Source: Actinomycetes bacterium (GTDB taxonomy: Bacteria > Actinomycetota > Aquicultoria > Aquicultorales > Aquicultoraceae). From it: a DNA stretch of 42,251 nt. The position numbers and the translations under genes are program-made. The stretch is taken from positions 1-42,251 of the forward strand of contig JAJYQA010000040.1 in NCBI GenBank assembly GCA_021794835.1. Direction: 5' to 3'. Of the stretch, positions 1 to 42,251 are shown in pieces. Every line of letters starts with the position of its first letter. Within the stretch, counting starts at the first letter, position 1. Under the pieces are notes generated by a model. That model saw only the letters and a list, made by a program, of their open reading frames with translations, searched no databases and was not told the origin of the DNA.

Positions 1-125
1 AAATACCTCGATATGTCGGTAAGGGAGAAAGTATCAGTGCAAGCTGCGAAACCAGAGTCGACTCTGGTTTCAGTCTAGGGGTTGATCTTGAGGAACGTAA
101 TTTACAGAAAAATTGGGACTTGATC
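1..125. repeat. Left copy of 125-bp terminal inverted repeat
   Basis: These 125 bases are the exact reverse complement of the last 125 bases of the window; the match ends abruptly at base 126. Bases 48-71 form a 24-bp perfect palindrome centred on a GTCGAC core. No coding sequence lies inside. The block may be part of a longer repeat whose outer portion is outside the window. The fixed length and sharp inner edge also fit the k-mer overlap left by a short-read assembler at a repeat junction, so a biological role is not proven. Confidence 0.9.
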
Positions 126-232
126 CAGGAATTTCAGTACTATACAATAGGTAGTTATATTAGCAGTTAGTATGCATGATGTTGCATATCTAACCAGGCG
201 TTATAGCTTTTAAGGTTAAATAAGGGGCACTG

Positions 233-1012
233 TTGAGAGAACAAAACGAAGAAAGAGTCTTTCGTTTCCTTTTATTATATCGCTGGTTAACTTTAGCATT
301 TGCTATAGTTCAAAATTGGGTTGAGATAAAGTCACCTGTCTTATTGCCTTTTGCTATAGTTTTTACCTATACTCTGATGGTTAGCCTGTTTTCAAAGCAG
401 ATATACAAAAAGGTTAAGAAAACCCCCCTACTTTTATCCATTGATGTGGCCTTCTACCCATTAATTTTTTATTTTACCGGTGGTTTGGCGAGCCAATTTT
501 TTCTTTGCGGTTTTAGCCCGCTGCTTACATCAGTCCTACTTTTTAAATTTAAGGGTGCGCTTTACTCTGTCTTGGCCTATAGTTCGCTTTATGTTTTTGA
601 ACTACTAAGCCTTAATGGATATTCGGCCATAAGACTTGCGCATTCCGGCGAGTTTAATTTCTTCATTACATATCTTGCCTCTTTTTTTCTAGTAGCCATC
701 TTCTTTACTTACCCCATTGTTCTTCTCGGGCGGTTAGAAAACAGCAAAAAAGAAATAGAAATTGAAAAAAATAATCTTGAACAGACCCATGGGAAGCTAG
801 AAATAGCTTATAAGCTCCACGCTTTATCCCAGAGAGAAATGGATGTACTAGAACTTATATCGCAAGGCAAAAGCAACAAAGAAATCGCCCGAACCCTCTC
901 TCTTTCAGAATCTACAATAAAGACCCATGTTTCAAGTGTTCTAAAAAAGCTAAAGCTAAAATCAAGAACCGAAGCCATCTCTTATTTTCTTAAAGAAAAC
1001 TACCTTAAATAA
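233..1012 (+). CDS. Membrane-anchored LuxR-type transcriptional regulator
   Basis: A 259-residue protein with about five or six hydrophobic segments in residues 10-165, a short charged linker (about 170-185), and a C-terminal GerE/LuxR helix-turn-helix (about 197-252; LSQREMDVLELISQGKSNKE and TIKTHVSSVLKKL). There is no receiver domain, so the membrane part is presumably the sensor. The start is TTG at 233, preceded by AAGGGG at a suitable distance. It lies upstream of the pga-like exopolysaccharide locus on the same strand with a 269-base gap, and may regulate it; that link is inferred from position only. The HTH call is firm, the ligand unknown. Confidence 0.85.
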   Translation: MREQNEERVFRFLLLYRWLTLAFAIVQNWVEIKSPVLLPFAIVFTYTLMVSLFSKQIYKKVKKTPLLLSIDVAFYPLIFYFTGGLASQFFLCGFSPLLTSVLLFKFKGALYSVLAYSSLYVFELLSLNGYSAIRLAHSGEFNFFITYLASFFLVAIFFTYPIVLLGRLENSKKEIEIEKNNLEQTHGKLEIAYKLHALSQREMDVLELISQGKSNKEIARTLSLSESTIKTHVSSVLKKLKLKSRTEAISYFLKENYLK

Positions 1013-1281
1013 TAGCTGTCTCTCTTACCTGCCCAAATGCAAAAGTACCAAAAAAATTCATACCGTGATTTGCTTAAATCTATACTTTTGACCGATACCA
1101 TTATTTGTAATTTCCACTTAAGCTATTTCCTACCAAGCTATTGATATGATTGATGTCCTTGAAGTACTAACCACTTTATTAAGCAACAAGGCTCCGGTAG
1201 CTTAACCATTGCACTCACTGATACATAAGAGGGCAGATGTTATTTATCTGCCGGTAATTCTAAAGGAGTATAGCGATCAAT

Positions 1282-1884
1282 ATGGACCAAGAGCAATTAC
1301 AACAAAATGGTAAAATTGGTAAAATAAATATTTACCGCGATATCATCTTAACTTCTCTGATTTGGACAGTACTAATGTTACTGGTTGGCTGGGTCTTGGC
1401 TGCCATTGGATGGTATTTTTTAGCCCTGCTCTGGCGACGTGAACTTTTTGTACCCTATAATGTTAAAGTCACCGCTATTGCCGCGGTAATAATCACCCTT
1501 TGGGGAGTGGTTACTTTCCTGCTGTCCTTTATATGGGCAAAGTTTAACTATCACCGATATTACAGGAAAAATCGGCGGCAGCTTGAAGTGCCTATGTTTC
1601 AGGCCCCACGAATCTCTTGGGCCGCGGCAACACTTGCGCCATCCCCTCCAACGTTAACCGTAACCGATCGCTCGCAAACCATACCGATTACTAAACAGGA
1701 GGTACCAGTCGAGGTGGCTTCTTCTCTGGTCGGCCGCATTTTGCGTGATAACATCTATAATGCAGATGGCCAGATAGTGGCCCTAAAGGGGACATTGGTG
1801 ACACCCGAGCTTATCGATATCTTAATAACTAGCGGTCTCTACGAGGAACTGTTGACAGCAATGGAAGGCGAAAGAAAGGATTGA
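1282..1884 (+). CDS. pgaD: PgaD-like exopolysaccharide synthase accessory protein with C-terminal extension
   Basis: A 200-residue protein with two long transmembrane helices (about 21-50 and 63-86) followed by a basic, Tyr-rich stretch. This is the PgaD/IcaD architecture. In that family the protein partners the PgaC glycosyltransferase in the cytoplasmic membrane. The C-terminal part (about 145-197) is extra compared with E. coli PgaD. It carries a pattern like LRDNIYNADGQIVALKGTLV followed by TPELIDIL, which resembles small domains often found at the front of HD-GYP signalling proteins. The start is ATG with AAGGAG upstream. The stop overlaps the next gene's earliest possible start. Family call moderate to good; the role of the extension is unknown. 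Confidence 0.7.
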   Translation: MDQEQLQQNGKIGKINIYRDIILTSLIWTVLMLLVGWVLAAIGWYFLALLWRRELFVPYNVKVTAIAAVIITLWGVVTFLLSFIWAKFNYHRYYRKNRRQLEVPMFQAPRISWAAATLAPSPPTLTVTDRSQTIPITKQEVPVEVASSLVGRILRDNIYNADGQIVALKGTLVTPELIDILITSGLYEELLTAMEGERKD

Positions 1885-1892
1885 TAGATCAG

Positions 1893-3188
1893 ATGATAGT
1901 TAGCGATGCAAACGCTTCGTTATTGCAAGCAATAGGTTACTATATTTTCTTATACCCGATAATTATGAGTGTGTTCTGGGTGATAGGCGGCCTTTATTTC
2001 TGGTGGCGCAGGGAGCTTCACGGCGAAGAAGAAAAAGGAAATCCCCCTGAGCCTGATCTCTGGCCAGCACTAACTATCCTAGTACCATGCTACAACGAAG
2101 CTGCCGTTATCGATGCCACCTGCCAGTCTCTGTATACTTTAGATTATCCTGATTATCATGTTATTTTTATCGATGACGCATCCAGCGATGAGACATCAGA
2201 AATTATTGGCAGTTGGTTGCCTAAAGCCCCCTTTTTTCATCTTTTGCGGTTGGAAAAAAACCAAGGCAAAGCCCTTGCACTTAATTCTGCGCTATATAGG
2301 GCAGTAAATGAACCGATAACAGTAGTTATCGACGCTGATACCTTGATTGCTCCGAAATCCCTTAAATGGCTTGTTAAACCATTTGTCTACCAGCCTCGCT
2401 TGGGTGCTGTGACAGGCAACCCAATGGCCTTCAACCGTACCAACTTGCTAGAGAAAGTACAAGTTGCGGAATTTGCCTCAATCATTGGACTAATTAAACG
2501 TGCTCAGCGAGTTTTGGGACGTGTCTTGACCGTTTCGGGATGTATAGCGGCTTACCGAACAAATGTCTTAAAAGAAGTGGGTGGCTTTTCTCCCCGTACG
2601 GCAACAGAAGATATCGATATTACATGGGTACTGCAGCGACACTTCTACGAGGTTTGGTACGCGCCGCAGGCAGTAGCTTTCATTCAAGTACCGTCTACGT
2701 TAAGGCAGTATTGGAAACAGCGTTGCCGATGGGCCCGGGGCGGCTGGCATTTATTACGTACGCATAAAGGTATTTTCTCCCGCTGGCGCTGGCGGCGGTC
2801 CTGGCCTGTTTACATCGACTTTGTGCTCAGTCATCTATGGTCGTTTTTCTTTGTTTTAGGCACGCTATTGTGGATCGTTTCTTATTTGTTGTTCCACTAT
2901 CCCATTGGGTTTACTCCAATACCGGCTTGGTACGGTGCAATAGTTAGTGTAGCTTGCTTAACTCAGTTTGGGGCTGCCTTGGTAGCAAACCATCGGTATG
3001 ATTCAAGGCTCTGGCAAACATTTTTCTGGGTACCTTGGTATCCGATTTTCTTCTTTGTTTTCGGGTCATTGGCAATACTTCGAACAGCACCTGAAGGTCT
3101 TTTTGGCAACCTCGAACGAACTGGTCGCTGGAACAGTCCCACGCGAGAGAAAATGACCTTGAATACAACCTTAAACGATCCTAGCTAA
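1893..3188 (+). CDS. pgaC: Poly-beta-1,6-N-acetylglucosamine synthase PgaC/IcaA-like (GT2)
   Basis: A processive family 2 glycosyltransferase that would polymerise UDP-GlcNAc at the membrane. It has an N-terminal transmembrane helix, then the GT-A fold with a VPCYNEA nucleotide-binding start, FIDDASSDET, the DAD motif (VIDADTL), the acceptor motif TEDID, and the QxxRW motif (QRCRWARGG). Three or four transmembrane helices follow in the last 130 residues. About 431 residues, the normal size. An in-frame TTG at 1881 overlaps the upstream stop, but AGGA abuts it, so ATG 1893 is preferred. It sits in the order pgaD-pgaC-pgaB. Confidence 0.9.
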   Translation: MIVSDANASLLQAIGYYIFLYPIIMSVFWVIGGLYFWWRRELHGEEEKGNPPEPDLWPALTILVPCYNEAAVIDATCQSLYTLDYPDYHVIFIDDASSDETSEIIGSWLPKAPFFHLLRLEKNQGKALALNSALYRAVNEPITVVIDADTLIAPKSLKWLVKPFVYQPRLGAVTGNPMAFNRTNLLEKVQVAEFASIIGLIKRAQRVLGRVLTVSGCIAAYRTNVLKEVGGFSPRTATEDIDITWVLQRHFYEVWYAPQAVAFIQVPSTLRQYWKQRCRWARGGWHLLRTHKGIFSRWRWRRSWPVYIDFVLSHLWSFFFVLGTLLWIVSYLLFHYPIGFTPIPAWYGAIVSVACLTQFGAALVANHRYDSRLWQTFFWVPWYPIFFFVFGSLAILRTAPEGLFGNLERTGRWNSPTREKMTLNTTLNDPS

Positions 3189-3203
3189 ATACAAGTCAGA
3201 TAG

Positions 3204-4091
3204 GTGGGTTGCCAAATAAAAAGAACTTTAGCGATAACATTATTATCTCTATCTATAATTTTAGCTATGAGCTCCTACCCCATAAGCAGAGCCTCTCATC
3301 CTAAAACTACTAATCCGCCTCTAGCATTTTCTAATAATGGATGCTTGGTCTTGTCTTATCATAGGGTGTTACCGAAAAATTGGCTGATAAATATCTGGTC
3401 GCATTGGATTGAGTTTTATACCGACAGCAGTGAACTTACCAAGTTTTCTGTATCTGGCAGTGATTTCAGGTACCAGATAGATTATCTTCAGCGCCAGGGG
3501 GTACGGTTTATCACGCCAACCGAGCTTGAAGCTTTTATTAAAGGGAAAGCCAAAATGCCTCCAAAATGCGCACTTATCACTTTTGACGATGTGGATATAA
3601 GCGTTTACAGAGATGCTTTTCCTGTACTCCAGCGAAAAAATATCCCCTTCGCTCTTTTTGTTATTACGGGGAACGTAGGAAACCAGAATTTTCATGGGCT
3701 CAAGTTCTGTACATGGCCCGAGATCAAAGAGATGGCCGATTCAAACTTAGCAACAGTGGGTGTGCATACTAACAACCTGCACTATTTAGACTCGAAGACC
3801 CAAAAACCGCCTTTTCTTGCACCCGGCAGTGCCCGTTGTTTTGCCGTAGACATGCGTCTGTCCAAACAGGCAATGCGAAAGAAAATTGGCATAACACCTT
3901 GTTACTTTGCCTATCCTTACGGCTTCGGCACACCTGAGACAGATAAAGTAGCACTTGGTTCAGGTATGCATCTGATTTTTACACTTTCAAGCGGCGTTGT
4001 AAAGCCGGGTGACCCCGCTTTTTTTGTTAAGCGTACGCTCGTAAACAAAAACACATGGCCAGCTATCGCTGCTTGGGCGGCAAGAAAATAA
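3204..4091 (+). CDS. Secreted polysaccharide deacetylase, PgaB/IcaB-like
   Basis: A 295-residue exported protein with a signal peptide (about 8-30) and a NodB-homology polysaccharide deacetylase domain. Visible motifs are TFDDVD (metal/catalytic Asp pair), VHTNNLHYL (the HxxxxH metal motif) and FAYPYG near the end. Family members partly deacetylate poly-N-acetylglucosamine outside the membrane. The length matches IcaB and lacks the second domain of E. coli PgaB, in keeping with a monoderm. The start is GTG at 3204, with AGATAGG just upstream. It follows pgaC by 15 bases, so the three genes are probably one operon. No pgaA or icaC homologue is in the window. Confidence 0.85.
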   Translation: MGCQIKRTLAITLLSLSIILAMSSYPISRASHPKTTNPPLAFSNNGCLVLSYHRVLPKNWLINIWSHWIEFYTDSSELTKFSVSGSDFRYQIDYLQRQGVRFITPTELEAFIKGKAKMPPKCALITFDDVDISVYRDAFPVLQRKNIPFALFVITGNVGNQNFHGLKFCTWPEIKEMADSNLATVGVHTNNLHYLDSKTQKPPFLAPGSARCFAVDMRLSKQAMRKKIGITPCYFAYPYGFGTPETDKVALGSGMHLIFTLSSGVVKPGDPAFFVKRTLVNKNTWPAIAAWAARK

Positions 4092-4350
4092 ATTCTAGAG
4101 GCCGATACCGGCTGTGGGGCTGTGGTGTGGGTGCCTGGCTTGAAAGATCGGACTGTTGCCAAAGGCCAACCAGACGCTTGGAAATTGGTTTGTTTACCTT
4201 CAGTTATTTTATAATGGCTGGTAAAAACATCACGCGAGCAAGTATCATGAGTGCGGTAATATCTAAACAGGGTTCGGCAACAGTTCGAAGATTGAAAGAT
4301 TATGAAAGATTAAGCTCGCTATGCGAGGTGGGAGACAAAGAGGTGAAGAA

Positions 4351-5532
4351 TTACCTGAAGACGAGAACCGAAACCAGGGTTGTAGCTAAAACCACCCATA
4401 AGATTTCTATTCTTGAAAGCAGTGCTACAAAGGCGGCGCCGGCTAAAAGAGCGCGGGGCAAGTCCCATGGGATATCCAGCGCAAAGCGGATAGTAACGGA
4501 CAAAAGAAGGCCGACAAAAGAGCTGAGCACACCACTAACAGCCCTGCTAAAATAAGGCGATCCTTTAAGCTTATCAAAATATGGCGTAACGCCAACTACG
4601 AGCAAGAAAGATGGTAAAAATATGCTCATGGTTGCAACAAGCCCGCCGGAAAATCCATATAGCAAACAGCCGATAAAGGTTGCAGTAATTACGATCGGCC
4701 CCGGTGTGACCTGCCCTAAAGCAATGCCGTTTAGCAGCGTCTTGGCATCGAGCCACGAGCGCACGTCAACAATTTCATGAAACATAAGGGGAACGGAGGC
4801 AAAACCGCCCCCGAAAGCAAATAGATCGATCCTAAACATAAGGATGGCAAGATCAAATAGTTTGCGCTGTAAAAAGAAAAGCAAGATAAATGCTGCGGCC
4901 GCACCCAATAGAAGCATGAGAAAAGGCCTCAGTGAGTGCGCACTTATCTGTGGGTCGTCTTTTGCCTGGTGAAGAGGTTTTTTAAGGTGTAGGACCACCC
5001 CCAAAGCAGCTGCTAAAAGAATTACCAGGATCGGGCTTATGCTTAGTCCAAACATGGTGGCGGCAACGGTGGCGATTGCGACATCTTGCCACCTTTTCAA
5101 ATAAGTCCTGCCAAACGAGACAGTAGCATTGGCGATGATAGCCACGATTACCGCTTGAAGGCCGCTAAAAATTGAAATTACCGCCGGCAGGCTATGCCCC
5201 CGCGCGTATAAAATGGAGAAGGTCGTCATGAGGACAAACGCAGGCAGGCCAAAGCCGATATAGCTGGCCGCAGCGCCGGCCACCCCACGCGCTCTTAAAC
5301 CCACATAGGCGGCAACCTGCATGGCCGTTGCCCCCGGCACTGTTTGGCTTAAAGATACGCCGTCTTTAAAAGACTCCTCGCTCAGCCATTTTCGCCTCTC
5401 GACAGCCATCCTTCGGATATAGGCAACCATAGCGGGCCCGCCGAAGGCGGTGATGCCAAGCCTTAAAAACGAGACAAATATATCTATAAGTGTGGGCTTT
5501 TGATCAGCTTGCCGGCTTTGGGGACTACTCAC
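4351..5532 (-). CDS. chrA: Chromate transporter ChrA family
   Basis: A 393-residue membrane protein of the long, two-domain CHR type. The N-terminal repeat shows FLRLGITAFGGPAMVAYI and SLSQTVPGATAMQVAAYVG. The C-terminal half repeats the pattern with DLFAFGGGFASVPLM and GIALGQVTPGPIVITATFIG. About ten hydrophobic segments are visible. Family members export chromate, or act as anion transporters when no chrB regulator is nearby; here there is no obvious chrB. The start is GTG at 5532 with only a distant GGAG, so the start is less sure than the family. It is convergent with the pga locus. Confidence 0.9.
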   Translation of the reverse strand: MSSPQSRQADQKPTLIDIFVSFLRLGITAFGGPAMVAYIRRMAVERRKWLSEESFKDGVSLSQTVPGATAMQVAAYVGLRARGVAGAAASYIGFGLPAFVLMTTFSILYARGHSLPAVISIFSGLQAVIVAIIANATVSFGRTYLKRWQDVAIATVAATMFGLSISPILVILLAAALGVVLHLKKPLHQAKDDPQISAHSLRPFLMLLLGAAAAFILLFFLQRKLFDLAILMFRIDLFAFGGGFASVPLMFHEIVDVRSWLDAKTLLNGIALGQVTPGPIVITATFIGCLLYGFSGGLVATMSIFLPSFLLVVGVTPYFDKLKGSPYFSRAVSGVLSSFVGLLLSVTIRFALDIPWDLPRALLAGAAFVALLSRIEILWVVLATTLVSVLVFR

Positions 5533-5713
5533 TTTTTAATAAATTACTCCAATAATTACATATGCTAGAGCTATGGCCATGTTGTCTTAACAGCCCTCTT
5601 ATTTCAGTGTACCTGAGGTGGGTTGCCATGGTCAAGTAAAAACAGACACCCTCTTTAGGATGAACAGGCCCCAGTATTTTAAGAAATCCCTTAACTTTAT
5701 TGGCAGTAGACAT
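5525..5713 (-). CDS. Possible small ORF upstream of chrA
   Basis: A 62-codon reading frame starting with ATG at 5713, preceded by an AGGT sequence, and overlapping the chrA start by 8 bases. I do not recognise the product. It is basic, has no clear transmembrane helix, and has His/Cys residues scattered in the second half. The overlap suggests translational coupling if real, but it could equally be untranslated leader of chrA. Confidence 0.25.
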   Translation of the reverse strand: MSTANKVKGFLKILGPVHPKEGVCFYLTMATHLRYTEIRGLLRQHGHSSSICNYWSNLLKSE

Positions 5714-5820
5714 GCTTTACCTATACCCTCATAAATCGGTTGCAGATCTGGTTATGTAGTGATTTAGAAGGCTCAAGCGGGTATATTCGCCTAAAGACAC
5801 TTTTTGAAAGAGGCGCGAAT

Positions 5821-8025
5821 ATGAAACTTCTTTTTACTTACGATGAGATAAAACCAAACCAGATCGCGGTTGTCGGGGGCAAAGGCCAAAATATCGCCCT
5901 AGTTCACCAGGCGGGACTTAAAGTACCCCAGGGCTTGGTTCTCTCGGCCGAAGCGTTTCGCAAAACTTTGTCCAAGGCAGAGATAAGCCACGATCTAGCG
6001 GCGTTTTTCCTGCCGGATATACCGTTTGACGCGCTTGAGGAGGTTTGCAAAAACCTCCGTAGCTCAGTTGCAACTGTGGAGGTCGAGGAGGATATCCACG
6101 ATGCCCTTCGTGAGGTTTATGATAACTTAATTGGCCAAGCCCCCGTTGGGCTTATTGTCCGAAGCTCAGCTACAGTTGAGGATACGCCGAAGGCAAGCCT
6201 GGCGGGAATCCTAGCCTCGTTTCCCGATATCCGATATTTTGAGGATCTGGTTGCCGCGGTACGCAAGTGCTGGGCATCCCTGTTTACGCCTGAGGCGCAT
6301 ATCTATCTAAAAGAGCAGGATGTGCTGGCGCCTGATGTCGGAGTTGCTGTGCTTATTCAGATTATGGTACCGGCAGAGCGCTCCGGGATTATTTTTTCCA
6401 TGGATCCGGTGACCGTGGATACCGACAAGGTTATTGTCGATGCGATTTTTGGATTTGGTGAGGAGATAGTATCCGGCGAGATAACGCCGGAGCGCAATGT
6501 CTACTCGCGCAAGCGTAGGGCTATAATCAGTCGGCGAATAGGAAAGCAGACCGAGTTCGTCACGCCGGAGGGCGAGCGAAAGCCAGTTTACACTGAGCTG
6601 TGGATGGCTCCAAAACTAAGTGACCGCGAAGTCTATGAGCTTGCCGGTATAGGGATAAGGTTGGAAGAGATGTTTGGCAGGCCGCAGGATATCGAGTGGG
6701 CGTTTAGCCACGGCGCGTTTTATATTCTGCAGTCGAGGCCGATTGTTGTGGGTGAGAGGTACGAGAAGCTATTCCCGCAGGTTGGCGAGCAGACTGTGCT
6801 GCTTAGAGGAATCGGAGTTAGTCCCGCGGTCGGCTCGGGCAGAGTTAAGATCATCTCGCCGGATGGCGTCCCCGAGGTTGACCCCAACACCGTAATTGTC
6901 GCGGAGCGCATAACCAACGAGCTTGCTGTTCATCTAAGGCGGGCGGCAGCAGTGGTCACCGACGAGGGTGGGGCGACAAGCCACGGCGCAAATATCCTTC
7001 GCGAGTTCGGCGTTTCTTGCGTGCTTGCAACGGGTAATGCAACCGAGAAGCTAAAAGAAGACCAGATCGTAACCGTCGATGGCTTAAGGGGAGTTGTTTA
7101 TGAAGGGGACCTTGCCGTAAAGGTTTCGCAGATATCGACCGTCCCCCAAACCCGAACCGAAGTTTTCGTCTCGGTTCTTATCCCCGAGAAGGCCCGTTAT
7201 GTTGCACCATTTGCCGACGGTGTCTCGTCACTTCGCGACGACTATTTCATGTTTGAGTCGGGCATCCATCCAATCAAGATGATAAACGAGGGCATGGGGG
7301 TTTATCTTGAGGACAACATAACCAACGGAATAATCCAGACTATTAATATGTTTGGCGACAAGCCCATTTGGTATAAGACGATGGACGCACCGACCGATGA
7401 GTTTCGAAGACTTAAAGGCTCCGAAGACCCGGAGGAGCGAAACCCGCTTTTTGGTTGGCGGGGGATCGGTCGTGAACTTGAAGAGAAGAACATGCTTGAG
7501 CTTGAACTACGGGCTATAAGGCGGGCCTTCGATAAAAGTGGCGGTAATCTTGGCGTAAAGCTTCCATTCATCCGCTTTATAAACGAGCTTCGTGATACAA
7601 AAGATGTTATGCGTAAAGTGGGTATTCGCCCGCACGAAGATATCAAGATTGGTATATCGGTTGAAAACCCAGCAGTTGTTTTCACGCTTAAAGATTTTAT
7701 AAACGAGGGAATTGACTTTATTAGCATTGGGCTGAGCGATCTTACGATGTGTGCTCTCGCGCTAGACCGCGAAAGTCAGAAGGTCGCCAAGTTCTTTCGA
7801 CCGAGCCATCCAGCGGTTTTGCAGCTTTTAGATGAAGTGGCCTCTGTTGCCAAAGAGAACGGTATATTTACATGTGTTACCGGTGAGAGTGCAAGGCAGC
7901 CGGATATGCTGCCGCATATTGTATCAATGGGGTTTGATGCCATCGGGGTTACGCTATCTTTCTTTGCTGAGATAAAACGTGAAGTTGCCCGCATCGAGGA
8001 TAGACAGGGTAAAAACGTGGCTTGA
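5821..8025 (+). CDS. PEP synthase-like (PEP/pyruvate-dikinase family) protein, divergent active site
   Basis: A 734-residue protein with all three PpsA-type domains. First is an ATP-grasp domain (about 1-320; GGKGQNIALVHQAG, VRSSATVEDTPKASLAG, PQDIEWA, LQSRPI). Next is the phosphohistidine swivel domain (about 330-450; TDEGGATSHGANILRE with the His). Last is a TIM-barrel PEP-binding domain (about 455-720). In the barrel several usual residues differ: VRT reads YKT, GxNDLT reads GLSDLT, and the catalytic Cys of CGQ/CGE is Thr (VTGES). It may be a phosphotransferase with another substrate. The start ATG 5821 has AAAGAGG upstream; an in-frame start 81 bases earlier lacks support. Confidence 0.85.
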   Translation: MKLLFTYDEIKPNQIAVVGGKGQNIALVHQAGLKVPQGLVLSAEAFRKTLSKAEISHDLAAFFLPDIPFDALEEVCKNLRSSVATVEVEEDIHDALREVYDNLIGQAPVGLIVRSSATVEDTPKASLAGILASFPDIRYFEDLVAAVRKCWASLFTPEAHIYLKEQDVLAPDVGVAVLIQIMVPAERSGIIFSMDPVTVDTDKVIVDAIFGFGEEIVSGEITPERNVYSRKRRAIISRRIGKQTEFVTPEGERKPVYTELWMAPKLSDREVYELAGIGIRLEEMFGRPQDIEWAFSHGAFYILQSRPIVVGERYEKLFPQVGEQTVLLRGIGVSPAVGSGRVKIISPDGVPEVDPNTVIVAERITNELAVHLRRAAAVVTDEGGATSHGANILREFGVSCVLATGNATEKLKEDQIVTVDGLRGVVYEGDLAVKVSQISTVPQTRTEVFVSVLIPEKARYVAPFADGVSSLRDDYFMFESGIHPIKMINEGMGVYLEDNITNGIIQTINMFGDKPIWYKTMDAPTDEFRRLKGSEDPEERNPLFGWRGIGRELEEKNMLELELRAIRRAFDKSGGNLGVKLPFIRFINELRDTKDVMRKVGIRPHEDIKIGISVENPAVVFTLKDFINEGIDFISIGLSDLTMCALALDRESQKVAKFFRPSHPAVLQLLDEVASVAKENGIFTCVTGESARQPDMLPHIVSMGFDAIGVTLSFFAEIKREVARIEDRQGKNVA

Positions 8026-8095
8026 TTCCGTTAGAATGCAGAGAATGAGGGAATCAGATAGTTGTACCCAACGATTTCAAACGGAGGTGAGATCG

Positions 8096-8380
8096 ATGGC
8101 AGCAAGAATGATGAGGCTAAACTGGCTGGATTGGGCTGCACTTGTTATTACGGTTATTGGCGCACTTAACTGGGGTCTGGTTGGATTCTTCGGCTTTGAC
8201 CTGCTGCGGGCAATTTTCGGCACCGGCAGTTCACCAACTGCCGTGGTTAGTACCTTCTCCCGCGTCATCTTTGCTATTATTGGTTTAGCTGGCTTGTACT
8301 CGATCTACTCGCTATATAAAATCGGCCAAATGATGGCAATTCCAGCCGCGGAGCGCGAGCGTATGAGAAGGGCAGCTTAA
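8096..8380 (+). CDS. DUF378 (YuzA-like) small membrane protein
   Basis: A 94-residue protein with two transmembrane helices (about 10-30 and 50-72). It carries the family signature of a conserved GALNWGLVG stretch after the first helix, then GFDLL. The function of DUF378 proteins is not known. The start ATG is set by a strong GGAGGTGA eight bases upstream; the same frame is open further upstream but that part overlaps the preceding gene's end. A good stem-loop terminator lies just downstream. Confidence 0.85.
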   Translation: MAARMMRLNWLDWAALVITVIGALNWGLVGFFGFDLLRAIFGTGSSPTAVVSTFSRVIFAIIGLAGLYSIYSLYKIGQMMAIPAAERERMRRAA

Positions 8381-8408
8381 GTTATACTGTCTAAGTTATA
8401 CGTTATAG

Positions 8409-8444
8409 AAAAAAGCGGATGGCATACACACCATCCGCTTTTCT
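8409..8444 (+). terminator. Rho-independent terminator after DUF378 gene
   Basis: A 12-bp perfect stem, AAAAGCGGATGG paired with CCATCCGCTTTT (8411-8422 and 8431-8442), with an 8-base loop and T-rich right arm. It lies 28 bases after the DUF378 stop and should end transcription from the PEP-synthase-like region. Confidence 0.85.
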
Positions 8445-8612
8445 GTTCCGTCAAGCTGTCTAAGTTTAAACCCATACTACCTGCGGGTATATCAAGCAAG
8501 ATAGTATACAATAAAAGCCTTTCACGGCAAGGGCCTTTTGGCCTTCATAGCAGTTGCCAATTAGCCTTGAAGGTTAGATACTAAAGAAAAAGGCCGGTTA
8601 AAGGAGACGGAT

Positions 8613-8861
8613 ATGTCCGGTAAATGTCCTGGATCGGACATGCGAAATATAACGGCAGGGGTCTATGCTTGTCCTAAGTGTGGCTACGCTGTCGAGATAT
8701 TCTCAGACGAGATGCGAAGAAGATGCCCGCAGTGCAGAGAGTGGGTCGAGAAAAAAGAGACCCCCTCCTGCGTACAGTGGTGCCCATCCGCCCGTTCCTG
8801 TTTGGGCGAAGAGCGGTGGAAGTCAGTGATGGATGCTCTTGGCAAAACCTCTGAGGAATAA
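8613..8861 (+). CDS. Small cysteine-rich zinc-ribbon protein
   Basis: An 82-residue protein with a zinc ribbon made of CPKC (residues 20-23) and CPQC (about 38-41). A second Cys cluster follows: CVQWCPSARSCLGEERW (about 53-69). Comparable small proteins occur in anaerobes, sometimes fused to HD-domain proteins, but I cannot assign a function. Start ATG with AAAGGAG upstream. Confidence 0.7.
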   Translation: MSGKCPGSDMRNITAGVYACPKCGYAVEIFSDEMRRRCPQCREWVEKKETPSCVQWCPSARSCLGEERWKSVMDALGKTSEE

Positions 8862-9029
8862 CAAAAAATAGGATCGATTAAATCTAGTTTAAAGCTGGAT
8901 GAAAGGCCTGAGGCTTTGCCCGAAGAAATTAAAAGCGTGGTTAACAAAGCGTTTTTCTTGGCCAACGAGAGAACTGCCGTTTTTGTTTTGCCCAGGCCGA
9001 AAAGTGGGCATATCAGACACGAAAGAGAT

Positions 9030-9818
9030 ATGACAAGTTATTTAGATACGGCTACCCAACTGGCGCTGAGTGCCGGTAAATTAATAAAAAGGATATCGCG
9101 GCAAACCCACACCATTACCTACAAAGGGGAAGTGGACCTTGTCACCGAAGCCGATATGCAGTCGGAGGCTTTAGTAACTCAAGGCATTAAGGAACATTAC
9201 CCCGACCACGGTATCTTAGCCGAAGAGGTAGGCATCTCTAAAGCCAAGTCCGATTACCTCTGGATTATAGACCCTCTAGATGGAACGACTAACTATGCGC
9301 ACAATTTTCCCATCTATGCCGTTTCAATCGCACTTGAGTACAAGGGCGAGGTAATAGTCGGTGTGGTATACGACCCCAATTTAGACGAGCTTTTCACTGC
9401 CGAGAAGGGAAAAGGCGCGTACCTAAATGGCAATCCGATCGGGGTATCCAAAACCAGAGAGCTCGACAAATCGCTTCTTGCAACTGGCTTTCCATATTTC
9501 TTCCGAAAAGACCATGATTTTATCTTAAACCTCTTCTCCGCGTTCTCTCTCAAGGCCCAAGGGATAAGGAGGGCAGGGGCGGCAACCATCGACTATGTCT
9601 CACTTGCATGTGGCCGCTTTGACGGATACTGGGAACTTGGGCTGAAACCCTGGGACATGGCCGCTGGCACGTTAATAGCAATGGAGGCTGGAGCTAAAAT
9701 AACCAAATTTGATGGCAGTCCACTCGATATCCGCATACCCGAGATGGTTGCAAGCAACGGACTTATTCACGACGAGATGCTTGAAGTTATCGGATCGGTA
9801 GGTCGGAAAATCCGGTGA
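9030..9818 (+). CDS. Inositol-1-monophosphatase family phosphatase
   Basis: A 262-residue member of the SuhB/IMPase family, Mg-dependent sugar-phosphate phosphatases. Metal-ligand motifs are visible in order: DLVTEAD (about 43-49), LAEEVG (about 67-72), WIIDPLDGTTNY (about 84-95, motif A) and KPWDMAAGTLIAMEAGA (about 206-222, motif B). The frame is open back to a TTG at 8916, but the family's N terminus (helix followed by AxxLAL.AG) matches the ATG at 9030. The substrate, whether inositol phosphate, NADP or fructose-1,6-bisphosphate, cannot be read from the sequence. Its stop codon lies at the edge of a seven-base-period repeat. Confidence 0.88.
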   Translation: MTSYLDTATQLALSAGKLIKRISRQTHTITYKGEVDLVTEADMQSEALVTQGIKEHYPDHGILAEEVGISKAKSDYLWIIDPLDGTTNYAHNFPIYAVSIALEYKGEVIVGVVYDPNLDELFTAEKGKGAYLNGNPIGVSKTRELDKSLLATGFPYFFRKDHDFILNLFSAFSLKAQGIRRAGAATIDYVSLACGRFDGYWELGLKPWDMAAGTLIAMEAGAKITKFDGSPLDIRIPEMVASNGLIHDEMLEVIGSVGRKIR

Positions 9819-9850
9819 ATCGAATCACGAATCCAAATTACGAATTAAAA
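9817..9850 (+). repeat. Seven-base-period intergenic repeat block after the IMPase gene
   Basis: Words GAATCAC, GAATCCA, ATTACGA and ATTAAAA follow each other at roughly seven-base steps. The stop codon TGA of the IMPase gene is part of the first word. Similar words occur at 16622-16645 and 34631-34660. Confidence 0.5.
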
Positions 9851-9891
9851 ACCGATGAGCAAGGGTGTAGCTATCAGATTTATCGGGCCTT

Positions 9892-10311
9892 TTATACCTC
9901 ATTCATTTTCTTTAAGATACGAATAAGATCTTCCTGTTCTTTTTTGGTTAGGCGTTCAACGTAGGGGGCCATTATCGCGCGGTGGGCCTCTTTTGATCTC
10001 TCGACGATGTCGCGGCCTTTATCCGTCAGGTAAAGGCGGGTGACTCTGCGGTCGGCAGTACATTGCGTGCGGGTGGCGTATCCAGATTCGACGAGCCGGT
10101 CAATTGTTACGGTTGCCGTCGGCTGGCTCACACCAACGGCTGCGGCAAAGGTAGAAATATCACAGCCCTCGTTTGCCGAAAGCATTCTTAAGGCATGATG
10201 CTCAGCCCGGCTTATACCCAAAATACGGGCTACATGCTGCGGACGGGATTTCCTTAGCGTACTTAGTAGACCATCTAATATCTCATCAACATGTCGGTTA
10301 AGAAACCGCAT
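9892..10311 (-). CDS. MarR-family transcriptional regulator
   Basis: A 139-residue winged-helix regulator: helix-turn-helix DISTFAAAVGVSQPTATVTIDRLVESGY (given here by its ends, about residues 52-79), then the basic wing with DRR (TADRRVTRLYLTDKGRD). The start ATG 10311 has GGAG upstream. It is transcribed away from hemE, and the shared 204-base interval holds a perfect inverted repeat next to its own start and an identical half-site nearer hemE. Streptococcal PefR is a heme-binding MarR protein, so heme sensing is a fair hypothesis, but only context supports it. Confidence 0.88.
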   Translation of the reverse strand: MRFLNRHVDEILDGLLSTLRKSRPQHVARILGISRAEHHALRMLSANEGCDISTFAAAVGVSQPTATVTIDRLVESGYATRTQCTADRRVTRLYLTDKGRDIVERSKEAHRAIMAPYVERLTKKEQEDLIRILKKMNEV

Positions 10312-10326
10312 CTTGCGTTTCTCCTA

Positions 10327-10347
10327 ATACTTAGATAAACTAAGTAT
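10327..10347. promoter_or_regulatory. Candidate MarR operator
   Basis: A perfect 8-bp inverted repeat ATACTTAG/CTAAGTAT with a 5-base spacer lies 16 bases upstream of the MarR start, where autorepression would act. The half-site CTAAGTAT recurs at 10430-10437, about 80 bases before hemE. Confidence 0.6.
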
Positions 10348-10515
10348 AACATGCTTTTGAAAATTGTCCAGAGCTTTATATTACTAGTTTGAAGTGCTAT
10401 TATTAATATCAGATTTCTAATAGCGCGACCTAAGTATAAATTAGATGGTCGATGTATTTAAAGACTTCACCCAGTGGCCGATAAGGTTGCTAACAGGGTT
10501 GAAAGGAGTAAGTAA

Positions 10516-11571
10516 ATGTCATTTAACGACCGTTTCTTGAAGGCGTGTAGGCGCGAACCGGTTGATGTAACCCCGGTGTGGCTGATGCGCCAGGCCGGGC
10601 GATATTTGCAAGAATATCGGGATATTCGTGCAAAATACGATTTTCTTACCATGTGCAAGAGGCCGGATGTTGCCGCCGAAATCACGTTGCAGCCGGTCGA
10701 TAAGCTTGGCGTTGATGCGGCGATTCTTTTTGCCGATATCCTTCTACCGTTAGAAGGCATGGGTATAGATCTAGAATTTGCAAAAGGTGAGGGACCGGTT
10801 ATCCACAATCCGGTTCGCACCAAGGCCGACGTCGAAAAAATCCGTGTTATTGAAGCTGAAGAGGCGACCCCTTATATTGCCGAGACGGTAAAAATCCTGC
10901 GCCGCGAGCTAGAGAACAAGATTCCCTTAATTGGTTTCTCCGGCGCGCCGTTTACCTTAGCAAGCTACATCGTTGAGGGCTCGGGCTCGCGGGATTATCG
11001 CTATGTGAAAGCGATAATGTACGAGGCTCCCGATGCCTGGCGCGGCCTGATGGAGAAACTCGCCGAGATAATAACCCGCTATCTGCGCCTGCAGATCAAG
11101 GCCGGGGCACAGGCGGTTCAGATGTTTGACTCCTGGGTCGGTGCGCTCGGGCCAGTTGATTATGAGAAATATGTAATGCCCTATAGCAAGATGGTCATGG
11201 ATAACCTCGCAGATGAGGGAGTGCCAAGGATACACTTTGCAAATAACGCCTCAACTTTACTTGAGCTGGTTGCTGCTGCGGGAGGTGACGTGATCGGAGT
11301 CGACTGGAGAATTAACCTAGACGTTGCCTGGCAGAAGATCGGATACGACAAAGCCATCCAGGGCAACCTCGACCCGATTACCCTATTTGGCCCGATTAAT
11401 TGCATTGAGGACCGCGTTAAAGATATCCTTAATAGAGCTGATGGGCGTCCGGGGCACATCTTTAACCTTGGCCACGGTATCCACAAAGATACGCCCACTG
11501 AACATGCACAAGCGTTGGTTGAAGCTGTTCATAGGCTGAGCCAGAGATATGGTCCAGGGTCCAGGGCATAA
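10516..11571 (+). CDS. hemE: Uroporphyrinogen decarboxylase HemE
   Basis: A 351-residue enzyme that decarboxylates uroporphyrinogen III to coproporphyrinogen III in the cytoplasm. The N-terminal signature PVWLMRQAGRYLQEYR is intact. GFSGAPFTLASYIVEG and a late LGHGI stretch (FNLGHGIHKDTP) are also typical. Start ATG with AAAGGAG. It opens a hemE-hemH-hemY cluster. The last codons (GPGSRA) are written by a GGTCCAG tandem repeat that also runs into the stop region, so the C terminus may be extended compared with relatives. Confidence 0.95.
   Translation: MSFNDRFLKACRREPVDVTPVWLMRQAGRYLQEYRDIRAKYDFLTMCKRPDVAAEITLQPVDKLGVDAAILFADILLPLEGMGIDLEFAKGEGPVIHNPVRTKADVEKIRVIEAEEATPYIAETVKILRRELENKIPLIGFSGAPFTLASYIVEGSGSRDYRYVKAIMYEAPDAWRGLMEKLAEIITRYLRLQIKAGAQAVQMFDSWVGALGPVDYEKYVMPYSKMVMDNLADEGVPRIHFANNASTLLELVAAAGGDVIGVDWRINLDVAWQKIGYDKAIQGNLDPITLFGPINCIEDRVKDILNRADGRPGHIFNLGHGIHKDTPTEHAQALVEAVHRLSQRYGPGSRA
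11551..11567 (+). repeat. GGTCCAG heptamer repeat at hemE 3' end
   Basis: Two tandem copies of the seven-base word GGTCCAG plus a partial third lie inside the last codons of hemE and just before its stop codon. A related word (GGACCAGGG) occurs at 31861-31869. Confidence 0.6.
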
Positions 11572-11594
11572 ATGCTATAAGGAGCGGAGATAAC

Positions 11595-12548
11595 TTGACC
11601 TCTAATAAGGATACCGGTAATACAGTTGGCGTTATGTTATTGGCCTTTGGCGGGCCGGATTCGCTTGACTCGGTTGAGCCGTTCATGGAAAGGCTCATGC
11701 AGGGTAGAAAACCGACCCCCGAGATAATAGCCAGGGCCAAAGAAAAATATAGGCTAATCGGTGGAAAATCGCCACTTCTGGAGATTACCCAGGGGCAAGC
11801 GGATGCACTTGAGATAAAGCTCAACAAGATATGCGGCGGATCTTGCAAATTCAAAACATATGTTGGCATGCGTTACTGGTATCCCTTCATTGAGGAGGCA
11901 ATCGAGCAGATGGTATCCAATGGTGTTACCAAGGCTTTTGCGATTAGTATGTCCCCTCATAACTCACAGGCAAGTACCGGCGCGTACGTCGAGGAAATAA
12001 ATCGAATCGTCTCCGAAAAAAATCTCAGCATAAAAATAGAGATGATCGAGGGGATGTATAAAAACCCGACCTTTATCGAGGCAGTTGCCGAAAAGATAAA
12101 CTCTGCGTTGGGCAGGTTCCCGAAAAATAAAAGAGAAGATATCCAACTAATCTTCAGCGCACATAGTCTTCCGGTGTCGTATATCGAGGCTGGCGACCCG
12201 TATGTTGAAGAGCTAAGCGAGACGGTACAATATCTCTTAAAAAGACTGGGCCCCGTATCCTGGCATATTGCGTATCAAAGCAAGGGGACAATACCAGGTG
12301 CTTGGCTGTCCCCAACGGTTGAGGATGTTTTACGAGAGATCGCCCAGAATAAACACAAAGAGGTTCTTCTGGTGCCGGTCGGTTTTGCATCCGACCACGT
12401 GGAAACGCTCTGGGATCTTGACATCCTGCATAAAAAGCAGGCTGAAGACCTTGGGCTTAAGTGTGAGCGCTCGGGTGCGTTAAACGACTCACCCAAGTTT
12501 ATCGAGGCCCTTGCATCTATGGTCTTAGAGGCAGCCAATAGCCAATGA
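11595..12548 (+). CDS. hemH: Ferrochelatase (HemH; probably coproporphyrin ferrochelatase type)
   Basis: A 317-residue iron chelatase. Motifs are VMLLAFGGPDSLDSVEPF at the N terminus, FSAHSLPVSYIEAGDPY with the metal-binding His, and VPVGFASDHVETLWDLD with the catalytic Glu region. In monoderms with this hemE-hemH-hemY order the enzyme usually inserts iron into coproporphyrin III, but no HemQ/ChdC is in the window to confirm. Start TTG at 11595, supported by GGAGCGGAG upstream. The final residues NSQ and the stop are encoded by an AGCCAAT tandem repeat. Confidence 0.93.
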   Translation: MTSNKDTGNTVGVMLLAFGGPDSLDSVEPFMERLMQGRKPTPEIIARAKEKYRLIGGKSPLLEITQGQADALEIKLNKICGGSCKFKTYVGMRYWYPFIEEAIEQMVSNGVTKAFAISMSPHNSQASTGAYVEEINRIVSEKNLSIKIEMIEGMYKNPTFIEAVAEKINSALGRFPKNKREDIQLIFSAHSLPVSYIEAGDPYVEELSETVQYLLKRLGPVSWHIAYQSKGTIPGAWLSPTVEDVLREIAQNKHKEVLLVPVGFASDHVETLWDLDILHKKQAEDLGLKCERSGALNDSPKFIEALASMVLEAANSQ

Positions 12549-12625
12549 GACGCGGGTCTAGATTGAAGGTTAGCCAAATAGCCAATGAAAATTCTAAGTC
12601 TTATTGGCTCTTGGCTACTTGGCTA
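12533..12625 (+). repeat. AGCCAAT heptamer repeats in inverted arrangement between hemH and hemY
   Basis: AGCCAATAGCCAAT (12533-12546) overlaps the hemH stop. AGCCAAATAGCCAAT follows at 12572-12586, and the reverse-oriented words ATTGGCTC, TTGGCTAC and TTGGCTA lie at 12603-12625. The two orientations can pair into a long imperfect hairpin just before the hemY ribosome site. Confidence 0.75.
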
Positions 12626-12642
12626 GATAAAAAGGGGACAGT

Positions 12643-14100
12643 ATGAAAAAGATAGCAATAATCGGTGGGGGCATAACAGGGCTTTCAGCGGCTTACGCTA
12701 CCCAAAGGGCTATCGATGAGGGCCAGGATATCGACTATGTGCTTTTGGAGAAGGACTCCCGGCTTGGTGGCAAAATCTATACCAAGCGCACAAGCGATGG
12801 GTTTATAGCTGAGGGAGGCCCGGATTCTTTCGTCTCAACAAAGCCGTGGATATTTGAGCTGGCGAAAAAGCTTAACTGCGAAGGCAGGATCATCCCAAGT
12901 AACGACGGGCTGAAAAAAACTTATATCCTCGTTGGCAATAAGCTTCGCACACTTCCGGACGGCGTAATGATGGTCGTACCTACCAAGATAATGCCCTTTA
13001 TAACAACCAACCTTTTCTCCTGGCCAGGGAAGCTACGCATGGTCATGGATTATTTCATCCCTAAGAAAAAAGAGGCCGGTGATGAGACGCTGTCAAGTTT
13101 CGTTGCAAGACGTTTGGGTAAAGAATGTCTGCACCGGCTTGCCGACCCCCTTGTTGCAGGAGTTTACTCAAGCGACCCTGAAACGATGAGCCTGCAGGCC
13201 ACGTTCCCGATCCTTCTCGACATGGAGCAAAAATACGGTAGTCTGTTAAAGGGAACCATTACCTCAATGAGAAGTAGGGCAAAAGCGCGGCGCGAATCTC
13301 CATCCGGCCCAAAAAGGACGCTTCATATGTCCTTTAAAGGCGGAATGCAGGATTTGATCGATGAGCTTGTCGAGACACTCGACAAAGACAAGATTCTTGT
13401 TGGGGCTGATGTGCAAAAGGTCGATGAGGTTAGGGACGAGGATGGTTCAACAACTTACCGGGTCCATCTTGCGGATGGAAAGATTGTTGAGGCCGATGCC
13501 GTGATTTTTGCCTCGCTTGCGCATGAAACTGCGAGCCTAGTTACCGACATCGACAAAGACTTGGTAAATATTTTGCAAGAGATACCCCAGATATCGGCGG
13601 CTACTGTTTCCCTTGCGTATCGCAAGAGCGATGTAGGGCATGATTTTAAAGGCTTCGGTTTTCTTATTCCGCTTGGAGAAGGATACAAAATTAAGGGATG
13701 TACCTGGAGTTCAACCAAGTGGAGTGGACGGGTGCCAAATGATGACTACGCCATAATACGTGTGTTTGTCGGGGGTGCAAGGAAACAAGAGCTTACATTT
13801 TTACCCGATGACGAGATGAAAGCGGTAGTCAAGTCCGAGATTAAGAATATTATGGGAATTGATGCTGAGCCGGTTAACACGTGGATATTTCGCTGGCCGA
13901 ACTCCATGCCCCAATATACCTTAGGACATTTAGACTGCGTTAATAAAATAGATGAGCGCGTGGCAACCCATCCGGGAATGTTCTTGGCGGGTGCCTCGTA
14001 CCGGGGCGTTGGTATACCGGATTGCATCAACTCAGGCACTAGGGCTGCCGAGTCTGCGCTGGCATACCTGACAGAGGCCGTAGATACAGCTAAAGTTTAA
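12643..14100 (+). CDS. hemY: Protoporphyrinogen/coproporphyrinogen III oxidase HemY (CgoX-like)
   Basis: A 485-residue FAD-dependent oxidase. The N-terminal Rossmann motif is IIGGGITGLSAAYA, followed by LEKDSRLGGKIYT and a GGPDSFV loop. The C terminus shows GMFLAGASYRGVGIPDCINSG, part of the FAD-binding end of the family. It oxidises the six-electron step of porphyrinogen to porphyrin, using either coproporphyrinogen III or protoporphyrinogen IX. Start ATG with GGGGACAG upstream. It closes the heme cluster. No cytochrome genes are adjacent. Confidence 0.92.
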   Translation: MKKIAIIGGGITGLSAAYATQRAIDEGQDIDYVLLEKDSRLGGKIYTKRTSDGFIAEGGPDSFVSTKPWIFELAKKLNCEGRIIPSNDGLKKTYILVGNKLRTLPDGVMMVVPTKIMPFITTNLFSWPGKLRMVMDYFIPKKKEAGDETLSSFVARRLGKECLHRLADPLVAGVYSSDPETMSLQATFPILLDMEQKYGSLLKGTITSMRSRAKARRESPSGPKRTLHMSFKGGMQDLIDELVETLDKDKILVGADVQKVDEVRDEDGSTTYRVHLADGKIVEADAVIFASLAHETASLVTDIDKDLVNILQEIPQISAATVSLAYRKSDVGHDFKGFGFLIPLGEGYKIKGCTWSSTKWSGRVPNDDYAIIRVFVGGARKQELTFLPDDEMKAVVKSEIKNIMGIDAEPVNTWIFRWPNSMPQYTLGHLDCVNKIDERVATHPGMFLAGASYRGVGIPDCINSGTRAAESALAYLTEAVDTAKV

Positions 14101-14609
14101 TAGTAAGATTGGCGGCAAATCAAGCGTACATTCAATAATTTCTCGATAGAGAAAGTTGCCGTATTTGATGATATTGATATTGAGCGGTTAATGCCTAACG
14201 CGGGTATTCTCTTACCAGTCTTTCCCTCATCGGTTTAACAAAGCAGAGTGTGAAAAGAAGCTTTTTACGCGCTGTTAAAAACCAAGCCTGGGGCTATCCT
14301 AACTATATCTCTATAGGCTTTTCCTACCTATCTCCTAGTGGTAATATGTTTGTAGCTGGAAATAATTACCGCCATCTTAAAGTTCCAAAATACCTAACTA
14401 GAGGGATGCGCGAGATAGGTGGTTTAAGTTATTATTAAAAAGAGGAATTTTATACAGACAGTGTCGAAATACTTATTAATTGTATAAAAAACCGCAATAA
14501 CGAAGCCAACGATGGCTATTAGAGCAGGGGGCCTAGAAACTAATTAATAAGTAAATCGGGGAGCTTTCACCCCCTTTATATATGTACGTAATAGTGTTAA
14601 GGTAATAAT
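14101..14609. other. 509-base gene-poor interval before LuxR gene
   Basis: No recognised gene. A 62-codon frame at 14250-14438 has no family resemblance and no clear ribosome site. An 11-bp perfect inverted repeat (ACTTATTAATT at 14471-14481, AATTAATAAGT at 14542-14552) flanks 60 bases just upstream of the LuxR gene. A short GGGG/CCCC stem lies at about 14558-14575. Confidence 0.5.
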
Positions 14610-15278
14610 ATGCAAGCTATCAAATTATTAGTTGTCGATCACTATACACTGCTTAGAGAAGCATTAAGGGCAATACTTAAACCGGAGCAGGATATATCGA
14701 TAATCGCAGAAACTCACGATGCTGATGAGGCGGCTAATATCGTCTTGGAGCAAAGTCCAGATATTATCTTAATCAGTCTTCTTAAGCCTAGCCAATCGAG
14801 CGCCGATATGATTAGAAAGATAAGAGAGGTTGATCCTGCAGCCAAGCTTATTGCGTTTATTGACGTCAAATCACGGGAGGCAGGACAAGCCCTCTTTGAT
14901 CTAAAGATTGCCGGCCTGCTGCGAATAGACATCGAGCCTGCCGAGGTCAAAACAGCAATAAGGCAAGTATATGCAAGCGGCAATTATATTGACCCACGTA
15001 TTATAGATACGTTGTTCAATAATAATAACGCCAAGAACGGCGGGCTTAAGCTGTCGGTTAGGCAGCTACAGATTTTAAAGATGATTGCAGAAGGGTTTAC
15101 TAATAAGCGTATCTCAGCCGAATTAGGGATAAGTCACGATACCGTAAAAACTCACATTAGAGTAATCCTCAGGAAGCTAAAAGCTGCTGACCGAGCGCAA
15201 GCGGTATCAAAAGCCTATGAATTAGGGGTCCTGCGCAACTCCAACGACCTAGACCAAGATTTAATTGGGTGGTATTAA
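14610..15278 (+). CDS. LuxR/NarL-type regulator with degenerate receiver domain
   Basis: A 222-residue NarL-like protein. The receiver-like domain covers about 1-120 and the GerE helix-turn-helix about 150-205 (LSVRQLQILKMIAEGFTNKR, then TVKTHIRVILRKLKA). The phosphoacceptor Asp position reads Ser (DIILISLLKP where NarL proteins have LxDxxMP). The acidic pair is reduced to VVDH, and the Thr/Ser and Lys switch positions are also changed. It is therefore unlikely to be controlled by phosphorylation. No histidine kinase is adjacent. The start ATG has AAGGTAA upstream. Confidence 0.85.
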   Translation: MQAIKLLVVDHYTLLREALRAILKPEQDISIIAETHDADEAANIVLEQSPDIILISLLKPSQSSADMIRKIREVDPAAKLIAFIDVKSREAGQALFDLKIAGLLRIDIEPAEVKTAIRQVYASGNYIDPRIIDTLFNNNNAKNGGLKLSVRQLQILKMIAEGFTNKRISAELGISHDTVKTHIRVILRKLKAADRAQAVSKAYELGVLRNSNDLDQDLIGWY

Positions 15279-15284
15279 AAGAAC

Positions 15285-15324
15285 AGAAGCCAGGAGTCAG
15301 AATAGTAAGCAGTAGGCAGCAAAA
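15285..15324 (+). repeat. Seven-base-period repeat (AGAAGCC AGGAGTC type)
   Basis: Consecutive seven-base words AGAAGCC, AGGAGTC, AGAATAG, then AGTAAGC, AGTAGGC, AGCAAAA. The first part recurs at 18539-18558 and, in both orientations, at 27531-27572. Confidence 0.6.
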
Positions 15325-15326
15325 AG

Positions 15327-15382
15327 GTCATTCTGAAGCGTAGGCCCGTAGTGCATACGGAGGGCCGGAGTCGAAGAATCTC
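15327..15382 (+). repeat. Dispersed TCATTCTGA...GAAGAATCTC-type element
   Basis: The segment begins GTCATTCTGAAGCG and ends GTCGAAGAATCTC. From memory, this frame of sequence is a common dispersed non-coding repeat in many environmental genomes. Only one copy is present here. Confidence 0.5.
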
Positions 15383-15434
15383 AAGTAATATCAAAAGTTA
15401 CTTGCTCTCATCCATGAACCTCGGATAGTAATCG

Positions 15435-15463
15435 TTGACAATATACCCCGTGGGGTATACTAT
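15435..15463 (+). promoter_or_regulatory. Sigma-70-type promoter with palindromic operator for arsR-like gene
   Basis: TTGACA (15435-15440), a 17-base spacer and TACTAT (15458-15463) form a near-consensus promoter. The spacer is almost filled by the perfect inverted repeat TATACCCCGTGGGGTATA (15442-15459). A repressor bound there would block RNA polymerase. The C/G-tract pattern looks more like operators of CsoR-family repressors than like classical ArsR sites. Confidence 0.8.
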
Positions 15464-15474
15464 AAAGGGTAATT

Positions 15475-15765
15475 ATGTTAAAGGATAGCTTTAAGGCTTT
15501 AGCGAACCCTACAAGGGTAGATATTCTTACCTTGCTAAGCGAAGCCGGGAAAAACAGCGTAAAGAGCAATACCGGCAGACAAGGGGAGCTAAGCGTATGT
15601 AAAATTGTCGACAGCATCTCGCTGTCTCCTTCTACAATATCCCACCACCTAAACGTCCTGAAGAAGTCTGGCTTAGTTAAGGCAAGAAAAGACAAACAGT
15701 GGATCTATTATTCCATTAATCGAAACACTATCGATAAGATAAAGGATTATCTAACGCAGCTTTAA
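15475..15765 (+). CDS. ArsR-family transcriptional regulator
   Basis: A 96-residue winged-helix repressor: FKALANPTRVDILTLLSEAG, then the recognition region ISLSPSTISHHLNVLKKSGL and the wing ARKDKQWIYYSIN. The metal-site motif ELCVCDL of arsenic sensors is altered to ELSVCKI, leaving one Cys at that site, so the inducer may differ. The start ATG follows a GGGT sequence and a very good promoter with an internal palindrome. A stem-loop terminator follows the gene. The regulator may control itself and the DUF134/NifX genes downstream, but neither is shown. Confidence 0.88.
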   Translation: MLKDSFKALANPTRVDILTLLSEAGKNSVKSNTGRQGELSVCKIVDSISLSPSTISHHLNVLKKSGLVKARKDKQWIYYSINRNTIDKIKDYLTQL

Positions 15766-15796
15766 CTGCCTTTTATTGATTAGTATCAAGTAAGAA

Positions 15797-15833
15797 TAAA
15801 ATTCCCGCTTGACATATCGAGGTGGGAATTTTA
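15797..15833 (+). terminator. Stem-loop terminator after arsR-like gene, overlapping next promoter
   Basis: AAAATTCCC pairs with GGGAATTTT across a 17-base loop, with Ts on the right arm. The loop contains the TTGACA of the promoter for the next gene. Confidence 0.6.
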
Positions 15834-15865
15834 ACATTAGTTTTGAGCATATGCTCAAAACTAAT
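15809..15865 (+). promoter_or_regulatory. Promoter and 30-bp palindromic operator of DUF134 gene
   Basis: TTGACA (15809-15814), a 17-base spacer and TAACAT (15832-15837) make a plausible promoter. Bases 15836-15865 are a perfect 30-bp palindrome with core TTTTGAGCATATGCTCAAAA, covering the expected start of transcription. It is the obvious site for the DUF134 regulator encoded immediately downstream or for a partner repressor. Confidence 0.75.
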
Positions 15866-15882
15866 AAGAAAGGGAGGTTAAA

Positions 15883-16203
15883 ATGCCCAGGCCGATAAAA
15901 TGCCGTATGATCGGGAACAAGCCAGATGTTGTCTTATTTAAGCCAAGAGGTATACCAGTTACCATGCTTGAAGATGTCAAACTAACCTTTGAAGAGCTTG
16001 AGGCCATTCGCCTAAAAGACCTCGAGGATTTAAACCAATCTGATGCCGCAGCAAGAATGAGTATCTCAAGAGCTACTTTTCAAAGAATTTTAAGGTCGGC
16101 CAGGGGTAAAATAACCGATGCCCTCGTAAATGGTAAGGCGATACATATTGAGGGCGGCAACTATAAGCTATCTAATTTTAGGAGGTTTTGCAAATGCGAA
16201 TAG
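15883..16203 (+). CDS. DUF134 family DNA-binding protein
   Basis: A 106-residue protein with the DUF134 signature: MPRPIKCRMIG at the start, FKPRGIPVTMLEDVKLTFEE, LEAIRLKDLEDLNQ, a helix-turn-helix (AAARMSISRATFQRILRSAR) and DALVNGKAIHIEGGNY. Family members are usually encoded beside NifX/NifB-type Fe-Mo-cofactor-binding proteins and are thought to regulate them; the same arrangement is seen here. Start ATG with AAGGGAGG. Its end overlaps the next gene. Confidence 0.92.
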   Translation: MPRPIKCRMIGNKPDVVLFKPRGIPVTMLEDVKLTFEELEAIRLKDLEDLNQSDAAARMSISRATFQRILRSARGKITDALVNGKAIHIEGGNYKLSNFRRFCKCE

Positions 16204-16574
16204 CTGTGTCAACAGACGATGGCATTTCTATCTGCGGTCACCTAGGCCGTGTTAGCAAATTTTTTATCTACGAGGTCGAAGGAGACGCAATTATCTCAAG
16301 GGGGTTGCGGGAGGTAACTCCGGTTCACGGTCCAAACGACCACCATCACGATAACCACAACCATCACCATGGCGGCCACGGGACACTTATAAGTTCTCTT
16401 TTAGATTGTTCGGTGGTTATAACCAATGGAATGGGTGGTGGAATGATTGCCGCTCTTACAGATGCGGGCATGGACCCGGTGATAACTGGAGAGAGAGACC
16501 CTGATCGGGCAGTTAAAAATTATCTGGACGGGGCCCTTGAGACTACTTACGGTTGCAACCACTGCAACCATTAA
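16194..16574 (+). CDS. NifX/NifB-type dinitrogenase iron-molybdenum cofactor-binding domain protein
   Basis: A 126-residue RNase H-like fold protein of the Fe-Mo cofactor-biosynthesis domain family: MRIAVSTDDGISICGHLGRVSKFFIYEVEG, given by its ends, then CSVVITNGMGGGM and DPDRAVKNYLDG. A His-rich insert (HDNHNHHHGGHG, about residues 48-59) and a C-terminal CNHCNH suggest extra metal binding. The start ATG 16194 has GGAGG eight bases upstream; it overlaps the DUF134 stop by 10 bases, so the two are translationally linked. No nitrogenase genes are near, so a general metal-cluster role is likelier. Confidence 0.88.
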   Translation: MRIAVSTDDGISICGHLGRVSKFFIYEVEGDAIISRGLREVTPVHGPNDHHHDNHNHHHGGHGTLISSLLDCSVVITNGMGGGMIAALTDAGMDPVITGERDPDRAVKNYLDGALETTYGCNHCNH

Positions 16575-16621
16575 AAAGATTTGTTAATCAGCAAGGGCGG
16601 AATTTACTTCCACCCAAATGC

Positions 16622-16645
16622 TTTTAATTCGTAATTCGACATTTT
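16622..16645. repeat. Seven-base-period repeat next to M23 gene stop
   Basis: TTAATTC, GTAATTC, GACATTT are consecutive seven-base words. They lie between the NifX-like gene and the end of the minus-strand peptidase gene. Confidence 0.4.
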
Positions 16646-17881
16646 CTACGGTAGATACTTCATAGGATCTACCGGATTTCCGTTTACTCTTACCTCGAAG
16701 TGCACGTGCGGACCAGTAGCTAGACCAGTCATTCCAGAGTAAGATATTACCTGGCCTTGGGAGACCTGCTGTCCGACCGAGACAGCTAAAGAAGAGTTAT
16801 GTCCGTACAAGGTGGAGTAGCCTCCTCCGTGGTCTATTACAACCGCATATCCATATCCTCCGTACCAGCCGGCAATAATTACTTTGCCTGTAGCCGCTGC
16901 ATGGACCGGGGTGCCAGAATCCACCACAATGTCAATTCCGGTATGCATGCGCCAGACTCCTAAGATAGGGTGGAATCTATAGCCAAAAGGTGAGCTAATT
17001 GGACCATGGACGGGCCAGATAAACTGTCCGTTGTATCTGCTGAAGCCCCTTGAGACCTGCCCGCTACTTTCCAGGGCTTTAATCTGGTTGGTAAGCATAT
17101 TTTCGCTGGCTAAAGCCATGTCCTCAGCGGCTTCAATATCTGTCTTCTGTTTCTGAATCTGAGCAAGAAGAGCTTTTTGACTGTCAATCTCGCTTTGGAA
17201 TTGCTTTTGCGTAGCGGTAATCTGATTCTTGACCGCCACCATATGATTTTCTTGATCAACAAGGGCTTGTCTCTGCTTTGCGAGGTCTTTCTTCTGGGAG
17301 TCGATCTCTGCTACTTTATCCGATACGGTCTTAGTCAGTTTCTTTATCTCGAGGATAAGCTTGGCATCGTTTTCCGCAATCATGCTGATAAACGAAGTAC
17401 GCTCAAATAGATCGGCTAAATTTTTTGAGCTTAGGAGTACTTCTAGAACATTTTGACCGCCGCCCATGTAGATGTTGTTGAGACGTTTGTTGTAGGCCAT
17501 GCGTCTTTGGGATAGCTGACCTTGGGCAGAGTTAAGTTCAGCTTGTGCGGCGTCTAGTCTTTTTTGCGTCTCGTTAAGTTGGACCTCAACGCTTTGCCTT
17601 TTAGCAGTAGTTTGGTCGAGCTCTTTTTGTAAGTTCATCAAGTCTGTCTGTAGTTGAGTGACCTTCTCATCGCTTAACTTGATTGCGTTAAGAGCATCCG
17701 CCTCACGCTGGTTTGCATCACTTAGCTTCTGCTTGTTTGCCTGAATCTGGGCCTTAACATCGCCTAGCTGCTTCTGCTTGTCGCTAAGCTGAGACGCTAA
17801 AGCCGTTGAGGCCATAAGAGATAGCGACAGTGCAATTATTATTAGAAATCTTGTCCAATAGAATCTGCGAAAGTGTACCAT
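16646..17881 (-). CDS. Secreted M23 peptidase with N-terminal coiled coil (EnvC/NlpD-like)
   Basis: An exported protein of about 411 residues. It has a signal peptide, a long coiled coil (about residues 30-270, rich in Gln/Lys/Glu heptads) and a complete LytM/M23 domain. The zinc and catalytic motifs are [21 protein letters not shown] (given as its core HxxxD) and GPHVHFEVR. It would cleave peptidoglycan cross-links or activate an amidase during division. ATG at 17881 is chosen; an in-frame TTG lies 9 bases upstream and neither has a good ribosome site. Single gene between a terminator-like hairpin and a convergent neighbour. Confidence 0.92.
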
Positions 17882-17965
17882 GCAGGTCAATATTTAACCA
17901 TTAGAGGATGAATAAGTCAACCAACCAAGCGGGTGATATTTGCAATCTGGGCTATTAACCAGGGG

Positions 17966-17997
17966 TTAAAGTAAGAAAAAACTTTTTCTTACTTTAA
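17966..17997. terminator. Bidirectional stem-loop terminator
   Basis: A 15-bp perfect stem (17966-17980 with 17983-17997) and a two-base AC loop, with A and T runs. It lies 37 bases beyond the end of the LigD-PE gene, on the M23 side, and would separate the two transcripts. Confidence 0.75.
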
Positions 17998-18033
17998 CAA
18001 TCAATCGTCTGTTTTAGGTATACAGGCGGTTGG

Positions 18034-18510
18034 TTATTTAAAAATTAACCAGTCGCTGTCTTTGCCGCGTGTCGTCTTAACTAGGTGAAATTCCCCGAAG
18101 AGCCGTTTCCCATGAAGAACAAACTTAAGGCTGTTCGCTTTTTTATGCACAACCTCAAAAGTCCCCTTATCCCAAATCGAAACAGTACCTGCTCCGTATT
18201 GTCCCTCGGGGATCGTGCCTTCAAAATTAATATAGCTAACCGGATGGTCCTCAACCTGTACGGCAAGCCTTTTAACTCCTTTTTCATCAGATATTCCTTT
18301 GGGGACCGCCCAGCTCTTGAGAACTACTGGCCCAGATGGATTGTCGGATGAAAAGAAATCTGCAGGCAACTCGAGTCGAAAATCAAAGTGGTGGTGGCTC
18401 GCATAGTGCTCCTGAACGACAAAGCGATATAGGGAAGTCTTCCCAGGTTCTCCGGATGGTTCCGGGGTCTTGTTAAACTCTCGCTTTTCTTTATATTCTT
18501 CCAAGGCCAT
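18034..18510 (-). CDS. Stand-alone LigD 3'-phosphoesterase domain protein
   Basis: A 158-residue protein covering only the phosphoesterase module of DNA ligase D. It shows the HHHFDFRLEL metal motif, LKSWAVPKG, VQVEDHPVSYINFEG and IPEGQYGAGTVSIWDKG. In the family this module trims 3'-phosphate and 3'-ribonucleotide ends during non-homologous end joining. Neither ligase nor polymerase modules nor Ku are in the window, so partners must be elsewhere or it acts alone. The start ATG is at 18510. Confidence 0.92.
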   Translation of the reverse strand: MALEEYKEKREFNKTPEPSGEPGKTSLYRFVVQEHYASHHHFDFRLELPADFFSSDNPSGPVVLKSWAVPKGISDEKGVKRLAVQVEDHPVSYINFEGTIPEGQYGAGTVSIWDKGTFEVVHKKANSLKFVLHGKRLFGEFHLVKTTRGKDSDWLIFK

Positions 18511-18538
18511 ATCTGTATTATAGGAGGAGACAGGGGTA

Positions 18539-18558
18539 AGAAGCCAGGAGCCAGAAGA
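18539..18558 (+). repeat. Seven-base-period repeat (AGAAGCC AGGAGCC AGAAG)
   Basis: The same type of word array as at 15285-15303 and 27531-27542. Confidence 0.5.
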
Positions 18559-18603
18559 GAAATTATAAATTATCTCAACCCATTGGTTGAAAATATTGCA
18601 GTT

Positions 18604-18619
18604 GCCCGATTTATCGGGC
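18604..18619. repeat. GCCCGA-TTTA-TCGGGC dispersed palindrome
   Basis: A 6-bp stem with a TTTA loop. Close copies lie at 34685-34700 (GCCCGATTTATAGGGC), 34808-34822 (GCCGATTTACCGGGC) and 9875-9887 (AGATTTATCGGGC), all in intergenic DNA. Confidence 0.5.
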
Positions 18620-18696
18620 TCATGAACTTATTTGTTTCTCATCTTCGATTCTCGGCAAAAAACAGGTAGGATCGATTTTTATTGGGGGGCGATAGC

Positions 18697-19656
18697 ATGC
18701 AGATTCTAGTAACTGGAGATGTGCTTGCCAAGAGCACGGTACGTGAGTTTCAGCAACATAATGTTGCTGTAATAAACAAACCAGCAAATCTTACCGAGAA
18801 TACGCTTGCCGATACAATTAAGGACGTAGATGGCTACATTCTTGGCGGAAGCGAGAAGGTCACCGGACGGGTGATTAACGCCGCAGAGAAGTTAAAAATC
18901 ATCGTTTTTTGGGGGACACAGCCGCAGACATTTTTTACCTCTGGTGCAATAGACGAGATGAAAAAACGCGGTATTATTCTCGAGACCACTGGCTCTTCAG
19001 TTGGCGCAGTTGCCGAGATGACTGTCTTTTTAATAGGTGCCGCCATAAGAGATATCCCCTATCTGGTAAGTGAAATTTATCGGGGCAAATGGGATCAGGT
19101 GAAAGGAAGGGAGATTAAAGGAAAAACACTGGGAATAATCGGGCTCGGCCGGATTGGGCAATCGGTTGTAAAGAAGCTCTCAGGATTTGAGTTAAGGGAA
19201 GTTATTTACTACGACGTGCGCCGTAACGAAAAGGCTGAGCAAGAGCTCGGGGTAAAATTTGTTAAGCTTCCCGAGCTTCTCTCTAAGAGCGACATCGTAA
19301 GCTTGCATTCCCCTTTACTTCCCCAAACCATGGGGATGATAGGAAAGGACCAGCTTAGTATGATGAAGCCTACCGCCGTCTTGGTTAACGCGGCGAGGCC
19401 GCAACTTGTCGACCCGGGTGACCTTTATGATGCGCTCAATAAAGGAACAATCGCCAAGGCCGTCTTTGATGGGTACTATGTTGAAAGCGCCGATTTTTCA
19501 CTTAAGGCTGCCGGCAAACTAATGACTCTTCCGATGACCAAATTCTGGTTTACGCCACATGCCGCATTTAACACTAGGGAGGGTGATCTGGAGCAAAGTG
19601 AGACCGCCTTCAACCTGATGATCCAAGCATTAAGCGAGCAGTCTTCGGCGGCATGA
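18697..19656 (+). CDS. D-2-hydroxyacid dehydrogenase family protein
   Basis: A 319-residue NAD-dependent oxidoreductase of the D-isomer-specific 2-hydroxyacid dehydrogenase family. The nucleotide-binding motif is LGIIGLGRIGQSVVKKL (about 148-164). Active-site Arg, Glu and His are expected in NAARPQLVD, DGYYVES and FTPHAAFNT. The substrate (phosphoglycerate, glyoxylate or another 2-keto acid) cannot be told; there is no C-terminal ACT domain, which argues against classical SerA. The start ATG follows GGGGGGC. Confidence 0.85.
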   Translation: MQILVTGDVLAKSTVREFQQHNVAVINKPANLTENTLADTIKDVDGYILGGSEKVTGRVINAAEKLKIIVFWGTQPQTFFTSGAIDEMKKRGIILETTGSSVGAVAEMTVFLIGAAIRDIPYLVSEIYRGKWDQVKGREIKGKTLGIIGLGRIGQSVVKKLSGFELREVIYYDVRRNEKAEQELGVKFVKLPELLSKSDIVSLHSPLLPQTMGMIGKDQLSMMKPTAVLVNAARPQLVDPGDLYDALNKGTIAKAVFDGYYVESADFSLKAAGKLMTLPMTKFWFTPHAAFNTREGDLEQSETAFNLMIQALSEQSSAA

Positions 19657-19724
19657 TAAAGGAGGATTATGTTTGAATTTAGGTGTCCTTAAGTGAGGAA
19701 TGTAAGAATGGGGCGGTTGCCCCG

Positions 19725-20762
19725 TTAGCCAAAGAAGTAAAGCCGAAATCCCTTGTCTAAAAGAACATGTAGCCTTATCCAAAACATAAGCACAAATAAA
19801 AATCCCAGAGGGATATTTCGCAGGATAAGCATACGATAAGTCTTAAATTTAAGAAGTCTCTTAACTCTTGTCTCTAGGTGTAACTCACGGGTAAAATCGG
19901 TCTTGGCAACAGACCAGCTCGGTCTGACATCCTTGTAAGCAACCATGCGCTCGGCAACTTTAACCAGAGAGTTTGCCAGTTCAACGGGCTTTCCAGTAAA
20001 TCTTGCGGCTAAATGATCAGCCGCCTTTTCCCTTTCTTTCATCATCATATTAAAAGTAAACCAGGCAATCGGGTTAAAAAACATGAGGTCTCGACAGATG
20101 AGAGACAGACCAAGCCAGAAATTATCCCTTCTTTTAATATGAGCGATCTCATGGGCCAAGATGGCTTCAAGCTCATGCTCAAACAGACCATCAATTAGAT
20201 TATCAGGTAAAACTATAGCGGGGTTTAAAATACCAACCATAAATGGAGAAATTGTATCTGCAAGAACTACCTTAGGTGTTTTAATGCTGGCTCTCTTGGA
20301 TAAACTTTGCGTTAATCCAAGAATGACTCCATATCTAGCCGTATCAGTTTTTCCTCTTGCTGCCAAATTAGCCCTATATCTAACAATAGCAGACCATCTA
20401 ATAGCGATAAGCATAATTGCGGCAATTAAAACAACGGTAACTAACCAATCGAGAAGCCCAGTTCCATTTAGATAGTAGTAATAGTTATGAGAGTCTTTCA
20501 CGGCCCAAGATTGTGGGGCTAGGTTAAGTGGATCAGGTATTTGTGGTCTAATGCCAAAATACCTATAGTGATAGGTTTTTGTTAAATCAACCCCATTTAA
20601 TAATATAAGCAAAGGCTTCACAAGGGGGATAAGCAAAAACGTGTGTCTCACACCGGGTCTTTTAACGAAGATCATTACAATCAGTACCAAAAGCAGCGAA
20701 AAGGCGGACCCTGCAATTGTGGGTAGCATGTGGCTGAAGACTAATAACTTGAGTGTTCCCAT
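19725..20762 (-). CDS. M56 (BlaR1-like) membrane metalloprotease, copy 1
   Basis: A 345-residue protein with about four membrane segments and a cytoplasmic gluzincin-type site: LAHEIAHIKRRDN (HExxH) and a downstream MKEREKAADHLAA Glu. In BlaR1/MecR1 this domain triggers inactivation of the paired BlaI/MecI repressor. The C-terminal penicillin-binding sensor domain is absent, so the signal must be different. Its likely partner, the BlaI-like gene at 21963-22355, is separated from it by the opposite-strand M42 gene. The start ATG is at 20762. Confidence 0.85.
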   Translation of the reverse strand: MGTLKLLVFSHMLPTIAGSAFSLLLVLIVMIFVKRPGVRHTFLLIPLVKPLLILLNGVDLTKTYHYRYFGIRPQIPDPLNLAPQSWAVKDSHNYYYYLNGTGLLDWLVTVVLIAAIMLIAIRWSAIVRYRANLAARGKTDTARYGVILGLTQSLSKRASIKTPKVVLADTISPFMVGILNPAIVLPDNLIDGLFEHELEAILAHEIAHIKRRDNFWLGLSLICRDLMFFNPIAWFTFNMMMKEREKAADHLAARFTGKPVELANSLVKVAERMVAYKDVRPSWSVAKTDFTRELHLETRVKRLLKFKTYRMLILRNIPLGFLFVLMFWIRLHVLLDKGFRLYFFG

Positions 20763-20903
20763 TGAAAGACCTTGCTTGTTTACCCAACGATTTTCTCATT
20801 ATATAATAAGGCAATTATAAAATAAATTGATGATTGGTAAGATTTTAAGGGTAATAATTCCAGCAATAGATTTGTGAGCGGTATCGTTGAAGGGAGAGTC
20901 AAA

Positions 20904-21974
20904 ATGTCCAATTCGATTCAGTTGCTTGAAGAGCTGGTAAACACGCCTGGAGTTTCTGGTTTTGAAGACTCTGTTAGAGACGTGATCAGACGCCATCTTG
21001 AGTCTATTACAAATATTGAGATTGATAACCTAGGGAGCATTATCGCTCAAAAAGAGGGAAGCGACGAGAAACCTCGGGTAATGATCGCTGGTCACATGGA
21101 TGAAGTCGGCTTTATGGTCTCGTATATAAGTAAAGATGGGTTTATTAAGTTTCAGCCTCTTGGCGGCTGGTGGGATCAAGTTATGCTTGCGCAAAGGGTA
21201 GTTGTTAGGGGTAGCAAAGGTGAAGTGCCCGGGATCATTGGCTCCAAACCTCCTCACCTGCTTGCTCCTGAAGAGAGAAAAAAAGTTGTCGAGATGAAAG
21301 AGATGTTTGTCGACATAGGAGCTTCAAGCGACGAGGATGTTAAAGAAATGGGCATTAAACCCGGCGATCCGATTGTAGTTGTTAGCCCGTTTACCCGGAT
21401 GGGACACGAAAATATGCTGATGGGAAAGGCAATGGATGACCGGGTTGGCTGTGCGGTATTTGTGGAGGTTATAAAGCAGCTTCAAGGTGTTGGCCACCCC
21501 AATACGGTGTTTGGCGTAGGGACGGTGCAAGAAGAGGTGGGCTTAAGAGGCGCTAAAACCAGTGCTGATTTTATAAACCCAAATGTGGCTTTCGCCGCCG
21601 AAGTCTCGATCGCCGGTGATACCCCTGGAGTAGCTGAAAGCGAGGCCCAGGCCAAGCTTGGTAAAGGTCCGTCAATCGTTGTCCTGGACGGTAGTCTTAT
21701 CCCAAACACGAAATTGCGTGATTTAACCGTGGCAACTGCTGAAGAGCATGGCATACCGTATCAGTTCCAGGCGGGCATAAGGGGAGGGACTGATGCCGGC
21801 AGGATACACCTTCAGGGCATCGGGGTGCCCAGTCTCGTTCTTGGCGTCCCCGCAAGGTATATTCACAGCCACGTTGGGGTTATCGACCATAATGATTTTG
21901 AAAATACAGTGAAGCTACTGGTTGAGGTCGTCAAAAAGCTTGATGTTAATACTGTAAACGGATTAAGACCTTAG
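20904..21974 (+). CDS. M42 family aminopeptidase
   Basis: A 356-residue di-metal aminopeptidase of the glutamyl aminopeptidase/FrvX type. Metal and catalytic motifs are IAGHMDEVGFMV (His and Asp), KAMDDRVGCAV (bridging Asp), TVQEEVGLRGA (the EE catalytic base) and RYIHSHVGVIDHND (His). Such enzymes trim peptides in the cytoplasm. It is divergent from M56 copy 1, and its 3' end overlaps the convergent BlaI-like gene by 12 bases. A role in degrading the nearby small peptide is possible but speculative. Start ATG with GGGAGAG. Confidence 0.92.
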   Translation: MSNSIQLLEELVNTPGVSGFEDSVRDVIRRHLESITNIEIDNLGSIIAQKEGSDEKPRVMIAGHMDEVGFMVSYISKDGFIKFQPLGGWWDQVMLAQRVVVRGSKGEVPGIIGSKPPHLLAPEERKKVVEMKEMFVDIGASSDEDVKEMGIKPGDPIVVVSPFTRMGHENMLMGKAMDDRVGCAVFVEVIKQLQGVGHPNTVFGVGTVQEEVGLRGAKTSADFINPNVAFAAEVSIAGDTPGVAESEAQAKLGKGPSIVVLDGSLIPNTKLRDLTVATAEEHGIPYQFQAGIRGGTDAGRIHLQGIGVPSLVLGVPARYIHSHVGVIDHNDFENTVKLLVEVVKKLDVNTVNGLRP

Positions 21975-22355
21975 CTTTTCTTTGAGAACTAATAGCTCAT
22001 TAACTTCAGCTTCAGTTTTAAGCTTTAAAAGGTGGCGAAGTATAGGTATCGCGGAGCCACCGAGGATTCTATCGACCACATTATCGATGATCGAGCTTGC
22101 GACCTCGTTCTTACTGACCGCGGCGCTATATAAATAAGCTTTGCCGTTTTTATTTTGCTTCAGCAATCCTTTTTGTGCAAGGCTATTCATAACCGCCATA
22201 ATTGTTGTGTAGGGAATATAGCCCTTCTCCAGCATGGTTTCGTGAACTTCCCTTACTGTTATTTTCTTTTTCCCCCAGATGTTTTGCATGACTTCTGCTT
22301 CAATTGAGCTGAGGCCGTTTATGTCCGCACCCCTTTTTACAGCTCCTTTTTTCAT
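21963..22355 (-). CDS. BlaI/MecI-family repressor, copy 1
   Basis: A 130-residue winged-helix repressor: LSSIEAEVMQNIWGKKKITVREV, given by its ends, GYIPYTTIMAVMNSLAQKGLL and the wing NGKAYLYSAAVS. It shares most of its sequence with copy 2 at 25296-25697. In this family the paired M56 protease relieves repression. The start ATG 22355 has GGAGGGGG upstream; a longer frame is open but unsupported. A 16-bp palindrome (22381-22396) just upstream is a candidate operator. Confidence 0.9.
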   Translation of the reverse strand: MKKGAVKRGADINGLSSIEAEVMQNIWGKKKITVREVHETMLEKGYIPYTTIMAVMNSLAQKGLLKQNKNGKAYLYSAAVSKNEVASSIIDNVVDRILGGSAIPILRHLLKLKTEAEVNELLVLKEKLRS

Positions 22356-22380
22356 AAAACCCCCTCCAACTAATACTTTA

Positions 22381-22396
22381 TAGTTGCACGCAACTA
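22381..22396. promoter_or_regulatory. Candidate BlaI-like operator
   Basis: TAGTTGC-AC-GCAACTA is a perfect inverted repeat 25 bases before the repressor start. It differs from the classical TACAnnTGTA core of Bla/Mec operators. Confidence 0.5.
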
Positions 22397-22502
22397 CTTG
22401 ACCGAGCTCAAACAATATCTAACCGGATGTGTACGATCTTAATAATATTGGTAGATGCTATTATTACAGCATTTCAAGAATTTAGTGCAAGGGCTATATA
22501 AA

Positions 22503-22531
22503 AAAGCGAGGGAATATAATTCCCTCGCTTT
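22503..22531 (-). terminator. Strong terminator of the RiPP-like operon
   Basis: A 13-bp perfect stem (AAAGCGAGGGAAT at 22503-22515, its complement at 22519-22531) with a 3-base loop. On the minus strand it is followed by six or more Ts. It lies 6 bases beyond the radical SAM stop codon. Confidence 0.9.
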
Positions 22532-22536
22532 ACAGA

Positions 22537-23895
22537 TTAGCCGCTAGCTTCGGCAGCCAAATCGTCTCTTATGTAGTCGAGATAGGCTAGAATTGTTTCC
22601 CTCACTCGGTTGCATACAGGTTTATTGATGTCGCCGTTTACCGCAAGGGCGGAGTAGGCACAACCCCCACCGCAAAGCAATGCGATGTCGCACTCTTTGC
22701 ACTCGCCCATAGCCAGAACATTCCTGCCGTTCCACAGTTTGACCGCCTCATCATACATCTTAAGGGTAGGTCGGAACTCACCGATGGCATGCTCTTTGTC
22801 TCCCATGACCTCGGTGCAGGCATAGATATAGCCGTCCGGCCCGAAGACCATGCTCTCCAGATTGTTGGCCTCGCAGTAGTGAAACATGGGCTGGACAGGT
22901 CTGCCACTTTCCAAGACCGATCTTATATGCGCAAGGTTTCTAAGCATGTTTAACTGAAAGACTTTTTTGTAAGCTGGGTTCTCAAATAGCCTAAATACCT
23001 CACTTACAAGCTTATCTTCCGACAGAAAGTAATCGTAGTTTCCCTTCTGCGCGTGATCCCGGACTGGGGAGAGGTTGCATAAAAAATGAGGATTATCGAC
23101 CCAGCCATTCTTAATGAACTCGCTATACAATTCTGGGACTAAGTCTATGTTTTGGCGGTCGACGTTTACCCTCACAGCTGTATTGATTTGTATCTTTAAC
23201 AGAGTATCTATTGCTGAGCGTGTGCTGGCAAAAGTGCCTTTGCCATCGGCATATTTTCGCCGCAGGTCATGTACACTTTGCGGCCCATCAAGCGTGATTT
23301 GAACCGAGCGGATCAAGTCCCGATTTGCGTTAAGCAGATCAGAGAACTTATCCAAGTAGGTGCCGTTGGTTACAATACCTATCGTCAAAGACCTTTTAGC
23401 TGTTTCCTTGAATATTTTTTCTACTAAGGGTTTTGTTTTAGGGAGCAGCGGCTCCCCACCAAATAATTCAATCGTGCTCTCGCGGCCAAAGGTCTGCATT
23501 AGCTCATCAATTGCCTGGAAGACAAGGCCAACATCAGCTGTGTTCATAAAGGCTTTGCCGTTATGCGTAAGCTCACCTTCAAAGCAGTAAGTACACCTTA
23601 AATTGCAGCTATAGGTGGGGCAAATCGTAAAAGATAACCGTTTCTTTGAGTTTTTAAATGTATCCGCAACCATTTGCAGGCGTGCTTCTTCGGCAGCGTC
23701 GCTTTCAACGAGATAGCCGCGTTTTTTAAGACGCTCGATCATTGATCTATCGATTCTTCCTTGCCCAAGGTCAGGGGATTGCAGGAAGCGGTAGACCTGC
23801 GAATCCACAAGGTCTACCGCCCCGGTCAGCGTATTGATCAGCAGCGTCGATTCCTCCGAAATTTGGTATGACAAAACATATTTACTAGTTTTCAC
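22537..23895 (-). CDS. Radical SAM/SPASM peptide maturase
   Basis: A 452-residue enzyme with three visible parts. Residues 1-80 resemble the peptide-binding leader region of RiPP maturases (YQISEESTLLINTLTGAVDL). The radical SAM core carries CPTYSCNLRCTYCFEG, the CxxxCxxC cluster site, and ELFGGEPLL. The C-terminal SPASM domain contains Cys residues at YCEANNL, IYACTEV, GECKECDIALLCGGGCAY and VCNRV for auxiliary clusters. Such enzymes install thioether or carbon cross-links in small peptides. GTG start with GAGG upstream. A 36-residue peptide gene lies 79 bases upstream on the same strand. Confidence 0.92.
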   Translation of the reverse strand: MKTSKYVLSYQISEESTLLINTLTGAVDLVDSQVYRFLQSPDLGQGRIDRSMIERLKKRGYLVESDAAEEARLQMVADTFKNSKKRLSFTICPTYSCNLRCTYCFEGELTHNGKAFMNTADVGLVFQAIDELMQTFGRESTIELFGGEPLLPKTKPLVEKIFKETAKRSLTIGIVTNGTYLDKFSDLLNANRDLIRSVQITLDGPQSVHDLRRKYADGKGTFASTRSAIDTLLKIQINTAVRVNVDRQNIDLVPELYSEFIKNGWVDNPHFLCNLSPVRDHAQKGNYDYFLSEDKLVSEVFRLFENPAYKKVFQLNMLRNLAHIRSVLESGRPVQPMFHYCEANNLESMVFGPDGYIYACTEVMGDKEHAIGEFRPTLKMYDEAVKLWNGRNVLAMGECKECDIALLCGGGCAYSALAVNGDINKPVCNRVRETILAYLDYIRDDLAAEASG

Positions 23896-23915
23896 TTTAC
23901 CTCACTTGTCCGTCC

Positions 23916-23954
23916 TCAGCGAAAGTACCCGAAGCAGCACGAGGTGCTGTCTCT
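23916..23954 (-). pseudogene. Decayed second core-peptide copy
   Basis: Twelve codons reading RDSTSCCFGYFR then stop, with a stop immediately upstream and no start. It shares the exact 18-base stretch AGCACCTCGTGCTGCTTC with the intact peptide gene 71 bases away and in a different frame. It looks like a partial duplication of the peptide's core. The shared stretch is also a small hairpin (AGCAC-CTC-GTGCT), so an RNA role is an alternative. Confidence 0.5.
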
Positions 23955-23974
23955 TTAGCCTGGAATAATTCCCG

Positions 23975-24085
23975 CTACCATCCCCAGCAATATGAGTAAT
24001 AGAAGCAGCACGAGGTGCTATCCTCAAGGCATTCTGCGTGCTCGATTGCGTCCCAGAGCATATCATCCCTGTTAAGAGATCTCAT
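23975..24085 (-). CDS. Candidate RiPP precursor peptide (36 aa)
   Basis: A short gene between the M56 copy 2 and maturase genes. ATG at 24085 is preceded by GGAGGTGAT, an excellent ribosome site nine bases away. The N-terminal half (MRSLNRDDMLWDAIEHAE) looks like a helical leader. The C-terminal half, CLEDSTSCCFYYSYCWGW, has four Cys and seven aromatic residues, as expected of a substrate for a radical SAM/SPASM maturase. Directly downstream is a partial duplicate of the core. I do not recognise a known precursor family. The coding call rests on the ribosome site, the composition and the maturase next door. Confidence 0.75.
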   Translation of the reverse strand: MRSLNRDDMLWDAIEHAECLEDSTSCCFYYSYCWGW

Positions 24086-24133
24086 GCGTTATCACCTCCA
24101 TATAGCGGATAGATATAATGGCCGGATAATTGA

Positions 24134-25225
24134 CTAATGAAGAATTAAGACTAGCCTATCATAGGCATTGATTGCAATAATGGGGTGGATGAGAAGAATA
24201 GCCGTGATAGCAAATACTAGTAAGGCCCCTTTAAGCCAACGCAGGGGCAAAAACGAACGTCCGCTGGGTTTTTGTTTGGCGATGGAATTTACCCTTCGCT
24301 CCAGGGCAGATTTACGGTATAAAAAACGATGTAGAAAACCCTTTGAGAGGGCCGGGTAGGTAACCTTTTGGGCTGATTCAACTTTCTTGCGAAAAATAGC
24401 TACATCAAGCAGGGTGTTGGCAATTGCTTTAGCGGATAGGCCGGTTTTTTCCAGGGCTATTCTATCGCAGGCCTTCTCCTTTTCTTCTTCAATCATGCGG
24501 TATATTGGATACGACATCGGGTTAAAGAACAGCAGGTCTCGAAGAATAAGGGAAGCCCAGCTGGTAAAATTATCATGGCGCCTTATATGGGCCAGCTCAT
24601 GGGCCAGCATTATTTCAAGCTGCTCTTTAGAGAAATTATCGATTAAGTCTTTGGTTAATACTATTATCGGTACCCTGTAGCCAACGCTAAAGGGTACAAA
24701 CTGGTATTTTTTGGTAATAACTAGCTCGGGCTGCCTGACTTTAAACTTCCCAACCAGCTCATCAAGGATGGCATAGATTTGGGGATACTTGTCTTTGCTG
24801 AGGCGCTCTTCTTTTTTTAAGGAATTCAGGAAAAGGAAAAGCTGGACCCATCGAGCTACCAGCACGAGGATAATCGAAATAACAGCAAGCCGGAACCCTA
24901 ACTCAATGATTGAATATTTAAGGGTAAAGGTTCCGGGAAGTTCAAAGTGCGTTGGAATTCTTGGTGCTTTAAGCACCCCTAGCGGGTCATCAAATCTAGC
25001 CGAGAGCCAGAAATGCTTCTGAAAGTTGACGTGTGGATGCCAGCTTCCTCCTTCTATAAAATCAATCAGTGCCTTTACCAGCGGCAAAAAAAGAAAAATA
25101 AATCTTGTCGCCGGGTTTTTTATCCTAAAAATCTTTAGAATTGCAAGCACAATTAAAAGCGTCACTGCCGCTTGCAGGATCGACGGTATGATCTTGTCTA
25201 GCAAAAGCGATTGCAAAAGAGGCAC
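24134..25225 (-). CDS. M56 (BlaR1-like) membrane metalloprotease, copy 2
   Basis: A 363-residue paralogue of the protein at 19725-20762. It has about four membrane helices and an intact site MLAHELAHIRRHDN with a later EEEKEKACDRIAL Glu. It again lacks a BlaR1 sensor domain. GTG start at 25225. It follows the BlaI-like copy 2 gene by 70 bases, and its stop is 49 bases before the peptide gene's start. Membership in the peptide operon suggests it senses or cleaves the peptide or its leader, or only relieves repression. Confidence 0.85.
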   Translation of the reverse strand: MPLLQSLLLDKIIPSILQAAVTLLIVLAILKIFRIKNPATRFIFLFLPLVKALIDFIEGGSWHPHVNFQKHFWLSARFDDPLGVLKAPRIPTHFELPGTFTLKYSIIELGFRLAVISIILVLVARWVQLFLFLNSLKKEERLSKDKYPQIYAILDELVGKFKVRQPELVITKKYQFVPFSVGYRVPIIVLTKDLIDNFSKEQLEIMLAHELAHIRRHDNFTSWASLILRDLLFFNPMSYPIYRMIEEEKEKACDRIALEKTGLSAKAIANTLLDVAIFRKKVESAQKVTYPALSKGFLHRFLYRKSALERRVNSIAKQKPSGRSFLPLRWLKGALLVFAITAILLIHPIIAINAYDRLVLILH

Positions 25226-25295
25226 AAAATGTACCCTTGCCTTTATTAATCTGCCTCTTTAGTTCAAGAAGCTTTTTTATGCCATCTTCTTTATA
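25226..25295 (-). pseudogene. Duplicated 3' tail of a BlaI-like gene
   Basis: On the minus strand this gap reads EDGIKKLLELKRQIN in one frame. It parallels the real C terminus (EEDVDKLLELKGQLN) of the BlaI-like gene just upstream. It appears to be a small tandem duplication or the remnant of another copy. Confidence 0.5.
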
Positions 25296-25697
25296 TTAAT
25301 TAAGCTGTCCCTTTAGTTCAAGAAGCTTATCTACATCCTCTTCTTTTTTTAGCTTAAGAAGATGCGAAATAAGCGGCGTTGCCGTTCCTCCTAGAATCTT
25401 GTTCACCACGCCGTCAACGATATTTTTTGCCATAGCATCCCTACTAACTGCGGCGGAATAAATATAGGCTTTGCCGTTTCTGTTCTGCTTTAGGAGACCT
25501 TTTTGCGCCATGTTGTTCATAGCCGCCATGACGGTTGTGTAGGGGATATAACCCTCCTCGAGCATGGTCTCATGAACCTCGCGCACGGTAATTTTTTTGT
25601 ACTGCCACACGATGTTCATGATGTCTGCCTCAAGAGTACTGAGGCCGTTGATCCCTAGTTTCTTGGATCTTTTTCTTGCCACTGGTTGCCTTTCCAT
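25296..25697 (-). CDS. BlaI/MecI-family repressor, copy 2
   Basis: A 133-residue winged-helix repressor closely matching copy 1: LSTLEADIMNIVWQYKKITV, REVHETMLEEGYIPYTTVMA, MAQKGLLKQNRNGKAYIYSA and a helical C terminus ILGGTATPLISHLLKLKKEE. It is the first gene of a minus-strand series BlaI, M56, 36-aa peptide, maturase, and probably represses it. The start ATG has GAGAGGAG upstream. A promoter with TTGACT and TAAACT lies about 36-64 bases ahead. Confidence 0.9.
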   Translation of the reverse strand: MERQPVARKRSKKLGINGLSTLEADIMNIVWQYKKITVREVHETMLEEGYIPYTTVMAAMNNMAQKGLLKQNRNGKAYIYSAAVSRDAMAKNIVDGVVNKILGGTATPLISHLLKLKKEEDVDKLLELKGQLN

Positions 25698-25732
25698 TTT
25701 TTGACTCCTCTCACCTTACGTTTTTACTGATA

Positions 25733-25761
25733 AGTTTATATATTAAGTATTTAGCAGTCAA
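25733..25761 (-). promoter_or_regulatory. Candidate promoter of the BlaI-M56-peptide-maturase operon
   Basis: On the minus strand TTGACT (25756-25761), a 17-base spacer and TAAACT (25733-25738), 35 bases before the repressor start codon. No clear palindrome overlaps it. Confidence 0.6.
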
Positions 25762-25974
25762 TTCTTTGCAAGTAAAATAGTTTGACCGCTTAGTTCTTTA
25801 CCAGCAAATTTTAAAACTGGTATATCGGTAACAAATACAGCTACATAATATCATTTTAGTGGCATCTTGTTAAGCATTTTAGCGGTAAAAATACAAGGTT
25901 CTTGCGCTGCGAGCGAAATAGAGTTTAATATTAAAGTTGGTGCTTTTCTAATTTACAGGCTAACAGCGGGGGAT

Positions 25975-26178
25975 ATGTTGACTTTAGATATCAAAAAACT
26001 TATTGCGGATGCAATAAAGGAAGAAAGGGAAGCTCAGATAAACTATCAGAGGGCAGCAGATGAAGCCCAGGACCCGGAGACAAAGACTTTCTTTGAGCAA
26101 CTGGTCAAAGAAGAGAAATCTCATGAAAAGCGGCTAAAAGACCGGCTTATGGCGATAAAACTAATTCAGGGGGATTAG
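25975..26178 (+). CDS. Short ferritin-like/rubrerythrin-type protein
   Basis: A 67-residue helical protein with EEREAQINYQRAADEA and FFEQLVKEEKSHEKRL. The Glu and ExxH positions are those of half a ferritin-like four-helix bundle. It would have to dimerise to make a di-iron site. The ATG at 25975 follows GGGGGAT closely; the frame is open upstream to 25867 but that segment does not resemble the family. It is convergent with the large membrane protein gene and overlaps its stop by 4 bases. Confidence 0.7.
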   Translation: MLTLDIKKLIADAIKEEREAQINYQRAADEAQDPETKTFFEQLVKEEKSHEKRLKDRLMAIKLIQGD

Positions 26179-27485
26179 CCTTTTACAACCAAGAAAGTTG
26201 CAAGAAGCATCAACGAAAGAGCAATGATAGTAACCAGGCTTGAGATAAGCAACCCTACCCAGGCCTTTTCCTTACGTAGAAGTTTTGCCGCATAGTGGGT
26301 GAAAGCCACAATACCTCCGGCAAACGAGGTATCTGCTCCCAAGCGTAGAATAATCGGTATATTCTCGAAGACTTTTTGGGTAGCTAGAAGCTCCCACGCT
26401 TCTAGCGTGTAGAACCACACCACAAAAAGCTCGATGAAGCCAGCCGCTGTCTGAATTGAGACACCCTCTTTTTGCAGCAAGAAGCTTTCTCGGCTTCGCT
26501 CAAGGTCGATTCTAGTTTGGACGACCTCGATTGTCGCCCTGGTGTCATCGAGAGAGCGGTGTAAAAACTTGTCATCCCGCTCCAGGTCCTTTAGTAAACT
26601 GGTATAGCCGTCCATCATTACGTTTCTGAAGTAATTAAGCCCTTTGCTATCTCCAGCTTCCTTAACCAGATAATTCAGCCTTTCAATATCGTGCGCTAGC
26701 GTATCGTGTGCCCTCTTGATTAGTTTAATGTTGCTTACAAGCTCACCGTATATTGAAGATAGCCTTTCAATATTCTTTTCCAGCAGGTTGATGTTTCCTT
26801 CACATGCCGAGCTTGTCTCTACCTGCTTATTCAGAATATCGCTTAAAGCTTGGTCAAAATCTCTTCTTTTACCGCGGATGAAATTTCGCTGGTCTCGGAA
26901 ATATAAAGCTTGCCTTTTTAATTTAAAGAGCATTGAATCTATCGCAGGCAGCTTTGACGTTAAGAAATCCACCGGAATGTTTTCGTTTATGGGGTGGATG
27001 GGATAGCGGTGAAGGAGATCGCCTTCCGGGGCAATATTATAGATTAAGACATCGCCCAGCTCAAAGGATTTTAGGGCTTCTTTATTAAGACCTAATTCTT
27101 CGGCTATATCGCTTTTTATGGGGCTGTCTAAGACAGTTACGGTGCTTTCGCCAGCAAAGTAGTCAGTATACTCTTTCAACTCCAGCCGGATATCTTGGAG
27201 CTCTTTATCTAGCTTCTCCATTGGCTCGGGGTTGGAGAAGTAGAGAAGCTCAATTGCCGTTAAACTTTTAAGTATAAATAATCCGAGGGCAATACGCTCA
27301 TTTTTTATAAGAATAGGGGAGGCGTGCGTAAGCCCCTTGCCTTCAAATATGATTTCGTCAGAATTAAACCCGGCAAGGTTATATTTTTGAACAAGCCCAC
27401 TCCAGATTTCCTTTACAACATGGTAATCTTCGGTGGGGACATATATGTAATGGGCAAGTGCTATGTTTGACATCTTTTCTATCAT
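26175..27485 (-). CDS. Unknown coiled-coil protein with C-terminal membrane helices
   Basis: About 436 residues and not recognised. The N-terminal two thirds are soluble, with a predicted coiled coil (about 220-370, rich in Glu/Leu/Arg). Two or three hydrophobic segments follow in the last 100 residues (FIELFVVWFYTLEAWELL and VGLLISSLVTIIALSLMLLA). This layout is loosely like CorA-type or RMD1-like proteins, but no GMN motif is present. An in-frame TTG at 27524 gives 13 more residues; neither start has a strong ribosome site. Confidence 0.7.
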   Translation of the reverse strand: MIEKMSNIALAHYIYVPTEDYHVVKEIWSGLVQKYNLAGFNSDEIIFEGKGLTHASPILIKNERIALGLFILKSLTAIELLYFSNPEPMEKLDKELQDIRLELKEYTDYFAGESTVTVLDSPIKSDIAEELGLNKEALKSFELGDVLIYNIAPEGDLLHRYPIHPINENIPVDFLTSKLPAIDSMLFKLKRQALYFRDQRNFIRGKRRDFDQALSDILNKQVETSSACEGNINLLEKNIERLSSIYGELVSNIKLIKRAHDTLAHDIERLNYLVKEAGDSKGLNYFRNVMMDGYTSLLKDLERDDKFLHRSLDDTRATIEVVQTRIDLERSRESFLLQKEGVSIQTAAGFIELFVVWFYTLEAWELLATQKVFENIPIILRLGADTSFAGGIVAFTHYAAKLLRKEKAWVGLLISSLVTIIALSLMLLATFLVVKG

Positions 27486-27530
27486 ATCCGCCAACCAGTT
27501 TTGTGATAGCCTATCAATATTCAAAGAGCC

Positions 27531-27572
27531 GGAAGCCAGGAGAGAATAAAAATCTTCTAGCTCCTGACTTCC
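27531..27572. repeat. Inverted seven-base-period repeat forming a hairpin
   Basis: GGAAGCCAGGAG (27531-27542) and CTCCTGACTTCC (27561-27572) pair with one mismatch around an 18-base loop. The words are the same as those at 15285 and 18539. Between two minus-strand genes, it may also end transcription of the rubrerythrin gene. Confidence 0.6.
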
Positions 27573-27598
27573 TTAAGCTTATAATATCTAGCTATTTC

Positions 27599-28120
27599 TT
27601 AATAATTCTCGGCGAACAGCTCAAAGTAGGCTTGCGGGTGAGCGCAGGCTGGGCAAGTATCGGGAGCCTCGGCGCCTTCATAGACGTAGCCACAATTGCG
27701 GCATTTCCATCTGACGGTGGTGTCTTTTTTAAAAACCGCACCATCTTCCAGGTTTTTAAGAAGTGCCTGGTACCTTTTCTCATGTTCTGCCTCGACTTTG
27801 GCAACTTCATTGAAGAATTCGGCAATCCCACTAAGGCCTTCTTCGCGGGCTACTTGCTCAAACTCCGGATACATGCTGGTGTGCTCGTAGTTCTCGCCCG
27901 CAATAGCCGTCTTTAGGTTGGCCTTGGTATCGCCGAGGGCTTGCAGAAACTTAAAGGCCCTCTTTGCGTGTTCCTTTTCATTTTCCGCGGTTTCCGCAAA
28001 TATGGCTGCTATCTGTTCGTAACCCTCTTTTCGGGCAACCGAGGCGAAGTAGGTATACTTGTTGCGGGCTTGTGACTCACCGGCAAACGCTTTCCATAGA
28101 TTTTCTTCAGTCTTGCTCAT
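27599..28120 (-). CDS. Rubrerythrin
   Basis: A 173-residue peroxide-scavenging protein. It has a di-iron ferritin-like domain (about 1-130; FAGESQARNKYTYFA, ETAENEKEHAKRAF, EVAKVEAEHEKRY with the Glu and ExxH ligands) and a C-terminal rubredoxin-like domain with CRNCGYVYEG and CPACAHPQAYF. It is complete. This fits an anaerobe's oxidative-stress defence. Start ATG with GGGAG upstream. No clear PerR box was found. Confidence 0.95.
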   Translation of the reverse strand: MSKTEENLWKAFAGESQARNKYTYFASVARKEGYEQIAAIFAETAENEKEHAKRAFKFLQALGDTKANLKTAIAGENYEHTSMYPEFEQVAREEGLSGIAEFFNEVAKVEAEHEKRYQALLKNLEDGAVFKKDTTVRWKCRNCGYVYEGAEAPDTCPACAHPQAYFELFAENY

Positions 28121-28406
28121 AACTCCCTCCTGGTATTACTTGGGCATTGCCCACAGATTACAATTAGATTTAAGCGGTATTTAATAATCCTACCGTTTGC
28201 AAAGTTGCTTAAATTATTCCCAATATTCTCAATAAGTTATCACTAAAAGCGTCGGGTATGTCAAGAGGTTGGTGATATTTTTGCCATTATCAGCCTTGAT
28301 AATTCGCAATTTCTCTACTTTTTCTTCATAACCTCTTCATATCTAACAGGTAAATTGATAACCGAAATAACCAGAAGATTATGCTTGGTTGGAGGGAGGT
28401 GTGAAT

Positions 28407-28970
28407 ATGAGCACAGCAAAGAAGATTTTAGTTGGTCTTCTTTTAATAGGATTAACTTTAACTACCTTTGCCGGTATTTCTTTTGCGGCTGATAAAAGCG
28501 GCACCAACAATCCTACTTCGGGATTTATCGCTGGTTGCCGGGGTTTCTTTGGCGGCACAGCGGCCGAGCTCTCCAAGATTTTAGGGTTGAACCCGAACCA
28601 GATCGTCGAGGAGCGAAGAGCTGGGAAAAGTCTGGCCGATATAGCTAAAGACCAGGGAGTTTCTCAAAATACGGTAGTTAATGCGATTATTGAGGCAAGA
28701 AAGAAAATCCTTGATGAGCGGGTTAAGTCCGGTGTTATTACTCAGGACCAGGAGAACGCGATTCTTGAAAGGATGAAGGCAAATATTACTGCGGGAGTTC
28801 AGAGCTCAACAATATGTCCTGGAGCCGCAGGGGGTGGCTGCGGCTGTTATGGAGGTGGCCCGGGAGTTCGCTGGGGTAGAGGCTCGGTATTTAGGGGTAA
28901 CTTACCTGCAACACCAAATACAACCGTACCAAATATGCCTATACCAAATACACCTACCGGCAATATTTAG
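28407..28970 (+). CDS. Secreted helical protein with Gly/Cys/Pro-rich tail (DUF2680-like)
   Basis: A 187-residue exported protein. It has a signal peptide (about 1-27), then a helical region LSKILGLNPNQIVEERRAGK, SLADIAKDQGVSQNTVVNAI and VKSGVITQDQENAILERM, a layout like DUF2680-type secreted proteins. A tail follows with GGGCGCYGGG and PNTP-type repeats. Its function is unknown. Start ATG with GGAGGGAGGTG. It sits 262 bases before a two-component system and may be a target or partner of it. Confidence 0.7.
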   Translation: MSTAKKILVGLLLIGLTLTTFAGISFAADKSGTNNPTSGFIAGCRGFFGGTAAELSKILGLNPNQIVEERRAGKSLADIAKDQGVSQNTVVNAIIEARKKILDERVKSGVITQDQENAILERMKANITAGVQSSTICPGAAGGGCGCYGGGPGVRWGRGSVFRGNLPATPNTTVPNMPIPNTPTGNI

Positions 28971-28980
28971 AGTTACAGGT

Positions 28981-29034
28981 ACCGGGGCTTAGGCTCTACA
29001 GCCAGTGGTATACTTAAGGTCCGAAAGCCCCGGT
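28981..29034 (+). terminator. Stem-loop after secreted protein gene
   Basis: ACCGGGGCTT (28981-28990) pairs perfectly with AAGCCCCGGT (29025-29034) across a 34-base loop; no T run follows. Confidence 0.4.
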
Positions 29035-29223
29035 CTAGAAACAAGGGATCAGAAACCGGAGATTAGATTAAGAAAATTTGAGCTTCAGACCGAAGTACTA
29101 GACAAAATCCTAAGGATTTTGTCTAGTATTATTATAGAAGATAATTTAGTTATAAAGATTGTCTAAAATTTTCTAGTTTCTGGAGGGCCTAGAGGCCCGT
29201 TCTAGTTTCTAGTATCTGGAAGG
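29032..29223 (+). repeat. TCTAGTT/CTAGAAA seven-base repeats flanking a 16-bp hairpin
   Basis: Words CTAGAAA, CAAGGGA, TCAGAAA (29035-29055) are mirrored by TCTAGTT, TCTGGAG and TCTAGTT, TCTAGTA, TCTGGAA (29171-29220). Between them 29096-29128 is a near-perfect palindrome with 16-bp arms, a single-base centre and core AAAATCCTAAGGATTTT. The region separates the secreted protein gene from the response regulator. Confidence 0.65.
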
Positions 29224-29231
29224 GTTTGCCG

Positions 29232-29927
29232 GTGGGTAAAAAAACAATTCTTGTAGTCGATGATGAAAAACAGATTGTAGAGGTTTTATCCGCATATCTT
29301 GAGCGAGAGGGCTACCGCGTGATAGTGGCGTATGATGGGCGTACAGCTCTCGATACCGCCCTACGCGATAAGCCCGATCTTATCTTACTTGACCTGATGC
29401 TTCCCGAAATCAACGGGCTTGACATATGCCGTCTAATCCGAAGCAACTCATCGATTCCAATAATTATGCTCACTGCGAGGGATGACGAGATGGACAAGGT
29501 TTTGTGTCTTGAAGTAGGCGCGGATGATTATATTACCAAACCTTTTAGCCCACGCGAGGTGCTGGCAAGGGTAAGGGCGGTTTTAAGACGTGTCTCCAGC
29601 GAGCCTGCCAAACAGGAGCGCATGAGGGTTGGGGAGCTTGATATAGACATGGCAAAGCATGAGGTTACAAAGGCAGGCACGTTGGTGCAATTGACGCCTA
29701 CCGAGTTTAAGATACTGGAGGCCATGGCCAAAAGCCCGGGCAGAGTTTTTACAAGACTCCAGCTCATCGACTACGCCCAGGGCTACTCCTTTGAAGGGTA
29801 CGAGCGCACGATTGATGCGCATATAAAAAACCTGCGCCAAAAGGTAGAGGACAATCCAAAGCAGCCGAACCACATAGTAACAGTTTTTGGGGTTGGATAT
29901 AAGCTAGAGGGTGGCGGTCATGCGTAG
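29232..29927 (+). CDS. OmpR/PhoB-family response regulator
   Basis: A 231-residue protein with an intact receiver: VVDDE, the phosphoacceptor in [18 protein letters not shown] and [14 protein letters not shown] with the conserved Lys. The OmpR winged helix follows (about 130-228; [20 protein letters not shown] and [14 protein letters not shown]). GTG start at 29232 with GGAAGGG at a good distance; a TTG six bases earlier is too close. It overlaps the kinase gene by 8 bases. Confidence 0.93.
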
Positions 29928-31098
29928 TTTAGCTGCCAGGCTTACAATGACCTTCACGATAGTTGCGCTAGTATCTATTACGGTGGTCTCGGCGATCATC
30001 AACTGGGCTATTAATAGGCAGTTTAACGATTACCTTGAGCAAAATCCATTTTCCATCACGGGCCCGCCATGGCAGTCGATGATACATCCTGGTGTAATGT
30101 ACCACCACATGATTGGTCCGCTTGAGCAGGGCTTCTTGCAATCGGTAAATAAGTGGATATGGGTTGCCGGCCTCTTAACAGCCATTATGGCTGCCCTCGT
30201 TGGACTTTTTATCGCAAGAAAGATAACCGCGCCGCTTAAAGATTTGGCTGTTGCGGCAAGAAAGATATCGCGTGGCGACTTGGCGCACCGTGTGGAGGTG
30301 AAGTCTGAAGACGAGATTGGACAAGTCGCAAGGTCATTTAACGCAATGGCAAAAAGTATCGAGAAGAACAACGAGCTGAGGCACCGTCTCCTTGTAGATA
30401 TCGTCCACGAAATCAAGACTCCGCTTACCGTTGTGCGGGGTAATCTTGAGGCGATGCTTGACGGAATTATCGAACCATCCCCTAAAAAGCTTGCCGCCAT
30501 ACATACCGAGACGCTCCTTTTGTCCAGACTTTTGAATGATTTGCGGGATCTGTCTCTTGCCGAAGAAAAACAGCTCAAACTTGAAGTAAAACAGGAGAAT
30601 ATCGGATATATTATTCGTCAGGTTGTCGAGATGTTTAGGCCGCGCTCAAATGATGAGTCTAAGCACTTAAATGTTGAGCTTAAGGAGGACCTACCAGCGG
30701 TCCTCGCCGACCGGGACCGGCTCAGCCAGGTACTTTACAATCTTATAGCCAATGCTTTTCAGTACACGTCAGAAGGTGACTATATAAGGATAGGTGCGCA
30801 TCTTGATACGACAATCGGCGGTGGGGTTGACCAACCCGTTGTTACGGTCTCGGTAGAAGATACCGGCGAGGGAATTTCAGAGAAAGATCTGCCCTATGTT
30901 TTTGACCATTTCTATCGGGTTGACGAGTCTCGCTCCCGCGCAAGTGGCGGCTCTGGGATCGGTCTTGCGATAGTAAAGCACTTGATTGAGGCGCATGGCG
31001 GCCGCGTTTGGGCAAAAAGCGAGCTAGGAAAGGGTAGCACATTCTCCTTTACGCTCCCCATAGCCCAAACTGCCAAAATTGCTCAAATTGGCGATTAG
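29920..31098 (+). CDS. Sensor histidine kinase, HAMP-HisKA-HATPase
   Basis: A 392-residue membrane kinase. It has a first transmembrane helix (about 9-31), a short extracytoplasmic loop of about 50 residues, a second helix (about 84-104), HAMP, a HisKA box [13 protein letters not shown] with the phosphorylated His, an N box [12 protein letters not shown], and G boxes [12 protein letters not shown] and [10 protein letters not shown]. It pairs with the overlapping response regulator. The last codons ([11 protein letters not shown]) are written by a repeated nine-base pattern that runs to the stop codon and is itself self-complementary. Confidence 0.93.
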
Positions 31099-31103
31099 TC
31101 GCC

Positions 31104-31223
31104 GTAGGGATTGGAATCAACCAAGTTAATTTACCTGTCCTCTTGGCTCTTGGGGCAGGCTTGCTTTTAATCGGGCTCTCAGGTATTTTCATAACCAGGA
31201 GACAAAAGCGGCAGATGCCGTAG
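31104..31223 (+). pseudogene. Orphan C-terminal membrane-anchor fragment
   Basis: A 39-codon open stretch without a usable start, reading VNLPVLLALGAGLLLIGLSG and then RRQKRQMP-stop. A single hydrophobic helix followed by a basic tail is typical of the end of a surface-anchored protein. The rest of the gene is missing, so it looks like a remnant left after the kinase gene. Confidence 0.4.
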
Positions 31224-31297
31224 CACAGCAAGCAAAACTCTAATCGTAGAATACAAGCAGCTTATTTATATTAGGCATAAATCAGCAATGGTGGAAA

Positions 31298-31846
31298 ATG
31301 GGTAACCTCACCAACAAGGTTAGGAAGAAAAAGAGTAGGCAAAAAAAGATCAAAGTTGTCTTATTGATCATTATAACCACCGCGATTGCTTTTTTTCATG
31401 CGTCCTCCGCTCTTTATCTAAGGGCGATGTTTAATGTAAAGACCCTCCTGCCGACATGGGAAATCCCCAAAAGCGATACTCTCTTTACCGTTGGCGATCT
31501 TACTATCCTAAAATACGACATGGCTATTAAAATTCTAAGGGATAAGAACTATGTGATAAGCGAGCAGATACAAATAGTAGCAATACTGCTTCTGCTTGCG
31601 GTGGTGGTTTATATGATTGGCAAGAGCATATTAGACAGGATTGCCCTTTTTATGTTCGCCGGCGGGCTTTTTAGCATGCTTTATTACGGCTTCTTGTTTG
31701 CGTTCTTGCGTTGGCCGGATTCGTTTTTCTCTAAAGATATCGTATCATTTCTTCCAACACCGGTTATTGTCCCCATCTATATGCCGGTCCTTTTGGGCGC
31801 GCTGGTTTTTTTGGGCGGTACTTTCCTGGTACTCAAGAGGAAATAA
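31298..31846 (+). CDS. Unknown membrane protein
   Basis: A 182-residue protein with a very basic N terminus (RKKKSRQKKIK), then about four hydrophobic segments (about 20-40, 95-113, 118-140, 158-178). I do not recognise a family. The loop between helices 1 and 2 (about 50 residues) probably lies outside. It is followed by a short repeat block and the HDAC-like gene, so it may be the first gene of that group. Confidence 0.6.
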   Translation: MGNLTNKVRKKKSRQKKIKVVLLIIITTAIAFFHASSALYLRAMFNVKTLLPTWEIPKSDTLFTVGDLTILKYDMAIKILRDKNYVISEQIQIVAILLLLAVVVYMIGKSILDRIALFMFAGGLFSMLYYGFLFAFLRWPDSFFSKDIVSFLPTPVIVPIYMPVLLGALVFLGGTFLVLKRK

Positions 31847-31849
31847 AAA

Positions 31850-31879
31850 GGGGTCCCAAGGACCAGGGTTATAGAGGGT
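31850..31879 (+). repeat. GGGTCCC AAGGACC AGGGTTA seven-base words
   Basis: Three seven-base words, with the inner palindrome GGTCC-CAA-GGACC. Related to the GGTCCAG repeat at the end of hemE. Confidence 0.5.
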
Positions 31880-31903
31880 TTTTTAATTCCTTTGGAGGTG
31901 TGG

Positions 31904-33073
31904 GTGGGTAAGACTGTCGCTTTTTTATATAATGATGAGTTTCAGGAATACGATTTTTCGCCAACTCATCCACTTAAACCCATAAGGCTTAAGCTAACCT
32001 ATGAGCTTTTAAAGGATTACGGGGTTTTTGGCAGCTCGCAGGTAAAAGTTATACCAGGTCGCTTGGCAACAGATGGCGAGCTCATGCTAGTTCATGCGCC
32101 GGAGTATATCGGTGCGGTTAAGAAGATAAGCGAAACTGGTAGCGAGCCCTCCTATGCTTACGCGTTTGGCATAGGCCCCGGGGATAACCCTGCGTTTAAG
32201 GGGATGCATGAGGCGTCAAGCCTTATTGCAGGCTGCTCGATAGTTGCGATCGATGAGGTTATGAATAAGAAAGCCGAGCACGCGGTAAGTATATCAGGCG
32301 GACTTCACCACGCGCTAAGGGATAAGGCATCGGGTTTTTGTGTCTACAACGACCCAGCAATTGCCATAGCCTATGCGACCAAGAAGTACGACGTGCGGGT
32401 TGCTTATATCGATATCGACGCACACCACGGTGACGGCGTGCAATGGGCGTTTTACAACCGTGCCGATGTCCTTACCATCTCGCTACATGAGAGCGGGCAA
32501 TTTTTGTTTCCCGGCACGGGATTTATCGACGAGGTCGGGATCGGCAAGGGCGAAGGTTTCTCGGTAAATGTGCCGCTTGAGCCGGGTACCTACGACGATC
32601 TTTATCTATCGGCATTTAACTCGATAGTTCCCCCTATCGTAAGGGCGTTTAAACCCGACTTAATCGTCTCGCAAAACGGCTGCGACACCCATTATACCGA
32701 TCCACTGGCCGAGCTTAGTCTTACTACCAATGCCTACGAGAAGCTTTATGCGGCCATTCACAACCTTGCACACGAGATCTGCAATGGCAGGCTGGTTGCT
32801 CTTGGCGGGGGTGGCTACCAGGCATATCAGGTCGTTCCAAGGGCATGGAGTCTTCTTTCTGCAGATTTGGCAGAAATCAACCTAAACAACTTCGTGCCTG
32901 AGAGCTGGCAAAAACTATGTTCAGAGAAAGCCCATACGAAATGTCCAGATAGCCTAAGGGACAGGGAAACCGCTCCAACGGCTTTCGCAGAATCTATTGA
33001 AGATAAAACCGCACATATTATCGTAAGCGTTAAGCAGAAGGTATTTCCCTATTACGGTTTGCCCACCAGATAA
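31904..33073 (+). CDS. AcuC/class I histone-deacetylase family protein
   Basis: A 389-residue zinc-dependent deacetylase. Motifs are GGLHHALRDKASGFCVYND (His pair and the Asn-Asp), YIDIDAHHGDGVQWAFY (zinc Asp and His), SLHESG, QNGCDTHYTDPL (zinc Asp) and LGGGGYQ near the end. Bacterial AcuC proteins deacetylate acetyl-CoA synthetase; others act on acetylpolyamines. No acs or acuA gene is adjacent. The GTG at 31904 lies 5 bases after GGAGG and is preferred over the TTG at 31892. Confidence 0.9.
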   Translation: MGKTVAFLYNDEFQEYDFSPTHPLKPIRLKLTYELLKDYGVFGSSQVKVIPGRLATDGELMLVHAPEYIGAVKKISETGSEPSYAYAFGIGPGDNPAFKGMHEASSLIAGCSIVAIDEVMNKKAEHAVSISGGLHHALRDKASGFCVYNDPAIAIAYATKKYDVRVAYIDIDAHHGDGVQWAFYNRADVLTISLHESGQFLFPGTGFIDEVGIGKGEGFSVNVPLEPGTYDDLYLSAFNSIVPPIVRAFKPDLIVSQNGCDTHYTDPLAELSLTTNAYEKLYAAIHNLAHEICNGRLVALGGGGYQAYQVVPRAWSLLSADLAEINLNNFVPESWQKLCSEKAHTKCPDSLRDRETAPTAFAESIEDKTAHIIVSVKQKVFPYYGLPTR

Positions 33074-33084
33074 ATCGCTTTTTC

Positions 33085-33111
33085 TGTTCACCGATTCACC
33101 CGTTACCGGTC
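33085..33111 (+). repeat. TTCACCG-type seven-base words
   Basis: TTCACCG, ATTCACC, CGTTACC, GGTCCGT follow each other. The similar TTACCCA, TTCACTG, ATTCATC is at 34846-34866. Confidence 0.4.
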
Positions 33112-33154
33112 CGTGTTGTTGACAAATTTTCCTGCTCGCAATACTCTGGTTTAC

Positions 33155-33640
33155 ATGGGAAAGTACTCTATCCATGTGGAAAAGGATTACCTTAAGTTTA
33201 GCGCCGCGCATTTCCTTGTTTTTGGTGAGAAGTGCGAGCGGCTTCATGGGCATAACTATGCCGTCTCCGTCGATCTGGAGGGCGAGCTCGACGAGACCGG
33301 CTATATATTCGACTTTATAGCGCTTAAGGAATTTGCCGAGCATCACTGCAACGCGCTTGATCATAAAACGATTATCCCGGCAAAGAACGAGCACCTGAAT
33401 ATAATTGAAAGTAATGGCGATATCGAGGTGCTTTTCAGAGATAAGAAATTTACCTTCCCCCAGTCGGACGTTTTAGTTCTACCTATTAAAAATTGTACGG
33501 CTGAGCTCCTTGCCTATTATCTAAGCCAGAAGATAAAGGGAGACTTAGAGGATATGGAGGCTGGCAACGTCACCAGAATCGGGGTTGGGGTCGAGGAATC
33601 GCCTGGCCAGGCCGCGTATTATGTCGAGGATATCGACTAG
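33155..33640 (+). CDS. 6-pyruvoyl-tetrahydropterin synthase/QueD family protein
   Basis: A 161-residue member of the PTPS/QueD fold. Zinc ligands are FSAAHF and RLHGHNY. The catalytic Cys is in EKCERLHGH; an FDF stretch and ALDHKTI follow, and VGVEESPGQAAYYV stands at the C-terminal Glu. It is longer than QueD (about 120 residues) because of an insert near residues 85-105. No queC, queE or queF is nearby, so pterin or 7-deazaguanine use cannot be told. ATG 33155 is chosen by family N terminus; the ribosome site is weak. Confidence 0.85.
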   Translation: MGKYSIHVEKDYLKFSAAHFLVFGEKCERLHGHNYAVSVDLEGELDETGYIFDFIALKEFAEHHCNALDHKTIIPAKNEHLNIIESNGDIEVLFRDKKFTFPQSDVLVLPIKNCTAELLAYYLSQKIKGDLEDMEAGNVTRIGVGVEESPGQAAYYVEDID

Positions 33641-33815
33641 CCCCGTTGACTCAAGGAACCTTTCCATTTGTAAGCGATTTCATTGCAAGAAAATTATGGT
33701 TTGGTCTATTATAGAGAGCTCGATTGTAGAGTTGCTAGCTTAAAGCACACCCTTTGTGGACTCGTTACATTATAGAAATCGAGGGTAGAAAAAGGTAGTT
33801 AAGAGGTGCATTTTA

Positions 33816-34631
33816 GTGTGCAGGCTTTTTGGCATAATTGCGGATTCTCCGGTAAGTATCGAGAATCCGATTTTGGAAGGTATAAAACCGTTTATAGAGC
33901 TATCGCATAAGCATCATGATGGCTGGGGGATTGGCTATCTTGATAATTATCCTTCAGGGGTGCAAAGCGTCCGAGTGGTTAAGTCGGATTACCCAGCATA
34001 TCGCGACGACCACTTCACCGGGCTGGTTAAGCGGGTCGTGTCTTCACTTGCCATTGTGCACTTAAGGGATGCTAAATACGGCAAAGTGGCCCTTAAGAAT
34101 ACCCAGCCTTTTCTTGCGCGAGGGTGGATGTTTGCGCACAACGGCTCAATAAGAAATTTCAAAAAGATCGAGCGTGGATTAAATGGATTTAAATTCGAGG
34201 GGCAGACGGACAGCGAGAGATACTTTTACCTTGTGCTTGACCGTATCAAACAAACAGGTAACCCGCTGTTTGGTATGTGCTCGGCGATTCACTGGCTCAA
34301 TGAAAATCATTTTGAGGGAGCCAAGAACTTTTTAATGTCTGATGGCAAGCATCTCTACGCATACCGCGACGGGCGCGATCTTTTCTATGTGGTAAGAGAG
34401 CTGCCGGTTCTCCCAATCGGCCATCCAAAAGATACGATAGATCCTAATGGGCCAAACCCTAGTGGTTCAAACGGGACTTCAAAAACGGTGAAGATGGTCA
34501 TCGTCGCCTCTGAGGTTTTATCCGATGAGGATTGGCGTGAGGTACCCGAGGACTATCTTCTTTTCGTTGATGAAAATCTACAGATTACGGTCCTGCCAAA
34601 TCTCGAATCGGCAGTTGCATGCCAGATCTAG
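33816..34631 (+). CDS. Class II glutamine amidotransferase (YafJ-like)
   Basis: A 271-residue N-terminal-nucleophile amidotransferase. It begins MCRLFGI, so Cys2 becomes the nucleophile once Met is removed. Other motifs are HHDGWGIGYL, VHLRDAKYG, PFLARGWMFAHNGSI and GQTDSERYFYLVLD, given by their cores. There is no synthase domain, so the acceptor is unknown. GTG start with GAGG upstream. Followed by a long repeat-rich interval. Confidence 0.9.
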   Translation: MCRLFGIIADSPVSIENPILEGIKPFIELSHKHHDGWGIGYLDNYPSGVQSVRVVKSDYPAYRDDHFTGLVKRVVSSLAIVHLRDAKYGKVALKNTQPFLARGWMFAHNGSIRNFKKIERGLNGFKFEGQTDSERYFYLVLDRIKQTGNPLFGMCSAIHWLNENHFEGAKNFLMSDGKHLYAYRDGRDLFYVVRELPVLPIGHPKDTIDPNGPNPSGSNGTSKTVKMVIVASEVLSDEDWREVPEDYLLFVDENLQITVLPNLESAVACQI

Positions 34632-35169
34632 GGAATTACGAATTGCGAACGTCGAGTTAAATATCGGTTAATCGGAAAAATGTTGCCCGATTTATAGGGC
34701 GCTCCGCGGTACGGGTGAAATGGTGAAAAGAGAGTTCCTCCCCCTTGATAGGGGCGGTTAGGCGGGGGTGAACCCTCGTTACTTATTTTCATTCTATGAG
34801 CTAATTTGCCGATTTACCGGGCCATTTGTTTCCTATCTATCTTTACCCATTCACTGATTCATCATTTTAGTAGCCTATATAGGATTAACCATCTATGTTG
34901 AATATAAGATGTATTACTAGTAAAAAACACTAACTTCAAGGGATTTGTAATATTGATGTATTGACCGTAGGTGTAAAATAGGCTACTTTTGGAGTAATAG
35001 CCTGAACGGCATACGTCCGAACGGAAACAGATTAACTAGGTATTTAATTTGTCTAACACTAGGCAAGAGATTAATGACTACATAAATTTTTGTGGCAGAG
35101 CTAAAGTTGAATTCTAACATTGCTCTCATACACGTTAAGCTGTCTACAAGGGAAGGCCATCAGGGATTA
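34632..35169. other. 538-base intergenic interval rich in short repeats
   Basis: No gene recognised. From left to right there is a GAATTAC/GAATTGC word array (about 34631-34660), GCCCGATTTATAGGGC (34685-34700), a G/C-run element with TCCCCC, GATAGGGGCGG and GGCGGGGGTG (34729-34771), GCCGATTTACCGGGC (34808-34822), TTACCCA-type words (34846-34866), and a promoter-like pair at 34961-34989. Confidence 0.6.
34961..34989 (+). promoter_or_regulatory. Candidate promoter for the LuxR gene
   Basis: TTGACC (34961-34966), a 17-base spacer and TACTTT (34984-34989), about 180 bases before the LuxR start codon. Confidence 0.45.
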
Positions 35170-35766
35170 ATGAAAACAATACTAATTATCGATACCTACC
35201 AAATTTATCTTTATGGATTGTGCTCTATCCTCAAGGACAAGTACGAGCTTAATGTCTTTAGTGATTTTAAGAGTATCCCAATCACTCCGAGTGATCTGCT
35301 CGTATTCGGATTTAGTGTAGATCATTTTGATCCTTGCCTTGAGGTAGTCAGTAAATGCAACATACCGCTTCTAGCAGTTGTTGACGACGGGAGTAAACCT
35401 GTAATAAAAGACCTTATGTTTGAAGCTAGACCTAATTCCTATCTCCACCGCTCTAGCTTATCTGCGACCGTTTTAAATGCGGTAAAAACTACACTTAAAG
35501 GTGAGAGTTTTGTAGATAGCAGGGTTAGCCCTCTATTGCTGGATGTATTTAGGGATGAGACAAACAATTATACTCTTACAAATCAGGAAAATGCTGTGCT
35601 TAAATTAGCTTTAAAGGGTCTTTCCAACAGGGAGATCGCTCGCAATTTAGTTATATCGCTACCAACGGTAAAATATCACCTCAAAAACATCTATAAAAAA
35701 ACAAACGTCGCCAACCGTAAGCAGCTTATCGCTCTTTTTGCAAAGTATCCTTTTATCGGAGTATAG
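35170..35766 (+). CDS. LuxR/NarL-type regulator with lost receiver acidic site
   Basis: A 198-residue protein. The N-terminal domain has receiver-like length and starts KTILIIDTYQIYLYGL, but lacks the acidic pair, and the phosphoacceptor strand reads SDLLVFGFS with no Asp. The GerE helix-turn-helix is intact (LTNQENAVLKLALKGLSNRE, then TVKYHLKNIYKKTNV). Phosphorylation control is unlikely. ATG 35170 has AGGG upstream; the longer frame to 35092 is unsupported. It precedes the secreted amidase group. A cUUCGg hairpin follows the gene. Confidence 0.85.
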   Translation: MKTILIIDTYQIYLYGLCSILKDKYELNVFSDFKSIPITPSDLLVFGFSVDHFDPCLEVVSKCNIPLLAVVDDGSKPVIKDLMFEARPNSYLHRSSLSATVLNAVKTTLKGESFVDSRVSPLLLDVFRDETNNYTLTNQENAVLKLALKGLSNREIARNLVISLPTVKYHLKNIYKKTNVANRKQLIALFAKYPFIGV

Positions 35767-35781
35767 ATATCCGTTATAAAC

Positions 35782-35799
35782 ACTATCCTTCGGGATAGT
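35782..35799 (+). terminator. cUUCGg-type hairpin after LuxR gene
   Basis: ACTATCC and GGATAGT form a 7-bp stem capped by TTCG, closed by C-G: a very stable tetraloop. No T run follows, so it may stabilise the 3' end rather than terminate. Confidence 0.5.
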
Positions 35800-36035
35800 A
35801 GAAACCTATACCTTAGAATCGCTATATTAGGTATGTAATGGATATTCCATTTGTACTAAAAGGCAATAGCGGCGACTAAAGATCCACCATAACAATATTA
35901 AGCTTTTCCAGCTAGCACACGCAAATCGACAGATCTATTGCAATCTAGAAGAAAGGGAGGTGATTACGGTATTGATTTAAGCAAGTGTTCAAATGCTGGA
36001 AGTAGGAAGACTAGAATCTAAGGAGGGGTATAGTC

Positions 36036-37211
36036 ATGTTTTCAAATGGAAGGAAGGTTGCCAGAGTAGTATCAACAATAGTAGCGGTGCTTGTGATATT
36101 TAGCGTTCCTATGGTGGCTGGCGCTGCTGTTAATAGCGTAACATCGAATGCAAATCAAACTTCAGGACTGCCTGCTAATATCACCAAGGATTTACAATTG
36201 CAGCTTGAGAAATACCTTGATGGGAGAGCCAAACTTGCACACTGGAATGTAAGCAAGGAGAATATTACTCTAGTTTCAACTAAGCGTTTAGGTACAGAGG
36301 TATCGGCTGTTTTTGATGTTAAAACCATAGCTCGCGATAATTGGACAAAGGTAGAAGATTCACCGGCAATAAAAGGAAGAGTTGCTTTTCTAAGGGATAA
36401 ATCTACGCAGCTTTCCAGGGCACAGATAGCAGAGATCAATAAGGATATGGCAATTTGGAAACAGGCTTTAACCGAATATGTCACCAAGGATCAAGAGACC
36501 AATGATAGAATCAAGGTTGTAGGTCTACTTGATTCTAAAGGTATGCTAATGGTGGATACAGTAAAGCTCTATTTGGAAGGTCCTCTAGGTGGCGATTATC
36601 AGCAGATAAGCCTTGATCAGATTCCAACAACGCAAGAAGCTGAAAAAGGTGCTTATAATGCGGTAAGCAAATTAGCTGAAGATGTAAAAAGGCAAAAGCA
36701 GGTAACTAGTGCAGCAACTTATAACCCCTCATCAGCAGTAAGTTACGCAAATACCTGGGTTAAAGCCACAAGTAGCCATTGCTCCGATGGCTATACCTAT
36801 CAAAACCATTATAACTACAACCTATCACAGTATAGCACGTGGTATGATTGCAACGACTGTGCAAACTATGTCTCCCAAGCTGTAAATGCTGGTGGTATAC
36901 CTCGCCACTATGTCAGCGGTGGGTGGTATCCATATACGGCCTGTTGGATAAACTGTAACTACCTAGTCGGATATATGGTTTTAAACGATAATTGGCATAG
37001 CACAGATATCAATGGATGCAGCGCTGGCTATCCGTTCGTTATGTATCATACACGTACCGATGGTAGCCGTGATTACTACCATGCTTTGATGATGGTATAT
37101 AACAATGGCGCCTATCGGAAGTTTAGTGCGCATACGAACGACAGAAACCAGTCATCCTGGAGTGGCACCTCTGGTGTGCAATTTTTTAGAGTGGGTTCAA
37201 CTGTCTACTAG
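36036..37211 (+). CDS. Secreted Amidase_6-domain protein
   Basis: A 391-residue exported protein. It has a signal peptide (about 1-31), a pro-region of about 200 residues (about 40-235) and a C-terminal Amidase_6 domain (about 238-391). The domain shows AVSYANTWVKA, WYDCNDCANYVSQAVNAGG (catalytic Cys region), and YYHALMMVYN with the His. Six Cys lie in this domain, more than needed for catalysis, suggesting disulfides. Such domains are thought to act on cell-wall or peptide amides. Start ATG with AAGGAGGGG. A shorter, broken relative is at 38970-39355. Confidence 0.85.
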   Translation: MFSNGRKVARVVSTIVAVLVIFSVPMVAGAAVNSVTSNANQTSGLPANITKDLQLQLEKYLDGRAKLAHWNVSKENITLVSTKRLGTEVSAVFDVKTIARDNWTKVEDSPAIKGRVAFLRDKSTQLSRAQIAEINKDMAIWKQALTEYVTKDQETNDRIKVVGLLDSKGMLMVDTVKLYLEGPLGGDYQQISLDQIPTTQEAEKGAYNAVSKLAEDVKRQKQVTSAATYNPSSAVSYANTWVKATSSHCSDGYTYQNHYNYNLSQYSTWYDCNDCANYVSQAVNAGGIPRHYVSGGWYPYTACWINCNYLVGYMVLNDNWHSTDINGCSAGYPFVMYHTRTDGSRDYYHALMMVYNNGAYRKFSAHTNDRNQSSWSGTSGVQFFRVGSTVY

Positions 37212-37299
37212 ATATTAATAACTATGCACTAGCAGGCTTAGAGTATAACAGACGTGTAATTGTTGTTCAGCAGTATTCTTGCTACAGGTTCGGTATCGA

Positions 37300-37331
37300 C
37301 CAGGTTGCTATTATTAGTAGCAACCTGGTTT
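37300..37331 (+). terminator. Terminator after amidase gene
   Basis: An 11-bp perfect stem CCAGGTTGCTA/TAGCAACCTGG with a 7-base loop, followed by TTTG; 88 bases past the stop codon. Confidence 0.7.
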
Positions 37332-37366
37332 GATGCCTTAGAAGTGTTAATAAGACAGGTGGCGGT

Positions 37367-38458
37367 ATGTACAGAATTTATATTTACAGGAATCATATCA
37401 TCGTAGGGTTGATTTTGCTGATGGCAGTGCTCGTGGGTCCGAGCTGCACGGCTGTTCATAATTATAAAAAGGTAGAGAGCGTAAAAACTGCACGGGTCGG
37501 AGAAATTCCTCTCGTACTGTTTCCGGCTAGACTAGATAGCTCTACGAGTAATTCTTCAACAAATAATGGGTTGTTTGGCTACTGGTATCCAGAAATCGGT
37601 AGTATTAAACTGGAAAGCAATCCCTTCTCTCTTGATAGCGCAGAGAATGTAATTGCAAGATCGTTGTGGAAAAGAGGCAACTCTACGGCGTCAGGGCAAG
37701 ATAAAAGCTCAGAAACTTTAAATTTAGGTGATAGTATTACGGCTCGTTTTGGGCCAGCTAAAACGATAACCATAGCTAAAGATGGGCAGTACTTGGAGAG
37801 AGGCGTCATTGCCGTAGAGGTAAACGAGGGCGGCCGCATAAAGGAGCGGCTCCTAGAACCTATGATTCCAGTAGATGCCTCTGGGTCATATCCATTGCTT
37901 TTATTTGGTACGCTAAAAAATTTCAAGATTCTCGCAACTTACGATCACTTATCTAAAGACAAAGAAGGGGCAATTGTTGGGCACCTTATCCTAGGTAGCA
38001 TTCGTGATTCAAAAGTAGAATGGCAGGATATAAGGGGCGATTATTGTAGTTTTGTCGCCGGTGACAGGTCTGATGCTGTTAGACTTGGTGATAGGATTTT
38101 TATAGTGGCTTGCGGCAAGGTAATGATACTCGATTTCAAGAATGGACCTCCAAAACTGTTACCCCTTAATTCCGCCAATCAACTTATAGGTAAAGTCAGG
38201 GACAAGTCGGGCGACATGGAGCTGAAGATATCATTTGGCGCCTATAAAGACATACTTCTTGTATCGGCTCAAGGTATGGATGAGCAATGGGTATGGGCCT
38301 TGCAGGATGACTCATTTATTGGCGGCATGCATATTACTTTTAGTAACAGCAAGCTTCTACTTTATAACAAAGACAATGCTGCTATTGCCGAAGAAGTATT
38401 GCCGAATGCACAAGCTGGGATTGTTCTACCAAATCCAGGTTGTAACATTCGCAACTAA
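37367..38458 (+). CDS. Unknown secreted protein
   Basis: A 363-residue protein with an N-terminal hydrophobic export signal (about 10-28; IIVGLILLMAVLVGPSC). The Cys after it could be lipidated, but VGPSC is a poor lipobox. The rest is soluble and rich in beta-strand-like segments (VIAVEVNEGG, IFIVACGKVMILDF, DILLVSAQG), possibly propeller-like. I do not recognise the family. ATG with AGGTGG. It is followed by the VKOR-like gene after 43 bases and probably co-transcribed with it. Confidence 0.65.
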   Translation: MYRIYIYRNHIIVGLILLMAVLVGPSCTAVHNYKKVESVKTARVGEIPLVLFPARLDSSTSNSSTNNGLFGYWYPEIGSIKLESNPFSLDSAENVIARSLWKRGNSTASGQDKSSETLNLGDSITARFGPAKTITIAKDGQYLERGVIAVEVNEGGRIKERLLEPMIPVDASGSYPLLLFGTLKNFKILATYDHLSKDKEGAIVGHLILGSIRDSKVEWQDIRGDYCSFVAGDRSDAVRLGDRIFIVACGKVMILDFKNGPPKLLPLNSANQLIGKVRDKSGDMELKISFGAYKDILLVSAQGMDEQWVWALQDDSFIGGMHITFSNSKLLLYNKDNAAIAEEVLPNAQAGIVLPNPGCNIRN

Positions 38459-38501
38459 TACCTTTATGTATATCGATAACTGGTTAGAAGGAAGAGGGCA
38501 A

Positions 38502-38906
38502 ATGCCAGGTAAAAAGTTCAATTTAGTATCAGGTCTCTGTTTCCTTGATATGGCGATACTTTTATATATAGCTTGGATAAAATATAATGCAGAGACCTGC
38601 CTGTCATGTAGCCAGCAAACGGTTACCCCAATTAATGGTGTTTATATCGCATTGCTAGGCTTTGGTGCAGCCCTAATTTTAGCTGTGCTGCATAGCTTTA
38701 CGGCCCGACTGAAGATTTTTAGATTTTTAACACTTGGCTTAGCAACTATATCAGCAAGTTCTGCCTCGTACCTTCAGGCTGCACAGCTATCAAGGGCAAT
38801 TAATCTTTGTTACTACTGCCTCATAGCTGCTATTTTGTTCTATATAGTCTTTTGTATTGTAGCTTTTGAAACCGTTGTTAAACCGTTTATCTTAAGTAGG
38901 GTTTAA
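38502..38906 (+). CDS. Vitamin K epoxide reductase (VKOR)-like membrane protein
   Basis: A 134-residue protein with four hydrophobic helices. A Cys pair CLSC lies in the loop after helix 1 (residues about 30-33), PINGVYIALLGFGAALIL forms helix 2, and CYYC stands at the start of helix 4. This is the VKOR disulfide-relay layout: loop cysteines and a CxxC centre that pass electrons to quinone and oxidise exported proteins. It is shorter than most VKORs. ATG 38502 has AAGGAAGAGGG; the longer frame overlapping the upstream gene is rejected. It sits among Cys-containing secreted proteins that could be its substrates. Confidence 0.7.
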   Translation: MPGKKFNLVSGLCFLDMAILLYIAWIKYNAETCLSCSQQTVTPINGVYIALLGFGAALILAVLHSFTARLKIFRFLTLGLATISASSASYLQAAQLSRAINLCYYCLIAAILFYIVFCIVAFETVVKPFILSRV

Positions 38907-38969
38907 TCTATCTAAACGTGTGAGCTCCAAAAAAATGGCGAATTAAACCCTGTTGAGGAGAGATTATAT

Positions 38970-39355
38970 ATGAGAAAAAGAGTTGTTGTTATCTTAATTG
39001 CCTGCATTCTTTTTGTGCTTACCGTCACACCAGCAGCTTATGGCAGTAACCACTACGAGAGAAGAATCATTCTATTTGGCAATAGTATAAAGCCAGAGAC
39101 ACAGATTGCTTTAATAAATAAGTACGGAAGCTATGTACAACTGACCAGCCTGGTTTTCAGAGGATTAAGGCAGTGGGTAAACTTGATGCCAATGGAAAAC
39201 TTCTGCCTAACTCAGTAAAGCTTTATTGTGAAGGAGATGGCCCTGATGGAAAAGGTATCAGATATGTTCCATGTAGTCGCATTCTCAAAGATGTTCCAAC
39301 TCCTAAGCAAGAAAGAGATGCTTATAATGCGTTCAGACAAATGTTTGGGATCTAA
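38970..39355 (+). pseudogene. Decayed paralogue of the Amidase_6 pro-region
   Basis: The first frame (38970 on) gives a signal peptide and TQIALINKYGSYV. After a frameshift in about 39122-39142 the second frame reads TTDQPGFQRIKAVGKLDANG, then LLPNSVKLYCEGDGPDGKG and DVPTPKQERDAYNAF. Both parts match the intact amidase at 36036-37211 (AQIAEINKD; TKDQETNDRIKVVGLLDSKG; VDTVKLYLEG; IPTTQEAEKGAYNAV). The N-terminal middle part and the whole catalytic domain are missing. The frameshift could be a sequencing error, but the missing catalytic domain is not. Confidence 0.7.
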
Positions 39356-39440
39356 GATGGCAGCAGCTGGGTTATTCCTTTTGAAAAGCTAGGGGCAGAG
39401 GAGTAATCTATAATTGACACAGAAAACGGAGAAATGCTTG

Positions 39441-39893
39441 GTGGTGAAGAAGCGCAGTAGCCTTAAACTTGCTATTTTAGCGCTGGCTCTTGTTTTAATC
39501 ATTGGCATTATAGGATGTAGTGGGGGCAGAGATACTCCGGTAGCCGAAAATGCACTCAAAAGAAAAATCGAGAGGACTTTTAAGCAAACTGATGCTTTGC
39601 TCATATACAAGATAGATTATACTAACGAAGGTACACATGAGAGCTTAAAGCGGCGCATAGCAAAGGATACGGCAGATTTTAATAAAATCAAGGAGATATT
39701 TCATAAGGCAAGTACAGAAGGCGACGTTATACAGAGCATGCGAGACCATTACATTATCTTCATGGGAGCCAATAAAGTTCTCTTAAAGCTTGATTATTGC
39801 TCTAGTGATGGAAGATTGAAGGAGATGAGGCACTCGGATACTTCTCCGCCCATGCTATTTGTGCCAAAGAGCCAGCGATCTATAATTAATTAA
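39441..39893 (+). CDS. Putative lipoprotein of unknown function
   Basis: A 150-residue protein with a signal and lipobox (ILALALVLIIGIIGCSGG), so probably anchored to the outer face of the membrane. The mature part is charged, with a KIDYTNEGTHESLKRR segment, and no family is recognised. GTG 39441 is preferred by the GGAG nine bases upstream; a TTG at 39414 or 39438 is possible. It is the last gene in the secreted-protein group. Confidence 0.55.
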   Translation: MVKKRSSLKLAILALALVLIIGIIGCSGGRDTPVAENALKRKIERTFKQTDALLIYKIDYTNEGTHESLKRRIAKDTADFNKIKEIFHKASTEGDVIQSMRDHYIIFMGANKVLLKLDYCSSDGRLKEMRHSDTSPPMLFVPKSQRSIIN

Positions 39894-39930
39894 TATTTAG
39901 AAACTACGCCAGGGCCTTTACCGGGGTCCA

Positions 39931-39962
39931 ATAACCATCTATCCTATTACCTATAATCTATG
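39931..39962 (+). repeat. TATTACC/TATAATC seven-base words before rmuC
   Basis: ATAACCA, TCTATCC, TATTACC, TATAATC, TATGCG follow at seven-base steps. The apparent ATG of the long rmuC frame at 39960 lies in this array, which is one reason to prefer the later start. Confidence 0.55.
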
Positions 39963-39980
39963 CGAGTTCCTGGAGCAGTT

Positions 39981-41006
39981 ATGGATACAGTCGTTGTACT
40001 TCTTACAGCACTAGTTGTTTTGCTTATTGTTGCCGTTGTCTATCTATCTACCAGAAAATCCTCCGGTGATGTATCGGGGCTTCGCGACGTTCTTGAGAGA
40101 CAAAGCCTTATTATGCAGGAGATGAAAACAAACGTTGAGTTTGGGGGCCGCGGGCAGGATATCCTGCGTGAGGAGCTGCAAAAAACACAGCGGGCGATCG
40201 AGCATTTAAGGATTGATACCGAGGCGCGAAGGAAGCTCGAAGAAGAAAGCCGGCAAGTAGTAAAGCGTCTTGAGAGCGTAATTGTTGGAAGCTACTCAAA
40301 GGGACAGGCCGGCGAGAACATCCTCAATGAGATTTTTAAGCTCTTTCCCCGCGAGATGGTTGCCTATAACTTCAATGTCGGCGGCAAGGTTGTCGAGTTT
40401 GGGCTGGTTCTCTCGGATAAAAAAGTTCTTCCCATAGATTCAAAGTGGCCGGCCACCAACCTTCTTATTGCGCTAGAGGAGGAGCCGGATGAAAAGGTCA
40501 GGCTCGGTATAGTTGATCAGATAGAAAAAGAGGTGGGGAGGCGCATCCGTGAGGTCTGCCAATACATCGATCCCGATATCACCTCTCCTTGGGCTATTGC
40601 GGCGGTGCCCGATGCAGTTTTCTCGGTCTGCAAACGCGCCTACCTCGATGCCTATAAACGGCAGGTAATTTTGATGTCTTATAGTATGACCATCCCCTAT
40701 ATCCTCACATTCTACAGCCTTCACCTGCAATACTCGCGCTCGGTTGATATCGAGAATCTGCAGAGCCACCTTATAACCATTGGGCGGCAATTGGATGAGA
40801 TGGAGCAGATTCTTGAGAACAAGATCATCCGGGGAGGCACCATGATAAACAATGCCTACGGAGAGTATAAGCAGCTAATATCGCGCATGCGCGCTTCGGT
40901 TACCTACCTGCAGGCCTTCGAATTGACAGATGGTTTGGAAAAAGAACCGTCGGTAGCAGGTACGGATCAGTCCCGGTTGAGCTCGGTTGACGAAATGCCG
41001 ATTTAA
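39981..41006 (+). CDS. rmuC: DNA recombination protein RmuC family
   Basis: A 341-residue protein with an N-terminal membrane helix (about 3-23), a coiled coil (about 30-105) and an RmuC nuclease-like domain with GQAGENILNEIF, VEFGLVLSDKKVLPIDSKWP and YILTFYSLHLQY. RmuC limits inversions and rearrangements in E. coli, presumably by cutting structured DNA. It is shorter than E. coli RmuC. ATG 39981 is set by GGAG five bases upstream. Confidence 0.9.
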   Translation: MDTVVVLLTALVVLLIVAVVYLSTRKSSGDVSGLRDVLERQSLIMQEMKTNVEFGGRGQDILREELQKTQRAIEHLRIDTEARRKLEEESRQVVKRLESVIVGSYSKGQAGENILNEIFKLFPREMVAYNFNVGGKVVEFGLVLSDKKVLPIDSKWPATNLLIALEEEPDEKVRLGIVDQIEKEVGRRIREVCQYIDPDITSPWAIAAVPDAVFSVCKRAYLDAYKRQVILMSYSMTIPYILTFYSLHLQYSRSVDIENLQSHLITIGRQLDEMEQILENKIIRGGTMINNAYGEYKQLISRMRASVTYLQAFELTDGLEKEPSVAGTDQSRLSSVDEMPI

Positions 41007-41046
41007 TATTTGTAAGTGTTTTGGCGTTCTATCGATTGGAGTATAA

Positions 41047-41481
41047 ATGGCAAAACATCACGGGTATAGAGATGGCTACAACCCTCAGGCGGACAGCCCC
41101 GAGCTGGTGGCCGGGCAGTGGCTGCAAAACGCCGAGCAGGATTTGGAGGTCGCCAATACCCTTTTTACAGCGGGTTATTATGGCTGGGCCGCTTTTGCCT
41201 GCCAGCAGGCCATCGAAAAGCTCATAAAAGGCGCCTACGTTAAAAACAGACGTAAAATACCGCCCCACGTGCATAGAATCCAGCGACTGTTTGCCATAAT
41301 GAAGCTCGACCCGCCCGAAGATTACATAAACAGTATCCTTGAGATCGACCAGTGTTACACATCCACAAGGTACCCAGGCTACAAGCACAATTTCTATTGC
41401 CGCAGTAAAGAGAGTTCACAGGAAATACTTAAGAAAACCCGGGAGACATATGCATGGCTAAGACAAGAGCTTCAACTTTGA
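41047..41481 (+). CDS. HEPN-domain protein (HepT-like toxin)
   Basis: A 144-residue all-helical protein: WLQNAEQDLEVANTLFTAGY, WAAFACQQAIEKLIKGAYV, then TSTRYPGYKHNFY. The last is an R-x5-H variant of the HEPN RNase motif followed by a Tyr. In HEPN/MNT systems this is the RNase toxin. Start ATG with GGAG six bases ahead. It overlaps the MNT gene by 28 bases, so the pair is co-translated. Confidence 0.88.
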   Translation: MAKHHGYRDGYNPQADSPELVAGQWLQNAEQDLEVANTLFTAGYYGWAAFACQQAIEKLIKGAYVKNRRKIPPHVHRIQRLFAIMKLDPPEDYINSILEIDQCYTSTRYPGYKHNFYCRSKESSQEILKKTRETYAWLRQELQL

Positions 41482-41789
41482 AAACCATAAATCAGTTCGT
41501 AAAGGTTGCTAAGAAGCAGCTTGACATAAAAAAAATCGTCCTTTTTGGCTCACATGCAACCAGCAAAGCGCGCGAGTGGAGCGACATCGACCTTGCTGTG
41601 GTATCGGACGATTTTAAGGATATGGACTTTCACGACCGTCTTCTACTACTCAACAGAATAACCTGGGACGGAGGCATGACCGAGATCGATGCCCTGGGCT
41701 ACACCTCTGAGGAGTTTGAGTCTGAGAATCCCCTCGATCTCGTCACCGAGATCAAAGAACACTGCGTTGTTGTCTACGAGAAGCTTTAG
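41454..41789 (+). CDS. MNT-domain nucleotidyltransferase (MntA-like antitoxin)
   Basis: A 111-residue minimal nucleotidyltransferase. The motif GSHATSKAREWSDID fits GSx10DxD, followed by LAVVSDDF. In known pairs the enzyme AMP-labels a Tyr of the HEPN toxin and silences it. ATG 41454 lies inside the HEPN gene with GGGAG eight bases upstream. Confidence 0.9.
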   Translation: MAKTRASTLKTINQFVKVAKKQLDIKKIVLFGSHATSKAREWSDIDLAVVSDDFKDMDFHDRLLLLNRITWDGGMTEIDALGYTSEEFESENPLDLVTEIKEHCVVVYEKL

Positions 41790-41866
41790 GTTTAATAAAC
41801 CTATGGTGGGGTATTTCGGAAGTAAGAACTCACAGCTTTGTATCTACATAACCAGGAGGTTGTTAA

Positions 41867-42055
41867 ATGGTCTCGACCGCAAAAGTTAGCCAGTTCTTAG
41901 AGGGGCTTGATTTCCCGGTAAATAAACAACAAATAATTGATTTTGCGATGGACAACAATGCCCCACAGGATGTGCTAGACATCCTTCACCAGATGCCAGA
42001 GGGCAGGTATTTTAGCATGGCTGGAATTTGGGAGGCTATCGGCAGAGTGGCTTGA
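41867..42055 (+). CDS. DUF2795 small protein
   Basis: A 62-residue helical protein with FLEGLDFPVNKQQIIDFAMD, NNAPQDVLDILHQMPEGRYF and a closing helix, matching DUF2795. The function is unknown. ATG with a strong GGAGG upstream. It is the last gene before the terminal inverted repeat. Confidence 0.85.
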   Translation: MVSTAKVSQFLEGLDFPVNKQQIIDFAMDNNAPQDVLDILHQMPEGRYFSMAGIWEAIGRVA

Positions 42056-42126
42056 GACAAGATAGGCGGTCACGTTTGCTAATACTTTTATGTATCCCAT
42101 AGCATCCCCCGATTGATCGGAGTATT

Positions 42127-42251
42127 GATCAAGTCCCAATTTTTCTGTAAATTACGTTCCTCAAGATCAACCCCTAGACTGAAACCAGAGTCGACTCTGG
42201 TTTCGCAGCTTGCACTGATACTTTCTCCCTTACCGACATATCGAGGTATTT
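42127..42251. repeat. Right copy of 125-bp terminal inverted repeat
   Basis: An exact reverse complement of bases 1-125; the 24-bp palindrome is at 42181-42204. Both copies have their outer end at the window edge, so the true repeat may continue outside. Confidence 0.9.

Follow-up and report, generated by a model that had tools for sequence, protein, structure and literature searches.

The window analysed here is a stretch of 42,251 nucleotides from an organism close to Candidatus Aquicultor (Actinomycetota). Its minus strand holds an operon in the order promoter, BlaI-family repressor, M56 membrane metallopeptidase, 36-codon gene, radical SAM/SPASM gene and terminator. An initial annotation, made from the letters and their open reading frames, had proposed each of these elements, and sequence and profile evidence together confirm all of them. 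The operon and two further genes past its end, which the initial annotation had left unmentioned, are placed as follows.

25733..25761, minus strand: promoter, TTGACT-17-TAAACT, a consensus match
25296..25697, minus strand: BlaI-family repressor (BlaIa), PF03965 E=1.1e-25, syntenic in relatives
24134..25225, minus strand: M56 membrane metallopeptidase (M56a), PF05569 E=3e-24, a BlaR1 lacking the beta-lactam sensor
24093..24099, minus strand: ribosome-binding site GGAGGTG of the precursor gene, read from the sequence and ending 7 nt before the ATG
23975..24085, minus strand: precursor peptide gene, MRSLNRDDMLWDAIEHAECLEDSTSCCFYYSYCWGW, conserved in relatives and recovered by leave-out profiles
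22537..23895, minus strand: radical SAM/SPASM maturase with a predicted N-terminal RRE-like domain, from PF04055, SPASM TIGR04085, invariant cysteines, a structural model and a fold search
22503..22531, minus strand: intrinsic terminator of the operon, with a 13-bp stem
21963..22355, minus strand: second BlaI-family repressor (BlaIb), directly past the operon terminator and with an upstream region of its own
19725..20762, minus strand: second M56 peptidase (M56b), PF05569 E=3.3e-21

In a promoter comparison across 9 relatives the TTGACT hexamer never varies and the -10 region hardly at all, and the strong terminator folds at -19.7 kcal/mol versus -6.1 (sd 2.1) in shuffles. BlaIa lies over the Penicillinase_R gathering score (90.7 versus 22.6 bits). 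A conserved BlaI operator dyad was not found, none rising above shuffles save in two close relatives. BlaIb is 67% identical to BlaIa and keeps its position in most family members with contigs extending that far; the genome has only two above-cut-off M56 genes, both within the window, and M56b is a possible partner of BlaIb. Taken as a whole, the operon is most likely a compact, minimal, self-contained RiPP unit.

Conservation identifies the 36-codon gene as a real gene. Leave-out peptide profiles ranked this frame first among 1250 stop-to-stop frames each time, with E-values of 7.5e-14 (without the window), 7.4e-8 (without the family) and 4.6e-6 (without the class), the strictest profile being built from peptides outside the window's class only. 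Runner-up frames reached E-values of about 0.45-1, at least five orders of magnitude behind. A chance open reading frame is rejected, since each profile singles out the precursor frame, and the short gene and ribosome site first seen by eye are upheld. In relatives, either the gap before the maturase gene or the stretch after M56 encodes a peptide of 30-54 residues, and the conserved short peptide whose absence had been named beforehand as a possible refutation is thus present in homologous loci. The common plan runs from an M(K)SLN..D..LW leader through a stretch of variable sequence to CC(W/F) and one more Cys, which an aromatic or aliphatic residue usually follows; all 24 peptide sequences compared keep W11, C26 and C27, and the core is very hydrophobic. 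The precursor had no match in NCBIfam even at E=10 and none in Pfam at 0.01. In two Armatimonadetes copies, CCWNIC or CCWNVC shares a single open frame with the maturase; these frames look like natural substrate-enzyme fusions, a reading that needs confirmation because long open frames are cheap at high G+C.

The maturase carries the radical SAM motif CX3CX2C (C97, C101 and C104) and SPASM cysteines C341, C360, C399, C402, C408, C412 and C428, all of which are invariant in alignments of 17 and 35 sequences, and it scores 54.8 bits against the SPASM model TIGR04085 (cut-off 27). In its predicted structure (pLDDT 92), N-terminal residues 7-81 form a predicted beta3-alpha3 domain of RRE topology, and a fold search with the whole-chain model placed CteB closest, followed by anSME, ChlB, SuiB and TigE. 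CteB is a thioether-forming enzyme. The curated NCBIfam cut-offs for CefB, Clo7bot, TIGR04463, geopeptide, PapB and SCIFF were all missed, with 108-172 bits versus 340-600 for the CteB/SCIFF-related models other than geopeptide, the best being CefB at 171.7 bits against a cut-off of 600. On sequence grounds, the maturase belongs among the CteB/CefB/Clo7bot/TIGR04463-like SPASM maturases as a divergent branch. Its pairing with the precursor is strongly supported by conserved adjacency and co-occurrence and by the two Armatimonadetes frames with the CCWN(I/V)C motif. A second radical SAM match in the same genome was set aside as weak, restricted to a fragment and unrelated. With CteB/SCIFF and with CefB NF038107, TIGR04463, Clo7bot TIGR04334 and PapB NF047865, the enzyme has in common a CX3CX2C core and SPASM clusters; CteB structures are its top fold and sequence matches, and the N-terminal RRE-like domain (predicted here) and a short, adjoining Cys-rich precursor are further likenesses to the CteB/SCIFF type. 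It differs from such systems in that the core is of a CC-aromatic, three-Cys kind rather than a six-Cys or Cys-every-fifth plan, the locus is linked to M56/BlaI and the maturase falls below the curated cut-offs.

The protease had been described at the outset as an M56 enzyme without a beta-lactam sensor, and this description holds. The M56 family profile aligns to residues 5-328 of the 602 of BlaR1 only, so the sensor is missing; M56a has four hydrophobic segments, with 11 residues after the fourth and then the C-terminus, and no C-terminal penicillin-binding sensor domain is present. The M56 zinc protease and BlaR1 membrane topology are both found, the zinc site HExxH...ExxxD (H209, E210, H213, E250 and D254) is invariant, and the top Foldseek match is BlaR1. 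At the place of EL1 there is a loop, spanning roughly residues 58-104, whose R.PDP motif is conserved, P81 being nearly invariant. Against the BlaR1 NCBIfam model M56a scores 52.8 bits (cut-off 400), and because the sensor is absent it is not a BlaR1; it reads as a BlaR1 stripped of its beta-lactam sensor. BlaR1 itself cleaves BlaI via a domain of the M56 kind, and its extracellular loop EL1 (56-96) relays the signal to the protease (PMC9834060). The present locus resembles BlaR1/BlaI (MecR1/MecI) in its adjacent PF03965 repressor and M56 protease, its BlaR1 topology and its zinc site, and differs in being without the beta-lactam sensor and in having a RiPP precursor, not a beta-lactamase, as neighbour.

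The BlaI-M56-peptide-radical SAM unit occurs in 11 of 11 genomes of the family. Across the class, the maturase is found in 18 of 36 genomes, plus one weak match, and the peptide profile gives convincing matches in 19 of 36; among 396 sampled Actinomycetota genomes the peptide is present in 30, including two families outside the class, with maturase and M56 adjoining wherever the contig reaches and BlaI adjoining most. The unit is also seen in MAGs labelled Chloroflexi (L057), Bacillota (L059), Aerophobetes (L061) and Armatimonadetes (L069, L090), and in one labelled Thermoleophilia (L082) whose contig stops inside M56, all such MAG labels being fallible. By our own count, 35 of 36 informative loci have M56 immediately 5' of the peptide and co-oriented with it, the sole exception being the second copy in G011, and in about 27 of 33 BlaI stands ahead of M56. 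In G012 and G016-G018 transcription of the maturase is divergent, with the M56-peptide pair intact; G016, an 87%-complete genome, has the M56-peptide pair and the maturase and no detectable BlaI. Above-cut-off M56 genes are present in all 19 peptide-bearing genomes of the class versus 2 of the 17 others, counts that are not independent events because the genomes are related. It is M56 rather than BlaI that constantly accompanies the peptide, and BlaI control is not universal because BlaI is absent beside M56 in several loci. The 'BlaR1-like control' of the initial annotation is therefore retained as far as a recurrent BlaI/M56 linkage is concerned and given up as regards the constancy of BlaI. 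That the maturase branch might always occur without this peptide and without BlaI/M56 had also been named as a refutation; contrary to this, it occurs with the peptide and with M56.

The maturases linked to BlaI/M56 group together (SH-aLRT 91 in one tree; bootstrap 72 and SH-aLRT 85 in another), and their single origin is likely rather than proven because support for monophyly is only moderate. The nearest groups on the tree are from Lachnospiraceae and Paenibacillus (L062, L072, L076 and L080), and no BlaI/M56 was found near these maturases. In the sister clades an HExxH protease related to daptide/YydH-LiaK models and an ABC transporter adjoin the maturase, in place of BlaI/M56; the precursors, where found, also have an (S/N)(L/I/M)N...LW leader, but their Cys-rich cores are longer and of another pattern. 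A small precursor, a radical SAM enzyme (yyd) and a membrane HExxH protease are likewise features of yydFGHIJ epipeptide and daptide-type loci, whereas the protease there is not an M56, an ABC transporter is present, BlaI is not, and YydF is epimerised with a different core. YydH, a membrane HExxH protease, is thought to release YydF, a small radical-SAM peptide able to perturb membranes (PMC7026026). Across the diverse loci compared here no transporter or immunity gene recurs, only M56, the maturase and BlaI doing so, and there was no transporter among the flanking window genes scanned.

Open-access literature searches, with subscription journals mostly outside their reach, returned no description of a RiPP combination of radical SAM with BlaI/M56. 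A C. difficile survey was considered as a prior description and rejected, the BlaI/M56 and radical SAM genes there belonging to different elements and being treated in separate sections. Elsewhere, an apparent mention of BlaI proved to be the author name Blair. No earlier description of the combination was found in the literature and curated models searched, in agreement with the initial view. The proposal of a possible new class of RiPP is sustained only in part: the locus is of RiPP type, but its maturase is a divergent branch of known SPASM maturases, and the term 'new class' is not earned because a RiPP class is defined by chemistry.

It is rather probable, in our assessment, that this is a self-regulated RiPP operon in which the sensorless M56 would process or read the modified peptide and relieve BlaI repression where BlaI is present. 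The RRE-topology domain together with the likeness to CteB suggests that the leader is probably gripped and the CC-aromatic core probably modified; the predicted N-terminal domain would hold the SLN..D..LW leader, and the maturase very probably cross-links the CC(W/F)..C core by radical chemistry. M56 may take the place held by the YydH/daptide-like intramembrane protease in the sister systems; its most likely action is to cleave the modified peptide, or bind it, at the membrane. BlaI, where present, would repress the operon, and peptide-coupled M56 activity would cleave BlaI and lead to derepression, as in BlaR1/BlaI. M56 is favoured as the processing or reading protease because sister loci have a YydH-like protease, no transporter recurs and M56 stays with the peptide. 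Counting against this reading are the loci with BlaI missing beside M56 and the lack of a conserved operator dyad. The site of a BlaR1-type protease faces the cytoplasm and would not alone release the peptide outside. A role in the organism's own envelope or signalling physiology appears more likely than one in warfare, since no transporter or immunity gene is shared and the unit is present in every family member examined.

A serious rival, which we regard as possible on a more tentative footing, is that the peptide itself is the signal: once modified it would insert into the membrane or arrive at its outer face, bind the retained M56 loop and trigger BlaI cleavage in a self-sensing loop. It has to be taken seriously because BlaR1 signals through EL1 and M56a retains the equivalent loop, with its nearly invariant P81, while having lost the sensor; the very hydrophobic core also speaks for it, as does the quorum sensing by SCIFF-derived ranthipeptides reported in clostridia (Chen et al. 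2020, as cited in PMC8102284). Such self-sensing is harder to reconcile with M56-peptide pairs that persist without adjacent BlaI, with the genome in which BlaI is not detectable, and with no exporter having been found.

It is unlikely that BlaI/M56 respond to some unrelated envelope stress by switching on an antimicrobial or envelope peptide that M56 never touches. BlaI/BlaR1 pairs do classically induce effectors. Peptides like YydF can, moreover, perturb membranes (PMC7026026). A plain inducer would nevertheless be expected to have varied targets, whereas M56 keeps the same peptide across phyla, even in BlaI-less loci, and neither an immunity nor a transporter gene recurs. That a common BlaI/M56 pair simply stands beside an unrelated maturase operon is very improbable: BlaI genes are indeed common (four in the source genome), but this explanation is largely refuted by a linkage whose order is preserved in MAGs of several phyla and despite rearrangement of the maturase gene, by class-wide co-occurrence and by the clustering of the linked maturases on the tree.

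Our results point to a precursor family that none of the scanned curated models covers, to a maturase branch that belongs to none of the named NCBIfam families, and to a BlaR1-type protease recurrently linked with a peptide, predicted to be modified, in little-studied phyla. To our knowledge, the substrates or signals of sensorless M56 proteins are mostly undescribed; as 35 of 36 loci encode a candidate substrate or ligand alongside M56, the question of the M56 target becomes directly testable. If a RiPP does act as an M56 ligand, it would control gene expression by regulated proteolysis of BlaI, a circuit that we know of for no RiPP.

Repeats are found within the operon itself. In the core of the precursor peptide gene, a 28-nt stretch (window 23995–24022) recurs at 86% identity 71 nt downstream, in the gap between the peptide and maturase genes (23924–23951), and this second copy, which reads DSTSCCFGYFR followed by a stop in one frame but without a start codon, looks like a degenerate second core. 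The 3′ end of the gene for the repressor BlaIa (25296–25320) is also partly duplicated at 25242–25266, in the gap 5′ of the M56a peptidase gene. The second M56 peptidase of the window, M56b (19725–20762), has no directly adjoining repressor gene, and an M42 aminopeptidase gene separates it from the second BlaI-family repressor, BlaIb.

The peptide–maturase unit is present in two copies (L033 and L034) in the genome G011, where the M56 gene of one copy is convergent rather than upstream. In Armatimonadetes, two loci on the same contig (L069, 5671–7332; L090, 5713–7584) have the CCWNIC/CCWNVC motif and the maturase within one open frame, possibly representing a natural precursor–maturase fusion.

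Other precursors and ORFs accompany further maturases. The precursors of loci L062, L067, L072, L075, L076, L077 and L080, from Lachnospiraceae, other Clostridia and Paenibacillus, combine an (S/N)(L/I/M)N...LW-type leader with longer Cys-rich cores, and the four of them that were scanned had no match to any NCBIfam model. In the Theionarchaea locus L079, an ORF built from FCALEVQPT repeat units (5759–5971) precedes two SPASM maturases in tandem. In unrelated MAGs (loci L094, L096, L100 and L103), short ORFs immediately 5′ of the maturase share the C-terminal motif (V)AQCC(A/S)K.S....GCHD and apparently constitute another precursor family.
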